Below are positions 1 through 64,000 of a stretch of DNA of 64,000 nt, in pieces. The DNA lies in assembly GCF_016901135.1 (NCBI RefSeq), contig NZ_JAFEVL010000045.1:744001-808000 (forward strand), read 5' to 3'. The stretch is from Martinezella lusitana (GTDB taxonomy: Bacteria; Pseudomonadota; Alphaproteobacteria; Rhizobiales; Rhizobiaceae). The position numbers and the translations under genes were made by a program. How positions within the stretch are numbered: position 1 is the stretch's first letter; the number at the start of each line of letters is the position of its first letter. The notes under the pieces are model-generated. The model was given only the letters and a program-made list of their open reading frames with translations. It was not told the DNA's origin and made no database searches.

Positions 1-85
1 ACGAGGTGATGAGAGTGACGAGGACGGGGAAGTTCATGGCAAGAACCATGACGCCATAGACGATCCAGCGCAGCGACTTCAACAT
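1..85 (-). CDS. Sugar ABC transporter permease, second subunit (partial)
   Basis: This is the N-terminus of an inner-membrane permease whose remainder lies beyond the left edge. The ATG is at 83-85 on the minus strand and reads MLKSLRWIVYGVMVLAMNFP, a short basic start running into the first hydrophobic segment, as in MalG-type permeases. It begins one base after the stop codon of the preceding permease gene, so the two are translationally close and in one operon. Family assignment rests mostly on this position (binding protein, permease, permease). Too little is visible to judge substrate. Confidence 0.75.
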   Translation of the reverse strand, partial: MLKSLRWIVYGVMVLAMNFPVLVTLITS

Positions 86-86
86 C

Positions 87-953
87 CTACTTGTTCCTTC
101 GGGCGCTCAGCCAGTTCAAACCGTAGAGGACCAGCAGCGAGGTGATGAACAGCACGACGGAGGCTGCCACCGCCTTGCCGATGGCGCCCTCCTTGAAGAA
201 GGCCTGGTAGATGTAGATCGAAAGCGACGTGGTCGATCCGCCGGCGCCGCTGCCGGTCAATGCATAGACGTTGTCGAAAACGCGGAAGCCGTCGATGAAG
301 CGGATGAAGAAGGCGACCGTCAGTGTCGGAAGCATCAGCGGCAGGTCGATGCGCCACAGCCGCTGCAGGCCCGTGGCGCCGTCGAGAGCGGCCGCCTCGT
401 GCACGTCCTCGGGGATGGCGATATAGGCGACGTAAAAAAGCAGGAAGGCGAACGGTGTCCATTGCAGCACTTCGATCACGATGAGCGTGCGAAAGGCATT
501 CGCATAATCGAGAAAGGCCGGGCTGTCGCCGAACCATTCGAACAGGTAATAGGGCACCGGTCCGGCGAACTCATGCAGGACGAGGCGGTACATCAGGCCG
601 ACCATGGCGGGCGCGACCATCAGCGGCAGCATCAGGGGCGCCATCAGCACCGGCCGCGCCGACAGGAGCGGCTTCAGGAAAATCGCCAGGAAAAGGCCGA
701 GCAGGCACTCCGAAACCGCGGTGATGATGCCGAAGCGCAGCGAGAACCACACCGATTGCCAAAATGCCGCGTCCGTCAGGGCCGCGACATAGTTGCCGAA
801 GCCACTGATCTCAGGACTACGCAGCGTCTCGAATGAGACCGTCGAGACGGAATAAAGAAGATTGAGAAGTGCCGGAAAGCCGAGGAACAGCAGAAGAAAC
901 CCGACAAGCGGTGCCAGGTAGAGCCTGCCTTCGGCGCGTTTTACGAGAGCCAT
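87..953 (-). CDS. Sugar ABC transporter permease (MalF/UgpA type)
   Basis: Inner-membrane permease of a CUT1-type sugar importer, 288 aa from the ATG at 953. It has about six hydrophobic segments and the cytoplasmic coupling loop EAAALDGATGLQRLWRIDLP, the EAA motif that docks on the ATPase. An in-frame ATG further upstream (992) would add 13 residues, but it lies inside the second arm of a perfect stem-loop (969-998), so 953 is preferred although its ribosome-binding site is weak. It follows the binding-protein gene and precedes the second permease by one base. The ATPase gene is not in the window. The sialate/ManNAc substrate is inferred from the upstream NanE-NanK gene. Confidence 0.9.
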   Translation of the reverse strand: MALVKRAEGRLYLAPLVGFLLLFLGFPALLNLLYSVSTVSFETLRSPEISGFGNYVAALTDAAFWQSVWFSLRFGIITAVSECLLGLFLAIFLKPLLSARPVLMAPLMLPLMVAPAMVGLMYRLVLHEFAGPVPYYLFEWFGDSPAFLDYANAFRTLIVIEVLQWTPFAFLLFYVAYIAIPEDVHEAAALDGATGLQRLWRIDLPLMLPTLTVAFFIRFIDGFRVFDNVYALTGSGAGGSTTSLSIYIYQAFFKEGAIGKAVAASVVLFITSLLVLYGLNWLSARRNK

Positions 954-968
954 ATTGTTAGCCGCAGC

Positions 969-998
969 GGTCGGATGCCGTAGAGCCGGCATCCGACC
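969..998 (-). repeat. Intercistronic stem-loop after binding-protein gene
   Basis: A perfect 12-bp inverted repeat (969-980 with 987-998) with a 6-base loop lies between the binding-protein stop codon and the permease start. There is no T-run, so it is more likely an mRNA-stabilising or partial-attenuation hairpin than a strong terminator. The same arrangement occurs after four other binding-protein genes in this window. Confidence 0.75.
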
Positions 999-1005
999 TT
1001 TGTCC

Positions 1006-2334
1006 TTATTTTTTCAACAGATCCTGCATGCCTGCCTTGGTATGGGCAAGCGCATCCTCAAGGCTCTGCTGGCCGGACCAGTAGCCGGTGAATTCCTTGG
1101 CCTGCAATTCGTAGACCGAAAGCGCCTTGGCGGAGGTGGCGCCCGTCATGACGTAGCCGTATTTGCTGGCAAATTCGCCGAGCTTGACCAGATCAGGACG
1201 TTCCTTGGCCACCTTGGCGACGACATCGGGCGTCAGGGCAGGGGAACCACCGGCACGGGCATAGGCAAGCGCGGCCTCCTCGGAGGACAGCCATTTGAGA
1301 AACTTGATGGCGCCTTCTTTGTTCTTGGCGTTCTTGTTCAGGCCGAGGCCGAGACCGTGGATATGGTCGGCGCGTCCATTCGGTCCGGCCGGCGGCGCGA
1401 CAATGCCGGTGACATCGGCGACGACAGGCGATTTCTTTGCGTCGGTGAGTTCAGCCGCGGCGGCATTCCATTGCAGCGCGGTCGCTGCCTGCCCGGAGCT
1501 ATAGGCGGCATTGGTCTCGGCATATTCATAGCTCAGCGAATCCTTCGGCGAAGCGCCGGCGTCATAGAGCGTCTTGTAGAGCGTGAGGCCGGTCTTATAG
1601 GCATCGGAATCAACAGTGACGTTGCCGCTCGCATCCGTCCAGTCACCGCCATAGGCGCGCGGCAGGGATTGGAACACCATCATGTTGAAGAGGAGGTTCT
1701 TCATCTGCAGCACGGTGCCGTAGCGCACCGGGCTTTGGCGGTTCACCTGCTTGCTGAAATAGAGTGCGGTCGCCGCCCAGTCATCCCACGTCCAATCGTC
1801 AGGCTGCTTGGGCGCAAGCTCCTTGCCGAGATACTTCTTCGAAATCTCGGCATATTTGGCCTTGGCATCGGGGTCGGCGATGAGCGCGTCGATCAGATCC
1901 TTGCGGTAGTACATGAAGTGCAGCGAGAGGTCCGTCGGCACGCCATATTGCTTGTCGTCGAACTGCATCGTCTTCAACACGGCGTCGCCGAAAACCTTCG
2001 ATGCGTCGGCGTTGAGTTCGATCGGCTCCATGTAGGGCGCATAACGGCCGATCGAATAGGTCGCCACGAGATTGACGTCGAAGGCGTTCGAGCCGGCGGC
2101 CATATCGGCCTGCAGCTTGTCGAAGAAGCCGTCGCGGTTGAAGAACAGAAGTTCGATCTTGTCGGCATCCGCCGCCGTCTTGTTGTAAAGATCGGTGGTG
2201 GCGCGCAGTGCCGCTTCCTCCGAACCACCAGGCCAGCCGAGCACGACCACTTTGGCGTTGGCAAGACCCGGCAGCGCCGTCGCCGATAGCATCAAGGCGA
2301 GCACTGCAGACGATATGTATTTGAATTTCATCAT
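1006..2334 (-). CDS. Sugar ABC transporter substrate-binding protein
   Basis: Periplasmic solute-binding protein of the CUT1/UgpB-MalE class, 442 aa. It starts MMKFKYISSAVLALMLSATA and has a typical signal peptide ending near ALPGLANA. The body shows family-1 features such as FNRDGFFDKLQADMAAGS and the C-terminal KFLKWLSSEEAALAYARAGG. The start at 2334 (or the adjacent ATG at 2331) has AAGGGA just upstream. It lies between the NanE-NanK gene and the two permease genes on the same strand. Uptake of sialic acid or N-acetylmannosamine is inferred from that neighbour; another N-acetylated sugar is possible. Confidence 0.9.
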   Translation of the reverse strand: MMKFKYISSAVLALMLSATALPGLANAKVVVLGWPGGSEEAALRATTDLYNKTAADADKIELLFFNRDGFFDKLQADMAAGSNAFDVNLVATYSIGRYAPYMEPIELNADASKVFGDAVLKTMQFDDKQYGVPTDLSLHFMYYRKDLIDALIADPDAKAKYAEISKKYLGKELAPKQPDDWTWDDWAATALYFSKQVNRQSPVRYGTVLQMKNLLFNMMVFQSLPRAYGGDWTDASGNVTVDSDAYKTGLTLYKTLYDAGASPKDSLSYEYAETNAAYSSGQAATALQWNAAAAELTDAKKSPVVADVTGIVAPPAGPNGRADHIHGLGLGLNKNAKNKEGAIKFLKWLSSEEAALAYARAGGSPALTPDVVAKVAKERPDLVKLGEFASKYGYVMTGATSAKALSVYELQAKEFTGYWSGQQSLEDALAHTKAGMQDLLKK

Positions 2335-2380
2335 TGTTCCCTTTCCTTTATCGTTGTTTGTTGAATTGCGTTGGATCCGC

Positions 2381-3895
2381 CTATCCGTTGCGGCTGGCAA
2401 GATCTGCCGCGCCGATGATGCCGGCGCGTGGGCCGAGGCTTGCGGCGACCAGATGCGGCGCGAGCTGCGGCGGCAGCGCCACGAGATGCGCGCTGATGGC
2501 GTCGAGATAGCCGGCTGCCAGGCCGATGCCGCCGCCGATGACGATGCGTTTCGGGGCAAACATCATCTGAATGTCGCGGCACAGGAGTGCTACCCGCAGC
2601 GCCGACTGCGCGACGATCGCCTGCGCCCAGGCCGCGCCGTTGCGAGCCTGCTCGAAGATCTCGGGCGCCTCGGCCTGATGTCCGTTACGAGCGGCCTCAA
2701 TTGCCATCCAGCGACCGGAAGCGACATCCTCGAGTGGAGCTTCGCCGAGCGTCGGGCTGCGAAGCAGGCCGAAATGGCCGGCAAGACCGAGCAGCGGGCT
2801 TCCGTTGATGACGACACCGCCGCCGATGCCGGTGGATATGGTCAGGAACACCGTATCCTCGTTGCCTCCGGCGCCGAACCTATGCTCGCCCCAGGCCGCG
2901 GCCTGGGCATCGTTGACGGCAAAGGCGGGTTTGCCGAACAGTTTGCTTGCCTGCGCGACGAGCGGGTAGCCGTCGGGGATCGCGAGCGTTGCGGGATTGA
3001 GCGCCGACCAGCGCCCTTCGTCGATAAGGCCGGTTACGGCAATACCGACACGCTCGTATTGGCCGCTCCAATGCCTGGCCTGTTCGGCGATGCCAGCCAG
3101 CCAATCGTCGGGACCCGCTTCCCGGCTGGTGGCAATGGTTGCCTCGGCCAACACCTCTGCGCCACGCACCAAAGCCGCGAGCGTCTTGGTGCCGCCGATA
3201 TCGATCGCAAGCGTTGCCGCGTCGCGTTGCGAGAAGGCCGCCGAAACGGCGTCGTGGAACCATGAGGTCACGTGCTCGGTGCGCGTAATCGCCGATCCGA
3301 CGACGACAGCACAAGCGCCGGCGCGAACGGCGTCGGCGGCCTGTTGCGGGGTGCGGATGCGACCTTCGGCAATGACATAGGGTGTCAGCTGTCGCATGGC
3401 TGCGATCAGCGCGATATCCGGCTCCTCCGGTTCAGGGCCGCCGACATAACCCGACATGGTCGATCCGACGAAATCAGCGCCGGCCGCCAGCGCCCGTTTC
3501 GCATCGTCCAGGCAGGAGCAATCGGCCATGGAGAGCAGGCCCCTGGCCTCGATGGCCGCCAGAAGTGCCTCGATCGTCGCCGGCCGGCCCCGATCCGTGG
3601 CATCGAAGGCGATGATGTCGGCGCCGGCATCGGCCAGCGCCTCGACATCGGCGATAAAGGGTGTGATGCGCACCGGGCTGTCATCGAGATCGCGCTTGAC
3701 GATGCCGATGATGGGCGCGTCGACGGCTGATCTGACTGCGGCGACATAGGCTGATGATTCGATGCGCAGGGCTCGCGCGCCAGCTGCGAGTGCCGCGCGC
3801 GCAAAGCCGACCACGAAAACGGCTTCGTCCATCGCGCCATCAGGCACGGGCTGGCAGGAGACGATGAGGCTTAGATTGAGATCTTCCTTGCGCAT
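2381..3895 (-). CDS. nanEK: Fused ManNAc-6-P 2-epimerase / ROK N-acetylmannosamine kinase
   Basis: Bifunctional cytoplasmic enzyme, 504 aa. Residues 1 to about 230 are a TIM-barrel NanE epimerase (ManNAc-6-P to GlcNAc-6-P) with VKRDLDDSPVRITPF, MADCSCLDDAKRALAAGADF and GSTMSGY. Residues from about 235 are a ROK sugar kinase with LAIDIGGTKT, the catalytic VNDAQAAAWGEHRFG and TGIGGGVVI. The ROK zinc motif is not intact: after AGHFGLLRSPTLGEAPLEDV there are no cysteines where most ROK kinases have CxCGxxGCxE. The start at 3895 has AGGGG eight bases upstream, better than an upstream in-frame codon. It is the first enzyme gene downstream of the GntR regulator, and an operator-like motif lies between the two. 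Confidence 0.92.
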   Translation of the reverse strand: MRKEDLNLSLIVSCQPVPDGAMDEAVFVVGFARAALAAGARALRIESSAYVAAVRSAVDAPIIGIVKRDLDDSPVRITPFIADVEALADAGADIIAFDATDRGRPATIEALLAAIEARGLLSMADCSCLDDAKRALAAGADFVGSTMSGYVGGPEPEEPDIALIAAMRQLTPYVIAEGRIRTPQQAADAVRAGACAVVVGSAITRTEHVTSWFHDAVSAAFSQRDAATLAIDIGGTKTLAALVRGAEVLAEATIATSREAGPDDWLAGIAEQARHWSGQYERVGIAVTGLIDEGRWSALNPATLAIPDGYPLVAQASKLFGKPAFAVNDAQAAAWGEHRFGAGGNEDTVFLTISTGIGGGVVINGSPLLGLAGHFGLLRSPTLGEAPLEDVASGRWMAIEAARNGHQAEAPEIFEQARNGAAWAQAIVAQSALRVALLCRDIQMMFAPKRIVIGGGIGLAAGYLDAISAHLVALPPQLAPHLVAASLGPRAGIIGAADLASRNG

Positions 3896-3954
3896 TCGGC
3901 ACCCCTTTCGGAGTGTCACGATAGAGCAAGGTCACCAGAAAGCAACCGGTTTTA

Positions 3955-3967
3955 AACTGGTATTATC
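3955..3967 (-). promoter_or_regulatory. Candidate nanEK promoter -10 and GntR operator
   Basis: On the minus strand this reads GATAATACCAGTT. GATAAT is a plausible -10 box and the 11-mer ATAATACCAGT recurs exactly at 4763-4773 in front of the regulator gene. The site overlaps the last codons of the GntR gene. Two matching copies, one before each transcription unit, suggest binding by the adjacent GntR protein; its plus-strand GGTAT core resembles the GGTATA repeats known for E. coli NanR. Confidence 0.5.
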
Positions 3968-4709
3968 TCTGAAGCTCGAAGACGAAGTCGTAGACCTCGC
4001 CCTTGTAGCGCGTCTCGCAATATTCGACGATCTCGCCATCGGCGAGAAAGCAGCGGCGCTCCGTCGTCAGGATCGGTGCGCCCGGCTCGCAGCGCAGATG
4101 CTGGGCATCTTCAGGAGAAGCTGCCCGCGCCCGCATTCTCTGGACGGCGCGCCGGGGCAGAAAGCCGCGCTGGGCAAGAGCTTCGTATAGGGAATCGCCG
4201 ACGGTCGAAGGTGAGGGGAGAAAGCGTACGGGCACAGCCGCATGTTCGACGGCAATCGGTGCGCCATCGGCGGTCCGCACCCTGCGCATGCGCAGGACTT
4301 GCGAATTTGCGGAAATGCCGAGCGCCATCATTTCAGCCGGGGAAGGTCGAGTTAACTGCTTGGAAAGCCAGATGCATCCCGGCTCCATTCCGCGCGCCCG
4401 CAGATCCTCGGAGAAGCTGGTCAGCGTGGAAAGCGATTTTTCGACCCGGGACCCGATTTCGCTGCGTGCGCCTTGCCGCCGGCTCAGCATGCCCTCCTCT
4501 TCCAGCATTGCGAGTGCCTTGCGGACTGTCACGCGCGACAGCGACAGGGCTTCGGCGAGCGACCGTTCACCCGGTAGAGCCGAGCCGGACTTGAAGGCGT
4601 GGTCGCGAATGGCGGTTTCTATAGCCGTCTTGAGCTGCTTGTAGAGCGGCATCCCCGGCGCGCCGGCGGCGAACTCTTTCCTGACCAGGTCGATGATATC
4701 AGTCGCCAA
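3963..4709 (-). CDS. GntR family regulator with UTRA domain (NanR-like role)
   Basis: DNA-binding repressor of the HutC subfamily, 248 aa. Residues 20-90 form the winged helix (SGSALPGERSLAEALSLSRV, TVRKALAMLEEEGMLSRRQG). A UTRA effector domain follows, ending VEYCETRYKGEVYDFVFELQ. The start is taken as TTG at 4709 because GGAAGG lies six bases upstream; a GTG at 4733 is in frame but poorly spaced from its GGAGG. It stands at the head of the NanE-NanK/transporter genes and probably responds to an amino-sugar phosphate. A near-identical sequence motif in front of it and in front of nanEK suggests autoregulation. Confidence 0.88.
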   Translation of the reverse strand: MATDIIDLVRKEFAAGAPGMPLYKQLKTAIETAIRDHAFKSGSALPGERSLAEALSLSRVTVRKALAMLEEEGMLSRRQGARSEIGSRVEKSLSTLTSFSEDLRARGMEPGCIWLSKQLTRPSPAEMMALGISANSQVLRMRRVRTADGAPIAVEHAAVPVRFLPSPSTVGDSLYEALAQRGFLPRRAVQRMRARAASPEDAQHLRCEPGAPILTTERRCFLADGEIVEYCETRYKGEVYDFVFELQR

Positions 4710-4762
4710 GGCAAACCTTCCCTTCGATCGCACGACTAGGAGCGAATTTCCTCCTGTCCGAT

Positions 4763-4774
4763 ACTGGTATTATA
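4763..4774 (-). promoter_or_regulatory. Promoter -10 with candidate operator for the GntR regulator
   Basis: The minus strand reads TATAATACCAGT: a consensus TATAAT immediately followed by ACCAGT, about 50 bases upstream of the chosen start. The 11-mer ATAATACCAGT is repeated at 3956-3966. No good -35 hexamer is visible. A possible opposing -10 (TATACT, 4771-4776) on the plus strand precedes a strong but orphan ribosome-binding site at 4801-4808. Confidence 0.5.
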
Positions 4775-4848
4775 CTGTACGGCTTTTCGCGATCTGTCGA
4801 GGGAGGAGAAGAATGATACGGACGCCAGGTGGGCCGCAATGAGCTGCT

Positions 4849-5247
4849 CTATGGTCTTTGCGGCGCTATTGCTCGACGCGCAGTCCGCGCCACGATGCCC
4901 GCTCTGCCGGCGCTCTGCAATTGCCCTTTTTGAGCGGCATGAGGGATGGCCGCCTTATTGCCTTGGCCCGCCCTTAACCACCGAAGAATCGCGTCAAAAC
5001 CGGGTTGAGCCGCACGTTTGAACTCGGGGCTCATTTCCGCATCCATGCCGCAAAGCGTTGCGATTTCCTGCCAGTCCACTCTTCCTGCCCGCAGCGGAGG
5101 ACGCGACTGGAAGACGACAAGCCCGATCATGAAGCCCTTGAGGTTTTCAAAGCTGCGGGGCTGCAGCAAAGGCGCGAGCCTCAAGTCGCAGAAATCCGAG
5201 ATCTTGCGTTGGAAAACATCAGAGGCAGAGCTTTTCTTTACGGGCAT
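4849..5247 (-). CDS. Hypothetical protein, 132 aa
   Basis: I do not recognise this protein. It starts MPVKKSSASDVFQRKISDFC with AAGGA eight bases upstream of the ATG. Residues 15-90 look like a folded domain (VDWQEIATLCGMDAEMSPEF, then QPGFDAILRWL). The last 40 residues are Ala/Arg/Gln-rich and lack hydrophobic pattern, so the C-terminus may be degenerate or the gene truncated. No partner genes are evident. A 60-residue ORF on the opposite strand (4839-5021) has no protein-like character and is not annotated. Confidence 0.4.
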   Translation of the reverse strand: MPVKKSSASDVFQRKISDFCDLRLAPLLQPRSFENLKGFMIGLVVFQSRPPLRAGRVDWQEIATLCGMDAEMSPEFKRAAQPGFDAILRWLRAGQGNKAAIPHAAQKGQLQSAGRAGIVARTARRAIAPQRP

Positions 5248-5553
5248 TATTCATTCCTTGCATGCGACCTCGTCCAAAGGCCGGGGTGTGCGCGCTAAAG
5301 CACGGAAGTTAATGAAACGCAAACAACCGACCGCTTAGCCGCTTTCAATTCTACGATGCGCTGGTAATTGGCAACTCTGGCGATGAGCTGATCCTGATCG
5401 GACATCGCAGCTCTCGCACGGGATCAAGGGCAGATCATGGCGCCATCGGTTTATTTCGGTTGCGGTCGATCAAAACCATGAAGAAACTGTAACTTGCCTC
5501 CCATGCCATTGGGAGCGACATTTGCCTCGCGCCGGATTGATGAGGTGAAACAC
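5248..5553. other. Intergenic stretch, nothing recognised
   Basis: About 300 bases between two small ORFs. I see no convincing ORF, RNA gene or strong hairpin. The base composition is more AT-rich than the surroundings around 5300-5400. Confidence 0.5.
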
Positions 5554-5712
5554 ATGTCAGTCCTGGAAATATTAGTGAGACGCCGGATGCAGGAAGAATA
5601 TGCCAAGGGCACATCCCCCGAGCGGATTACCCGGCTCCTGCAGGAGTTCTTCAACGGGGTGGAAGCCTCCCAAGCAGATGCTGCCCCGCGTGGGTCTTCC
5701 GGCAATCGATAG
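5554..5712 (+). CDS. Small hypothetical protein, 52 aa
   Basis: It begins MSVLEILVRRRMQEEYAKGT, with AGGTGA six bases upstream of the ATG at 5554. The first 35 residues are predicted to be helical and charged; the tail is Ala/Gly/Ser-rich. An upstream in-frame ATG (5494) has no ribosome-binding site. A GC-rich hairpin follows directly. The function is unknown; the signals around it favour a real small gene. Confidence 0.5.
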   Translation: MSVLEILVRRRMQEEYAKGTSPERITRLLQEFFNGVEASQADAAPRGSSGNR

Positions 5713-5735
5713 CAATCAACGCATGGAATGAAAAT

Positions 5736-5775
5736 GGCCGGCCCTCGACGTCTTTTCCCGAGAGCCGGCCCTTTT
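5736..5775 (+). terminator. Rho-independent terminator-like hairpin
   Basis: GGCCGGCCCTCG (5736-5747) pairs with CGAGAGCCGGCC (5759-5770) with one mismatch, then CTTTTG. It sits between the small plus-strand ORF and the convergent beta-lactamase gene and could serve the former; the T-run on the opposite strand is weaker. Confidence 0.65.
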
Positions 5776-5808
5776 GTGGATCGAGCAGGTTCCCGAAGGT
5801 GCTGCCTC

Positions 5809-6996
5809 CTATTGCGCGCCGTTCGAACCGGACAGGCTTTCGATTGCCGTCAGGATCTTGTATGCGGCCTTGACGCGTTCCGGGATCGGATAGTTCTTGT
5901 TCGCCAGCAGGACGATTCCAACCTGCCTAGCGGGAATGAAGGCCGCATAGTCGCCAAAACCGTTGGTCGAGCCGGTCTTGTTAAGCAAGATATCCTTGCG
6001 CGGCTGTTGTGGCGGCACGAGCCGGGTTATCTTATGTGGCTTCAGCGCCATGTCAGATGAATTGCCTGAAAGTAGCCGGGTGAGCGTCGTCGGATAGGTG
6101 TAGATCTCCCAGCCCAGCGCCTGTGTCGTGTTTCCCACGGTGTAATAGCCGATATGGGTCGCGGCGACCGCGCGCTGAAGGGTGTCGTCAAGCCGGGAGC
6201 TGTCCATATTGGCCTCGAGAACGCTGATCATGTCAGCCGAAGTGGTCTTTACGCCATAGGCTTGCGTGTCCAGAACGCCTGGTGTCACCCGGATCGGCTT
6301 GTTCTGCTTCGAATAGCCGTAGGCATAATTGCCCATCTCGCCCGGCGGGACGCGGACGTAGGTATGATTGAGGCCGAGACCAGCGAAGATCTTTTCCTGC
6401 ATCAGCGTATCGAATGGCTCGCCCATGGCTGCGGCGGCCAGATAGCCGAACAGGCCGATGCTGGGGTTGGAATAGAGCCGATGGGTGCCCGGCGCATAGG
6501 AAGGGTGCCAGTTGCGATAATAGGCGATCATCTTGTCCTGATCGGCCACATCGTCGGGAAACTGCAGCGGCAGGCCGCCTGTCGTGTATGTGCCGAGATC
6601 AAGGAGGCTGATCTTGTCGAAGCTACTGCCGGAAAGTGCAGGAAGATACTTGGTTGCCTTGTCGGAGAGCGACAGCTTTCCGCTGACCTGGGCATAGGAT
6701 GCAAGGACGGCGGTGAAGGTCTTGCTGATCGAGCCGAGCTCGAAGATCGTGTCGTTTGAGACCTTCTGTCCGGTCTCCTTCGAGGCCACGCCATAGTTGA
6801 GGAAGTAATGCTTGCCCTTGACCGTGATCGCGACGGCCATTCCCGGGACATCGTTTTCCGTCATGGCCGGGCGGATAGCTTCACTGACGGCCCGTTCCAG
6901 CCGATCCGGATCATTGCCGTCGGCGGCGTGAGCGTTGACACCATAGAAAAGGCAGCTGGCGATCATGCCGAGTTTCGGTAGCGAGATGGAATGCAT
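5809..6996 (-). CDS. ampC: Class C beta-lactamase
   Basis: Periplasmic serine beta-lactamase, 395 aa. The N-terminus is a signal peptide (about 25 residues, ending NAHA). All three catalytic motifs are present: S-I-S-K near residues 89-92, Y-S-N near 175-177 and K-T-G near 340-342. Length is normal for AmpC. The ATG at 6996 is used; a TTG two codons upstream (7002) is better spaced from GAGG and may be the true start. It is transcribed divergently from ampR, the classic inducible arrangement controlled by muropeptide-responsive AmpR. Confidence 0.95.
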   Translation of the reverse strand: MHSISLPKLGMIASCLFYGVNAHAADGNDPDRLERAVSEAIRPAMTENDVPGMAVAITVKGKHYFLNYGVASKETGQKVSNDTIFELGSISKTFTAVLASYAQVSGKLSLSDKATKYLPALSGSSFDKISLLDLGTYTTGGLPLQFPDDVADQDKMIAYYRNWHPSYAPGTHRLYSNPSIGLFGYLAAAAMGEPFDTLMQEKIFAGLGLNHTYVRVPPGEMGNYAYGYSKQNKPIRVTPGVLDTQAYGVKTTSADMISVLEANMDSSRLDDTLQRAVAATHIGYYTVGNTTQALGWEIYTYPTTLTRLLSGNSSDMALKPHKITRLVPPQQPRKDILLNKTGSTNGFGDYAAFIPARQVGIVLLANKNYPIPERVKAAYKILTAIESLSGSNGAQ

Positions 6997-7220
6997 GTGC
7001 AAGATAAGGTCCTCATATTGGTGACAGGCCGCGCAGACGATTGCGGCCTGAGGTCATGGATCCGGGATTGGTGAGCTCGGTCGGGGTTGCTGTCGGTGCC
7101 TGCATGGAGGTCATTTGCCCCTGCAATCACCTCGCGACACGGACTATGGCGTCGCATCCTGCCCTAGACAAACGATCAATTCTGGGCTTAGGCATGAGAA
7201 AAACTTGGGCTTAGGACACA
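6997..7220. promoter_or_regulatory. ampC-ampR divergent control region
   Basis: A 224-base region between the divergent starts. By family precedent AmpR binds here and both promoters lie within it. I could not pick out a site with confidence. Confidence 0.5.
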
Positions 7221-8099
7221 ATGGACATTTCACAGCTGCCGCTGAACGCCCTGCGCGTCTTCGAAGCTTCGGCGCGGCATTGCAGCTTCACGCGGGCCGG
7301 CCTCGAGCTTCGGGTGACGCAGACGGCCGTCAGCCATCAGGTCAAGGCGCTGGAGGATGTGCTGGGGGTGACGCTGTTCAAGCGGCTTCCGCGCGGCCTG
7401 GCGTTGACCGACGAAGGTCACGCATTGTTGCCTGTGCTGACCGACGCGTTTCGCCGCATGAGCGTCACCTTGCGCCAGCTCGAGGAAGGCAATTTCGACG
7501 AGATCCTCACGGTCGGCGTGGTCGGCACCTTTGCGATCGGCTGGCTTTTGCCTCGGCTGAGCTCGTTCAAGGCTCGGCATCCGCATGTCGATCTGCGCCT
7601 GAAGACCAACAACAATCGTGCCGACATGGTGCTCGATGGGCTCGATTTCTTCCTGCGTTTCGGCGATGGCGCCTGGCATGGAACCGAGGCGATCCATCTG
7701 ATGGATGCGCCGCTGTCGGCGGTCTGCACACCCTCGATCGGCGAACGTTTGCGCACGCCGGCCGACCTTGCCGATGTCGAGCTGCTGCGCTCCTACCGGA
7801 TCGATGAGTGGGCTCTCTGGTTCAGGGCGGCAGGCCTGACGCCGCCCAATCTTCGCGGCTGGATGTTCGATTCTTCGTTGACACTGGTAGAGGCTGCCGC
7901 CCGCGGTGTCGGCGTCGCGCTCGTCCCCGTCGCCATGTTCTCGCATGAGATCGAGGCCGGCAGGATCGTACAGCCGTTCCGGATCACCGCTGTCACCGGG
8001 AGCTATTGGCTGACGCGGCTCAAATCACGAGCGGAAACGGCATCGATGAAGGCGTTTCGCCAATGGCTGATTGCCGAGATCGAGGATCTGCCGTCATAG
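7221..8099 (+). CDS. ampR: LysR-type regulator of beta-lactamase (AmpR)
   Basis: Cytoplasmic transcription regulator, 292 aa. It opens MDISQLPLNALRVFEASARH, the start typical of AmpR, with helix-turn-helix AGLELRVTQTAVSHQVKALE and the linker LFKRLPRGLALTDEGHALLP. The effector domain follows from about residue 90. The divergent position next to ampC supports the specific name over generic GcvA/AmpR-family LysR. It would repress ampC at rest and activate it when cell-wall fragments accumulate. Confidence 0.9.
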   Translation: MDISQLPLNALRVFEASARHCSFTRAGLELRVTQTAVSHQVKALEDVLGVTLFKRLPRGLALTDEGHALLPVLTDAFRRMSVTLRQLEEGNFDEILTVGVVGTFAIGWLLPRLSSFKARHPHVDLRLKTNNNRADMVLDGLDFFLRFGDGAWHGTEAIHLMDAPLSAVCTPSIGERLRTPADLADVELLRSYRIDEWALWFRAAGLTPPNLRGWMFDSSLTLVEAAARGVGVALVPVAMFSHEIEAGRIVQPFRITAVTGSYWLTRLKSRAETASMKAFRQWLIAEIEDLPS

Positions 8100-8206
8100 G
8101 ATTGGACTTGCCCTGCCTTTTCGGGTCCGGCTTAGTGGCGTCGCTCTTATTCGCGGCCCTATGTCGGGCCACGATATTTCGCTTTGGCCGATGAAGTCTA
8201 CGGCGA

Positions 8207-9085
8207 TCAGCTCTTTGCCCATTGGGCGACGGCATCCCTGGCAAAGGTGCTGTAGGAGCGCGGCGCACGACCAAGCAGCTTGGTGAGACGGGCAATGTCG
8301 TCCGCCGTGGCGACCGCGCCATCCGTCTGGTAGCGGCCGAACATCAGGCGCAGGTCGAGAGCATGCCAGGCGGGCAGCATCGTCTTCATACGCTGCTCCA
8401 TCGTGACAAGATCATCGCCGCCATAGCGGATGGCGCGGCCGAGCGCTTCGCTCCAGATGGTGGCAATGTTCTCGCCCGTCAAACTGTCCGGACCGGCGAG
8501 CGTATAGGTCTCGCGGCCGAGCGGTGCGGAAGCTTGCTCCCGGCGGATTAGTTCGAGCGCAGCTGCCTCGCCGATATCGCGAATGTCGACCATCGAGATG
8601 CCCTTCGACCCCACGGGTACGCCGTAGGCACCGACATTCAGCAACAGATCCCTCTGGCGAAGGTCGTTCTGGATGAAATAGGCCGGGCGGAGGATCGTAG
8701 CCGGGAGATCGAGAGCCTCGATCATCCGCTCGACCGTGTGTTTGCCGGCGAAATGCGGCACGTCCGCATAGGCCTCGCCCTTGAACACCGAAAGATAGAC
8801 GATGCCCTTGATGCCCGCTTCGTGGGCGACGGTAAGCGCAAGCATCGCCTGGGTCAGTTCGTCGGCGACGTTCGGGGCGAGCAGGAACAATGTGCTGACG
8901 TCTTTCAGCGCGGCGCGCAATGAATCCGGGTCAGCGAGATCGCCGCGGACTGCTGTCACGCCGGACGGAAGCTGTGCCGCCTCAGGCGAGCGCGTCAGGG
9001 CGCGGACATCGACATCGTGACCCTGCAGGTGGGCCAGGACCTGGGACCCGATGGTCCCCGTGCTGCCGGTAATCAGAATAGCCAT
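8207..9085 (-). CDS. NmrA-like NAD(P)-binding SDR protein
   Basis: Atypical short-chain dehydrogenase/NmrA family, 292 aa. The Rossmann start MAILITGSTGTIGSQVLAHL carries the GxxGxxG cofactor loop. ALTRSPEAAQLPSGVTAVRG and LADPDSLRAALKDVSTLFLL are typical of quinone-oxidoreductase-2/azoreductase-like members. The catalytic YxxxK of classical SDRs is not evident, so it may be a redox sensor or reductase. It is divergent from a LysR gene that probably regulates it. Confidence 0.85.
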   Translation of the reverse strand: MAILITGSTGTIGSQVLAHLQGHDVDVRALTRSPEAAQLPSGVTAVRGDLADPDSLRAALKDVSTLFLLAPNVADELTQAMLALTVAHEAGIKGIVYLSVFKGEAYADVPHFAGKHTVERMIEALDLPATILRPAYFIQNDLRQRDLLLNVGAYGVPVGSKGISMVDIRDIGEAAALELIRREQASAPLGRETYTLAGPDSLTGENIATIWSEALGRAIRYGGDDLVTMEQRMKTMLPAWHALDLRLMFGRYQTDGAVATADDIARLTKLLGRAPRSYSTFARDAVAQWAKS

Positions 9086-9145
9086 TTTTAAAAACTCCTC
9101 AAGATGTTGTGGGAGACCCGATGTCTCGAGAAGAAAGATAGCCGT

Positions 9146-9162
9146 TCCAATTTCTATTTGGA
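9146..9162. promoter_or_regulatory. Candidate LysR binding site
   Basis: TCCAATTTCTATTTGGA is an inverted repeat (TCCAA with TTGGA, 7-base centre) of LysR-box shape (T-N11-A), midway between the divergent SDR and LysR genes. No binding data. Confidence 0.35.
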
Positions 9163-9206
9163 GATGCCAGTATCAAGACAGGTCGTCTCAATTATGGAAC
9201 ACGAGA

Positions 9207-10103
9207 ATGGATCTGCAGGCTTTGTCCGATTTCAACCTTGTGGCTGCCCATGGCGGGTTCGGTCGCGCCAGCCGCGTCACCGGAAGGCCGAAAGCAACGC
9301 TGTCGCGGCGGGTCGCCGAGCTCGAGCAGAGCCTCGGAGTCAGACTGATCGAACGCGGATCGCAGAGCCTGCGCCTAACTGACGAGGGACGGGCGCTCCA
9401 CGAGCGCACCGATGGGCTGCTATCGGAAATCACTGAGGCCGGCGAGGCTGTTGTCCTCGGGGCCTCGACCCCGAAGGGCCGTCTGCGTGTCAGCGCGCCC
9501 GTGGTCTTCGCCCATGTCGCGCTCGGTCGCATCGGCGCGCGTTTTGCCCTGGCCTATCCCGAGGTTCAGCTCGAGATCGTCGCCGAAGATCGCAAGGTCG
9601 ACCCGGTCGAAGATGGCTACGACCTGATCATCCGCATCGATCCGGCACCGGACGAACGGCTCGTCGGTCGACGCTTCCTCAACGACGAACGCCTGATCGT
9701 GGCGCCACCGGGTATGCGGCGCCCCACTCGCACGACAGAGGGCGAAGAGCTTGCCGTGAAGGCCGTATTGCTCAGTGCGTCCTCGCAAACCGCCGTCTGG
9801 CGACTTGGCTCCGGCACAGAGCCAGACGTGGTGCTGAAACCAGAGCCTGTCCTTCGTCTTTCGTCGCTCTTGATGGTTCGCGATGCCGTTTTGGCGGGAG
9901 CCGGCGTGGCTTTGCTGCCGAAGCTTCTTGTCGCCGACGATATTGCGGCGGGCCGGCTCGCCTATTGGGGAACCCTCAGCGGCCCGCCCGTGGAAATCTG
10001 GGCACTCCAAAGCTCGCGCCGTCTGATCGGCGCCAAGGTCCGTGCGTTCCTGGATGTGCTGGAGAAGGCTTTTCCGGAGAGGGTGTTTACCCCAGCGCCA
10101 TGA
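9207..10103 (+). CDS. LysR family transcriptional regulator
   Basis: 298 aa from the ATG at 9207 (MDLQALSDFNLVAAHGGFGR). The HTH is unusual in having GRPKATLSRRVAELEQSLGV, the subtype found in regulators of SDR/quinone-reductase genes. RLIERGSQSLRLTDEGRALH follows. The substrate-binding domain runs to the end. Upstream in-frame codons would read through the divergent promoter and are rejected. It ends one base before the convergent LLM oxidoreductase gene. Confidence 0.88.
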   Translation: MDLQALSDFNLVAAHGGFGRASRVTGRPKATLSRRVAELEQSLGVRLIERGSQSLRLTDEGRALHERTDGLLSEITEAGEAVVLGASTPKGRLRVSAPVVFAHVALGRIGARFALAYPEVQLEIVAEDRKVDPVEDGYDLIIRIDPAPDERLVGRRFLNDERLIVAPPGMRRPTRTTEGEELAVKAVLLSASSQTAVWRLGSGTEPDVVLKPEPVLRLSSLLMVRDAVLAGAGVALLPKLLVADDIAAGRLAYWGTLSGPPVEIWALQSSRRLIGAKVRAFLDVLEKAFPERVFTPAP

Positions 10104-10104
10104 T

Positions 10105-11127
10105 TCAACGCCAGCCGAGAGCGGGTGCGACGTGGGTGAGGATCGCCTCGATCACGTGCGCGTTGTATTCAACACCGAGCTGGTTGGGGACGGTCAAAAG
10201 CAGGGTGTCGGCCTCCGCGATGGCTTCGTCCGTCGCGAGTTCCTTGATCAGCTGATCCGGTTCGGCGGCATAGCTGCGTCCGAAGATTGCGCGTGTCTTG
10301 TCGTCGATGAAGCCGATCTGGTCCGCGTCCTTGCCACTGCTGCCGAAATAGGCGCGGTCGAGATCGTTGACCAGTGCGAAGATGCTGCGGCTCACCGAGA
10401 CCCGCGGCTCGCGCTTGTGGCCGGCCTCCTTCCAGGCTTCGCGGTAGACCCTGATCTGATCGGCCTGCTGGACATGGAATGGCAACCCGCTCTCATCGTT
10501 TTTGAGCGTCGAGCTTTGCAGGTTCATGCCGCGCTTTGCCGCCCAAAGGGCGGTCGCGTTCGAGCTCGCGCCCCACCAGATCCGTTCGCGCAAACCCTCC
10601 GAATGCGGTTCAAGACGCAGCAGGCCGGGCGGGTTGGGAAACATCGGTCGGGGATTGGGTTGCGCAAATCCTTCGCCGCGCAGGATGTCGAGCAGCACGT
10701 CCGCGTGCCGCCGGCCCATGTCGGCGTCGCTCTCGCCCTCGGCCGGTTCGTAACCGAAATGGCGCCATCCATCGATCACCTGTTCGGGTGAGCCGCGGCT
10801 GATGCCGAGCTGCAGCCGGCCTCCGGCGATCAGATCGGCCGCGCCTGCATCCTCGGCCATGTAGAACGGGTTCTCGTAGCGCATGTCGATGACGGCGGTG
10901 CCGATCTCGATGCGGCTGGTTTTGGCGCCGGCGGCCGCCAGCAGCGGAAATGGCGAAGCGAGCTGGCGGGCAAAATGATGCACGCGAAAATAGGCGCCGT
11001 CCGCGCCAAGCTGTTCAGCAGCGACGGCGAGATCGATGGATTGCAGGAGCGTATCGGATGCCGAACGCGTTTGCGATTGGGGCGAGGGTGTCCAGTGGCC
11101 GAATGAAAGAAATCCGATCTTCTTCAT
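10105..11127 (-). CDS. LLM class flavin-dependent oxidoreductase
   Basis: Luciferase-like TIM-barrel enzyme, 340 aa, starting MKKIGFLSFGHWTPSPQSQT. GADGAYFRVHHFARQLASPF, EIGTAVIDMRYENPFYMAED and GRLQLGISRGSPEQVIDGW are typical of the FMN/F420 luciferase-like family. ERIWWGASSNATALWAAKRG closes the flavin pocket. It uses reduced FMN from a separate reductase or F420; the substrate is unknown. The start at 11127 has GGAG upstream. It is convergent with the LysR gene and appears to be a single-gene unit. Confidence 0.88.
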   Translation of the reverse strand: MKKIGFLSFGHWTPSPQSQTRSASDTLLQSIDLAVAAEQLGADGAYFRVHHFARQLASPFPLLAAAGAKTSRIEIGTAVIDMRYENPFYMAEDAGAADLIAGGRLQLGISRGSPEQVIDGWRHFGYEPAEGESDADMGRRHADVLLDILRGEGFAQPNPRPMFPNPPGLLRLEPHSEGLRERIWWGASSNATALWAAKRGMNLQSSTLKNDESGLPFHVQQADQIRVYREAWKEAGHKREPRVSVSRSIFALVNDLDRAYFGSSGKDADQIGFIDDKTRAIFGRSYAAEPDQLIKELATDEAIAEADTLLLTVPNQLGVEYNAHVIEAILTHVAPALGWR

Positions 11128-11245
11128 GGTCCCGCTCCGCAACGTTTGGTTCGCTCAGCTTTGCTTCATGACATGATTTCGGCTGTCGATACAAGCGGAG
11201 CGAAGGTATCTTGCCTGCGCGAGCCGCGTCCTCGGTATCAAACAA

Positions 11246-11273
11246 TTGGGCCCGCCGTTTCCGGCGGGCCCAA
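11246..11273 (-). terminator. Rho-independent terminator for the small exported-protein gene
   Basis: A perfect 12-bp GC-rich stem (11246-11257 with 11262-11273) with a 4-base loop. On the minus strand it is followed by TTGTTTGAT. It lies about 50 bases beyond the stop of the gene ending at 11321. Confidence 0.8.
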
Positions 11274-11320
11274 GGGAGGCCGATGCAGCCGCCGCGCCTG
11301 CGGCCTCCAGCTGAAGATCG

Positions 11321-11815
11321 TTATTTCGCTGGCTGGATCGAGCCGACGATACCGAGCACTTCCTTTTCGTGCTTGGCCTGGTCTTCCTTGGAGCCCCAAT
11401 AGGTGAGCACGAGGATCTTGTTCGGCGCAGGCGAAAGGACGCCGAGATTGATGTTGACGGCTCCGTCTGCATCGGTGCCCTGCCAGTTCAGAACAGACAG
11501 CTTCATGCCATTGATTTCGTTGCTGTCGTCATCCTTGCGGGTGCTGGCGTCGATCTTGACGCCGTTCTTGTCGAGGAAATCGATGGCATCGCCGATGACC
11601 TTCTCGACATTGTCGCCGCTGGCGACATCGAGAGCAAAGTAGATGGCGGCATCAGGCGAATTGGCGTCGATGCCGGATTCGGTTTCCTGCGGCTTCCAGC
11701 TGTCGGGGATGGTGACGCTGGCAACAGGCGCTTCGCTCGGGAATGCGAGCGTCTTGGCATTGGCGAGCATTGGAAAGGCTGCGAGCGCAGCGGCAATGAG
11801 CAGTATCTTTTTCAT
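11321..11815 (-). CDS. Hypothetical exported protein, 164 aa
   Basis: The signal peptide MKKILLIAAALAAFPMLANA is followed by a small soluble domain (KTLAFPSEAPVASVTIPDSW near the mature start). It has no cysteines, an Asp-rich middle and a C-terminal helix (SKEDQAKHEKEVLGIVGSIQ). I know no function. It is the last of three consecutive small exported-protein genes on the minus strand and has its own terminator. Confidence 0.75.
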   Translation of the reverse strand: MKKILLIAAALAAFPMLANAKTLAFPSEAPVASVTIPDSWKPQETESGIDANSPDAAIYFALDVASGDNVEKVIGDAIDFLDKNGVKIDASTRKDDDSNEINGMKLSVLNWQGTDADGAVNINLGVLSPAPNKILVLTYWGSKEDQAKHEKEVLGIVGSIQPAK

Positions 11816-11930
11816 GGGGCTTCCATTCTGTCTTTGAGTTTTAGGGCATGGATCAATCTCAGCGGATGCGTGAGGTTGGCATGGTTTTCGGCAGTGCGGA
11901 GACGGCCGGAAAAGAGGATGATTGGTGTAA

Positions 11931-12452
11931 TCAGCTGGCCGAAGCGATCTCGAAATCCTGATCGAACGAACTCGTCTTTCCCGAGGTCATGTCATAAAGC
12001 GTGTAGTGAAGCTTGTATTTGCCGGCCGGTGCACCGTTGACGTTCAAGGTCATGTCGAGCTTGAACTCCAGATTCTGCTTGTGGCTTTGAAGGGCGCTGT
12101 CCAAGAAGCCCTTCTTGCTCCACACGACCTCGCCGCTGGCGTCGATAATGTCGAGGTCGGCAACGAGGTGGAGTTCATAGAGATTGTTGGGAAGCTGCTT
12201 CCAGCCATAGCCGATCGGTTCGGCATAGCTGAAGATAGGTTCGCCGGGCTTGAAAACGTTTGAGTCACGTTTCTTGTAAACCCCGTAACCGGTCGAAGGT
12301 TCGGTCACGAAGGTGACGTCCTGTTGTGAGAACGGCACCTTGGCCCAGGCTTCGATTACTGCCTTTTGTGCAGTTGCCAAATCTGCCAGGGGATCGGCAT
12401 GGGCAACAGCAACAAAAGATATTGCAAATATCAATGCAAGCACTTGCCGCAT
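11931..12452 (-). CDS. Hypothetical exported protein, 173 aa
   Basis: Starts MRQVLALIFAISFVAVAHAD with a cleavable signal peptide; GGAGAG is four bases upstream of the ATG at 12452. The mature part has VPFSQQDVTFVTEPSTGYGV and a likely beta-sandwich C-terminus (GAPAGKYKLHYTLYDMTSGK). The pattern suggests a periplasmic protein of unknown role. It is the middle gene of the three exported-protein genes. Confidence 0.75.
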   Translation of the reverse strand: MRQVLALIFAISFVAVAHADPLADLATAQKAVIEAWAKVPFSQQDVTFVTEPSTGYGVYKKRDSNVFKPGEPIFSYAEPIGYGWKQLPNNLYELHLVADLDIIDASGEVVWSKKGFLDSALQSHKQNLEFKLDMTLNVNGAPAGKYKLHYTLYDMTSGKTSSFDQDFEIASAS

Positions 12453-12597
12453 CGCACTCTCCAATTGGTCCAACGATGATTGATGTCGGGAAGCGCCGGA
12501 AAACGGGTAAAGCCATCATGGCTCTCATCGTCCAATTCCGAGGCGTGATCGACTTGCACCAAACGGGACGATTGGTGCCGGCCGCCTCCCGCCTGCG

Positions 12598-12933
12598 TTA
12601 TTCGTGGATGGTATAGGTACCGAGCTCGCACAGGTTCTGGGTATCGGTCGTCGTGTCGAGGTCCGAGCCTTCCTCGAATTCGAACTTCATGTCGTACTTG
12701 CAGACGGCCCGACCGTCGCCGATGGTGATCTCGATGCTCTCGCCGGGGTTCAGCACCTGCTTGCCGAAGACATCGTCTTCCCAATTGTTGACGCCGACGG
12801 GCGAGGAGTAGAAATTGGTGAGAACGGACTTGGTGCCGTTCTTGAGCGTGAAGGTCAGGTCTTCGGCGCTTGCGATGCCTGCAAGGCAAAAGAATGCCGC
12901 CGACGCCGCCAGTGCGAAGCGAAGTTTCGTCAT
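12598..12933 (-). CDS. Small exported protein, 111 aa
   Basis: Signal peptide MTKLRFALAASAAFFCLAGI ending near ASA, then about 88 mature residues with two cysteines (VCKYDM and NLCELG) that could form a disulfide in the periplasm. The mature part is acidic and beta-rich (TFTLKNGTKSVLTNFYSSP). Similar small rhizobial exported proteins are of unknown function; some databases mislabel such proteins as argininosuccinate lyase. It is the first of the three exported-protein genes. Confidence 0.78.
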   Translation of the reverse strand: MTKLRFALAASAAFFCLAGIASAEDLTFTLKNGTKSVLTNFYSSPVGVNNWEDDVFGKQVLNPGESIEITIGDGRAVCKYDMKFEFEEGSDLDTTTDTQNLCELGTYTIHE

Positions 12934-13105
12934 CGAATTGATCCTTCGGTGAAAGATGGGTCGCGTATATTTTTAAGCGTTTCAGTGCCTAGGAGCTATA
13001 CATATTGCGCGCAATGCTCGGCCCATTTTTGGGCTGAAACGCAACCCCGGATCGAGGCATGATATCGGTCTGTCGCTCGGCGACAAATTGGTTCCCGAAG
13101 CAGCG

Positions 13106-13216
13106 ATGGGCTATGATCTGAAAGAGGCCACGTCGAAACGCGGCACCGCCACGAGTTACTCCTACTCGCTGTCTGGCATTACGTCCGCGCTGAAGCGAAT
13201 AGAGACCTGCAATTAA
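13106..13216 (+). pseudogene. Possible C-terminal gene remnant
   Basis: In the 12934-13296 gap, one plus-strand frame reads protein-like from about 13045 to the TAA at 13216. It includes DIGLSLGDKLVPEAA and YDLKEATSKRGTATSYSYSL, ending SALKRIETCN. No ribosome-binding site or proper N-terminus is visible, and 13106 is only the first ATG. It resembles the tail of a small exported protein whose beginning is lost. Could be chance. Confidence 0.25.
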
Positions 13217-13296
13217 GAGTGGGCCGCGGCATGCGACCCGAAGTGGAGACCTCGCTATCGAGTGGGGTCTCGTTCAGCGCAAGCTGATGCCCGCCA

Positions 13297-14193
13297 TCAA
13301 GGCAGGAGGCTGCGCTGCAAGCTTTGGCGCTGCGCCTCCTGAGCGGCCTTGAGATGGGCCTTGGTATACATCAGGGCATGCTCGGCAAGGTCGCGGCCAT
13401 CGTCCCAAAGGTTGCGCCAGATGCCGAGGATGCCTTCGAGAGGCTGGCCGACGACACGCGAGGAGAAGGATTCGAAGGTGATCGGGCCTTTATAGCCGGA
13501 GCGGACAAGGGCGCGGAAAACGCCGGCAAGATCGATCGTGCCCGAGCCCATGTAGCCGCGATGGGAATCGCCCGTATGGAAATATCCGAGATAGTCGCCT
13601 GTCTCGAGAATGGCGGCCTGAATATCCGATTCCTCGATATTCATGTGGTACACGTCCAGATGTACCTTCACATTTGGCATGCCGATGCGCTTGCACATCT
13701 CGACGGCCTGGGCAGCGGTGTTCAGCACGTTGGATTCGTAGCGGTTCACCACTTCGAGGACGAGCGTGATGTTGCTTCTCGCCGCCGTCTCGGCCACCTG
13801 ACGCAGGATATCGACCGATTGCGCGACGCCTGCGGCCGTGGTCGGCTCGGAATATTTGCCGAAGGCCGAATGCAGGATGCCGCCGATATATTCGCCGCCG
13901 CAATCGCGGCAGACGGCGATGGCTTGTTCGAGCTTTTCCTTGCCGCGCCGTCCCTTCTCCTTGTCGCCGCTCGAAATGTCGCTGTCGAAATCGAGGCCGA
14001 GCGAGAAGTTGATGCCGATGCCGTTCTTTTCCAGCTGTCGACGGGTAAACTCCGGATCGATCAGGCTCGGATCCAGCGCCGGCGCCTCGATGAAATCGTA
14101 GCCCACCTCTGCACTACTGGCGATTGCGCGGGCGCATTCCTCCTTGCTCCAGCCGGCTTCCCATACCAGCGCGTGAACTCCCAGCTTGTTCAT
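13297..14193 (-). CDS. Ketose 3-epimerase (D-tagatose/psicose 3-epimerase family)
   Basis: TIM-barrel sugar epimerase, 298 aa, interconverting ketoses at C3. The metal ligands expected for this family are in place: Glu147 (LEVVNRYE), Asp180 (KVHLDVYHMN), His206 (GYFHTGDSHRG) and Glu241 (ITFESFS). The start at 14193 has GGGAGGAA upstream. It is divergent from the LacI gene that heads the transporter/kinase/aldolase operon. The expected order is ketose import, C3 epimerisation, C1 phosphorylation and aldol cleavage. The exact sugar cannot be read from sequence. Confidence 0.87.
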   Translation of the reverse strand: MNKLGVHALVWEAGWSKEECARAIASSAEVGYDFIEAPALDPSLIDPEFTRRQLEKNGIGINFSLGLDFDSDISSGDKEKGRRGKEKLEQAIAVCRDCGGEYIGGILHSAFGKYSEPTTAAGVAQSVDILRQVAETAARSNITLVLEVVNRYESNVLNTAAQAVEMCKRIGMPNVKVHLDVYHMNIEESDIQAAILETGDYLGYFHTGDSHRGYMGSGTIDLAGVFRALVRSGYKGPITFESFSSRVVGQPLEGILGIWRNLWDDGRDLAEHALMYTKAHLKAAQEAQRQSLQRSLLP

Positions 14194-14245
14194 GATCTTC
14201 CTCCCGGTTTCGTGGATGCAAAATGAATTGCTGCAGTGCGGAAGA

Positions 14246-14320
14246 CATGAATCGTTTTATACTTGAAATCGTTCATGTTGACACCGCACTTACGCAGGTA
14301 TAGCTTAGAATAAATCGTTT
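14246..14320. promoter_or_regulatory. Candidate LacI operator cluster
   Basis: The divergent region has three copies of ATCGTT (14251-14256, 14268-14273, 14314-14319), two preceded by AA. The first two lie within a CATGAA...TTCATG inverted repeat (14246-14251 with 14272-14277). A likely target of the adjacent LacI protein controlling both directions. Confidence 0.45.
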
Positions 14321-14371
14321 CACCAGAGTTTTCATATTATCATTGGCGAGGGCGCAATGGGGGAGGGCGAG

Positions 14372-15442
14372 ATGTCGAGACAGCAAAGCCCTTCCATCAA
14401 GATGGTGGCCGACAGGGCCGGCGTTTCGGTCGCGACGGTCTCGAACGTCCTCAACGGCAAGCCAACGGTTTCTCCGGATTTTGCCCGGCGCGTGAATGAT
14501 GCAGTGCGCGAGCTTGGTTACGTCGTCGATCTCAGCGCGTCGCGGCTGCGCTCGCGCAAGGCGCAGCTCGCCGGCGTCGTTGTGCCAGATCTTACCAATC
14601 CGATGTTCGCCTCCTTCGTTTCCACGCTGGAGCATCTGGCGCGCCTCGCAGACTACGATCTGGTCGTCGTATCAGCGCGCAACAATGCGGAGGAGGAGGC
14701 CGACCGGCTGCGCAAGATTCGCGCCTGGCGCCCAGCCGGCCTGATCGTCATTCCCTGCGACGGCGCCTTTGCCGAGCGCCTGCCGGATGGCTTCTTTGCG
14801 CCCGTCGTCCTTGCCGACCGCATACCCGACGCCGCGGGCTTCGATCTCATCGCCGTCGACAACGGGCCGTCGGCCGGTGCCGTCGCTGCGCATCTTGATC
14901 AACAGGGCTATGAGGATTGCCTCGTCGTCGGCACCAGTCTTTTGATCAGCAATATACGCGAGCGCTGGGAGGGTGTATGTGCATCAGTCAAGCGCATGCG
15001 GGTCGAGATGCTGGAAATCGGCATCGATGACGCCCATGGCGCACAGCTTCTGGAGGAGCGGCTGCGCCATCGCCCGCTGCCCGGCGCGCTGTTTTCGCTC
15101 GATCAGGGAACGACGCTTTTGACCTACTGCACCATGGCTGAGATCGGGCTTTCCGTGCCCGGCGATATCGCCTTTGCGAGCTTCGATGAGATGGAATGGA
15201 TGCGGCTGGTGACGCCCGGGATCACGACCGTGCGTCAGCCTGTCGAGGAAATGGCCGAGCAGGCCTGGGCGCTGCTGTTGCGGCGCATGACCGGTTCTGC
15301 CGGCAAGCCGGTTACGCGGCGCTTGCGCTGCGCCGTCGAGATCCGTGGTTCGACACCGCGGAACCCGCTTGAGGAGGCGGGCAAACTGAAACTGGGAGGA
15401 AGAAAATGGAAATTACAAGACGAACCATACTCACCGGAATAG
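14372..15442 (+). CDS. LacI family transcriptional regulator
   Basis: 356 aa. The N-terminal HTH is IKMVADRAGVSVATVSNVLN and the hinge region VVDLSASRLRSRKAQLAG; a periplasmic-binding-protein-like effector domain follows. The start at 14372 has GGGAGG five bases upstream; an ATG at 14357 is less favoured. The C-terminus (KLGGRKWKLQDEPYSPE) overlaps the next gene by 37 bases, which is unusual and suggests the coding end was extended over the ribosome-binding site of the binding-protein gene. It probably represses the ketose operon until the sugar is present. Confidence 0.9.
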   Translation: MSRQQSPSIKMVADRAGVSVATVSNVLNGKPTVSPDFARRVNDAVRELGYVVDLSASRLRSRKAQLAGVVVPDLTNPMFASFVSTLEHLARLADYDLVVVSARNNAEEEADRLRKIRAWRPAGLIVIPCDGAFAERLPDGFFAPVVLADRIPDAAGFDLIAVDNGPSAGAVAAHLDQQGYEDCLVVGTSLLISNIRERWEGVCASVKRMRVEMLEIGIDDAHGAQLLEERLRHRPLPGALFSLDQGTTLLTYCTMAEIGLSVPGDIAFASFDEMEWMRLVTPGITTVRQPVEEMAEQAWALLLRRMTGSAGKPVTRRLRCAVEIRGSTPRNPLEEAGKLKLGGRKWKLQDEPYSPE

Positions 15443-16413
15443 GTGGCGCCGTCGTTGTCGGCACCCTTGGCGGCACGATCGGCGTCGCCCAGGCTGCTGA
15501 ACCGCAGCTCGGCGTCGTGGTCAAGATCGGCGGCATCCCGTGGTTCAATGCCATGGAAGTCGGCATCAAGAAGGCCGCGCCCGAATTCAAGACGAATGCC
15601 TGGATGGTCGGGCCGACACAGGCGGACGCTGCCCAGCAGGTCCGCGCCATCGAAGACCTGATTGCCCGCAAGGTCGCGGTCATCGGTATCGTGCCGAACG
15701 ATTCCGCCGCGCTCGACCCCGTTCTCGGCCGCGCGCGGGCCGCGGGTATCAAGGTGCTGGCCCATGAAGGCCCGAGCCAGAAGGAAGCGGACTGGGACTT
15801 TGAGCTGACGACCATCGAAGGCTATGGTCAGGCGCATATGGACCTGATTGCCAAGGAGATGGGCGGGGAAGGCAAGTATATCGTCTATGTCGGCTCGCTG
15901 ACCGTTCCGCTCCACAACGCCTGGGCCGATGCGGCGATTGCCTATCAGAAGCAGAAATACCCGAAGATGCAGATGCTCGGCGATCGCTTCGGCGTTGCCG
16001 AAAGCCTGGATGAAAGCATCAAGACGACCCAGGATCAGCTTCGTGCCAATCCGGATCTCAAGGGCATCCTGACCTTCGGTTCGCAGGGGCCGATCGGCGC
16101 GGCACGCGTCCTCGACGATCGAGAGAAAGCCAAGTCGATCGCGCTGGTTGGTGGCTTCTCGCCGGGGCAGGGCGTTAAATACGTCAAGTCGGGCACGATC
16201 CGCGGTGGTTTCATCTGGAATCCGATGACGGCGGGGGAGATTTTCGTTCAGCTCGCCTCCATCCTGGCGGCCGGCAAGGAGCCGACCGACAATATGGAGC
16301 TGACCGGCGTCGGCAAGGTGCGGGTCTATCCGGACAAGAAGCTCATTCAGGCGCAGAAGCTTGAATCCCTCGATAAGCAGAATATCGACCGGCTGGTTGC
16401 ACTCGGTCTCTAG
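15406..16413 (+). CDS. Sugar ABC transporter substrate-binding protein (ribose type)
   Basis: Periplasmic binding protein of the CUT2/RbsB class, 335 aa. The N-terminus MEITRRTILTGIGGAVVVGT has a twin arginine before the hydrophobic stretch, so Tat export is likely. The mature domain includes GGIPWFNAMEVGIKKAAPEF and GIVPNDSAALDPVLGRARAA. GGGAGGA precedes the ATG. It is followed by the double ATPase and two permeases. Substrate is a ketose by context; rhamnose-, fucose- or AI-2-like binding proteins share this fold. Confidence 0.9.
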   Translation: MEITRRTILTGIGGAVVVGTLGGTIGVAQAAEPQLGVVVKIGGIPWFNAMEVGIKKAAPEFKTNAWMVGPTQADAAQQVRAIEDLIARKVAVIGIVPNDSAALDPVLGRARAAGIKVLAHEGPSQKEADWDFELTTIEGYGQAHMDLIAKEMGGEGKYIVYVGSLTVPLHNAWADAAIAYQKQKYPKMQMLGDRFGVAESLDESIKTTQDQLRANPDLKGILTFGSQGPIGAARVLDDREKAKSIALVGGFSPGQGVKYVKSGTIRGGFIWNPMTAGEIFVQLASILAAGKEPTDNMELTGVGKVRVYPDKKLIQAQKLESLDKQNIDRLVALGL

Positions 16414-16427
16414 GCGTTCCTCCCGAG

Positions 16428-16460
16428 GGCCGGCGGTTGGCCTGAGTGCCGCCGCCGGCC
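16428..16460 (+). repeat. Intercistronic stem-loop after binding-protein gene
   Basis: GGCCGGCGG (16428-16436) pairs perfectly with CCGCCGGCC (16452-16460), between the binding-protein stop and the ATPase start. No T-run follows. Position matches the other binding-protein hairpins in this window. Confidence 0.65.
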
Positions 16461-16484
16461 AACCCAAACAATCGGAGTGGATCG

Positions 16485-17978
16485 ATGAGCGATGATGTTC
16501 CGTTTCTTCGTTTAACCGGGCTGTCTAAACGGTTCGGTGGCGTGCGTGCATTGGAGGAGATCGACTGGGACGTTCGCCCAGGCGAAATCCATTGCCTCGT
16601 CGGCGAGAATGGTTGCGGCAAGTCGACGCTCATCAAGACCGTGGCGGGGGTGCATCCGCCCTCGGCGGGCACGATCGAAATCGAAGGCAAGCCCGTTCTT
16701 CCGCTTGATCCGGCCCAGGCCAAGGCTCTGGGAATCCAGGTGATCTTTCAGGATCTGTCCCTGTTTCCCAATCTTTCCGTTGCGGAAAACATCGCCGTCG
16801 AAAACCATCTCGATCGTCTCCTGAAACCAGTCAGCTGGAAGCGGATGCGTGAGCGCGCCAATGCCGTACTCGCAAGGCTCGGCTTCACCCTCGACCTCGA
16901 TCTCGTGGTATCAGACCTTTCGGTTGCCGAGCGCCAGATCGTCGCCATTGCGCGTGGCCTCGTCGCCGAGGCGCGGCTGATTTTCATGGACGAGCCGACG
17001 GCCTCGCTGACGCGAACGGAGGTCGATCGTCTACTCGGGATCGTAGGGCGGCTCAAGGCCGATGGCATTGCCGTCGTCTTCGTCTCCCACCGTCTTGATG
17101 AGGTGGTCGAGATCGCCGAGCGGGTGACCGTGATGCGCGACGGCCGCAAGGTGGGCACCTGGCCTGCCGATCAGGTGAACGAGAAGAGGATCGCGCATCT
17201 GATGACCGGGCTCGATATCGATCACTCGATTGTCGCCCGCGATATGGGCAAGGCCGAGCCTGTCCTCGAGGTCAGCGGCCTGTCACGCCGCGGCGAATTT
17301 GCCGATATCGATTTCACCCTTCGTCGCGGCGAGGTGCTGGGCATTTCCGGATTGCTGGGGTCGGGCCGCACCGAGCTTGCCCTGACGCTGTTCGGCATGC
17401 ATCGCGCCGAAAGCGGCGGCATCCGTCTGGAGGGCCGGCCGCTTGCGCCACGCTCCAACCGCGATGCCGTGCGCGCGGGCATCGCTTATGTCTCCGAGGA
17501 TCGCCTGAGCCTCGGCGTCATCCTGCAGCAATCGATCGGCGACAACATCATGCTCGCGGTCATGCGGGGCATGGCAAACCGGCTTGGGCTCATTCCCGGT
17601 AACGCACGCAGGCAGCTCGCCGAAGATTGGGTGCGGCGCCTCGCCATCAAGGTCCCATCGGCCGATCGGGCCGTGCAGACGCTTTCGGGCGGCAATCAGC
17701 AGCGGGTCGTTCTGGCGAAATGGCTCGCCACGCGGCCGAAGGTCCTGATCCTCGATTCCCCCACCGTCGGCGTCGATATCAAGAACAAGCAGGGCATCTA
17801 CGATGTGGTTGCCGATCTGGCCCGTCAGGGCGTCGCTGTCATTCTCATCTCCGACGAGGTGTCCGAACTTTTCGCGACCTGTGACCGTATCCTGCATATG
17901 CGCGCCGGTCGCATTGTCGGCGAGGCGGTGCCGGGCGAGATCACCGAAGCCAACATGAAGGAGCGCATCTATGCATGA
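16485..17978 (+). CDS. Sugar ABC transporter ATPase (two ABC domains, RbsA type)
   Basis: Cytoplasmic ATPase, 497 aa. Domain 1 has Walker A GENGCGKST, Q-loop VIFQDLSLF and Walker B RLIFMDEPTAS. The signature is degenerate as usual in this class (SVAERQIVAIARG). Domain 2 has GLLGSGRTE in place of a canonical Walker A and LSGGNQQRVVLAKWL. The start at 16485 has GGAG seven bases upstream. It overlaps the first permease gene by eight bases. Confidence 0.93.
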   Translation: MSDDVPFLRLTGLSKRFGGVRALEEIDWDVRPGEIHCLVGENGCGKSTLIKTVAGVHPPSAGTIEIEGKPVLPLDPAQAKALGIQVIFQDLSLFPNLSVAENIAVENHLDRLLKPVSWKRMRERANAVLARLGFTLDLDLVVSDLSVAERQIVAIARGLVAEARLIFMDEPTASLTRTEVDRLLGIVGRLKADGIAVVFVSHRLDEVVEIAERVTVMRDGRKVGTWPADQVNEKRIAHLMTGLDIDHSIVARDMGKAEPVLEVSGLSRRGEFADIDFTLRRGEVLGISGLLGSGRTELALTLFGMHRAESGGIRLEGRPLAPRSNRDAVRAGIAYVSEDRLSLGVILQQSIGDNIMLAVMRGMANRLGLIPGNARRQLAEDWVRRLAIKVPSADRAVQTLSGGNQQRVVLAKWLATRPKVLILDSPTVGVDIKNKQGIYDVVADLARQGVAVILISDEVSELFATCDRILHMRAGRIVGEAVPGEITEANMKERIYA

Positions 17979-19008
17979 GGATAGCCAAATGGCGGCCGGA
18001 TCGTCCTTTCTCGTGCAGTTGCGTCGTCGTCCGGAAGCATGGCTGCTGGCCGTCATCGCCGTGGTGGTGATCGTCTTTTCGCTGACGGCACGTGATTTCC
18101 TGACGCTCGCCAACATCATGGATCTGCTCGAGACCTATTCGGTGCAGGCGATCATGGCGATGGGCCTCTTCGTCGTCCTGGTTTCCGGCGGCATCGACAT
18201 CTCCTTTGCGGCGACTGCATCCGTCGCGCAATATTGCGCGGCGCTGCTCGCAACGCAGCTCGGACTTTCCGCACCCGTCGTCATCCTCTGCGGTCTCATG
18301 ATCGGTGTCGCGCTCGGCTGCCTGAATGCGCTGCTCGTCCACTATGTGCGCATCACATCCATCATCGCCACGATCGCCATGATGAGCGTCAGTTTCTCGC
18401 TGCTCATGTATTTCTCGGGCGGCAAGTCGATCTATACGCTGCCGGATTGGTGGACGGATCGCATCGTGTTCTGGCGGATGGAGACGGCATCGGGCGATAT
18501 CGTCCGGGTGACGCTTCCGATTGTCGCGATGGCGGTCGTAACCCTGTTTACATGGGCATGGATGACCCGCTCTTCGGTCGGGCGTCAGCTCTATGCCATG
18601 GGGGGAAATGCGGAGGCTGCGCGGCGTGTCGGCATGAATATCGGCCGCCTGCAATTCGTCGCCTACGGCTATCTCGGGCTTATGGCGGCGATCGCCGGTC
18701 TGCTGCAGGCCCATCGCGTCGGCGAAAGCGTGCCCAATGCCATGTACAATACCGAGCTTGCCGTCCTCTCCGCCGCGGTTCTCGGCGGCGCCAGCCTGAC
18801 GGGCGGCATCGGCACCGTGCCCGGCGTGCTGCTCGGCATCGTGCTTTTGGCTGTGCTGCAGAACGGGCTCAACCTGCTCGGCGTCTCTTCCTATTTCTTC
18901 CAGATCGTCATCGGCGTCACCATTCTGGTTTCGACCTCGATCACGGTGATCAGTTCACGGCCAGGCCGCCGCCATCGTATCATCGCGGGAGCACCATCCA
19001 ATGGCTGA
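17971..19008 (+). CDS. Sugar ABC transporter permease 1 (RbsC type)
   Basis: Inner-membrane permease, 345 aa, with 8-10 hydrophobic segments. The conserved VVLVSGGIDISFAATASVAQ and GGNAEAARRVGMNIGRLQF are typical of BPD-transp-2 permeases. It overlaps the ATPase gene upstream and the second permease downstream by eight bases each, so expression is coupled. Confidence 0.92.
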   Translation: MHEDSQMAAGSSFLVQLRRRPEAWLLAVIAVVVIVFSLTARDFLTLANIMDLLETYSVQAIMAMGLFVVLVSGGIDISFAATASVAQYCAALLATQLGLSAPVVILCGLMIGVALGCLNALLVHYVRITSIIATIAMMSVSFSLLMYFSGGKSIYTLPDWWTDRIVFWRMETASGDIVRVTLPIVAMAVVTLFTWAWMTRSSVGRQLYAMGGNAEAARRVGMNIGRLQFVAYGYLGLMAAIAGLLQAHRVGESVPNAMYNTELAVLSAAVLGGASLTGGIGTVPGVLLGIVLLAVLQNGLNLLGVSSYFFQIVIGVTILVSTSITVISSRPGRRHRIIAGAPSNG

Positions 19009-20059
19009 GCCTCCGCTTCTCTATAACCTCAACAACGGCCTTTCCGACCTGATGACGCGGATGAAGGCGGGAATTCCCGGCGCGCATACGGGGCTTGTCG
19101 TCCTGTTGGTTTTGCTGGTTGCCGGCTTTTCCCTGTTCATTCCGAACTTTGCCTCGGTCGGCACGCTGCAATCGTTCATGTACCAGCTGCCGCTGCTGGG
19201 ACTTCTGTCGCTGGCCATGATGGCGCCCCTGATAACAGGCGGTCTCAATCTCGCAATCATCGCCACGACGAACCAGTGCGCGCTGCTGATGGCCTTCATC
19301 ATGCAGAGCATGATCACGCCCGATAGCAGCGCCGCCTCGGTCGCAGCCGTCATCGTTCTGGCGCTTGTCGCCGGCATGACGTTGTGCCTTCTCATCGGCC
19401 TCATCACCGGTGCGCTCATCGCCTATACCGGCGTCCATCCGATCCTCATCACGCTCGGCACGAAATCGCTGATCGACGGCATCAGCATCTATCTGACCCG
19501 CGGCATGGCCCTTTCCGGCATACCGGATGGGTTTGCCCGTATCGGAACGATGACGATCATCGGCGTGCCGCTGATCTTCCTGCTATTAATCGTGGTGGCG
19601 GTGATCGTCAGCATCATATTGCGGCGCACCGCTTTCGGCGTCGCCTGCGCCATGATCGGCTCCAACATCGAGGCGGCGCGCTATTCGGCGATCGACACGC
19701 GTCGCGTGCTGGTCGGCGTCTATGTCATGTCGAGCCTGATCTGCTTCTTTGCCGCGCTGGTCATGCTGGCAACCTTCAATTCGGCCAGCGCGGATTATGC
19801 CCAATCCTATCTGCTGGTGACGATCCTCGCAGCCGTCCTCGGCGGCGTCGATCCTTTCGGCGGCTTCGGCACGGCCGGCGGCCTGATGCTGGCGCTTGCC
19901 ATCCTGCAGGTCATTTCTTCGGGCTTCAACCAGTTCGGCCTCAGCAACTATCTGACCGTGGCGATATGGGGCGGCACTCTCATCTTCGTCGCCATGGCCC
20001 AGACGGCGCGTCCCTATCTCATGGGGTTGCTGCCTTCACGTTTCGATGGTTCGAAATGA
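19001..20059 (+). CDS. Sugar ABC transporter permease 2 (RbsC type)
   Basis: Inner-membrane permease, 352 aa. It has MMAPLITGGLNLAIIATTNQ, the second-permease version of the family motif, and IGSNIEAARYSAIDTRRVLV. It pairs with the preceding permease as a heterodimer. Its stop overlaps the kinase start (ATGA). Confidence 0.92.
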   Translation: MAEPPLLYNLNNGLSDLMTRMKAGIPGAHTGLVVLLVLLVAGFSLFIPNFASVGTLQSFMYQLPLLGLLSLAMMAPLITGGLNLAIIATTNQCALLMAFIMQSMITPDSSAASVAAVIVLALVAGMTLCLLIGLITGALIAYTGVHPILITLGTKSLIDGISIYLTRGMALSGIPDGFARIGTMTIIGVPLIFLLLIVVAVIVSIILRRTAFGVACAMIGSNIEAARYSAIDTRRVLVGVYVMSSLICFFAALVMLATFNSASADYAQSYLLVTILAAVLGGVDPFGGFGTAGGLMLALAILQVISSGFNQFGLSNYLTVAIWGGTLIFVAMAQTARPYLMGLLPSRFDGSK

Positions 20060-21444
20060 GCATCGTTGCGGTCTTCGATATCGGCAAGACGAATGTGAAG
20101 CTGTCGGCGGCGAGCGGCGACGGCCGCGTCTTGGAAACTCTGTCGGTGCCGAATGTCGTCCGGGACGGTCCGCCCTATCGCCATCATGATCTCGACGGGC
20201 TGGACGACTGGTTGATCGACAGCTTGACCGCGCTGGGCCGCCGGCATGATATCGGCGCGATCGTCACCTGCGCCCACGGCTCCGGCGGCGTGCTGGTCGA
20301 CAGGCAAGGCGCTGCGATGCCGATGATCGACTATGAGCAGCCCACACCCGCCGACGTCGATACATGCTACAGGAGGATTGTCGGTCCCCATCGGGAGAGG
20401 GCGAGCGCCGTCATGCTTGGCGCGGCACATCTTGCGCGGCAGATGTTGTGGCAGGAGATGCACTGGCCCGAGATTTTTGCCTCGGCCTCGGCCTATCTCG
20501 CCACGCCGCAATACTGGGCCTTCCGCCTCTCCGGCGTTCGCGCAAGCGAGGTGACGAGCCTGGCCGCCCAGTCGCATCTCTGGGCATCGGCCGACGGGCG
20601 GGCGTCTGCTCTCGTGGCGAACCGCGGCTGGCAGCGGCTGATGCCGCCGATGCGACGCGCCTGGGAGACGCTCGGGCCATTGAAGCCCGAACTGGCACGA
20701 CGCACCGGTCTGAAGGCGACGACGCGTATTTTGTGCGGCGTGCACGACTCCTCAGCCAATTTCTATCGCTATCAGGCTGCTGATCTTTCCGACGTCACCG
20801 TCATCTCGACGGGAACCTGGATCGTGGCGCTGACCGATCGCACCGGCGTCGATTTCAATGTCGAGCGCCCTGGGCACTCGTGCAATGCCGATGTGTTCGG
20901 CAATCCGATGCCCGGCATGCTGACCATGGGCGGGCGTGAGTTTGCCGCCGTCGCCGCGACCGCGTCCGGCCCGGCCTCGCTGCCGGCCCTTCGGCAGATC
21001 GTCGCATCCGGGACGTTTGCAGTGCCGACATTCGGTTCGGACGAGGGGCTCTTTCCCGGCACGGCGCATCGCGGCCGTCTCGAAGGACCGCTTGCCCATG
21101 ACGAGAATGTCCGCTTCACGCAGGCTGTCCTCTACTCGGCGCTCCTGACCGCCGCCTGTGTGGATGATCTGCCGCCGACAGAGACGGTGGTGCTGGACGG
21201 CAATTTTGTCGTCGATCCCCTCTATGGCGCCGTCGTCGCGGCGCTGTTGCCGGATCGGCGCGTGTTGGTCAGCCGCAGCACCACCGGAACGGCGACAGGT
21301 GCTGCCATGCTCGCCGAGCACGAAACACGAGCGTCGCCCGTGTCGCTGGCCGCCGAGACCCCGGATATATCAGACCTTCCCGACTTTTCATCATACCAGA
21401 GGCGCTGGCGTGCCCTGGTCAAGACAATGGAGCAAGTATCGTGA
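20056..21444 (+). CDS. FGGY-family carbohydrate kinase
   Basis: Cytoplasmic sugar kinase, 462 aa. The N-terminal phosphate loop is VAVFDIGKTNVKL and the catalytic Asp231 lies in LCGVHDSSANFYRY. The C-terminal half contains STGTWIVAL, like rhamnulokinase/L-fuculokinase relatives. The ATG overlaps the permease stop by four bases. With the downstream class II aldolase it would make a ketose 1-phosphate that the aldolase cleaves to DHAP and an aldehyde. In R. leguminosarum a comparable kinase (RhaK) is also needed for rhamnose transport; whether this one is, is unknown. Confidence 0.9.
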   Translation: MSIVAVFDIGKTNVKLSAASGDGRVLETLSVPNVVRDGPPYRHHDLDGLDDWLIDSLTALGRRHDIGAIVTCAHGSGGVLVDRQGAAMPMIDYEQPTPADVDTCYRRIVGPHRERASAVMLGAAHLARQMLWQEMHWPEIFASASAYLATPQYWAFRLSGVRASEVTSLAAQSHLWASADGRASALVANRGWQRLMPPMRRAWETLGPLKPELARRTGLKATTRILCGVHDSSANFYRYQAADLSDVTVISTGTWIVALTDRTGVDFNVERPGHSCNADVFGNPMPGMLTMGGREFAAVAATASGPASLPALRQIVASGTFAVPTFGSDEGLFPGTAHRGRLEGPLAHDENVRFTQAVLYSALLTAACVDDLPPTETVVLDGNFVVDPLYGAVVAALLPDRRVLVSRSTTGTATGAAMLAEHETRASPVSLAAETPDISDLPDFSSYQRRWRALVKTMEQVS

Positions 21445-22133
21445 CGACATATGACGACAATGGCCTGCGCGAGGACATGGTGGCGGTCTGCCGCCGTATG
21501 AACGCCTCCGGTATCAATCAGGGAACGGCCGGCAACGTATCGGTGCGCAATCCCAAGGGGTTTCTGGTCACGCCGACTTCCCTGCCTTACGATATGATGC
21601 GGCCCAATGACCTGGTGCAGATGTATTTCGACGGCAGCTACGAGGGTGAGCGCCGGCCATCATCCGAATGGCGCTTTCACCGTGACATTCTCGCCTCCCG
21701 CCAGGACATCGATTGCGTGCTGCATTGCCATTCGGTCTATGCGACCACGCTTGCGGTGCATCACAAGACCATTCCGAGCTTTCACTACATGACGGGCGTT
21801 GCCGGCGGCACGACGATCCGCTGCGCGCGCTACGCCACTTTCGGCACCCAGGCCCTCTCGGATGCGGCGATCGAGGCCCTACAGGACAGGCTTGCCTGCC
21901 TGCTCGGCCAGCATGGCCAGATATCGCTCGGCAAGACGCCGGCGGCTGCACTTGCTTTGGCGATCGAGGTCGAGACCCTGTCGCGCCTCTATGTTCAGGC
22001 GCTGACGCTTGGTGAACCGCCTGTTCTCGACGACGAGGAAATGGCGCGTGTCATCCAGCAGATGAAGAATATGAGCTATGGGCAGGCGCCGGATCTCGAT
22101 GGTGTCAACGACGTGGCAAAACGCAAGCAGTAA
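21441..22133 (+). CDS. Class II aldolase (L-fuculose-phosphate aldolase-like)
   Basis: Zinc-dependent ketose-1-phosphate aldolase, 230 aa. Ligands match the FucA/AraD family: His95 and His97 (VLHCHSVYATTLA) and His158 (LGQHGQISLGK); Glu76 (PSSEWRFH) is the catalytic acid position. The GTG start overlaps the kinase stop (GTGA). It is the last gene of the ketose operon. Products would be DHAP and lactaldehyde or glycolaldehyde, depending on the sugar. Confidence 0.9.
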   Translation: MTTYDDNGLREDMVAVCRRMNASGINQGTAGNVSVRNPKGFLVTPTSLPYDMMRPNDLVQMYFDGSYEGERRPSSEWRFHRDILASRQDIDCVLHCHSVYATTLAVHHKTIPSFHYMTGVAGGTTIRCARYATFGTQALSDAAIEALQDRLACLLGQHGQISLGKTPAAALALAIEVETLSRLYVQALTLGEPPVLDDEEMARVIQQMKNMSYGQAPDLDGVNDVAKRKQ

Positions 22134-22257
22134 TCCGAGGTCGCAAGGCAAATCTCGTCCAGCGTGTCCCGGTATAGGGCTGTTCAATGGCGTCCTTATG
22201 CCCAGCGGGGAGGCGCCAGCGATGATCTTATGTCGATATCTCTTGTGAAATCAAAAA

Positions 22258-22267
22258 TCCTGATATA
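22258..22267 (+). promoter_or_regulatory. TCCTGATATA element, copy 1
   Basis: TCCTGATATA lies 34 bases upstream of the ArsR-type regulator start. The same 10-mer is found at 23242-23251 upstream of the arabinofuranosidase gene, each with GTGAAA a short distance before it. A candidate operator for the ArsR-type protein. Confidence 0.4.
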
Positions 22268-22300
22268 AATGAAGCTTATTGATGGGGCTTTCGGGATTCG

Positions 22301-23227
22301 ATGAAGCGCGGCTTTCTGACAATTTATGCGGGTGAGAATGCCGCGGTTTTGCGGGCGCTTTCGGCGCCGGCGCGCGTCGACATGTTGAAGCTGCTCTGCG
22401 CCAAGGGCGCCATGAACGTCAACGAGATCGCCCGCGAGCTGGATCTGCCGCAATCGACCGTCGCCACCGGCATCATGATCCTGGAGGAGGCCGGCCTTGT
22501 CGAAACCAAGGCGGCCAAGGCGCGCAAGGGTTACCAGAAGATCTGCACGGCGCTTTACGACGAAATCCTTCTGAGCTTCGAGGATACCGCCTTCAAGCAT
22601 GACGAGGATGTGATCGAGGTCGCCATGCCGATCGGCCTCTATACGAGCTGCGAGACCCATGCGCCTTGCGGTCTGTGCTCGACCGAAGGAGTGATCGGGC
22701 TTCTCGACGTTCCCGACTATTTCCTCGATCCGCAGCGTATGCAGGCCGGCCTTCTCTGGTTCGGCCGCGGCCATGTGGAGTATAAATTTCCCAACAATGC
22801 CAAGATCTTGAACAAGGCAGTGAATGCCATTGAATTTTCGATGGAGCTGTCGTCCGAAGTGCCGGGCACCAATCCCGACTGGCCGTCCGACATCACGATC
22901 TGGGTCAATGGCGTTGCCGTCGGCACATGGACGTCGCCGGGAGACTATGGCGACAAGCGCGGGGCCTTCACGCCGGGCTGGTGGAAGCTCGAGGGCTCGC
23001 AATACGGCAAGCTCAAGACCTGGCGGATCTCGAAGAAGGGCACGTTCATCGACGGCGTCGTCGCATCCGACGTGACCGTCGACGACCTCGCCATCAGCCA
23101 GCATTCCTCGATCCGTCTGAGGATCGGCATCGCCGAGAATGCGCGCCACACGGGTGGCGTCAACATTTTCGGTCGTGGTTTCGGCAATTATGGCCGAGAT
23201 ATTCTGATGCGCATCGACCTGACGTGA
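22301..23227 (+). CDS. ArsR-type regulator with C-terminal sugar-responsive domain
   Basis: 308 aa. Residues 12-85 are an ArsR-like winged helix (LRALSAPARVDMLKLLCAKG, NVNEIARELDLPQSTVATGI). The remaining 200 residues are a Trp/Gly-rich beta-sandwich-like domain (WPSDITIWVNGVAVGTWTSP, SIRLRIGIAENARHTGGVNI), far longer than normal ArsR proteins. Cys117, Cys123 and Cys126 (SCETHAPCGLCS) form a possible metal or redox site. I recall relatives beside arabinofuranosidase genes in Firmicutes. Being next to abfA, it probably senses arabinose or arabino-oligosaccharide. Confidence 0.82.
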   Translation: MKRGFLTIYAGENAAVLRALSAPARVDMLKLLCAKGAMNVNEIARELDLPQSTVATGIMILEEAGLVETKAAKARKGYQKICTALYDEILLSFEDTAFKHDEDVIEVAMPIGLYTSCETHAPCGLCSTEGVIGLLDVPDYFLDPQRMQAGLLWFGRGHVEYKFPNNAKILNKAVNAIEFSMELSSEVPGTNPDWPSDITIWVNGVAVGTWTSPGDYGDKRGAFTPGWWKLEGSQYGKLKTWRISKKGTFIDGVVASDVTVDDLAISQHSSIRLRIGIAENARHTGGVNIFGRGFGNYGRDILMRIDLT

Positions 23228-23450
23228 AAATAAATCACATTTCCTGATATATAGCGCGCAATCGGGCTGAATCTCGAATTTATCATATTTTTTATAACTA
23301 ATTGTTTTATCATTATATTTCTGCATTCGCAGGCTGTGAATACACGATTATTTGCGCGGAATGCTCCCTCGATGGCGTTGACGACCTTATAAAACTGTAT
23401 CAAGATCAAGGTATAAGAACGAGATATATGATACATAAGGGAGGATAGCC
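23228..23450 (+). promoter_or_regulatory. AT-rich abfA control region
   Basis: A strikingly AT-rich stretch between the regulator and the arabinofuranosidase. It holds TCCTGATATA (23242-23251) and several TATCAT/ATATAT tracts. It probably carries the promoter of the arabinofuranosidase-transporter operon. Confidence 0.5.
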
Positions 23451-24959
23451 GTGAAGGCGAACGTGGTCATCCATCGCGATTTCCGAATTGCCGACATTGA
23501 CGATCGACTTTACAGCTCGTTTCTGGAGCATCTGGGCAGGGCGATCTACGGGGGCATCTATGAGCCCGGCCATCCGACCGCCGATGAGCACGGCTTTCGC
23601 CGAGATGTCATCGAACTGGTCCGCGAGCTGAATTCACCCTACTGCCGCTATCCCGGCGGTAATTTCGTTTCCGCCTATAATTGGGAAGATGGCGTCGGAC
23701 CTCGTTCTGAACGCCCGGTGCGCCTCGATCTTGCCTGGCGGACGCGTGAGAGCAACCAGATCGGCGTCAACGAGTTCGTCGATTGGTGCAAGAAAGCCAA
23801 TACCAAGCCGATGCTCGCCGTCAATCTAGGCTCACGCGGGCTGGATGATGCTCGTAACTTCCTTGAATATTGCAATCATCCCGGCGGCACCTATTGGTCG
23901 GATCTGCGTCGCAAGCACGGTTGGGCTGATCCCCATGGAGTCAAATTGTGGTGCCTCGGTAACGAGATGGATGGCCCGTGGCAGGTCGGCCACAAGTCGG
24001 CTTTTGAATATGGTCGTCTGGCCGATGAAACTGCAAAGGCCATGCGCGGTTTCGATAAATCGCTGGAACTGGTCGTCTGCGGTTCGTCGAATTCCGATAT
24101 GAAGAGCTATCCCGATTGGGAAGCCCAGGTGCTGGAACAGTGCTACGACAGCGCCGATCATATCTCGCTGCACATGTATTTCGCCAACCGTGAAAAGAAC
24201 ACGCTCAACTATCTCGCCAAAGCGGAAAAGCTTGATCGCTACATCGTCACCATCGGCGGCGTCATCGACTATATCAAGGCGAAGAAGCGCTCGAAGAAGA
24301 CGATCGGCATCTCCTTCGACGAATGGAACGTCTGGTACCATTCCAACCAGCAGGACAAGGATATCCTGGCGCGCGACGAATGGCCGGATGCGCCGCATCT
24401 GCTTGAGGATGTCTATAATTTCGAGGATGTGCTGCAGGTCGGCGGCATCCTCAACACGTTCATTCGCCGCTCTGATCGTGTGCGCATCGCCTGCATCGCC
24501 CAGCTCGTCAACGTCATTGCGCCGATCATGACGGAGGATGGCGGCCCGGCATGGCGGCAGACCATCTATTATCCCCTTTATTTCGCCTCGAAGTACGGTC
24601 GTGGCTATGCGCTGCGCCTGGTCACCGACGGTCCGACCTATGACAGCGACGAGGCGGACGACGTACCCTATCTCGATGTCTCTGCGGTTCACGATGTGGC
24701 GGCCAATATGGTCACGTTGTTCGCCGTCAACCGTCATCCCGATAGTTCGCTCGACCTCGACACCCGGCTGGAAGGCTTTGCCGACGCTCGCGTCGTCGAG
24801 CAGCACGAGATGGTTCATGAGGACTTGGGGGCGGTCAACACGGCATCCCGGCCGAATGCGGTCGTTCCGACCAGCACCAGCGATGCGAAAGTCGAGGACG
24901 GGCGGCTTCGCGCCACATTGAAGCCGCTGTCCTACACGGTGATCCGGCTGTCGGTATGA
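23451..24959 (+). CDS. abfA: Alpha-N-arabinofuranosidase, GH51
   Basis: Retaining glycoside hydrolase releasing L-arabinose from arabino-oligosaccharides, 502 aa. The acid/base is Glu172 (WCLGNEMDGPW) and the nucleophile Glu291 (GISFDEWNVWYH); RYPGGNFVSAYNWEDGVGP is the family signature. There is no signal peptide, so it acts in the cytoplasm on imported oligosaccharides. The GTG start has AAGGGAGG seven bases upstream. It leads an operon with the five-gene peptide-type ABC importer that follows. Confidence 0.95.
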   Translation: MKANVVIHRDFRIADIDDRLYSSFLEHLGRAIYGGIYEPGHPTADEHGFRRDVIELVRELNSPYCRYPGGNFVSAYNWEDGVGPRSERPVRLDLAWRTRESNQIGVNEFVDWCKKANTKPMLAVNLGSRGLDDARNFLEYCNHPGGTYWSDLRRKHGWADPHGVKLWCLGNEMDGPWQVGHKSAFEYGRLADETAKAMRGFDKSLELVVCGSSNSDMKSYPDWEAQVLEQCYDSADHISLHMYFANREKNTLNYLAKAEKLDRYIVTIGGVIDYIKAKKRSKKTIGISFDEWNVWYHSNQQDKDILARDEWPDAPHLLEDVYNFEDVLQVGGILNTFIRRSDRVRIACIAQLVNVIAPIMTEDGGPAWRQTIYYPLYFASKYGRGYALRLVTDGPTYDSDEADDVPYLDVSAVHDVAANMVTLFAVNRHPDSSLDLDTRLEGFADARVVEQHEMVHEDLGAVNTASRPNAVVPTSTSDAKVEDGRLRATLKPLSYTVIRLSV

Positions 24960-25086
24960 CAGCTGGCGGCCGCAAGATCGCGAGGAGGCGATCCCGGTCG
25001 GCCTGGGAAGCGTAAGGAGAAGAAAGTCGCGGTCCGCCCGGCATTGTCCGGGCGCAGCGCGCAATTGATAACAACGGGAGGAGATC

Positions 25087-26988
25087 ATGCAACAGTGGAA
25101 GAAGCTTGCTTTCGGCGTCGCACTGGCCACGTTCGGCCTCATCGCGGCAGCCAAGGCTCAGGATTATACTGCCTTGCCACGCAAGGAGACGCTGATCGTC
25201 GAGAATCCGGAAGGAACGATCAAGAATCCCGGCTGGTTCAACGCCTGGGTCAATGGCGGCGGCGGTGTCTCGACCGGTCTGCAGCAGCTGACCATGGACA
25301 CGCTGTGGTACATCGACCCCGAAAAGGGGTTGGGTGGTTCTGCCTGGGACAATTCGCTTGCATCCGACAAGCCGCAATACAATGACGACTTCACACAGAT
25401 GACGGTGAAGCTGCGCAAGGGTCTCTACTGGAGCGACGGCGTCGAATTCACCGCTGACGATGTCGTCTACACCGTCAAGACGCAGATGGACCATCCGGGC
25501 ATGAACTGGAGCGCGGCTTTCTCGGTGCAGGTCGCAAGCGTCGAGGCGCCGGACCCATACACGGTCGTCTTCAAGCTGAAGAAGCCGAATTCGCGTTTCC
25601 ACGCCATCTTCACGGTGCGCTGGAACGGCGCCTGGATCATGCCGAAGCATGTCTTCGAAAAGGTTGCAGATCCCGTTCGCTATGATTTTGCCAACCCCAT
25701 CTCGCTCGGCCCCTATAAGCTGAAGGCCTTCGACCCGCAGGGCAAATGGTACACCTGGGAGAAGCGCGACGACTGGCAGCGCACCTCGCTTGCCCGCTTC
25801 GGCGAGCCCGCTCCGAAATATGTCAGCTATGTCGATCCAGGGCCGCCGGATAAGCGCACCATCGCCCAGCTCGAGCATAATCTCGATATCATTCACGACA
25901 ACACGCCCGAGGGCATGTTCACGCTGAAGGAGAAGTCGAAGACCGTCGATAGCTGGTTCCCCGGCTTCCCTTTCGCCCATCCTGATCCGACCCTGCCGGC
26001 CGTGATCTTCAACAATCAGGATTCGCTGTTTCAGAATGCTGATGTACGCTGGGCCCTGGCATTGCTCATCGATATCAAGGCGGTCGACATGGCAAGCTAT
26101 CGCGGCGCCGCGACGCTTTCCGCGCTCGGCGTTCCGCCGACGGCGATCGCCATGACGGACTATCAGGCGCCGCTGCAGGATTGGCTGAAGAACTTCGAAG
26201 TCGACACCGGCAAGCGCAAGATCAAGCCCTATGATCCGACGATCGGCCAGCAGATCGCCGATATCCTGCGCAAGCAACCAAAATACAAGGATCAGATCCC
26301 AACCGATCCGGCCGCCATCAGCGCCGCTTTTGGCTATGGCTGGTGGAAGCCCGATCCGCAGGCTGCTGCCGAACTGCTGGAAAAGGCCGGTTTCAAGAAG
26401 GTCGGCGGCAAGTGGATGACACCTGATGGCCAGCCCTTCAAGATCCGCCTGACGGTTGAGGGCGATACGCGCTCGGTCTTTACCCGTGCCGGTACCCTGA
26501 TCGCGCAGCAATGGGCGGCCTTCGGCATCGACTCCAAGGCGGCGCCGACCACAAATCTCTGGCAGGTGGGGCTACAGCCCGGCAACTATCAAGTCGCTAT
26601 CGCCTGGAGTGTGGAGACCTGGGGCGGGGATCCCGACCTATCGTTCTTCCTCGACAGCTGGCACTCGGAATTCGTTGCCAAGAAAGGTGAAAATCAGGCG
26701 CCACGCAACTGGCAGCGCTGGTCCAACCCGGAACTCGACAAGATCATCGAGAACATTCGCCAGGTGAGCGCCGATGATCCGAAGGGCGTCGAGCTCGGCA
26801 AGGACTATCTGAAGCTGGTCGCCCGCGAAATGCCGACCATCCCGCTGATGTCCTACAACGTCTTCACCTCGATGGATACGACCTACTGGAAGGGCTACCC
26901 GACCATCGCGGATCCCTACACCGACCCCGTTCCCAATTGGGCGAACTCCCGGTTGATGATGGTCAAGCTCAAGCCGGCGCAGCCGTAA
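25087..26988 (+). CDS. ABC transporter substrate-binding protein, family 5 (oligopeptide/oligosaccharide)
   Basis: Large periplasmic binding protein, 633 aa, with signal peptide MQQWKKLAFGVALATFGLIA ending near AKA. Family-5 features include MTVKLRKGLYWSDGVEFTAD, VVYTVKTQMDHPGMNW and a C-terminal ALALLIDIKAV segment. Although the family is named for peptides, members also bind oligosaccharides such as cellobiose or xylo- and arabino-oligosaccharides. Position directly after a cytoplasmic arabinofuranosidase supports the sugar role. GGGAGG lies upstream of the ATG. Confidence 0.9.
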   Translation: MQQWKKLAFGVALATFGLIAAAKAQDYTALPRKETLIVENPEGTIKNPGWFNAWVNGGGGVSTGLQQLTMDTLWYIDPEKGLGGSAWDNSLASDKPQYNDDFTQMTVKLRKGLYWSDGVEFTADDVVYTVKTQMDHPGMNWSAAFSVQVASVEAPDPYTVVFKLKKPNSRFHAIFTVRWNGAWIMPKHVFEKVADPVRYDFANPISLGPYKLKAFDPQGKWYTWEKRDDWQRTSLARFGEPAPKYVSYVDPGPPDKRTIAQLEHNLDIIHDNTPEGMFTLKEKSKTVDSWFPGFPFAHPDPTLPAVIFNNQDSLFQNADVRWALALLIDIKAVDMASYRGAATLSALGVPPTAIAMTDYQAPLQDWLKNFEVDTGKRKIKPYDPTIGQQIADILRKQPKYKDQIPTDPAAISAAFGYGWWKPDPQAAAELLEKAGFKKVGGKWMTPDGQPFKIRLTVEGDTRSVFTRAGTLIAQQWAAFGIDSKAAPTTNLWQVGLQPGNYQVAIAWSVETWGGDPDLSFFLDSWHSEFVAKKGENQAPRNWQRWSNPELDKIIENIRQVSADDPKGVELGKDYLKLVAREMPTIPLMSYNVFTSMDTTYWKGYPTIADPYTDPVPNWANSRLMMVKLKPAQP

Positions 26989-27003
26989 TTCTCCCGACCC
27001 CGG

Positions 27004-27065
27004 TGCGGCAATTGCCGCATCGGGCACCTTTCGCCGGACATTAGGCACGTCCGGCGAATCTTTTG
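27004..27065 (+). terminator. Tandem hairpins with T-rich tail between binding-protein and permease genes
   Basis: The first is a 16-base palindrome TGCGGCAATTGCCGCA (27004-27019). The second is TTCGCCGGAC (27030-27039) with GTCCGGCGAA (27049-27058), followed by TCTTTTG. The second looks like a genuine Rho-independent terminator inside the operon, so readthrough would set permease levels below those of the binding protein. Confidence 0.75.
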
Positions 27066-27104
27066 AATTGATGATGAAGCGCAAGCAGCAAGGAAGACGG
27101 CGTC

Positions 27105-28109
27105 ATGACGTCCTATCCAGTTTTCGTATTGAAGCGATTCGGTCAGTTCCTGCTCGTTGTCTTCCTTGGCATCTCCGCGACCTTCTTCATCACCCATATG
27201 ACGCCGATCGATCCCGTCGAGGAAAGCATCGGCGCGATACAGCAGATGGGGCAATCCGATCCACGTGCCGTCGAACTGATGCGTCAGTCCCTTCGTGAAC
27301 TCTACGGGCTCGAGGGCTCCGTCTGGCAGCAATATCTTCACTTCTGGGGCCGCCTTGCAACGGGCGATCTCGGGCCGTCGCTATCGGCATTTCCAACGCC
27401 GGTCTCCGCCATCATCATGAGGGCGCTGCCCTGGACCATCGGCCTGATGACCGTCGCGACGCTGTTCACATTTATCCTCGGCAACATGATCGGCGCGCTC
27501 GCGGGTTATTATCGCAAGAGCATGGCGCTCAAGGCCGTCAGCCTCGTCTTCATCGCCATGCAGCCGATACCCTATTACATCCTGGCCTTCGTGCTCATCA
27601 TCCTCTTCGGCTATATCTGGCCGATCCTGCCGATCAACGGCGGCTATGAGATGAACACCGATCTGCGGCTGTCCTTTGCGCTGGTGCTCGATATTCTGCG
27701 CCACTCCATCCTGCCGGCGCTGTCGCTGATCCTTGTGGGGACGGGCGGTTGGCTGATCGGGATGCGCGCGCTCGTCTCCAATATCATCACCGAGGACTAT
27801 GTCGTTTTCGCCGAGCTCGGCGGCGTGCCGAAGCGCAAGATCCTGCGCTCTTATATCGCCCGCAATGCCATGGTACCGCAGTTCACCGGCCTTGCCATGT
27901 CGCTCGGCGCCATCTTCAACGGCACCGTGATCACCGAAATCGTCTTCGGCTATCCCGGCATCGGCAATCTGTTGATCTCGGCCGTGCATGCCGGCGACTA
28001 CAGCCTCGTATTGGGGCTGAGCGCGCTGTCGATCGTCGGTGTCGCCGCGGCAGTCTTCATCATAGACATATTGGGTCCGCTGATCGACCCGCGCATCAAG
28101 GTGGAATAG
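27105..28109 (+). CDS. ABC transporter permease (DppB/OppB type)
   Basis: Inner-membrane permease, 334 aa, six transmembrane segments. It begins MTSYPVFVLKRFGQFLLVVF. ITEDYVVFAELGGVPKRKIL is the coupling loop and ITEIVFGYPGIGNLLISAVH the conserved C-terminal pore segment. It belongs to the importer encoded by 25087-30783. Confidence 0.93.
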   Translation: MTSYPVFVLKRFGQFLLVVFLGISATFFITHMTPIDPVEESIGAIQQMGQSDPRAVELMRQSLRELYGLEGSVWQQYLHFWGRLATGDLGPSLSAFPTPVSAIIMRALPWTIGLMTVATLFTFILGNMIGALAGYYRKSMALKAVSLVFIAMQPIPYYILAFVLIILFGYIWPILPINGGYEMNTDLRLSFALVLDILRHSILPALSLILVGTGGWLIGMRALVSNIITEDYVVFAELGGVPKRKILRSYIARNAMVPQFTGLAMSLGAIFNGTVITEIVFGYPGIGNLLISAVHAGDYSLVLGLSALSIVGVAAAVFIIDILGPLIDPRIKVE

Positions 28110-28112
28110 GCC

Positions 28113-28970
28113 ATGCTCACGATCGTTCGCGACCTTGCCCGCCAGAACACGGAGTTCCTCTTCGGTCTCATGCTGCTCGCTGTGATCGTCGGGCTCGTGA
28201 TCCTGTCCTACTTCTCGCCCTACGGTCCTTCCGACATCTATCTGCTGCCGCCCGACATGCCGCCCGATGGTCAATACTGGCTGGGAACGACCTCGCGCGG
28301 TCAGGACGTCTTCTGGCAGCTCACGACCGCTCTCAGAAATACCCTTTATTTCGGCATCGGCGTCGCCGTCCTGTCGCGCATCATCTCGCTGGTGGTGGGA
28401 CTGGTGGCGGGCTATGCCGGCGGCTTCGTCGATCGGGTGCTGATGGCGATCAATGACAGCATCATGGTCATTCCGCAGTTCCCGGTGCTGATCCTGTTCT
28501 ATTTCGTGCTGAAGGACGGAATGACCTGGACGGTGCTCATCGTCGTCATGGCCTCGCTCGGCTGGTCCTATGATGCCCGCCTGATCCGCTCGGTGGCGAT
28601 CAGCCTGAAGACGCGCCCCTTTACCACGCAGAGTGTCTATTCCGGCATGAGCATGCGCAAGATCCTTCTTGAGGAGCATCTGCCCTACGTGCTGCCGATC
28701 GTCTTCGCCACGACCATGAACAACATGATCTGGTCGATCGGCATGGAGATCACGCTCTCGGTGCTCGGCTTCACGGACATCGAGACGCCGACCATGGGCA
28801 TGATGATCTATTGGGCCAATGCGCATTCGGCGCTGATCGCCGGAACGTGGTGGTGGGTTGCCGCACCGGTCGCCGCCATCATCGTCCTGTTCCTGGCGCT
28901 CTTCCTGCTGTCGATGTCGATGAACGAATACAATGATCCGCGCAGTCGCTTGAACCGGATGGGGGGCTAG
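28113..28970 (+). CDS. ABC transporter permease (DppC/OppC type)
   Basis: Inner-membrane permease, 285 aa. WLGTTSRGQDVFWQLTTALR is the signature region of DppC-type subunits, and MSMRKILLEEHLPYVLPIVF resembles the coupling loop. Three bases separate it from the upstream permease gene and two from the downstream ATPase gene. Confidence 0.93.
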   Translation: MLTIVRDLARQNTEFLFGLMLLAVIVGLVILSYFSPYGPSDIYLLPPDMPPDGQYWLGTTSRGQDVFWQLTTALRNTLYFGIGVAVLSRIISLVVGLVAGYAGGFVDRVLMAINDSIMVIPQFPVLILFYFVLKDGMTWTVLIVVMASLGWSYDARLIRSVAISLKTRPFTTQSVYSGMSMRKILLEEHLPYVLPIVFATTMNNMIWSIGMEITLSVLGFTDIETPTMGMMIYWANAHSALIAGTWWWVAAPVAAIIVLFLALFLLSMSMNEYNDPRSRLNRMGG

Positions 28971-28972
28971 GG

Positions 28973-29956
28973 ATGGAGGCTGTGGTCGAGGTCACCAACC
29001 TCAAGGCCTATTATAGGGCCTTCCTCTATGGCATCGATCGCGAAGTGCGCGCGGTCGATGATGTCAGCCTGAGGATCGGTCGCGGTGAGATCTATGGTGT
29101 CGCCGGCGAATCGAGCAGCGGCAAGACGACATTGATCAAGACCATTGCCGGCGCCATCCGGCCGCCGCTTCGGGTGGTTTCGGGCTCGGTCAAGTTTCAC
29201 TTCAACGGTGCCACGCAGGATATCTACGCTATGGCGCCCGAGCAGCGGGCGGCGCTTAGGTGGCGGCATCTATCCTACATCATGCAGGGCTCGATGAACG
29301 TGCTCAATCCTGTCAGGCGCATCCGCCACTCGTTCACGGATTTTGCCTTTCGCCACATGAAGGTCGATCGCGCCGCCTTCTTCGATCGGGTCGCCGCTCA
29401 TCTGCAGCGCCTGAAACTCGATGCCGATCTCCTCAATGCCTATCCGCATGAATTGTCCGGCGGCATGCGCCAGCGCATGACGATTGCGCTCGCCACCATC
29501 CTGACGCCGGAATTCATCATCGCCGACGAGCCGACGACCGCGCTCGATGTCATCGTGCAGCGCGATGTCCTGCAGATGATCCGCGAGATCCAGCGCGAGA
29601 TGGGGTCCTCCTTCCTATTCGTCACCCATGACATGGGCGTGCATGCCGCCGTCTCCGACCGCATCGGCATCGTCTATGCCGGCCGGCTGGTCGAGGAGGC
29701 GCCGACGCGCAAGCTCTTTCATCTGCCGCTGCACCCCTATACGCAGCATCTGGTGGCGAGCTTGCCGCGGATCGGCGATCTCTCCACCCGTCCCTCGCTT
29801 GAGGGCAGGCCGCCCAATCTCGCCATGCCGCCGGAAGGGTGCCGTTTTCATCCGAGGTGTCCCAAGCGCATGGATATCTGCAGCCGCGAAGTGCCGCCAA
29901 TGGTGATGGTCGAGCCGGATCGGCGCGTTGCCTGTTTCGCCGTGACGGGAGGATAA
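28973..29956 (+). CDS. ABC transporter ATPase (DppD/OppD type)
   Basis: Cytoplasmic ATPase, 327 aa. Walker A is GESSSGKTT, the signature [14 protein letters not shown] and Walker B EFIIADEPTTALD. The C-terminal oligopeptide-ATPase extension has CRFHPRCPKRMDIC, whose cysteines bind an Fe-S cluster in some DppD/OppD relatives. It pairs with the next ATPase. Confidence 0.93.
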   Translation: MEAVVEVTNLKAYYRAFLYGIDREVRAVDDVSLRIGRGEIYGVAGESSSGKTTLIKTIAGAIRPPLRVVSGSVKFHFNGATQDIYAMAPEQRAALRWRHLSYIMQGSMNVLNPVRRIRHSFTDFAFRHMKVDRAAFFDRVAAHLQRLKLDADLLNAYPHELSGGMRQRMTIALATILTPEFIIADEPTTALDVIVQRDVLQMIREIQREMGSSFLFVTHDMGVHAAVSDRIGIVYAGRLVEEAPTRKLFHLPLHPYTQHLVASLPRIGDLSTRPSLEGRPPNLAMPPEGCRFHPRCPKRMDICSREVPPMVMVEPDRRVACFAVTGG

Positions 29957-29958
29957 AG

Positions 29959-30783
29959 TTGAGCGACCTGCTTTCACTCTCGCATGTCACCAAGGTTTAC
30001 CGTCAGGGCGGTATGCTCAGCCGTCGTCACATCACGGCTGTTCGCGATGTCAGCCTGACGCTCGGCGAAGAGCCGGAAATCCTTTCCATCGTCGGCGAAT
30101 CCGGTTCGGGCAAATCAACCATCGCGGCGATGATCCTTGGCCAGACGGCCCCGACCGAGGGCAGTCTGAATTTTCGCGGGCGGCCGGTTGCCGTTCATGG
30201 AAGAGTTGAGCGACGCGCCTTCATGCGCGAAGTTCAACCAGTACTTCAAAACCCGTTCGAGGCGTTCAATCCACTTAAGAGGGTCGATCGCTATCTTTTT
30301 GAAACAGCGCGAAATTTCGCGCCGGATGGCAAGCGGCCGAGCCGCGCCGAAGTCGAGCGCATGGCGGATGCGGCGCTCGCCCATATCGGCTTGACGCTTG
30401 CCGAAGTGAAGGGGCGGTTTCCGCATGAATTGTCGGGCGGTCAGCTGCAGCGAACCGCCATTGCGCGTGCGCTCATCCCGCAACCCAGGCTGCTGGTCGC
30501 AGACGAGCCCGTCTCCATGGTCGACGCCTCCCTTAGAATGGCGATCGTCAATCTCTTCAGCCAGCTGAAGAAGGAACTTGGCCTGTCGATCATCTACATC
30601 ACCCATGATCTTGCGACGGCCTATTACATCAGCGACCGCATCATCATCATGAAGAAGGGCGAGATCGTTGAAGAAGGCGGCGCGCGCGCCGTTCTCGACA
30701 ACCCGCAGCATCCCTATTCGCGGGCCTTGAAGGAGGCGGTCCTATCCGCCAGCCCGGATATGGAGCCAGCTTCGCTAGTGTGA
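29959..30783 (+). CDS. ABC transporter ATPase (DppF/OppF type)
   Basis: Cytoplasmic ATPase, 274 aa from a TTG start at 29959 with GGAGG six bases upstream; the upstream in-frame ATG would overlap the previous gene by 118 bases and is rejected. Walker A GESGSGKST, signature LSGGQLQRTAIARAL, Walker B LLVADEPVSM. It lacks the usual C-terminal oligopeptide extension. Last gene of the importer operon. Confidence 0.92.
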   Translation: MSDLLSLSHVTKVYRQGGMLSRRHITAVRDVSLTLGEEPEILSIVGESGSGKSTIAAMILGQTAPTEGSLNFRGRPVAVHGRVERRAFMREVQPVLQNPFEAFNPLKRVDRYLFETARNFAPDGKRPSRAEVERMADAALAHIGLTLAEVKGRFPHELSGGQLQRTAIARALIPQPRLLVADEPVSMVDASLRMAIVNLFSQLKKELGLSIIYITHDLATAYYISDRIIIMKKGEIVEEGGARAVLDNPQHPYSRALKEAVLSASPDMEPASLV

Positions 30784-30805
30784 TCCCACAGGCACGGGTT
30801 TGCTT

Positions 30806-31237
30806 TCAGCGCGCGATCCGCGTCGAAAGGATGATGGACGATAGCGTCCGCTCGACGCCGTCGATCTTGCCTATCTCATCGATCAGATGGTCGAGCTCGG
30901 AAATCGACGGAGCCGCGACGATGGCGATCAGATCGAAGGTACCGCTGACGGAGTGAAGCGTTGTCACCTCATGGATCGCATCCAGCGAAGCCGTTACTGC
31001 CGAGAGCGATTTCGGCGCAATGGTGATCAGAATGTGGGCGCGGATGAGACCTGAAAGATAGGCTTCCGACAGTCGAACGCCATAGCCCGCGATCACGCCT
31101 TCCCTCTCAAGCCGCTCGAGCCGGGCCTGAACCGTCGTTCGCGACAACGAGAGCATTTTAGCGAGTGTCGCCACGGGCATACGGGCATTCTGGCCGAGCA
31201 ATGCCAACAACTCCCTGTCCTTTTCCGTTACCTGCAT
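30806..31237 (-). CDS. Lrp/AsnC family regulator
   Basis: 143 aa. The HTH is LLALLGQNARMPVATLAKML and SLSRTTVQARLERLEREGVI; the RAM ligand domain follows with IHEVTTLHSVSGTFDLIAIV. AGGA precedes the ATG at 31237. It is divergent from the lysine 6-dehydrogenase candidate, which it probably controls in response to lysine. A matching Lrp gene next to lysDH is known in other alphaproteobacteria. Confidence 0.9.
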   Translation of the reverse strand: MQVTEKDRELLALLGQNARMPVATLAKMLSLSRTTVQARLERLEREGVIAGYGVRLSEAYLSGLIRAHILITIAPKSLSAVTASLDAIHEVTTLHSVSGTFDLIAIVAAPSISELDHLIDEIGKIDGVERTLSSIILSTRIAR

Positions 31238-31375
31238 CGCGATTCCTGCATTCTGCAAAATCAAAGCGTCATATTGACCAGATTTATACAACGAAACGCG
31301 TTTTTTGTCGCTATGAATCGTCCAGTCCTCGCCTACACTTATAAAAATCTTATCAATGAAATGCAGGGGATTTAT

Positions 31376-32479
31376 ATGAAAGACATAGTGGTCATCGGTG
31401 CAGGCAAGATCGGCGGAGCGATTGCTTTGATGCTGGCCGATACGGGCGATTACAAGGTTGTCGTCGTCGACCGCAGCCCGGAACAACTTTCCAAGGTCGA
31501 TCGTCACCCTGCGATTTCGACTGCGGCAGTCGATATTGCCGATCATGCTGGGCTGGTGGCTGTTCTGGCCGGGAAGTTCGCCGTGCTGTCGGCCGCACCC
31601 TTCCATTTGACCGGCGTTGTCGCCGAAGCGGCGCTCGAAGCGGACGTCCACTACCTCGATCTTACCGAGGATGTCGCCACGACGAAGAAGGTAGAGGAGC
31701 TGGCCCAGGGCGCACGCACCGCCTTCATCCCGCAATGCGGTCTGGCTCCAGGCTTCATCTCGATCGTCGCCAACGATCTCGCCAAGCGTTTCGATAGTCT
31801 CGACAGCGTGCGCATGCGGGTCGGCGCGCTGCCGCAGTATCCTTCCAATGCCCTGAACTACAATTTGACCTGGAGCACGGACGGCCTGATCAACGAGTAT
31901 ATCGAGCCGTGCGAAGCAATCGTCGAAGGCAAGCTCGTGACGGTGCCGGCCATGGAAGAGAGAGAGGAATTCTCCCTCGACGGCATCACCTATGAGGCTT
32001 TCAACACCTCCGGTGGCCTCGGAACGCTCGCCAAGACGCTCGCTGGTCGCGTGCGCACGATGAACTACCGCACGATCCGCTACCCCGGCCATCAGGCCAT
32101 CATCAAGGCGCTCTTGAACGATCTGAACCTCAGGAATCGCCGCGATGTGCTGAAGGATCTGTTCGAAAACGCGCTGCCTGCCACCATGCAGGATGTGGTC
32201 GTCGTCTTCGTCACCGTCTGCGGCTGGCGCGATGGTCGGTACATGCAGGAAACCTACGCCAACAAGGTCTATGCGGGCGTCGTTGCCGGCAAAAGGATGA
32301 GCGCTATCCAGATCACCACCGCTGCCGGCATTACGACCGTGCTCGATCTGCTTTCGCATGGCAGGCTTCCCACCCAGGGCTTCGTCCGCCAGGAGGAAAT
32401 CGATCTCGGCGACTTCCTGGCCAATCGCTTCGGTCAGGTCTACGGCCTTGAGAAGCTCAGGGTGAGAGAAGCTGTCTAA
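31376..32479 (+). CDS. lysDH: L-lysine 6-dehydrogenase candidate (saccharopine dehydrogenase family)
   Basis: Cytoplasmic NAD(P)-dependent enzyme, 367 aa. The Rossmann start MKDIVVIGAGKIGGAIALML carries GxGxxG; CGLAPGFISIVANDLAKRF and the C-terminal half match the saccharopine-dehydrogenase-like fold. Two activities are possible: saccharopine dehydrogenase or lysine 6-dehydrogenase (lysine to 2-aminoadipate 6-semialdehyde). The size, the absence of a partner lysine-ketoglutarate reductase gene here and the nearby ALDH7 gene favour the latter, as characterised in Agrobacterium. The start at 31376 has AGGGGA upstream; an earlier in-frame start would overlap the promoter region. Confidence 0.8.
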   Translation: MKDIVVIGAGKIGGAIALMLADTGDYKVVVVDRSPEQLSKVDRHPAISTAAVDIADHAGLVAVLAGKFAVLSAAPFHLTGVVAEAALEADVHYLDLTEDVATTKKVEELAQGARTAFIPQCGLAPGFISIVANDLAKRFDSLDSVRMRVGALPQYPSNALNYNLTWSTDGLINEYIEPCEAIVEGKLVTVPAMEEREEFSLDGITYEAFNTSGGLGTLAKTLAGRVRTMNYRTIRYPGHQAIIKALLNDLNLRNRRDVLKDLFENALPATMQDVVVVFVTVCGWRDGRYMQETYANKVYAGVVAGKRMSAIQITTAAGITTVLDLLSHGRLPTQGFVRQEEIDLGDFLANRFGQVYGLEKLRVREAV

Positions 32480-32504
32480 GCCGAAGTCATTGCTTACTAA
32501 ACAA

Positions 32505-32534
32505 GTGGCGTCCTGACGGGCGCCACATTCGTTT
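32505..32534. terminator. Weak bidirectional terminator-like hairpin
   Basis: GTGGCG (32505-32510) pairs with CGCCAC (32521-32526), extended by imperfect CC/GG pairs, in the 66-base gap between two convergent genes. ATTCGTTTT follows on the plus strand and TTGTTTAG on the minus strand. Confidence 0.5.
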
Positions 32535-32545
32535 TGGCGACGAAG

Positions 32546-35319
<2,774 letters not shown>

Positions 35320-35380
35320 CTCATAACTCCACTTGTCTCTGATCCGGGCCTGCGGCGCGACCTTAGGAGGCCGCGTAGTG

Positions 35381-36778
35381 TCACTCGGCTGCGTCTTGTT
35401 GGAATAGTGCCCGGAGGCACGCGTCGATCGATGCCTGCTCGATGCCGGCATAATGGTCGAATTCGTTCAGGACCTTCATTCCAAGGTCGGCTTCGAACCG
35501 CTTCTGGTTCGGGCTGGCGACGAAATCCTGCTGGGCAGTGTCGCCGAGGTTGGATTGGAATATGCCGGCGGCACTCACGGGCAGGAAGTCTTCGTAGACG
35601 ATCGGGTCGAATTGGATGAGGCCTTCGGCGATCAATGTCTCAAGGTCGGCGTGGCCTATCGCCCCCGCTGCCTCGCCCTTTGCTGTCAGAGAGTAGGCGA
35701 AATAGCCGAGGCCCTCGGCGCGGATGGACGACCAATCGTCGGGGAATTCGGCAAAGCCCCGCGCGAGCGCGGCCTCATAATCCCTTGCATTCGATCCGTC
35801 GGCCGCAGGCCGCACGATCTTGCGCGACTGTTCGAGCAGACGGTCATAGAGCGCACGGCCCTTGGGCGTGAGCGCAATGCCTCGCTGCTCGATCTCGCCG
35901 AAGCGGGCCGTGTGCGAGCCGGTTTCCCAGACGCCGTCGGCATTGCGGAAGGAGACGGGCTCTTCGAGCGCCTTGAACGAGGTCTGGCGCAGCAGGATCG
36001 GGCAGGCGCGTGTCGGCGGGCCTTCGACGATAGCCTTGGGCGCGATGCCGTAATTGGGCATCAGCGCCTGCACTCGATCGATATCCAGCGTGCGCGGCGT
36101 CAGATGGTTGATGTGCGGCCCCTTGAACGACACGACGTCAGCGATCAGGCGATGTGCGTCATGAAGGCGCTCGTACATGGCGGCATCGACATTGGCCTCG
36201 TCGTGCCAGCGGAAGGTCTCCAGCACTTCGTCCACGAAATGGCTGGCATCGTCCATATTCAGGCCACCGTCGCGTTCGGCCTTCTCGGTGAGTGCGATGG
36301 CGCGCTCGGTGAATATCCGGCGCTTTAAGAGGATCTGGGCTGCTTCCTCGCGCAGGTCTTCGTCGGCGATGAGGTCGAGCCGCAGCAGCGAAGTGAAGAC
36401 TCGGAAGGGGTTGCGCTTCAGTTCAGCGTCGCCGATCGGCCGGAATGCCGTTGAATGTACCGGCACTCCGGCGGTCGAAAGGTCGTAATAGCCGACGGGA
36501 TGCATGCCCATGACAGCGAATACGCGCGCCATGATTGCGAGTTCCGCCGCCGTCCCGAGCCGGATCGCGCCATGCCGTTCCTCGGAAATGCGGTTGAGAT
36601 AGTCGGTCGCCTTCAGACGTTCCTTCAATGCCGGCTGCGCCGTCAGCGTTTCGTCGTTGACGCGGGCCACCAGCTCCATGAGCGTGCCATAGGCGGGAAC
36701 TTCCTCGCGATACATGGCGGACAGGGCGGCCGAAAAGGCGCTGCGAATATCACTGGCCGAGACGTGATCAGACTTCAT
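35381..36778 (-). CDS. hglS: 2-Oxoadipate dioxygenase/decarboxylase (HglS, DUF1338)
   Basis: Fe(II)-dependent enzyme of the YdcJ/DUF1338 family, 465 aa, converting 2-oxoadipate to 2-hydroxyglutarate and CO2 in lysine catabolism. Expected metal residues are visible: His69 (EERHGAIRLG), the His in GPHINHLTPRT and a Glu in TARFGEIEQRG. Arg73 is the substrate-binding position. Length matches the Pseudomonas enzyme. First gene of its operon and divergent from a LysR regulator. Confidence 0.92.
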   Translation of the reverse strand: MKSDHVSASDIRSAFSAALSAMYREEVPAYGTLMELVARVNDETLTAQPALKERLKATDYLNRISEERHGAIRLGTAAELAIMARVFAVMGMHPVGYYDLSTAGVPVHSTAFRPIGDAELKRNPFRVFTSLLRLDLIADEDLREEAAQILLKRRIFTERAIALTEKAERDGGLNMDDASHFVDEVLETFRWHDEANVDAAMYERLHDAHRLIADVVSFKGPHINHLTPRTLDIDRVQALMPNYGIAPKAIVEGPPTRACPILLRQTSFKALEEPVSFRNADGVWETGSHTARFGEIEQRGIALTPKGRALYDRLLEQSRKIVRPAADGSNARDYEAALARGFAEFPDDWSSIRAEGLGYFAYSLTAKGEAAGAIGHADLETLIAEGLIQFDPIVYEDFLPVSAAGIFQSNLGDTAQQDFVASPNQKRFEADLGMKVLNEFDHYAGIEQASIDACLRALFQQDAAE

Positions 36779-36808
36779 GGGCGAACTCTTCCTGAAAGGC
36801 TATATCAT

Positions 36809-36823
36809 TCCTATCTCGCAGGA
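36809..36823. promoter_or_regulatory. Candidate LysR binding site upstream of hglS
   Basis: TCCTATCTCGCAGGA is a small inverted repeat (TCCT with AGGA, seven-base centre) in the hglS-LysR divergent region. Shape fits a LysR box but it is short and unproven. Confidence 0.3.
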
Positions 36824-36882
36824 TATCTCTTGTCCGGCGGCTGGTCTTGTGAGAGAAAATTCTAACTTGATGCTGAAATGGA

Positions 36883-37806
36883 ATGATCATGCGCCGACGC
36901 CTCATCCCCGACATCGTTAATCTGCAGGCGTTCGAATGTGCGGCGCGCCATCAGAACTTCTCGCGTGCCGCCGAAGAACTGAACCTGACCCAAAGTGCCG
37001 TCAGCCGACAGATCAGCGAGTTGGAGCAGCAGACCGGGTTGAAGCTCTTCGAACGCGTGAGGCAGCGTGTCGTGCTTTCGGAAGCCGGGCTTCGGCTATT
37101 GCCGGAGGTCAAGGACCTGCTGCTGCGCTCGGAGCGACTGATGATCGGCGCCGTCGCCGCAGGCCAGATGAAGCTGTCGCTGAAGGTGGCGACCCTGCCG
37201 ACCTTCGGCACGCGGTGGCTGGTGCCGCGCCTCGGCCATTTTCTCGAGGAGCATCGCGATGTCGCCATCACGGTGGAGTCGCGCTCCAAGCCCTTCAGTT
37301 TCGATGAGGATAATTTCGATCTCGCTATTCACTACGGTCTGCCCGCCTGGGCAGGCGCTGTCGCGACTTTCCTCTGCAACGAGACCGTTCTGCCTGTCGC
37401 TGGCCGGCAGCTTGCCGGACGATTGAAGCTCGGCGGTCCGGAGGATCTGTCATATGCGCCGCTGCTGCATTTGACGACGCGCCCCAAGCTCTGGGCGCAG
37501 TGGTTCGATTTGCAGAGATTGCCGACGGAAAACGCCTATCCCGGCGCACGCTTCGATCAGTTTTCCATGATCATCGCCGCAGCCATTTCCGGGCTCGGCG
37601 TCGCGCTCCTGCCCACCTATCTGATCGAAGAGGAGTTGAAGACGGGCGCGCTCTTGCCTCTGTTCGATCTGCCGATGCCGACCGAAAACAGCTATTATGT
37701 CGTCATGCCGGAGAAGAAGCAGACCCACGAGATCGCGATGCTTTTTCAGGATTGGCTGCTGAGCCAGGTGACGCCTCCATCACGAGTCGCGGCCAACGCG
37801 ACATAG
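36883..37806 (+). CDS. LysR family regulator (probable control of lysine catabolism)
   Basis: 307 aa. The HTH is FSRAAEELNLTQSAVSRQIS, followed by LFERVRQRVVLSEAGLRLLP. The GcvA-like effector domain contains RWLVPRLGHFLEEHRDVAIT. It is divergent from hglS, which suggests it responds to a lysine breakdown intermediate. Confidence 0.88.
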   Translation: MIMRRRLIPDIVNLQAFECAARHQNFSRAAEELNLTQSAVSRQISELEQQTGLKLFERVRQRVVLSEAGLRLLPEVKDLLLRSERLMIGAVAAGQMKLSLKVATLPTFGTRWLVPRLGHFLEEHRDVAITVESRSKPFSFDEDNFDLAIHYGLPAWAGAVATFLCNETVLPVAGRQLAGRLKLGGPEDLSYAPLLHLTTRPKLWAQWFDLQRLPTENAYPGARFDQFSMIIAAAISGLGVALLPTYLIEEELKTGALLPLFDLPMPTENSYYVVMPEKKQTHEIAMLFQDWLLSQVTPPSRVAANAT

Positions 37807-37932
37807 TCTTGCGTGGCGGCCATGCAATAAATTTTAGGCTTGAAATTCTTTTCGGCGGGCGTCACACCTTTGCTTGTCGCATCGTCGTCGGCTGCCGGGA
37901 CGCTGCAAGATGACGCCGGAGGAGAGAACACC

Positions 37933-39024
37933 ATGAAGATGCATCCGCTGAAGGGACCGAACCGGCTGAAGCTTGGCGTGTTTTCGGCAAACGCCGATGG
38001 CGGCCTGGCGATTACCGACGTACCGGAGCGCTGGACGGCTGGCTGGCAGGATAATCTGACCGCCGCGCAGATCGCCGACCGGGCGGGCCTTGAGTTCTTC
38101 CTGCCGATCGCCCGCTGGCGTGGCTTCGGCGGCAAGAACCGGGTGCGCGAATGGTCGTTCGAAACCTTTACCTGGGCCGCAGCACTTTCGGCCGCGACCG
38201 ATCGCATCGGCTTGTTCATGACGGTGCATGTGCCGCTCGTCCACCCGCTTTATGCGGCAAAGTCGCTTGCGACAGTCGATCACATCAGCCAGGGGCGGGC
38301 AGGGCTCAATATCGTCTGCGGCTGGAACCCGAAGGAGTTCGGCATGTTCGGCGTGCCGCTGGTCGAGAAGGGCTACGATCAGGCGGCGGAATGGCTTGAG
38401 ATCGTCGAAAAGCTCTACGCGTCAGACGAGCCGCTCGATTATGCGGGAACCTATTATAGCTTGAAGGAGGCCGTCAGCCGGCCGGCGAGCCTGCAGACTC
38501 CGCGCCCGGTGACGATGAATGCCGCATTCGGCGGTCCCGGCCGCGATTTCGCGGCTGGCCATTGCGACTATCTCTTCACCACCTTTACCGAGATCGCCGA
38601 TGCCGGAAAGCATGTGGCCGATATCGGCGAGCGTGCGGAGAAGAACGGCAGGCAAGTCGGCGTCTACACGGTGTGCCACGTCGTCTGCCGGGAGACACAG
38701 GCTGAGGCGGAGGACTATTACACCCGCTATGCCGTCACCATGGCCGATCATGCCGCCGTCGACCAGCATATGGCCGGCAAGAAGGAGTTTTCACAATCCC
38801 ATGATCGCGAGGCCTATGAGCGCTACCGACAGCGTTTTGCGGGCGGAGCGGGCAGCTATCCTCTCATCGGTACGCCGGAACGGATCGCGGACGAGATGAT
38901 CGCGATTGCCGAGCAAGGCTATGCGGGCATCGCCTTGTCGTTCGTCAACTACACCCAGGAGCTCCCCTATTTTTGCGATCGGGTGCTTCCGCTTCTGAAG
39001 AAAGCCGGGCTTCGGGTGGAGTAA
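37933..39024 (+). CDS. LLM class flavin-dependent monooxygenase (RutA/LadA-like)
   Basis: Luciferase-like enzyme, 363 aa. ARWRGFGGKNRVREWSFETF and GRAGLNIVCGWNPKEFGMFG are typical of the RutA/alkane monooxygenase branch. It needs reduced FMN from a separate reductase, which is not in the window. Substrate unknown. The start at 37933 has GGAGGAGA upstream; an earlier in-frame start (37840) lacks one. It sits alone between the LysR gene and an exported-protein gene. Confidence 0.87.
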   Translation: MKMHPLKGPNRLKLGVFSANADGGLAITDVPERWTAGWQDNLTAAQIADRAGLEFFLPIARWRGFGGKNRVREWSFETFTWAAALSAATDRIGLFMTVHVPLVHPLYAAKSLATVDHISQGRAGLNIVCGWNPKEFGMFGVPLVEKGYDQAAEWLEIVEKLYASDEPLDYAGTYYSLKEAVSRPASLQTPRPVTMNAAFGGPGRDFAAGHCDYLFTTFTEIADAGKHVADIGERAEKNGRQVGVYTVCHVVCRETQAEAEDYYTRYAVTMADHAAVDQHMAGKKEFSQSHDREAYERYRQRFAGGAGSYPLIGTPERIADEMIAIAEQGYAGIALSFVNYTQELPYFCDRVLPLLKKAGLRVE

Positions 39025-39369
39025 AGCCGCGGAGCCAGCTTTCGATCGCAGTCTCCCTGGAGAGCATCGGCGATCCCAGGCATTGTCATGATGTGCGGCA
39101 AATGTGCACCGCAGCAAAAAACTTGGACCCACGGGGTTTACAAGCGCGGTGGTGGATGGGATCGTTTGAGGGAAGGTGCTGCTGATTTGCGGTGGCGATG
39201 ATTCCTTCGACCGGATGCCTAAGCTATGGGCTCCGATGCGCTTTGATTTCGGGCGCTTAACCGAGAAAATCAATCCGAGGCCAGAATGCGGCATCTGCTG
39301 CGCGTTCGGCTGTTGTCTTAACGCGACCTGAGCGTCGTTGCGCCAGGGCAGAGATAAATGGGTTTATGA
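39025..39369. other. Intergenic stretch, nothing recognised
   Basis: About 345 bases with no protein-like ORF in any frame. I see no strong terminator or RNA-like fold; a promoter for the next gene is presumably in the last 100 bases. Confidence 0.5.
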
Positions 39370-40026
39370 ATGAGTTTTGTTGCACAGCGCGCCCTTCTTG
39401 GCGTTCTTGCAAGCGTGATGTCGCTGTCGCAGGCCGCCAATGCCAGTGATCTGATGATCTGGTCGCCGGTGAAAGTTGCACCTCAGACCTATAAGACGAC
39501 GCTGGGCTTTCGACTGCCGATGGCGTGGGAAATGAGCGCGGGTGTCGATCTTGGCCTGGGAGGCACGGCGGGCGGAGCGATCTTGCCGAGCAGTGAGCTT
39601 GCAACGCTCTGGGGAAGGGCTGTCGATGATCGCAGCCGCTTCGCGACCGTCTGGCAGCGGGAGGTAGCCTTGCGGGTAGACGCGCTCAACGGCAGCGGCA
39701 TGCTTTATCTCGGGCGCTCGCGAAGTTGGATCCTGTCGGACAATCTTGACATGCGCTCATCGAGGTCTCTGAACGTGAACTATGTGGGAGCAAGGAGTGG
39801 GCCGACGGCGATCACCGCGACGCAGGCGGTGGCGATTGCCGTTCCCTGGACGGGGACGTCCATCTCGGCGAGCGGCAATCTGATGGATGGCGACAGCGTC
39901 TTCTCGAGCACGGTTGTGTTCCAGCAGCCGCTGGCATCGAACCTCAATTTCTCCGCTTCCTTCACGAATCCGCTGACGGTGACGCCAACCGGTGATGTGC
40001 GTCTCGACTATCGCATCAAGTGGTAG
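39370..40026 (+). CDS. Hypothetical exported protein, 218 aa
   Basis: Signal peptide MSFVAQRALLGVLASVMSLS ending near AANA. The mature part is Ser/Thr/Gly-rich with alternating polar and hydrophobic residues (NLNFSASFTNPLTVTPTGDV, RLDYRIKW at the end). A terminal aromatic residue after a beta strand is common in outer-membrane barrels, but 195 mature residues would make a small one. Function unknown. Confidence 0.65.
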   Translation: MSFVAQRALLGVLASVMSLSQAANASDLMIWSPVKVAPQTYKTTLGFRLPMAWEMSAGVDLGLGGTAGGAILPSSELATLWGRAVDDRSRFATVWQREVALRVDALNGSGMLYLGRSRSWILSDNLDMRSSRSLNVNYVGARSGPTAITATQAVAIAVPWTGTSISASGNLMDGDSVFSSTVVFQQPLASNLNFSASFTNPLTVTPTGDVRLDYRIKW

Positions 40027-40152
40027 GCAAGGACGTGCGCCGCGGAATTGGCGACATCTGCGGACTTTGAGTGCGGCGGGGAACAAATATCTCGTGCCGC
40101 AGTTTACGGACCGCAAGATCGCTTGATCCTGCTCAGGGCGCATTGCCCCATG

Positions 40153-40192
40153 AAGCCTGCCGCTGGTTCAACTCCCTGCCGGCGGCAGGCTT
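40153..40192. repeat. Inverted repeat between convergent genes
   Basis: AAGCCTGCCGC (40153-40163) and GCGGCAGGCTT (40182-40192) are perfect complements with an 18-base loop, between an exported-protein gene and the convergent MscS gene. There is no T-run on either side, so termination efficiency is doubtful. Confidence 0.55.
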
Positions 40193-40256
40193 GGCCGCAA
40201 ACGACCCGAAAGAACCGCGGATTTGATTGGCAGACCGCCTGTGTGCCGGGCTTTTA

Positions 40257-41066
40257 CTATTTGATCGGGATATCCGCCGCCGCAAGCCGTGACTTGAGAT
40301 GCGCTATGATGTCATGGCGCGTTTGTGTCCAGACAGCGGTAACGGTCCAGTATTCGATTTTCATCACGATTTGATCGGCTGTGAGATCGTCGAAATAGAC
40401 CTCCGGCGCAGGCTTGGCCTGGATGCGTTTATCCGTTTTCAGAACGTCGAGGATGGTTTTGCGAGCAAGATCCGTGTCGACGTCATTGCCAAAAGCGAGC
40501 GACAATTCCTGGCGGCGGTTGGGCTCACGGCTATGATTGATGATGGGCGTGTTCCAAAGCGTTGAATTCGGCGCCATGAGATAGAGACCGTCCGCCGTCT
40601 TCATTTCTGTTGCAAAGAGCCCGATGTCCCTGATGAAACCCTTGACGCTGGTGGTTTCGATATACTCGCCGACCCGAAATGGGCGCAGTACCAACAGCAT
40701 GATGCCCGCGGCAATGTTTTGAAGCGTGCCCTGAAGCGCCAGGCCGATCGCCAGACCAGCGGCACCGAGGGTGGCGATGATGGAAGCGGTTTGAACGCCG
40801 AACTGACCAAGGACGGTGACGAACACCAGTATAAGCAGGCTGTAATGCAGGAGGTTCTGGAAGAAGCTCGCCAGCGTTTCATCGATGCCACGGACACGCG
40901 AGATGACGCGATAGGCCGAGCGGCTGATGGCTCCGGCAAGAATCCAGCCGCCAATCAGGAGAACGATCGCGCCCAGGATCGAAAAGCCATACTGAACGGC
41001 AAGTGCCGAGGCCTGGTTAAGGGCAGTCCGAGCGGCGACGACAACGTTGGCCGTTTGATCTTCCAT
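40257..41066 (-). CDS. Small mechanosensitive channel, MscS family
   Basis: Inner-membrane channel, 269 aa, three hydrophobic helices (about residues 25-50, 68-88, 93-125) then the cytoplasmic beta and alpha/beta domains. The pore helix is GAAGLAIGLALQGTLQNIAA and the beta domain FRVGEYIETTSVKGFIRDIG. It would release solutes on osmotic downshift. GGAG lies upstream of the ATG at 41066; longer in-frame starts (41336) run through noncoding DNA. Confidence 0.92.
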   Translation of the reverse strand: MEDQTANVVVAARTALNQASALAVQYGFSILGAIVLLIGGWILAGAISRSAYRVISRVRGIDETLASFFQNLLHYSLLILVFVTVLGQFGVQTASIIATLGAAGLAIGLALQGTLQNIAAGIMLLVLRPFRVGEYIETTSVKGFIRDIGLFATEMKTADGLYLMAPNSTLWNTPIINHSREPNRRQELSLAFGNDVDTDLARKTILDVLKTDKRIQAKPAPEVYFDDLTADQIVMKIEYWTVTAVWTQTRHDIIAHLKSRLAAADIPIK

Positions 41067-41190
41067 GTGAGAGCTCCATCTTTTCCAAAAAGCCAAATGA
41101 GACGTGGCGGCTTTTGTTCCTGAGCGATAGACGCCTCCAGGGTGGGGCGCCCTCGGCCAGCACTGCGGAGGGGAAATCGACGCCGTTACG

Positions 41191-42657
41191 CTAGACGCCA
41201 TGCTTTGCGTGATGAGCGCTGCGAACGGCTGCGGCGGCGTAATGGGTCTTCTTATCCTCATACATGCCGAGATCCGCGCGCTTGACCATCGCTTCCATGG
41301 TCTCTCCACTCCGGCTCGTTGCGACGCCAACGGCAACTGTCAACGGCGCGCTGGAATAGAACTGATTGTTGATTTTCAACAGCTCATTGATCGTCTCGAC
41401 CATCGAGGCAGCCGCGACGTCGTCCGCGCCGGGCATGAGAACGGCAAATTCGTCGCCGCCGATCCGGGCGGCATGGTTCGGCTGAGAGACGACGCTGCTC
41501 AGCACTTCTCCCATGCGACGCAGCAGGGAGTCGCCGGCATCGTGCCCGCTCTCGTCGTTGGCCTCCTTCAGGCCGTTGAGGTCGATGATGACGGCCGACA
41601 CCGGCCGAAGCGATTTGCGTTCGAGCCTGTTAAGCTCCTCCGTGTAGAAGGCACGGTTGTAGAGCTTGGTCAGAACATCGTGCTTGCCAAGATATTCGAG
41701 ATAAGCTTCCGCCTTCTTGCGGGCGGTGATGTCGGTCAGGGCTACCTGAACCAGCGACCAGTCGCGTTCATAGCCCGGAAAGACGGAAAACTGCAGGAGA
41801 ACGTGGCGTTCCGAGCCATCAAGGGCATAATTCAGGACTTCACGCTGATGGAACAGGCGCCCGTTCCACAATTCCACCAATTGACCGCGAAAGTGTTTTT
41901 CCATGTCGTCGCGAAACACTTCACCGATCCGCTGGTGCAGGGTTTGGCGATCCGGTGCGCAGAAAAGATCGAGCGTCGCCTGATTGACATCAAGCACGCT
42001 GATCTCGCTCATGCATTGCCGGACGAATTCCGGGTGAACGTCGAGAAATACCTGGAAATCGACGATGCCGCGGCCGCGGATTTCGTCGAGCAGGACCTTG
42101 ATGCGGCTGAAATCCTCGACCCACAGGGATACCGGCGAATGTTCGAACATCCCTTCCGCGTAACGGCGCTGCCGTTCTTCCTGTCGCCTTGCTTCCTCGC
42201 GTGCCGTCACGTCTTCCGTCGTCAGCAGCAACCTGCTCCAGGACGTTTCGTGGCCCGGCAGAACGATGCCGCGAAGCTGGATGTCGAGCCTGCGGCCCGA
42301 CAGCGTGTAGTTGATGGCTGTGCCGGAGAATTCGGTCCTGCCTTCCCAAAGTGCGAGCAGTTCGTTCACATGGCTTTCGAGCATTTCGTCCCGGAAGACG
42401 TTCGAAAGCCCGCCGACCAGTGCCTCGAAGGATTGCGCCTCGAACAATTCCAGCGTCTTGGCGTTGACCGCAAGGACCCGTATCTTTTGCGCGCAGGCCT
42501 CGACGCGCCTGATATCAGCGAGCAGATGGGCGCGCAGGTCAGTCACGCCCTCCACGCGCCAGAGCTCGAACTGTTCCTTGACGGCGCTGAAGTCTTCCAA
42601 CCACATGGCGACGGGAGCGAGATCGAATACGGTGGCGCTGAAATCCTGGGCGTTCAT
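41191..42657 (-). CDS. Diguanylate cyclase with two tandem PAS-like domains
   Basis: Soluble GGDEF protein, 488 aa. Residues 10-150 and 165-310 are two copies of the same sensor domain, each opening with P-V-x-x-W-x-E-D-F-S and ending in a T-x-D-I/V-T-A-R linker. The GGDEF domain has ARIGGDEFAVL near residue 400, an intact active site for c-di-GMP synthesis. The inhibitory I-site RxxD five residues upstream is absent (SQPN). No transmembrane segment. Likely a cytoplasmic sensor; ligand unknown. Confidence 0.92.
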   Translation of the reverse strand: MNAQDFSATVFDLAPVAMWLEDFSAVKEQFELWRVEGVTDLRAHLLADIRRVEACAQKIRVLAVNAKTLELFEAQSFEALVGGLSNVFRDEMLESHVNELLALWEGRTEFSGTAINYTLSGRRLDIQLRGIVLPGHETSWSRLLLTTEDVTAREEARRQEERQRRYAEGMFEHSPVSLWVEDFSRIKVLLDEIRGRGIVDFQVFLDVHPEFVRQCMSEISVLDVNQATLDLFCAPDRQTLHQRIGEVFRDDMEKHFRGQLVELWNGRLFHQREVLNYALDGSERHVLLQFSVFPGYERDWSLVQVALTDITARKKAEAYLEYLGKHDVLTKLYNRAFYTEELNRLERKSLRPVSAVIIDLNGLKEANDESGHDAGDSLLRRMGEVLSSVVSQPNHAARIGGDEFAVLMPGADDVAAASMVETINELLKINNQFYSSAPLTVAVGVATSRSGETMEAMVKRADLGMYEDKKTHYAAAAVRSAHHAKHGV

Positions 42658-42887
42658 TTGTAATTCCCTGCGCCGGCAATAAAATCAGTATGTTAATCAC
42701 AAAGACCGGCAATTCGCTAAGTTCTGCTTAGCGACCATTTGTAAAGCTTGCGTTGACACTGGGCGATTGGTCAAGCCTGCAGATCGCGGGCAAGCCATTT
42801 TCATATCCATCCCTGCCGGAACGGGCAGGGAAGAGAATTCAACCCCATGGCTTGCCAAACTCAGACGATCGGCGGCCGCGCTACGGC

Positions 42888-43340
42888 CTATTGGGTCTTC
42901 AGGAAGCGTTCGAATGCCTCGAGCGTCTTCTCACTGACGTGATGTTCGATGCCTTCAGCATCGTTTCTTGCGGTATCGGGATCGACGCCGAGACGGCATA
43001 GCACGGCCTCGACGACCTCATGGCGGCGACGGGTGGCCGCTGCGAGACGTTGTCCCTCTTCTGTCAGGAAGACGCCGCGATAAGGGCGTTGGGTGATCAG
43101 ATTTTCCTCGGCCAGACGCTTGAGCATCTTGGCGACGGTCGGCTGCGTGACCCCCAGACGCTGCGCGATATCGGTTTGGCGCGCTTCGCCCGCGTGCTCG
43201 ATCAGATCGGCGATGAGTTCGACGTAATCCTCCATCAATTCCGTACGTCGGTCTTCACGGCTTTTCTGGAAGGCCTCGGCATGCGACTCGATTTCTGTCG
43301 ATGCAAGTCGGCTCTCCGGGGTCGCGGGCAGTTTCGTCAA
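42888..43340 (-). CDS. mntR: Manganese-responsive regulator MntR (DtxR family)
   Basis: 150 aa. The HTH is [20 protein letters not shown] and the dimer/metal region contains [19 protein letters not shown]. The Met and Glu before the HTH ([13 protein letters not shown]) match the MntR metal site. It would repress Mn uptake genes; none (such as mntH) is adjacent here. Confidence 0.92.
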
Positions 43341-43377
43341 GGTGGCTCACCTCCAGAAGATTAAGAGCTACGTGATA

Positions 43378-43399
43378 ATGTTTAGCCTCGACTATAAAT
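43378..43399. promoter_or_regulatory. Candidate MntR box upstream of mntR
   Basis: This 22-base imperfect palindrome contains TTTAGCC...GACTATAAA about 40 bases upstream of the mntR start. Read on the minus strand it shares ATAG and AGGCTA at the positions found in E. coli MntR sites. Could mean autoregulation. Confidence 0.35.
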
Positions 43400-43611
43400 A
43401 AATCGCAACCGTCATGAAACCCCAACTGGCATGTAATCAACGATTATCCGGCACAGGAATCGGAGCATTGCTCGGGGGAGATGTTCCGCGCTGAACAACC
43501 TCCCTGAGCAATTCACTCTCCAAAATGGTCAAAGCCATGTCCGTCGGACCACAGTTCAGCCGTCAGAACGCGCTATCCAAAGGTTGATGTCGTCTCGTCG
43601 CGCCAATCGCC

Positions 43612-44682
43612 TCAGTCGCGCAGCAGCGGTAGGAGTTGATCGCCCTGACGCGCGATTTCCGACAAATAAGGCGTGTCGGAGAGGACGAAATGCGTGATGC
43701 CAAGGTCCCGATACTTAAGCAGCGAACGGGCGACGTCGGCGGCCGAGCCGACCAGCCAGGTGGTGCCGGCACCACCGCCGCCGAACTTGCCCGGCGCCGT
43801 ATAGAGATTGTCGTCGAGGACATCGCCGCGCGCATGCAGATCGAGCAGCCGCCGCTGGCCGACGGCGATCGATTGCCGATGATCGTTCCAGCCGGCGCCC
43901 TTGATCTTCGCCATTTCGGCGACTTTCGCCTCGGCGTCGGCCCAGGCCTGTTCGGTGGTGTCGCGCACCAGCGTGGTGATCCGCAATCCGAATTCCAACG
44001 GAGCGAGGTCGCGGTCCAGCTGCCTGCTTAATATCTTCAGCCGCTCGATCCGCTCGCGAACATCGTCAAGCGGCTCGCCCCAGAAGAGCTGGACGTCGGC
44101 CTCGGTGGCGGAAACTCGCTCGGCTGCTTCCGAGGCGCCACCGAAATAGAGCTTGGGATGCCGCCGATCGCCGCGACTCTGGATGCGCGGCGCCACTGTG
44201 GATTCGGTTACACCGAAATGTTCGCCCTCATAGGTGACGTTCTCTTCGGTCCAGAGCCTGCGAACGAGCCGCATGAATTCCTTGGTGCGGGCATAGCGGT
44301 GTGCCTGGTCGCCCTCGCTGTCACCATAGGCCGAAAGATTGTCCTTGCCCGACACGATGTTGACGCGGACGCGGCCACCGCTCAGGTGATCCAGCGTGGC
44401 AGCGGCGGAGGCAAAGTGCGCTGGCCGCCAATAGCCCGGTCGGATTGCGATGAGAGGTTCAAACGTGGTTGTGGTGGCTGCAAGCGCCGCCGCGACGGTA
44501 AATGTATCGGGCCGGCCCCAGCCGGTGCCGATCAGCGCACCTTTCCAGCCGTGGTCTTCCAGCGCCTTGGCGTGGGCAGTTAGCGTTTGCAGGCTGTTGT
44601 GGTTTTCGACTGCTGAATCGCCGCGATGGCCGGGTTTGACGTCATTGGGAATATACCAAAGAAACTCGCTATTGCTGCTCAT
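43612..44682 (-). CDS. ssuD: FMNH2-dependent alkanesulfonate monooxygenase
   Basis: Luciferase-like monooxygenase, 356 aa, releasing sulfite from alkanesulfonates. Typical SsuD segments are LWYIPNDVKPGH, LIGTGWGRPDTFTVAAALA, RVNIVSGKDNLSAYGDSEG and FGGASEAAERVSATEADVQL. It lies 90 bases downstream of the sulfonate transporter genes. The reductase partner SsuE is not in the window. Confidence 0.92.
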   Translation of the reverse strand: MSSNSEFLWYIPNDVKPGHRGDSAVENHNSLQTLTAHAKALEDHGWKGALIGTGWGRPDTFTVAAALAATTTTFEPLIAIRPGYWRPAHFASAAATLDHLSGGRVRVNIVSGKDNLSAYGDSEGDQAHRYARTKEFMRLVRRLWTEENVTYEGEHFGVTESTVAPRIQSRGDRRHPKLYFGGASEAAERVSATEADVQLFWGEPLDDVRERIERLKILSRQLDRDLAPLEFGLRITTLVRDTTEQAWADAEAKVAEMAKIKGAGWNDHRQSIAVGQRRLLDLHARGDVLDDNLYTAPGKFGGGGAGTTWLVGSAADVARSLLKYRDLGITHFVLSDTPYLSEIARQGDQLLPLLRD

Positions 44683-44772
44683 GTCTGGGCCTGTAGGTCT
44701 GTATGGATTGGAGGGGAGATCTCCGGTGCGGGCGTTCGTGATCAGTCCTTTGATCGCAGCGGGAGCACGCGG

Positions 44773-45627
44773 CTAGAGTTTGCCTTTCCACGGAACGAGA
44801 ACGGCCTCCAGAATGCGGATGCCAGCCGTAAAGGCAAAAGCGCAGATCGCGATAATGCCGATGCCGACGAAGACGACGTCGGTGGCGAGGAACTGCGATG
44901 CCGACATGATCATGAAACCGATACCGCGCGTTGAGGCGATTAGCTCGGCAGCGACAAGCGTTCCCCAGCCGATGCCGAATGCGATCCTGACACCCGTCAG
45001 GATTTCCGGCAAGGCCGAGGGCAGGACAATGGAGATGAAGAGCTGCAGCCGGCTCGCGCCGAGCGAACGGGCTGCGTTGACGCGCTCGAGCGGCAGCGAC
45101 CGGACGCCGGCCTGAGCAGAAAGGCAGATCGGTGCGAACATGGCCAGAACGAGAAGCGTGATTTTCGAGGTCTCGCCTATGCCGAGCCAGATAATCATCA
45201 GTGGCAGGTAGGACAAAGGCGGCAACGGCCAATAGAACTCGATCGGCGTGTCGAGAATTCCCTTGGCCCAACGATTGAGGCCCATCAGCAGACCGACGGG
45301 AATGCCGACCGCAATGGCGATTGCCGCTGCGACGACGATGCGAAACAGGCTTGCGAAAATATGCTCGGATAGCGACGCGCCGGCATAGCCGTCGCGATAG
45401 ACGACGCCGATCTGCGTCCATACCTCGTCGGGCCGCGGCAGGAAGAGATGGGAAACCAGACCGAGCCTGGAGACAAGCCACCACAGACCAAAACAGGCGA
45501 TGGCGGCACCGATGCTGATGGCAATGGTCGGCTTGTCGGCGACACCGAAGCTCGGCATGCGGACAAGCTTCGGTTCTGCCTCGCGCTGAGAAGCCGTGAT
45601 CGGTCGCGCCTCGATAATGTCGCTCAT
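44773..45627 (-). CDS. tauC: Sulfonate/taurine ABC transporter permease
   Basis: Inner-membrane permease, 284 aa. [20 protein letters not shown] is the coupling loop of the SsuC/TauC class, followed by [20 protein letters not shown]. It begins within the last four bases of the ATPase gene. Confidence 0.9.
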
Positions 45628-46412
45628 GCCGCGCTCCTGAAATCATCCGCATTGTGGAGGATAGCGCGAATTTCTTCCCGCAGATTGGTAAATTCGGGAG
45701 AGGCTATGATCGACTTCGTGTCGCCGCTGGCGGCAAAGCGATGCACGAAATCGAGCTCGAAGCGGGCAACGACGCGGCCCGGTCGCGGAGACATGACCAG
45801 CAGCTCCGTACCGAGGAACAAGGCCTCCTCGATCGAATGGGTTATGAAGAAGATCCGCTTGTCGGTTCTGGCCCAAACCGAGACCAGCAGCTCCTGCATC
45901 TGCTCGCGCGTCAGGCTGTCGAGCGCGCCGAAGGGCTCGTCCATCAGCAATATGTCGGGATCGGGGGCGAGTGCGCGGGCAATGCCGACGCGCTGACGCA
46001 TGCCGCCCGAAAGCTCGTAAGGAAAGGCATTGGCGAAGTCGGTCAATCCAACGAGCCGCAGCAACTCGAAGGCGCGCTCTCGACGCTCTCGTCGTCCTAA
46101 CCCCGCAAACTGCAGACCAAGAGCCACGTTATCGACCACGGATTTCCAGGGGAGCAGCGAATCCTTCTGGAAGACGACGCCGCGATCGGCTCCGGGGCGG
46201 GAAACGGATCTGCCGTCGAGCGTGATCGTTCCCTCCGAAAGCGGCAGGAAGCCCGCGATCGCATTGAGCAAGGTGGACTTGCCGCATCCAGATGCACCCA
46301 GCGCAACGACGATACCGCGCTCCGGAATATTGAAGGAAACGCGATCGAGCGCGTGAACGGTTCTCCCGTCGCGCGCTGCAAAAAATACGCTGGCATGATC
46401 GACTTGAAGCAT
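45624..46412 (-). CDS. tauB: Sulfonate/taurine ABC transporter ATPase
   Basis: Cytoplasmic ATPase, 262 aa: Walker [10 protein letters not shown], signature [15 protein letters not shown], Walker [14 protein letters not shown]-loop [11 protein letters not shown]. Typical TauB/SsuB. It is preceded by a stem-loop after the binding-protein gene. Confidence 0.92.
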
Positions 46413-46430
46413 GTGCTCTCTCGAAAGTTC

Positions 46431-46459
46431 GACGCCGGCGCGACAGGCGCGCCGGCGTC
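46431..46459 (-). repeat. Intercistronic stem-loop after tauA
   Basis: GACGCCGGCGC (46431-46441) and GCGCCGGCGTC (46449-46459) form a perfect 11-bp stem with a 7-base loop between the tauA stop and the tauB start. No T-run on the minus strand. Confidence 0.72.
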
Positions 46460-46467
46460 AGGGAGGA

Positions 46468-47481
46468 TCAGTTGCTGGCGCTGACAAGCGCGTCGGCGGT
46501 CACGAACGCGCTGTAGCTCGGCAGGACTTCGGAGACTTTGCCCTGGCCCTTCAGGAAGGTCGCGGTGTCCTTCAGGATCTTTGCGGCACCGGACTGGTCG
46601 CCGCCACCGAGCCAGGCTGCCGATGCCTGGACATCGGGTGTCAACAGGGTGAGATTCTTCAGGGCCGAAGCCTGCTGATCGGCAGTACCGCCGAGAAGCT
46701 TGGCAAGAGCCTTGGTGTTGTCGCTATCCGGTCCCCAGGCCGCTTTGTCGGCCGCGAAGGAGGCGTAGTACTTGTTGATCACGGATGCGAAGGCTTTCAG
46801 GAATTGCGGATCGCTTGCGGCAAATTTCGACGTTGCCACCCAGGCGGAAAACGTCGGAGCGCCCTTGTCTGCAACATCCTTGGAGGTAACGAGCACTTTG
46901 CCACTCTTCTTCAGCTCGGTCAGCGCCGGATCCCAGACGAAGCCGCCGTCGATATCGCCGCGATTATAGCTTGCGACGATTTCCGGCTGCGGGATGGCGA
47001 ACACTTGCACGTCTTTTTCCGTCAGACCGAGGGACTTGATAAGGGCGAGCAACTGATAGTGGTCGGTGGAAACCGGTGCCGCCGCGAGCTTCTTGCCCTT
47101 GAGGTCGGCGAGCGTGTTGATGCCCGAGCCGTTGCGCACCACAAGCGCTTCGTCGACACCTGAGATCGACGACAGGTAGAAGGCCTTGACCTCGAGACCT
47201 CGGGATGCAGCCGCCGCAAACGGGCTGGAGCCCACGTAGCCGATCTGGACGTCACCCGACGCGATGGCCGCAAAGATTTCCGCTCCAGAGTTGAATCTCC
47301 GGAAATCGATCTCGTATCCGGTCTCCTTGGCGAAGTCGCCGTTGGCAATGGCGACTGAGGACGGCAACGCGTCGGTTTGATAGCCGACGACGACTTTTTT
47401 GTCGGCGGCGGCTGCAGCCGCTGCAGTCGAAATGCTGGCGAGACCGACGACGGCCGCAGCGATCAGATTCTTGAGGTTCAT
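46468..47481 (-). CDS. tauA: Taurine/sulfonate ABC transporter substrate-binding protein
   Basis: Periplasmic binding protein, 337 aa, with signal peptide MNLKNLIAAAVVGLASISTA ending in an Ala run. TauA hallmarks are VVVGYQTDALPSSVAIANGD and AAIASGDVQIGYVGSSPFAA. AAAGGGA precedes the ATG at 47481. First gene of the tauABC-ssuD operon. TauA-like transport with SsuD rather than TauD means the true substrate could be taurine or other alkanesulfonates. Confidence 0.92.
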   Translation of the reverse strand: MNLKNLIAAAVVGLASISTAAAAAAADKKVVVGYQTDALPSSVAIANGDFAKETGYEIDFRRFNSGAEIFAAIASGDVQIGYVGSSPFAAAASRGLEVKAFYLSSISGVDEALVVRNGSGINTLADLKGKKLAAAPVSTDHYQLLALIKSLGLTEKDVQVFAIPQPEIVASYNRGDIDGGFVWDPALTELKKSGKVLVTSKDVADKGAPTFSAWVATSKFAASDPQFLKAFASVINKYYASFAADKAAWGPDSDNTKALAKLLGGTADQQASALKNLTLLTPDVQASAAWLGGGDQSGAAKILKDTATFLKGQGKVSEVLPSYSAFVTADALVSASN

Positions 47482-47580
47482 GTTTATCCCTTTGGCCGGA
47501 CCATATTTTCCGGCGCTCCCTGAGTTCAATAATCCGAGCCTAGCGAAGAAGGGTGGAACATCGATAGAAATAACAAACTA

Positions 47581-47595
47581 TTTTTATAGACTATA
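47581..47595. promoter_or_regulatory. AT-rich palindromic element, tau side
   Basis: TTTTTATAGACTATA contains most of the 13-base perfect palindrome TTATAGACTATAA (47584-47596). A 14/15 match lies at 47807-47821 in the same divergent region. Probably a shared operator or UP element for the two sulfur operons. Confidence 0.5.
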
Positions 47596-47806
47596 AGGGG
47601 AATTGTTTGTCTGAAATGACCGGCGCTGCAGCGTTGGCATCTTTCCGGAAGCAAAAGCAGGAGGTCGGTGGGAGCCTTGCTTCCATGGATGTTGCACCAA
47701 CCGAGCTTCGCAAATCCGCTTGCCGCTCCTTTAATCGGCTGCTTATTTTTTCCGCATCTGTATGAAGAAAAAGAAAGCTGTTTCTTAAATTCCGTAAAAT
47801 CTATGT

Positions 47807-47821
47807 TTTTTATAGATTATA
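47807..47821. promoter_or_regulatory. AT-rich element, monooxygenase side
   Basis: TTTTTATAGATTATA differs by one base from 47581-47595 and sits 29 bases before the chosen start of the divergent monooxygenase gene. Same orientation as the first copy. Confidence 0.5.
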
Positions 47822-47849
47822 GCGCCGATGGTCGTCATTGGGCGCAAAC

Positions 47850-48860
47850 ATGGATGAACGAAACGGCATGTCCTATCTCCTCAGCCTTCTCGACAAGAGC
47901 CCGATCGAGCAGGGGCTCAGCGCCACCGATGCGCTCGGCGCCACGACGCGATTGGCCGTCAGAGCCGAAGAACTCGGCTATCATCGCTTCTGGGTCGCCG
48001 AGCATCACAACATGGCGACCCTTGCCAGTTCGGCACCCGAAGTGCTGATCGCCTATCTCATCGCCAGAACCTCGAAGATCCGTGTCGGCTCCGGCGGCGT
48101 CATGCTGCAGCACTACAGCGCCTACAAGGTCGCCGAGGCCTTCAATCTTCTGGCTTCGCTCGCGCCGGGCCGCGTCGACCTCGGCGTCGGCAAGGCGCCC
48201 GGCGGCTTCCCTTTGTCGACCCGCGCATTGCAGGTTGCCATCGATCCGGAAAGGAAGCCGAGCTTTGCCGAGCAGCTTTCCGACCTGAATGGCTATCTCG
48301 CCGCCGACCCTCATTCCGACGGCGCCTTGGCGACACCGTTTCCGCCTCGCGCAGCGGAGCGATTCCTGCTCGGCGCCAGCGTCGAGAGCGCCGAGCTTGC
48401 GGCAGAAAAGGGCTGGAAGCTGGTTTTCGCCGGCCATCTGAACGGCGATCCGGAAAATCTGCGCAAGACCTTCGATGCTTATGGGCGCGCGACGGGTGGC
48501 AAGGTTCCGATCCTGGCGCTCGCCGCCTTTGCCGCCGAAAGCGAGGCGCATGCCCGCGACCGCGTCGGCCAGCTCCGCATCGTCAAGCTCTTCCTGCCCA
48601 ATGGCCAAAGCGTCAACGTCGGCAGTCAGGAACAGGCGGCGGAATTCGCTCGTCAGGCTGGCGTCACGGACTATCGCACCGAAGAGAAGGTGCCGAGCGT
48701 GCTGCATGGCACGGCCGCACAGATCCGCGAAGAACTCGACGCGCTGCACCGCCGCTACGGGGTCGAGGAATTCGTGCTCGATACGCCGGCGCTGACGGCG
48801 GCTGAACGGCTCACCTCAATTGAACTGCTCGCCAAAGAGCGGCTTTCCCTCGTTGCCTGA
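47850..48860 (+). CDS. LLM class flavin-dependent oxidoreductase (MsnO8-like)
   Basis: Luciferase-like enzyme, 336 aa. AEELGYHRFWVAEHHNMATL and KIRVGSGGVMLQHYSAYKVA are diagnostic for the MsnO8/LuxA-related group. GRVDLGVGKAPGGFPLSTRA follows. First gene of the sulfur block running right to 56923. Start is taken at 47850; an ATG six codons later (47868) is also possible because neither has a clear ribosome-binding site. Confidence 0.87.
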   Translation: MDERNGMSYLLSLLDKSPIEQGLSATDALGATTRLAVRAEELGYHRFWVAEHHNMATLASSAPEVLIAYLIARTSKIRVGSGGVMLQHYSAYKVAEAFNLLASLAPGRVDLGVGKAPGGFPLSTRALQVAIDPERKPSFAEQLSDLNGYLAADPHSDGALATPFPPRAAERFLLGASVESAELAAEKGWKLVFAGHLNGDPENLRKTFDAYGRATGGKVPILALAAFAAESEAHARDRVGQLRIVKLFLPNGQSVNVGSQEQAAEFARQAGVTDYRTEEKVPSVLHGTAAQIREELDALHRRYGVEEFVLDTPALTAAERLTSIELLAKERLSLVA

Positions 48861-48885
48861 ACAGCCTGTCCCAGGAGGATCAATC

Positions 48886-50235
48886 ATGGCTCAGAAACAC
48901 GTCACTTTCGGCATCATGCTGCAGGGCCCAGGCGGCCACATGAACGCCTGGAAGCATCCGAGCGTCCCGGCCGATGCCAGCACCAATCTCAATTTCTTCG
49001 TCAAGACGGCCCGCAAGGCGGAAGAGGCTGGCATCGCCTTCGCCTTCGTCGCAGACGGTCTTTACATCAACGAGCAGTCGATCCCGCATTTCCTCAACCG
49101 CTTCGAGCCGCTGACCATCCTTTCAGCGCTTGCCGCCTTTACGACGAAGCTCGGCCTGGTCGGGACGGTCTCGACCTCCTACAGCGATCCCTTCACCATT
49201 GCCCGTCAGTTCGCCTCGCTCGATCTCATCAGCGGCGGTCGTGCCGGCTGGAATGCCGTGACCTCGCCGCTCGAAGGCTCCGGCCGTAACTACAGCCGCG
49301 AGCACCCCGAGCACGAGCTGCGCTATGAGATCGCCGACGAGTATCTCGATGCCACCAAGGGCCTGTGGGACTCCTGGGATGACGATGCCTTCCCGCGCGA
49401 CCGCGAAACCGGCGTTTATGCCGACAAGGCCAAGCTGCATCGTCTGAACCACAAGGGGCGCTTCTTCCGTATCGAAGGGCCGCTTAACATCGGCCGATCC
49501 AAGCAAGGGCAGCCTGTGGTCTTCCAGGCAGGTGCCTCCGATTCCGGCATCCGGCTCGCCGGCAAACATGCCGATGCCGTCTTTACCAATGGCGGGCCTC
49601 TCGACGATGCCAAGGTCTTCTACAAGCAGGTCAAGCAGAGTGCGATTGCACATGGCCGCAGCGCGGCGGATGTCGGCATCTTTCCCGGCATTGGCCCGAT
49701 CGTCGGCGCGACGCAGGATGAGGCGGAGGCCAAGTATCAGGCAATCCGCAATCTCGTCACTGTCGACGAGGCGCTCACCTATCTCGGCCGTTTCTTCGAT
49801 CATCATGATTTCAGCGTCTATCCGCTGGATGAGCCGTTTCCGGATCTCGGCGATATCGGCCGCAACAACTTTCGCGCCACGACCGATCGCATCAAGAAGA
49901 CGGCGCAAGAGAAGGGGCTTACGCTGCGCGAAGTGGCGCTCGATGCGGCAACGCCGCGCACCGCCTTCATTGGGACTGCCGAGCATATTGCCGATGAGAT
50001 CATCCGCTGGGTGGACGGGGAGGCCGCAGATGGCTTCATCCTGGGTTTTCCGGTCATTGCCGAGGGCTTCGACGACTTCTCCAAATATGTCCTGCCGATC
50101 CTGACGAGCCGCGGCTATTTCGATCCGGAGCTGAAGGGCGAGACGCTGCGCGATCATCTCGGCCTGCCGTTCCGCGAAAGCCGTCATGTGGCGCAATCCG
50201 ATCATATCGAACCTGCAAAGGCCGTTGGCGCCTGA
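48886..50235 (+). CDS. FMN-dependent monooxygenase, NtaA/SnaA/DszA family (YxeK-like)
   Basis: 449 aa; CCAGGAGGA lies upstream of the ATG. Family segments are AFVADGLYINEQSIPHFLNR, ISGGRAGWNAVTSPLEGSGR and a long C-terminal tail. In B. subtilis YxeK of this family oxidatively cleaves N-acetyl-S-(2-succino)cysteine to N-acetylcysteine. The next three genes (M20 deacetylase, N-acetyltransferase, cystine-type transporter) reproduce the yxe gene set, so a similar C-S-cleaving role on an N-acetylated cysteine thioether is inferred. DszA/NtaA-like activities are alternatives. Confidence 0.88.
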   Translation: MAQKHVTFGIMLQGPGGHMNAWKHPSVPADASTNLNFFVKTARKAEEAGIAFAFVADGLYINEQSIPHFLNRFEPLTILSALAAFTTKLGLVGTVSTSYSDPFTIARQFASLDLISGGRAGWNAVTSPLEGSGRNYSREHPEHELRYEIADEYLDATKGLWDSWDDDAFPRDRETGVYADKAKLHRLNHKGRFFRIEGPLNIGRSKQGQPVVFQAGASDSGIRLAGKHADAVFTNGGPLDDAKVFYKQVKQSAIAHGRSAADVGIFPGIGPIVGATQDEAEAKYQAIRNLVTVDEALTYLGRFFDHHDFSVYPLDEPFPDLGDIGRNNFRATTDRIKKTAQEKGLTLREVALDAATPRTAFIGTAEHIADEIIRWVDGEAADGFILGFPVIAEGFDDFSKYVLPILTSRGYFDPELKGETLRDHLGLPFRESRHVAQSDHIEPAKAVGA

Positions 50236-50251
50236 GCCCGGACTGATCGCC

Positions 50252-51451
50252 ATGAACGCCATCGTCAATACTGCTTCGCTCAATGACCCAGTCGAGAAGG
50301 GGATTGCCGTCTATCTCGACGAGATCATCGCACTGCGGCACGATCTGCATCAATACCCCGAACTGGCCTTTCAGGAGCATCGAACCGCCAAAAAGGTTGC
50401 GTCCCTTCTTGGTGATTGGGGCTACGAAGTTGCGACAGGCATAGCCGGTACCGGTGTCGTCGCGACCCTGAAACGGGGCGATGGGCAGCGCAGTCTCGGC
50501 ATCCGTGCCGACATGGATGCCCTGCCGATCGACGAAGCGACCGGGCTTGACTATGCCAGCAGCAATCCCGGCGTCATGCACGCCTGCGGCCATGACGGAC
50601 ATACCTCGATCCTGCTTGCTGCCGCTCGTTATCTCGCGGAAAGCAGCCATTTCAGCGGCACGCTTCGGCTGATTTTTCAGCCGGCCGAAGAGATCGGTGC
50701 TGGCGCCCGCAAGATGCTGTCGGAAGGGCTTTTCGATCGCTTTCCGGTCGATGCCGTCTTCGGCTTGCACAATTGGCCGGGTGTTCCCGAGGGGCAGTTC
50801 GGCTTCGTTGCCGGTCCTGCCATGGCCTCCGTCGATCAGGCGGTCATCAAGATTGTCGGTAAGGGCGGCCATGGCGCCGAGCCGCATCGGTCCGTCGACC
50901 CCGTGCTGGCGTCGGCTTCCTTCATCACGGCTCTGCAAAGCGTGGTCTCGCGCAACATCGATCCGCAGGACATGGCTGTCGCGACTGTGGGTTCCATTCA
51001 TGCCGGTTCCGCATCGAACGTCATTCCGGAAAGCGTCGAGATGAAGCTCACCATGCGCGCATTCAGCGAGCAGGTGCGCGTGAAGCTTCAGGAGCGCATT
51101 CCAGCGCTCGCCCGTGCCCAGGCGGAAAGCTTCGGAGCCGTGGCCGAGGTCAACTATCGTCTGGGCTTTCCGGCTTTGGTCAACCACGTCGACGAGACCG
51201 CCTTTGCTCGCAGCGTTGCCGTGCAGGCGCTTGGTCCCGCTGCGGTCGAGGCAGATTTCCGGCCGCGCACGGCAAGCGAGGACTTTGCGTTCCTGCTGCA
51301 AGCCAAGCCCGGCAGCTACCTCTTCGTCGGCAATGGCGACAGCGCCCCGCTGCACAGCGCCCAATACAATTTCAACGACGCCATCATTGCGCCTGCCGCC
51401 CGCTACTGGGTGCGGCTCGCCGAAACCTTCCTCGCGGATGACAACAGGTGA
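50252..51451 (+). CDS. M20 family amidohydrolase (N-acetylcysteine deacetylase-like)
   Basis: Dinuclear-metal amidohydrolase, 399 aa. Ligands include Cys112 and His114 (HACGHDGHTSIL), Glu146-Glu147 (FQPAEEIGAG) and the dimer-domain GKGGHGAEPHRSVDP. It belongs to the HipO/YxeP branch, which removes N-acyl groups from amino acids. It would convert N-acetylcysteine to cysteine after the monooxygenase step. The start at 50252 is chosen because the earlier codon lies inside the monooxygenase gene. Confidence 0.88.
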   Translation: MNAIVNTASLNDPVEKGIAVYLDEIIALRHDLHQYPELAFQEHRTAKKVASLLGDWGYEVATGIAGTGVVATLKRGDGQRSLGIRADMDALPIDEATGLDYASSNPGVMHACGHDGHTSILLAAARYLAESSHFSGTLRLIFQPAEEIGAGARKMLSEGLFDRFPVDAVFGLHNWPGVPEGQFGFVAGPAMASVDQAVIKIVGKGGHGAEPHRSVDPVLASASFITALQSVVSRNIDPQDMAVATVGSIHAGSASNVIPESVEMKLTMRAFSEQVRVKLQERIPALARAQAESFGAVAEVNYRLGFPALVNHVDETAFARSVAVQALGPAAVEADFRPRTASEDFAFLLQAKPGSYLFVGNGDSAPLHSAQYNFNDAIIAPAARYWVRLAETFLADDNR

Positions 51452-51459
51452 CGAACGAC

Positions 51460-51999
51460 ATGAGCGACACGTTTCTTTATACGACCCCGCTAGATCCGCG
51501 CGCCAAGCCGCTGATCGATGAACTCATCTTCGAATATGACAGCCGCTACGGCACCTATTTCAATGCAGAGGGTGCGGCTGCCGAACTGAACCGCTATCCG
51601 CCGGAAGCCTTTGCGCCGCCGCATGGCAACTTCCTGCTTCTGCTGCGCGACGGCGAGACGATCGGCGGCGGAGCGTTCAAGCACTACGACGAGAACACCG
51701 CCGAGTTCAAACGCGTATGGACGCGGCATGACCTGAGGCGTCAGGGACTTGCGCGGACAGTACTCTTCGAGCTGGAAGCCCAGGCGGCGCGGCAGGGCTA
51801 TTCGCGCATCTATCTCACGACCGGCTTTCGCCAGCCCGAAGCCGTCGGCCTCTATCTCACCAACGGCTACACCGCTCTCTTCGACACGTCTGTCGACCCT
51901 GAGATCCACAAGAGCCTGCCCTTCGAGAAGGATATCAGCCACCTGGCGCTCGGCGCACTCGATGAGCCGCGCCGACGCATAGCCGGCGCGAACCACTGA
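51460..51999 (+). CDS. GNAT N-acetyltransferase (YxeL/SnaA-like role)
   Basis: 179 aa. Motif A is HDLRRQGLARTVLFELEAQA, giving the acetyl-CoA loop R/Q-x-x-G-x-A; motif B is AVGLYLTNGYTALF. In the B. subtilis pathway a GNAT protein N-acetylates the cysteine adduct before oxidation. The ATG at 51460 has AGGTGA upstream; a GTG four codons earlier overlaps the amidohydrolase stop. Confidence 0.85.
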   Translation: MSDTFLYTTPLDPRAKPLIDELIFEYDSRYGTYFNAEGAAAELNRYPPEAFAPPHGNFLLLLRDGETIGGGAFKHYDENTAEFKRVWTRHDLRRQGLARTVLFELEAQAARQGYSRIYLTTGFRQPEAVGLYLTNGYTALFDTSVDPEIHKSLPFEKDISHLALGALDEPRRRIAGANH

Positions 52000-52037
52000 A
52001 AACGGCAAAGACCGATTATTCATAAAAGGGAATCATC

Positions 52038-53819
52038 ATGGCACTGACGACAGACTTCGCGGGCATCGATCCGGGCGCCAGAACCAACGAGACGAAGACG
52101 GACTATTCGGGCTACCGCATCGTGCCGGCGCGTCATCCCGGACGTACCGCGGGTACGATTTTTGCCGCGTTCGTCCTTGCCGCCATTCTCTATTCCACCT
52201 TCACCAATCCGCGCTGGGGCTGGGGCGTTTTTGCCGAGTGGTTCTTTGCCGAGCCGGTGTTGGTGGGTCTCGGAAGGACATTGCTTCTGACCGCACTCGC
52301 CGCCGTTTCCGGCTCAATCCTTGGAACAGCCTTGGCTTTGGCGCGTGTGTCGAGATCGCCGCTGCTGTCGAGCCTTTCCTGGGGCTATATCTGGCTGTTG
52401 CGTTCGATCCCGATGATCGTGCTGCTGCTCGTGCTCAACAATCTCGGCTATCTCTACGAGACGATCACCATCGGCGTGCCCTTCACCGACAAGGTGTTGT
52501 TCGATTATCCCACAACGCAGCTCCTGACGCCATTCGCGGCGGCCTTCCTCGGGCTGACCCTGAACCAATCCGCATTTTTCGCCGAGATCGTCCGCGGCGG
52601 CATCCTGTCGGTCGACCAGGGTCAGCTCGAAGCAGCCTCCGCGCTCGGCCTGCCGCGCCGCCGCCAGGCATTCCGCATCGTTCTGCCGCAGGCCATGCGC
52701 TCCATTCTTCCCACAGGTTTCAACGAAATCATCGGCCTCGCCAAGAGCACATCCATGGTCTACGTGCTGGCATTGCCGGAGCTTTTCTACACCGTGCAGG
52801 TCATCTATCGCCGTAATCTGGAGGTCATTCCGCTGCTGATGGTGGCAACGGTCTGGTATCTCGTCATCATGACGGTCCTGTCGATCATCCAGCACTATAT
52901 CGAGCGTTATTTTTCCCGAGGCGCGCTGCGCAATCCGACGCCCTTGCCATTCGAGGCATTCTTCCAGCGCCGCCGCAATCGGGCCTCGGCGTCTGACGTT
53001 TCAGTCTTGGAAACGACAGGTCAGACAGGCCTTCGCGATGCGGGCATTCTGCGGGCTACGGGCGGTGCCGTGCGCATTCATGGCATATCGAAGAGCTTCG
53101 GCACGCTGAAGGTTCTCGACGATATCGAGCTCAACCTGCCGACCGGCAGTGTAACGGCCATTCTCGGGCCGTCGGGTTCCGGCAAGTCGACGCTGCTGCG
53201 CGCCATCAATCATCTGGAGCGTGTCGATAGCGGCTTTATCTCCGTCGATGGCGAGCTTGTCGGCTACAGACAGCAAGGCAATGTGCTCTTCGAACTCAAG
53301 GAAAAGGATGTTCTCAAGCGTCGTGTCGACATCGGCATGGTGTTTCAGAATTTCAACCTCTTTCCACACCTGACGGTTCTGGAGAATCTCATCGAGGCTC
53401 CGATCCAGGTGCGCGGTCTCAGCCGGGAGCAGGCCGTGCTTCTCGCCCGCGAGCTTCTTGCGCGCGTCGGCCTCAGCGACAAGATCGACGCCTATCCGCG
53501 CCAGCTTTCCGGCGGGCAGCAGCAGCGTGTCGCCATCGCCCGCGCCCTGGCGCTTCGGCCGAAAGTCCTGCTGTTCGACGAGCCGACCTCGGCGCTCGAC
53601 CCGGAACTCGTCGGCGAGGTGCTTGACGTGATCAAGGAGCTTGCCCGCACCGGGACGACGCTTGTCATCGTCACGCATGAGATCGGCTTTGCCCGCGAAG
53701 TCGCCGATACCGTCGTCTTCATGGAAGGCGGGCACATTCTCGAGACCGGTTCGCCGGCACAGATCTTCAACGATGCGAAGCACCCGCGCACACGGGCATT
53801 CCTCGACAAGGTTCTCTAG
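52038..53819 (+). CDS. Polar amino acid ABC transporter, permease fused to ATPase
   Basis: 593 aa. Residues 30-300 are a HisM/TcyL-type permease ([40 protein letters not shown] coupling loop). From about 345 it is an ABC ATPase with [24 protein letters not shown] and [12 protein letters not shown]. One gene thus encodes the whole membrane part, which would form a homodimer. It is followed by two binding-protein genes. By context it imports cystine-like or S-substituted cysteine compounds. Confidence 0.92.
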
Positions 53820-53909
53820 CAGACACAGCTGGTGAAAATGCCGGGCCGTGACGGGCATCCGGATAATAACGACACAATAAACAACCTAAAGATGAAATGG
53901 AGTAGGGAC

Positions 53910-54854
53910 ATGGCATTCTTTGATAGAGCAAAATACGTGCTGGCGGGGGTAGTCACTGCCGTTGCGATGAGTTGCGCGACAGCCGATGCGGCCGAGAAAT
54001 TCAATCTCAGCCCGGATACGTCCAATCGGGTCAGGGCGGAGAAGGATGAGGCGGCGATCAAGGCGATCGCACCCGGCTTCAAATTCGTCAATCCCGGCAA
54101 GTTCACGGTGGCGATCAACGCTTGGGATCCACCGATCGCTACTTACGCCACCGACGCGAAGACCGTCGTTGGTGCCGATCCGGATATCGCGCAATTGCTC
54201 GCCGATTCCCTCGGTCTGCAGCTCGAACTGGTGCCGGTCGCCTGGGAAGACTGGCCGCTCGGCGTCTCCTCCGGCAAGTATGATGCCGTCATCTCCAACG
54301 TGACCGTCACCGAGGAGCGCAAGCTGAAATTCGACTTCTCCACCTATCGCAAGGACGTGCTCGGCTTCTACGTGAAATCAGACAGCAAGATCACTGAGAT
54401 CAAGGAGCCCAAGGATGTCGCGGGTCTCAAGGTGATCACGGGAGCTGGCACGAACCAGGAGAAGATCATTCTCGAATGGGATCGCCAGAACGTGGCGGCC
54501 GGTTTGAAGCCGATCGACATACAGTATTACGACGACCGCGCCGCCGCCGATCTTGCCCTGCAGTCGGGTCGCGCCGATGTCGAGTTCAATCCGAACGCGA
54601 CGCAGGCCTACAAGGCCGCCATCAACGGCACAAGGAAGCTTGTCGGCGTCGTTTCGGGCGGTTGGCCGCTCACGGCTGAAATCGCAGTCACGACGAAGAA
54701 GGGCTCCGGCCTCGCCGACGCCCTCACGCTCGCTATCAATGATCGGATCAAGGACGGCAAATATGGCGAAGTGCTGAAGCACTGGAGCCTGACTGCCGAA
54801 GCGGTCGATCAATCCAAGACCAACCCTGCGGGCCTGCCGAAGAGCGGTTCGTAA
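53910..54854 (+). CDS. Polar amino acid ABC transporter substrate-binding protein 1
   Basis: Periplasmic binding protein family 3, 314 aa, with signal peptide MAFFDRAKYVLAGVVTAVAM ending near ATADA. ATDAKTVVGADPDIAQLLAD and SSGKYDAVISNVTVTEERK are family signatures. The start at 53910 has AGGGAC upstream; earlier in-frame codons precede an untypical leader. About 60% similar by eye to the next gene's product and of the same length. Confidence 0.9.
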   Translation: MAFFDRAKYVLAGVVTAVAMSCATADAAEKFNLSPDTSNRVRAEKDEAAIKAIAPGFKFVNPGKFTVAINAWDPPIATYATDAKTVVGADPDIAQLLADSLGLQLELVPVAWEDWPLGVSSGKYDAVISNVTVTEERKLKFDFSTYRKDVLGFYVKSDSKITEIKEPKDVAGLKVITGAGTNQEKIILEWDRQNVAAGLKPIDIQYYDDRAAADLALQSGRADVEFNPNATQAYKAAINGTRKLVGVVSGGWPLTAEIAVTTKKGSGLADALTLAINDRIKDGKYGEVLKHWSLTAEAVDQSKTNPAGLPKSGS

Positions 54855-54862
54855 TGTTGGTC

Positions 54863-54901
54863 GAGCGGACCGGCGTTGGTGGGGCCCGCGCCGGTCCGCT
54901 C
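54863..54901 (+). repeat. Intercistronic stem-loop after binding-protein gene
   Basis: GAGCGGACCGGCG (54863-54875) and CGCCGGTCCGCTC (54889-54901) form a perfect 13-bp stem between the two binding-protein genes. No T-run follows. Confidence 0.75.
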
Positions 54902-54925
54902 CCATTCATCTGTTATGGAGATACA

Positions 54926-55870
54926 GTGTTCGTGACGATCCTTCCTACCTTCAGAACCATGCTTGCCACTGTAACTGCGGCTGCTTTGATCGGCTTTGGC
55001 CCGGTGAAGGCATCCGAAGACTTCGATCTCAGTCCGGAACAGCCCGGACGTGTCCATGCAGTAAAGAATGATGCGGCGATTGCCGCCGTTCCCAAGGGCT
55101 TCAAGTTTGTGACGCCAGGCACATTCACCGTGGCGGTTGCTCCCGGCGGGCCGCCGCTTGCCACCTACGCCACAGATGCCAAGACCGTCGTCGGTGCCGA
55201 TCCCGACTACGCCTCCGCCATTGCCGATGCGCTCGGCCTGAAGCTGGAACTCGTTCCGGTCGCGTGGATCGACTGGCCGCTCGGGCTGACATCGGGCAAG
55301 TACGATGCTGTCATTTCCAATGTCGGCGTCACCGAGCAGCGCAAGGAGAAGTTCGATTTCTCCACCTATCGCCAGGGCCTACACGGCTTCTTCGTCAAGA
55401 CCGACAGCAAGGTCGTATCGATCAAGGAGCCCAAGGATGCTGCCGGCCTCCGGTTTATCGTCGGTGCGGGCACCAACCAGGAGCGGATCCTGCTGAAATG
55501 GAGCGACAAGGATGTGGCGGCCGGCCTGAAGCCGCTCGAATTGCAATATTACGACGACGACGCGGCGAGCCTTCTCGCCCTTCAATCGGGTCGCGCCGAC
55601 GTCATCGTGCAGCCGCATGCCCAGCTCGTCTACATCGCCGCCCGCGATAAGAACATTAGACGTGTCGGCACCTTGAGCGCCGGCTGGCCCGATCGTTCGG
55701 ACGTCGCAATCACCACGCGCAAGGGCAGCGGCCTTGCGGCAGCGCTCACGACTGCCACGAACGGGCTGATCAAGGACCGCACCTATGCCAGGATTCTGGA
55801 TCACTGGCATCTTGCCGAGGAAGCCCTGCCGAAATCGGAAACCAATCCGCCCGGCCTGCCGAAATATTGA
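54926..55870 (+). CDS. Polar amino acid ABC transporter substrate-binding protein 2
   Basis: 314 aa from a GTG at 54926 with GGAG five bases upstream; the ATG at 54854 would read through the stem-loop. The signal peptide includes MLATVTAAALIGFGPVKA. It has ATDAKTVVGADPDYASAIAD and SGKYDAVISNVGVTEQRKEK, closely matching binding protein 1. A tandem duplicate serving the same fused transporter but probably with different ligand range. B. subtilis TcyJ/TcyK is a precedent for two binding proteins with one cystine transporter. Confidence 0.88.
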   Translation: MFVTILPTFRTMLATVTAAALIGFGPVKASEDFDLSPEQPGRVHAVKNDAAIAAVPKGFKFVTPGTFTVAVAPGGPPLATYATDAKTVVGADPDYASAIADALGLKLELVPVAWIDWPLGLTSGKYDAVISNVGVTEQRKEKFDFSTYRQGLHGFFVKTDSKVVSIKEPKDAAGLRFIVGAGTNQERILLKWSDKDVAAGLKPLELQYYDDDAASLLALQSGRADVIVQPHAQLVYIAARDKNIRRVGTLSAGWPDRSDVAITTRKGSGLAAALTTATNGLIKDRTYARILDHWHLAEEALPKSETNPPGLPKY

Positions 55871-55882
55871 GGAGACAGCCGG

Positions 55883-56923
55883 ATGAGCCATCCAGCCCCA
55901 TCGATCAGCCACATCGGCTTTCTCACGCCAGGCAACTATCCGGATGAAGATCCCTTGGCTGGCCTGGAACAAACCTTGCAGCTTCTCGAGCATGGCGAGC
56001 AGAGGGGATTCGACAGCGCCTGGGTGCGCCAGCGGCATCTCGAGCCCGGCATCTCCTCGGCAAGCGCCTTCCTCGCCGCGGCAACGCAGCGGACCCACCA
56101 TATTGAACTCGGGACGGCCGTCATTCCGATCGGCTACGAAAGCCCGTATCGTCTTGCCGAGGATCTCGCGACCGTGGATGTCCTGTCGCGCGGACGATTG
56201 AACATCGGGCTGAGCGCGGGTCGTCCGTTGCATGCCGACCTCATCGGTCCGCTTGCCTTTGATGGCGATTGGGAAAACCATGATTTCTCCCATCAGCGGG
56301 TGCTGCGTTTTGCCGACAATCTGCGCGGGACCTATATCGGCGATCAGCATACACTCATCAAGACGCCCTTCGGTCCGCAGCGTCCGCGTCTTCAGCCCTA
56401 TGCGAAGGGTCTGATCGATCGCATCTGGTATGGTGGCGGTTCGTTGCGTTCTGCGGCCTGGGCCGGCCGCAACGGCTTCAATCTCCTGATCGGCAATGTG
56501 GCGACGGGCGAGGAGACCGACGATTTCTTTGTCGCGCAATCCCGGCAGCTCGAGACTTACCGCGCTTCCGGCGGCGAGACGAGACGGGTGGCGCTCGGTC
56601 GCGTCATCGTCCCTTTCGACAGTGCGGACGCCATCACGCGCAAGCGTTACACCGACTATGCCGCCGGCCGCTACGAGCGAACACTGTCACCGCAGGGGGA
56701 GCGCCGCACACTCTTTGCACGTGACATCGTTGGCACGTCGGATGAAATCCTCGAACGTCTTCATGCCGATCCGATCCTGCCATATGTCAACGAATTTCGT
56801 CTGGAGCTGCCTTACGAGTTTCATGACGAGGAATATCGGCAGATCCTCCATGATTTCGTGACGACCATCGCACCTGAATTGGGATGGAAGGCCGCGCCGA
56901 TACTGCGCCGGTCGGCATCGTGA
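55883..56923 (+). CDS. LLM class flavin-dependent oxidoreductase
   Basis: Luciferase-like enzyme, 346 aa. RGFDSAWVRQRHLEPGISSA, IELGTAVIPIGYESPYRLAE and RGRLNIGLSAGRPLHADLIG are family segments; FGPQRPRLQPYAKGLIDRIW resembles the oxidoreductase at 10105-11127. GGAG lies upstream. Last gene of the sulfur block, before a terminator. Substrate unknown, possibly another organosulfur compound. Confidence 0.87.
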   Translation: MSHPAPSISHIGFLTPGNYPDEDPLAGLEQTLQLLEHGEQRGFDSAWVRQRHLEPGISSASAFLAAATQRTHHIELGTAVIPIGYESPYRLAEDLATVDVLSRGRLNIGLSAGRPLHADLIGPLAFDGDWENHDFSHQRVLRFADNLRGTYIGDQHTLIKTPFGPQRPRLQPYAKGLIDRIWYGGGSLRSAAWAGRNGFNLLIGNVATGEETDDFFVAQSRQLETYRASGGETRRVALGRVIVPFDSADAITRKRYTDYAAGRYERTLSPQGERRTLFARDIVGTSDEILERLHADPILPYVNEFRLELPYEFHDEEYRQILHDFVTTIAPELGWKAAPILRRSAS

Positions 56924-56948
56924 TCGTCAAAGAACCGCATATCTGAGG

Positions 56949-56990
56949 GAACGGATCGGTGGGAGCATACGCCGATCCGTTCTTCTATCT
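56949..56990 (+). terminator. Terminator of the organosulfur operon
   Basis: GAACGGATCGG (56949-56959) pairs perfectly with CCGATCCGTTC (56972-56982), followed by TTCTATCT. It starts 26 bases after the last stop codon. Confidence 0.75.
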
Positions 56991-57290
56991 GGGTCAGCGA
57001 TCATCAACGTCGGGATACCGTTCGGCGGGCCGAGCGTAGGTCGGCCCAACAAGTGGTTGCTTTCATTCAATTCATTTCCCCGTTTTGCCGAGATTTATAT
57101 TGACTATTAGTTCCGTGCTTTTGCGCGCCTGTTGCGGTCAGGCAACGGATATCCGCGCGAGATTGTGGCTCGGTGGCAAGAAGTCGATGGTTGCGAGGAA
57201 CGCGTTTAGATATGTTTCTTTGACATCAGCGAGATTTTAAGGACTTTGGTCTACATTTCTTTCGATCTGGGTACTATTCTCGGTGTTTAA
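56991..57290 (+). other. Leader region of the PAS-GGDEF gene
   Basis: 300 bases without an ORF, becoming AT-rich towards the right. TTGACT near 57100 and TACTAT near 57272 are promoter-like hexamers but not correctly spaced with each other. No RNA structure recognised. Confidence 0.4.
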
Positions 57291-58256
57291 ATGGACGATA
57301 CCGAAATCCTGCCGCCGGAAGTGCTGGCCTCAATGCTGATGCGGATGTTCGAATTCGCGCCAATCGCGATCGCTATCACGACCAGTGATACGAAGACGTC
57401 GAGCTATGCAAAGGTCAATGATGCCTATCTCAAGCTGACCGGGCTCAAATGGGACGATATTCGCGGCAAGAAGCTCATTTCGAAGGGCGCAGCCATTGAC
57501 AGCCCGGCTCGTGACCGGCGGCATCGCCTGCTGCAAGAGGATGGTGCCTATGTGCTGGAAGAGGTCGAAATCCGACATGCGGACGGCAACATCATTCCGA
57601 CCTTGATATCAGCGCAGCGCACCGTCGTCGACGGCGTGTCTTTCGACGTGGAAATCATCCTCGACGTATCGGCGCGTGTCCGCCACCAGTCCGAAATCGA
57701 ACTTGCGCTTCGCGCCTCCGCGCGCACCGATGCGCTCTCCGGCCTGCCGAACCGCGCCTGCTTCGACGAGGTACTGAGGGAAAGGGTTGCCACGCAGGAA
57801 TCGAATGAGCGGCTGCTCGCGCTTGCCTTCATCGATCTCAATGGTTTCAAGATCGTCAATGACACCATGGGCCACGATGCCGGTGATGAAGTGATCCGCA
57901 CCATTGCAAGCCGTTTCCGGGACAGTTTCCGTGCGCATGATTTCTTAGCGCGCGTCGGTGGCGACGAGTTCATCGTACTGTTCGAAATCGACCCCGCACT
58001 GTTGAACGAGGCGCGCGACATGTTGTTCGAGGCGATCGAGCGCATCTTCAAGCCGATAGCGATCGGTGGTGCCCTGACGGATGTCGGCGCGGCCGTCGGC
58101 GTAACGCTTCTGAGGTCGGGAGATACGTCAGCTTCCTTCGTCAAACGCGCCGACAACGACATGTATCTTGCCAAGCAGACCGGGAAGCGCGTTTCTGTCG
58201 TCTGGCTCAGGCCAACGGATGCGGTGATGCCGGCACTGCGGGCCCGGGCAGAATGA
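57291..58256 (+). CDS. PAS-GGDEF diguanylate cyclase
   Basis: Soluble signalling enzyme, 321 aa. A PAS domain at about 15-130 (FEFAPIAIAITTSDTKTSSY) precedes GGDEF with ARVGGDEFIVLFE at residues 221-231. Unlike the cyclase at 41191-42657, it keeps the I-site RxxD (RAHD, 214-217), so c-di-GMP feedback inhibition is expected. The ribosome-binding site is weak. Confidence 0.92.
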   Translation: MDDTEILPPEVLASMLMRMFEFAPIAIAITTSDTKTSSYAKVNDAYLKLTGLKWDDIRGKKLISKGAAIDSPARDRRHRLLQEDGAYVLEEVEIRHADGNIIPTLISAQRTVVDGVSFDVEIILDVSARVRHQSEIELALRASARTDALSGLPNRACFDEVLRERVATQESNERLLALAFIDLNGFKIVNDTMGHDAGDEVIRTIASRFRDSFRAHDFLARVGGDEFIVLFEIDPALLNEARDMLFEAIERIFKPIAIGGALTDVGAAVGVTLLRSGDTSASFVKRADNDMYLAKQTGKRVSVVWLRPTDAVMPALRARAE

Positions 58257-58346
58257 AAACGCTGCTTTCGTGCAGGCACACACATTCTATTCTATAATGA
58301 CACGTCGCTCCGCGCGTCGTGTCGCCAACCCGCAGCTGAAGGTGCT

Positions 58347-59513
58347 TTACTCGACGCCGAAGACTCCAACGAAATTCTTCATGCGTCGGACAGCGAGCTC
58401 CGGCCTGTCGAGGACATTGGCCTTGTCCGCCAGTCGGAAGATCTCGGCATAGTGATTGACGCCGCGCGCGGATTGCATGCCGGCGGGGAGGCTGAAATGG
58501 TCCTGATGCCCGTTCAGCCAGGCAAGAAACACCACGCCCGCTTTGTAATATTGCGTCGGCGCCTCGAAAATCTTGCGCGACAGGGGAACGGTGGGTTCGA
58601 TAACGGACCTGAAGGTCGCTGCGTCCCCGGCCGCGAGTGCGGCTAGCGCCTTCGAGGCGGATGGAGCGACCGCGTCGAAAATGCCGAGAAGAGCGTGGCT
58701 GTAGCGCTCGCCGTCCCCTTCGATCAGCTCCGCATAGTTGAAATCATCGCCGGTGAAACACAGAACGCCGTTCGGAAGCCGATTGCGAAGCTGGATTTCC
58801 TTGGCGTTGTCGAGAAGCGAGATCTTGATGCCCTCGACCTTGTCGCGATTTTCCCCGATGATCCTCAAGACGCATTCAAGCGCCGGCTCGAACTGGGCGC
58901 TGCCCCAATAGCCCGCCAGTTGCGGATCGAACATGTCGCCGAGCCAGTGCAGGACGACCTTGTCCCTGGTCTGCGAGAGAATGCGACCATAGACCTTGGC
59001 GTAGTCATCGGGCGAGGCGGCGAGGCGGGCGAGCGCGCGGCTTGCCATCATGATGGCGCGGCCGCCATGCTTCTCCACATATTCGACCTGCGTCTCATAC
59101 GCTCGGATGACATCATCAAGCGATCGCGCCTCTGACGCGATGAGGTGGTCGGTGCCGGCGCCGCATGCAAGGTCGGCTCCATTGACGTTCCTTGCCTCAT
59201 CGAGCGACCGTCTGATCAGTTCCTGTGCGCCGGCCCAGTCCAGGCCCATGCCGCGCTGCGATGTGTCCATCGCCTCGGCAATCTTGAAGCCGAGGCTCCA
59301 CAAATGCCGGCGAAAGGCGATCGTTGCCTCCCAGTCGATGGCCGGCCGGCCCCAGGGGTCGGTTTCCTTGCGCGGATCCGAAACGACATGGGCGGCGGCA
59401 TAAGCGATGCGATTGAAGCGCGGGGGCGCCGCCGGCCGTGCGATAGGCGTTCCCACCAGCTCGTAACCGCGAATGATGCCATCGGAGTTCGGCAGGTTCA
59501 AAGTCAGGCTCAT
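58347..59513 (-). CDS. DUF993 protein, dihydrodipicolinate synthase-like
   Basis: 388 aa. The protein has a TIM-barrel aldolase character (NGADLACGAGTDHLIASEAR, KVEGIKISLLDNAKEIQLRN), in which the Lys of GIKISL is at the place expected for the Schiff-base lysine of DHDPS-type enzymes. NGVLCFTGDDFNYAELIEGD follows. The ATG at 59513 has AGGAGG six bases upstream. It is divergent from the LacI gene with a palindromic operator in its leader. DUF993 members often lie near sugar dehydrogenases; no reaction is established to my knowledge. Confidence 0.87.
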   Translation of the reverse strand: MSLTLNLPNSDGIIRGYELVGTPIARPAAPPRFNRIAYAAAHVVSDPRKETDPWGRPAIDWEATIAFRRHLWSLGFKIAEAMDTSQRGMGLDWAGAQELIRRSLDEARNVNGADLACGAGTDHLIASEARSLDDVIRAYETQVEYVEKHGGRAIMMASRALARLAASPDDYAKVYGRILSQTRDKVVLHWLGDMFDPQLAGYWGSAQFEPALECVLRIIGENRDKVEGIKISLLDNAKEIQLRNRLPNGVLCFTGDDFNYAELIEGDGERYSHALLGIFDAVAPSASKALAALAAGDAATFRSVIEPTVPLSRKIFEAPTQYYKAGVVFLAWLNGHQDHFSLPAGMQSARGVNHYAEIFRLADKANVLDRPELAVRRMKNFVGVFGVE

Positions 59514-59545
59514 GACAATCCTCCTCACAAGATGGACGACCCATT

Positions 59546-59565
59546 AATTTGGATCGTTCCAAATT
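59546..59565. promoter_or_regulatory. LacI-type operator O1
   Basis: AATTTGGATCGTTCCAAATT has perfect 8-base arms around TCGT and sits 33 bases before the DUF993 start. Similar in sequence to O2 (59731-59748). Confidence 0.72.
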
Positions 59566-59723
59566 GCAAGAGGCTATTTTCGGGATCCGCTAATTTGCCG
59601 AAAAATGCTAGCGCTGGCGATATGTGCTACGAAATAGGTAGAAATACCCATTTAAAACAAGGGGAATCTACGAAATGGCAGAAAAGATGTGGCAGCAAGC
59701 GATCTGGATTTGGAAAAATGCTC

Positions 59724-59752
59724 TTGACACAATTGGAACGTTCCAATTAATT
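59724..59752 (+). promoter_or_regulatory. LacI gene promoter with embedded operator O2
   Basis: Consensus -35 TTGACA (59724-59729) is followed at 17-base spacing by a weak -10 TTAATT (59747-59752). The spacer is filled by the perfect 18-base palindrome AATTGGAACGTTCCAATT (59731-59748). Bound repressor would block RNA polymerase, so autoregulation is likely. Confidence 0.75.
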
Positions 59753-59779
59753 GCTTAGCGAATTGGCATGGAGGATTGC

Positions 59780-61827
<2,048 letters not shown>

Positions 61828-61830
61828 ATT

Positions 61831-63450
61831 ATGCATATGAGCAAACACATCACTCCGGCCCAAGCCGCCGCCCTGATCCCCGATGGAGCCATCGTCTCGG
61901 TCTCATCATCAAGCGGTCTCGGCTGCCCCGATCTGATGCTGAAGGCAATCGGCGAGCGCTTTGATGAGACGGGGCACCCGCGTAATCTCACGACGCTGCA
62001 TCCGATCGCGGCAGGCGACATGAGCGGCATTAGGGGTGTCGACCATATCGCCAAGAAAGGCCTGCTCAAGCGCATCATCGGCGGCTCCTATCCGTCCGGA
62101 CCGTCCACCGCCGAGCCGCCGCTCATCTGGCAGATGATCACGGATAACCAAATTCCCGCCTACAACATCCCGTCGGGCATCCTCTTCGACATGCATCGGG
62201 AGGCTGCCGCCAAGCGTCCAGGTGTCTTGACCAAGGTGGGGATCGAGACCTTCGTCGACCCCAAGCGTCAGGGCTGCGCGATGAATGCCGCCGCAAGCGA
62301 AGAGCCGGTGGTCAAGCGCGTATCCTTCGAAGGCGATGAATGGCTGTATTTCCCGGCTATCGTTCCGCAGGTCGCGATCATTCGGGCGACGACGGCGGAC
62401 GAGCGCGGCAATCTCACCTATGAGCACGAGGGCGCCTATCTGGGCGGTCTGGATCAGGCGCTTGCCGCGCGCAACAATGGCGGCATCGTCATTGCCCAAG
62501 TCAAGCGCATCACCAAGGAAGGCTCGCTGAAGCCGCATGATGTGCGTGTTCCCGGAATGCTGGTCGACTATGTGATCGTCGATCCCGAGCAGAAGCAGAC
62601 GACCCAGACCTTGTATGATCCGGCAATCTCAGGCGAGATTTTCCGTCCGCTCGACACGTTCCGCGTTCCCGAATTCAACATCCAGAAGGTGATCGCGCGA
62701 CGCGTGGCGCAGGAACTGCAGGCCGGCAGCTGCGTCAATCTCGGCTTCGGCATCTCGGCGAATGTGCCGCGCATCCTGCTGGAAGAGGGACTGCATGGCG
62801 CGGTCACCTGGGTCATCGAACAGGGCGCTGTCGGTGGCGTTCCGCTCCTCGACTTTGCTTTCGGCTGCGCATCCAACGCCGATGCCTATATGCCGTCCCC
62901 CTATCAGTTCACCTATTTCCAAGGTGCGGGTTTCGACGCTTCGCTTCTCTCCTTCCTTGAGATCGGGCGGGACGGATCCGTCAACGTCTCGAAATTGTCG
63001 TTCCGGCCGCATGTGACGGCCGGCGCCGGCGGCTTCGTCGATATCACCGCCCGCGCCAGGAAAATCGTCTTCTCCGGCATGTTCAATGCAGGCGCCAAGA
63101 TCGCGGTTGCCGACGGCATGCTCATCATCGAGAAGGAAGGCAAGCTCAAGAAACTGGTGAACGAAGTCGAGCATGTCACCTTCTCCGGCAAGCGGGCAGT
63201 CGAGCAGGGTCAGGACATCACCTATGTCACCGAACGCTGCGTGATGAAGCTGACTTCGGCCGGCATAGTACTGACCGAGATCGCGCCGGGCATCGATCTG
63301 CAGACACATATCCTCGAACAATCCGAATTCCCGCTGACCGTGGCCGCGGATCTCAAGGTGATGGACGCTGGACTCTTTGCGGAAGGCAATATCGGCCTCT
63401 CTCTGCCGAAGAAACACGCCCGCGTTCTGGAGGGGACGTTCCATGGCTAG
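61831..63450 (+). CDS. Class I CoA-transferase, fused alpha-beta subunits
   Basis: 539 aa, homologous to YdiF/propionate CoA-transferase type enzymes. The catalytic Glu330 lies in VTWVIEQGAVGG. Both halves (GGSYPSGPSTAEPPLIWQMI; FGCASNADAYMPSPYQFTYF) are present. It would move CoA from acetyl-CoA or succinyl-CoA to a carboxylate made upstream in the pathway. A second ATG two codons in (61837) is an alternative start. It overlaps the next gene by eight bases. Confidence 0.9.
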   Translation: MHMSKHITPAQAAALIPDGAIVSVSSSSGLGCPDLMLKAIGERFDETGHPRNLTTLHPIAAGDMSGIRGVDHIAKKGLLKRIIGGSYPSGPSTAEPPLIWQMITDNQIPAYNIPSGILFDMHREAAAKRPGVLTKVGIETFVDPKRQGCAMNAAASEEPVVKRVSFEGDEWLYFPAIVPQVAIIRATTADERGNLTYEHEGAYLGGLDQALAARNNGGIVIAQVKRITKEGSLKPHDVRVPGMLVDYVIVDPEQKQTTQTLYDPAISGEIFRPLDTFRVPEFNIQKVIARRVAQELQAGSCVNLGFGISANVPRILLEEGLHGAVTWVIEQGAVGGVPLLDFAFGCASNADAYMPSPYQFTYFQGAGFDASLLSFLEIGRDGSVNVSKLSFRPHVTAGAGGFVDITARARKIVFSGMFNAGAKIAVADGMLIIEKEGKLKKLVNEVEHVTFSGKRAVEQGQDITYVTERCVMKLTSAGIVLTEIAPGIDLQTHILEQSEFPLTVAADLKVMDAGLFAEGNIGLSLPKKHARVLEGTFHG

Positions 63451-64000
63451 CGGTACGATGAAGGTCGAGATAGACGGGCACATCGCAATCATGACGGTCT
63501 CGCGGCCGGAAAAGCTCAATGCTCTCGACTTGGACATGCTGAAGGCACTCGGCGATGCGGCGGACGAAGTCGAGGCAAACCGCGCCGTTCGGGTCGCGAT
63601 CTTGACGGGCGAAGGCAAGGGCTTTTCGGCTGGCGGCGACATCAGGGCCTGGGGCGGGATGGAGCCACAGGAGTTTGGACACGCCTGGGTTCGCTACGGT
63701 CATCGCGTTTTCGAAAGGCTGGCGACTTTGCGCGTTCCTCTGATCGCGGCACTTAACGGCCATGCCCTCGGTGGCGGCCTGGAGCTCGCCGGCGTGGCGG
63801 ATATCAGGATCGCCGAGGAGCACGTCAAGATCGGCTTGCCCGAGACGGGCCTCGGCATGGTGCCCGGCTGGTCCGGCACGCAGCGCCTCGTCAAACGGTT
63901 CGGCGCACAGGTCGTTCGCCGCATGGCGCTCGGCGGAGAGATCTTCACGGCCGAGGAGGCGCGCAATCTGGGCGTCGTCGATGCGGTCACCCCGAGCGGC
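63443..64000 (+). CDS. Enoyl-CoA hydratase/isomerase (partial)
   Basis: Crotonase-fold enzyme cut off by the right edge after 186 residues. It starts MASGTMKVEIDGHIAIMTVS. The oxyanion-hole segments GKGFSAGGDI and LNGHALGGGLELAG are present. Both catalytic glutamates (the E of GGGLELAG and of GLPETGLG) are intact, so hydratase activity is plausible. Coupled to the CoA-transferase gene by overlap. Confidence 0.9.
   Translation, partial: MASGTMKVEIDGHIAIMTVSRPEKLNALDLDMLKALGDAADEVEANRAVRVAILTGEGKGFSAGGDIRAWGGMEPQEFGHAWVRYGHRVFERLATLRVPLIAALNGHALGGGLELAGVADIRIAEEHVKIGLPETGLGMVPGWSGTQRLVKRFGAQVVRRMALGGEIFTAEEARNLGVVDAVTPSG

Follow-up and report, generated by a model that had tools for sequence, protein, structure and literature searches.

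An ArsR-type regulator with a predicted carbohydrate-binding-like domain beside an arabinofuranosidase and transporter operon in Rhizobiaceae

What signal is read by a protein that joins an ArsR-like DNA-binding domain to a large C-terminal domain, and that is encoded next to an arabinofuranosidase gene? The question is raised by a gene in a 64,000 nt stretch of rhizobial DNA, analysed here at its full length and referred to as the window, from a genome of 7.43 Mb; the closest named match is from Rhizobium lusitanum P1-7 (99% identical). The open reading frame starts with ATG at 22301, stops with TGA at 23225–23227 and encodes 308 aa, and since most of the frame remains conserved even in relatives with as little as about 30–45% identity, it does not represent a chance ORF. 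The reading we prefer, with a probability of about 0.5, is that the protein is a dedicated local regulator, most likely acting by repression, of an operon importing and hydrolysing arabinose-containing oligosaccharides, which would be sensed by a domain resembling carbohydrate-binding modules (CBM). The features on which this reading is based are listed in Table 1.

Table 1. Positions within the window of the regulator gene, its predicted domains, the operator-like sites and the genes presumed to be regulated.
Feature	Position	Strand	Remarks
Regulator gene, 308 aa	22301..23227	+	Winged helix (about residues 14–90) and predicted CBM-like beta-sandwich (about residues 100–308)
Winged-helix DNA-binding domain, residues about 14–90	22340..22570	+	Pfam HTH_5; structural match 1uly
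Effector domain, residues 99–308	22595..23224	+	Outside Pfam families; predicted beta-sandwich like CBM36/CBM6
C117..C126 codons (C-x5-C-x2-C)	22649..22678	+	C123 alone of them near-invariant in the family
Operator-like site 1, TCCTGATATAAA	22258..22269	+	32–43 nt before regulator start
Operator-like site 2, TCCTGATATATA	23242..23253	+	Just after regulator stop
Operator-like half-site (GTATCAA on the + strand)	23397..23403	-	
Operator-like site 3, ATATGATACATA	23426..23437	+	Directly precedes the ribosome-site-like GGGAGG of arfA
arfA, GH51-type alpha-L-arabinofuranosidase, presumed regulated	23451..24959	+	NF051901; Alpha-L-AF_C PF06964
Solute-binding protein (SBP) of peptide/opine-type (PepT) ABC transporter, presumed regulated	25087..26988	+	Orthologs adjoin the regulator in most Rhizobium loci
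PepT transporter, permeases (27105 and 28113) and ATPases (28973 and about 29839), two genes each	27105..30783	+	Translations; synteny

The N-terminal part of the protein matched Pfam HTH_5 (PF01022) at residues 23–68 with 36.9 bits (cut-off 22), which bears out the ArsR-like winged helix of the original prediction and places the protein in the ArsR family as broadly defined, and structure comparison of the predicted model matched this domain to 1uly with a Z of 13.0 (rmsd 1.5, 86 residues). With the NCBIfam metalloregulator model NF033788 it scored 47.9 bits, below the curated cut-off of 55, as did six of its relatives (35.2–52.8 bits). The winged helix is common to the regulator and to ArsR/SmtB metalloregulators such as CzrA, SmtB and BigR, from which the regulator differs in its about 200 extra residues, its NF033788 score and its sugar-gene neighbourhood. 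By sequence criteria, it is an ArsR-type protein in the broad sense, and lies outside the narrow class of ArsR/SmtB metalloregulators.

The C-terminal domain matched no Pfam family at E ≤ 1 when residues 99–308 were searched, and in a search of 41 diverse effector domains no CBM model was among the nine Pfam families matched at E ≤ 0.5, all of which were matched by a single member (best E-values 0.017–0.24), while a profile of the 41 domains gave one unrelated chance-level match among PDB sequences. AlphaFold2 modelled the whole regulator from 28 aligned sequences (pLDDT 81.7, pTM 0.63) and residues 99–308 alone from 27 sequences (pLDDT 81.2, pTM 0.83), the latter consisting mostly of strand and loop plus two short helices, with low confidence at domain residues 17–24 (containing C117), 35–47 and 90–92. 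The top solved match to the domain model was the alpha-1,6-glucosyltransferase 5x7o (Z 9.1), alongside CBM36 1w0n (Z 9.0, rmsd 2.8, 115 residues aligned) and CBM6 with neoagarohexaose (2cdo, Z 9.0, rmsd 3.4, 124 residues; 2cdp, Z 8.9), and the remaining matches were mostly carbohydrate-binding modules or carbohydrate-active enzymes. Non-sugar proteins were present in the same list (Cry toxins, BcsB, pro-TGF-beta and an EphA4 entry), and the absence of a protein from such lists proves nothing. In the whole-protein model 2cdp aligned across residues 105–305 (Z 10.3), and for the effector domain plain Foldseek ranked CBM36 second after a Cry toxin, one match being at E ≤ 0.001.

The structure prediction that had been proposed as a check on the C-terminal domain thus returned a beta-sandwich with CBM36 and CBM6 among its nearest solved structures, in agreement with the large carbohydrate-binding-like sandwich expected earlier. 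As best Z values of 7–8 are typical for models without a clear match, the values of around 9 are modestly above this level, and a CBM-like fold is not in itself proof of sugar binding. The model suggests that the effector domain resembles a carbohydrate-binding sandwich, with a predicted fold that would be similar to that of CBM36, CBM6 and CBM35 (Z 8–9), from which it differs by the absence of a sequence match and by its fusion to a DNA-binding domain. Several polar and aromatic residues are near-invariant among 42 sequences with <70% identity (W153, Y161, E182, D197, N203, D215, W227, W228 and Q234). We consider it likely that the C-terminal domain binds sugar.

The gene downstream of the regulator scored 894.9 bits with the NCBIfam ArfA model NF051901 (cut-off 625), and the regulator gene is the head of a longer conserved cluster which includes the ABC transporter. 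Within 199 Rhizobiaceae genomes, the full-length regulator was present in 35, ArfA (counted at E ≤ 1e-60) in 37 and both in 35, with G043 and G088 having ArfA without the regulator; the regulator count is for full-length proteins only, as a wider tally of 125 included many short ArsR-domain matches. The two genes were adjacent in all 35 genomes, and 34 of these pairs had arfA on the strand of the regulator and no more than 360 nt downstream of it, the remaining pair being convergent. The co-occurrence has a Fisher p of about 6e-37, a statistic which ignores shared ancestry. The location beside an arabinofuranosidase gene, as originally noted, is therefore a tight and conserved link. A second regulator copy in genome G165 (L194) had none of the marker genes nearby.

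A PepT-type transporter lies beside the pair in most Rhizobium loci and in Mesorhizobium and Roseomonas, and a CUT1-type transporter in Sinorhizobium, Roseibium, Thalassospira and a few Rhizobium loci, so that the transporter type changes and the arabinofuranosidase is the commoner constant. Loci L096–L099 (with Skermanella), L101 and L202 have a PepT transporter and no ArfA marker in the stretch examined. On the Bacillota/Deinococcus side, GH51, GH43 or GH2 genes were found within about 8 kb of 29/33 regulators with flanks, 26 of them from one marker search and three (L167, L173, L177) from another; the four without were L175 (contig end), L183, L186 and L187. The examined stretches of L180, L182 and L194 likewise contained no such enzyme. 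In three genomes from the same phylum as Lacrimispora, 14/15 regulator regions contained a GH marker, compared with 2/20 arbitrary 16-kb control regions, which are longer than the regulator regions; one marker was derived from regulator region L173, and all regions that it matched were also matched by another marker. Upstream of the regulator, the window contains genes for a LacI-type regulator, a sugar ABC transporter, an FGGY kinase and a class II aldolase (14357–22133), which probably form a separate sugar cluster, as a kinase was found beside the regulator solely in L032 among the loci compared.

De novo 7-mer enrichment in upstream and downstream regions of 31 alphaproteobacterial loci gave TGATACA as top word (16 loci, 1.3 expected), and when only the upstream regions of 26 loci from other genera were used it gave CTGATAC (10, 0.4 expected). 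Sixteen of these 26 loci, which are partly close kin and not fully independent (L104/L106; L193/L194 from one genome), had the motif YTGATAY upstream of the regulator, against a mean of 1.7 and a maximum of 6 in 500 shuffles; the motif was absent upstream in the other 10, including the GH51-UgpC-CUT1 clusters L195–L197, L201, L207 and L208. In 10 Rhizobium upstream regions alone the top word was CGATATA (6/10), and TGATACA and TGATATA each occurred in 4; in the Bacillota/Deinococcus upstream regions the 20 best words did not include TGATAY. Motif density was 37 sites in 11.6 kb upstream compared with 66 in 334 kb elsewhere for a set of 26 loci made up of L083 and 25 from outside Rhizobium, nearly all of which were already in the motif discovery set.

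Some motif copies form TGATACATATCA inverted repeats (L096, L098 and L101). The full CTGATA-NN-TATCAG palindrome was absent from the locus in the window, and in the own genome it was found with one mismatch in four places (8 rows for both strands; 4 rows for the reversed control), none of them at the locus. The sites in the window are therefore half-site-like, and we do not claim a genome-wide regulon. With two mismatches allowed, the 12-mer WTCTGATAYATA was not enriched in the whole window (5 found, 4.15 expected); three of the five copies cluster at the regulator locus, and the motif itself was derived from such regions. A promoter scan of the plus strand for arfA gave nothing convincing apart from one 9-of-12 match at 23291–23319. 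The site at 23426 abuts the arfA ribosome site, a position that suits repression.

A link of this gene arrangement with the rhizosphere comes from R. leguminosarum, in which the PepT SBP gene pRL110281, located next to the arabinofuranosidase gene pRL110282, was elevated in rhizospheres, and its mutant had a competitiveness index of 0.44 on pea (PMC3333776). That gene was not induced on arabinose, which fits an oligosaccharide rather than arabinose as the signal, and an arabinogalactan array was also run (PMC3333776). The pRL11 record of R. leguminosarum (now johnstonii) 3841 has the SBP, the arabinofuranosidase and the regulator ortholog RL_RS31185 in the same gene order as the window; the regulator is not mentioned in those passages of PMC3333776 that describe the uptake locus. 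From the gene numbering, RL_RS31185 would be pRL110283. The latter is listed as a 'putative DNA-binding protein' with a change of +2.0 in a praR mutant (PMC4149787), and if the ortholog (L211, 5998–6924) is indeed pRL110283, this 2.0-fold increase hints at a connection with PraR control.

As the adjacent genes import and cut arabinose-containing plant sugars, the regulator probably switches them on when such sugars arrive. We propose that a winged-helix dimer would bind TGATAY-type sites, palindromic in some species, before its own gene and arfA, and would thereby block transcription. Arabinofuranosyl oligosaccharides imported by the ABC transporter would bind the CBM-like beta-sandwich, the resulting change would free the DNA from the regulator, and ArfA would then remove the inducer. 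The winged helix, the gene linkage and the conserved motif in this scheme come from computation, as does the sandwich fold in the form of a predicted model; repression, dimerisation, the class of ligand and the allosteric step are inferred. That the protein acts locally on the arfA/transporter operon is very probable in our view, that it does so as a repressor is probable, and an oligosaccharide is rather more probable as effector than a monosaccharide; these gradings, like that of sugar binding, are our own judgement and may be correlated.

In classical ArsR/SmtB metalloregulators a conserved cysteine metal site is present, for instance in helix alpha3. A three-cysteine metal or redox switch had also been suggested for this protein, and SCETHAPCGLCS does contain the C117-x5-C123-x2-C126 arrangement. 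A sensor modelled on classical ArsR/SmtB or BigR proteins, in which these residues and C82 would bind metal or form a disulfide controlling DNA binding, would agree with the ArsR-type winged helix and with the conservation of C123 (149 of 150 distinct family sequences) and C82 (142 of 150), C82 being located in the winged helix and missing from the earlier account. Conservation is lower for C126 (114/150) and C117 (just 86/150), C126 being missing, mostly with Ala in its place, from 36 of the 37 sequences <50% identical to the query, and residue 117 being variable. Since C117 and C126 are so often absent, the trio is lineage-specific and was rejected as a general mechanism of the family; the suggested switch was thus not supported. 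With residues 34–81 free of cysteine and C117 and C126 unconserved, a conserved metalloregulator cysteine site was not found, and as the marked neighbours are sugar genes, we consider metal or thiol-redox sensing highly improbable. C123, followed by a near-invariant Gly, may be structural or close to the ligand.

Other alternatives retain the sugar locus and differ in ligand, sign of control or role of the C-terminal domain. The same local regulator could respond to free L-arabinose or to a different small sugar or a derivative of one, as ArfA releases arabinose and the family is also found beside GH43 and GH2 genes, which may indicate a shared small sugar. This is unlikely given the resemblance of the predicted domain to oligosaccharide-binding modules and the lack of pRL110281 induction in arabinose-grown R. 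leguminosarum cultures (PMC3333776). The sequence itself does not show whether control is positive or negative, and the protein could be an activator responding to the same ligand. However, the sites are near start codons with one abutting the arfA ribosome site, and ArsR-type proteins are mostly repressors. Furthermore, the mapping of transcription starts in Caldicellulosiruptor led to the view that the ArbR sites there are repressor-like (PMC8579813), and activation is thus quite improbable. Finally, a sandwich is a frequent type of fold and the Z is modest, which would allow for a dimerisation or protein-interaction module without sugar binding, docking for example to the transporter ATPase; the many near-invariant polar and aromatic residues and the change of transporter type between loci make such a role very improbable.

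We found no binding, expression or mutant data in the literature on the regulator itself. The use of the ArsR scaffold in sugar control, called rarely described in the original prediction, has indeed seldom been described, but has a precedent in print: ArbA (also ArbR) of Caldicellulosiruptor bescii is a predicted ArsR-family regulator of abfA, and was termed the first ArsR-family regulator in carbohydrate utilisation (PMC8579813). Both proteins belong to the ArsR family and are encoded next to an arabinofuranosidase gene, with predicted ArbA sites in the shared promoter region, whereas ArbA is divergent from abfA, unlike the regulator in the window; the likeness is one of description, and the passages on ArbA in PMC8579813 include no effector domain. 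What appears to be new compared with ArbA is the predicted CBM-like effector domain and its breadth, the operator-like motif and the rhizosphere link. An ArsR-family gene named araRS in an arabinose cluster of Lactobacillus rossiae shares this family label and the type of gene cluster, and is likewise comparable by description only (PMC4855831).

The regulator family is widespread and poorly described, with relatives in Alphaproteobacteria, Bacillota and Deinococcus. Relatives were found in 266 plasmid records (259 across at least 80% of the query), mainly from Rhizobium and Sinorhizobium, and also from Deinococcus, Enterococcus, Roseibium and others. Beyond its own family the distribution is sporadic, as residues 91–308 matched 8/299 genomes of the phylum, all of them Rhizobiaceae, and the full protein matched 5/190 genomes of the class at E ≤ 1e-15, including its own. 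All eight matches in the 299 genomes were in frames of 312–388 aa, and no effector domain without winged helix was detected there (E ≤ 0.001). The effector-domain profile matched 26/245 genomes belonging to the same class as a Lacrimispora genome, with 27/29 matches in frames of 300–346 aa and a weak match in one 2408-aa frame. We give even odds to a one-component regulator family in Alphaproteobacteria, Bacillota and Deinococcus which would sense plant-glycan oligosaccharides via a cytosolic CBM-like domain on an ArsR winged helix, with four to seven full-length copies in some genomes, each tuned to an adjacent GH51, GH43 or GH2 pathway. If true, many genes annotated just as 'ArsR family transcriptional regulator' or similar would gain a mechanism and an effector domain that can be named, and the plant sugars that they sense would become predictable. 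It would also identify the switch of a rhizobial uptake locus that is reported to matter for root competitiveness, and the regulator could be used as a biosensor of arabino-oligosaccharides in root exudate.

Several members stand out by copy number or context. In the phylum of Lacrimispora, genomes G515, G559 and G712 contain seven, five and four full-length paralogs, which usually adjoin a GH51, GH43 or GH2 gene and are often divergent from it, representing a lineage expansion that perhaps serves the sensing of different glycans. A 752-aa frame in genome G707 of that phylum (L189, 4613–6868, minus strand) has a lipoprotein-like start and no Pfam match. It includes an effector domain, 34% identical to that of Lacrimispora, but no winged helix, and judging from this frame the domain may have an extracellular role as well. 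On an Enterococcus faecalis plasmid (L125, 7980–8870), a family member adjoins an unannotated GH51-like frame (56% identity) and NAD-biosynthesis genes. Finally, plasmid pMl5 of Sinorhizobium medicae ml60 contains a 71-aa frame (L127, 5052–5267) which ends in the last residues of the regulator and is flanked by site-2-protease-like and beta-lactamase-like genes. In S. meliloti (L207) the same genes lie on either side of the complete operon, and the operon has therefore apparently been deleted from pMl5, leaving a remnant of the regulator.
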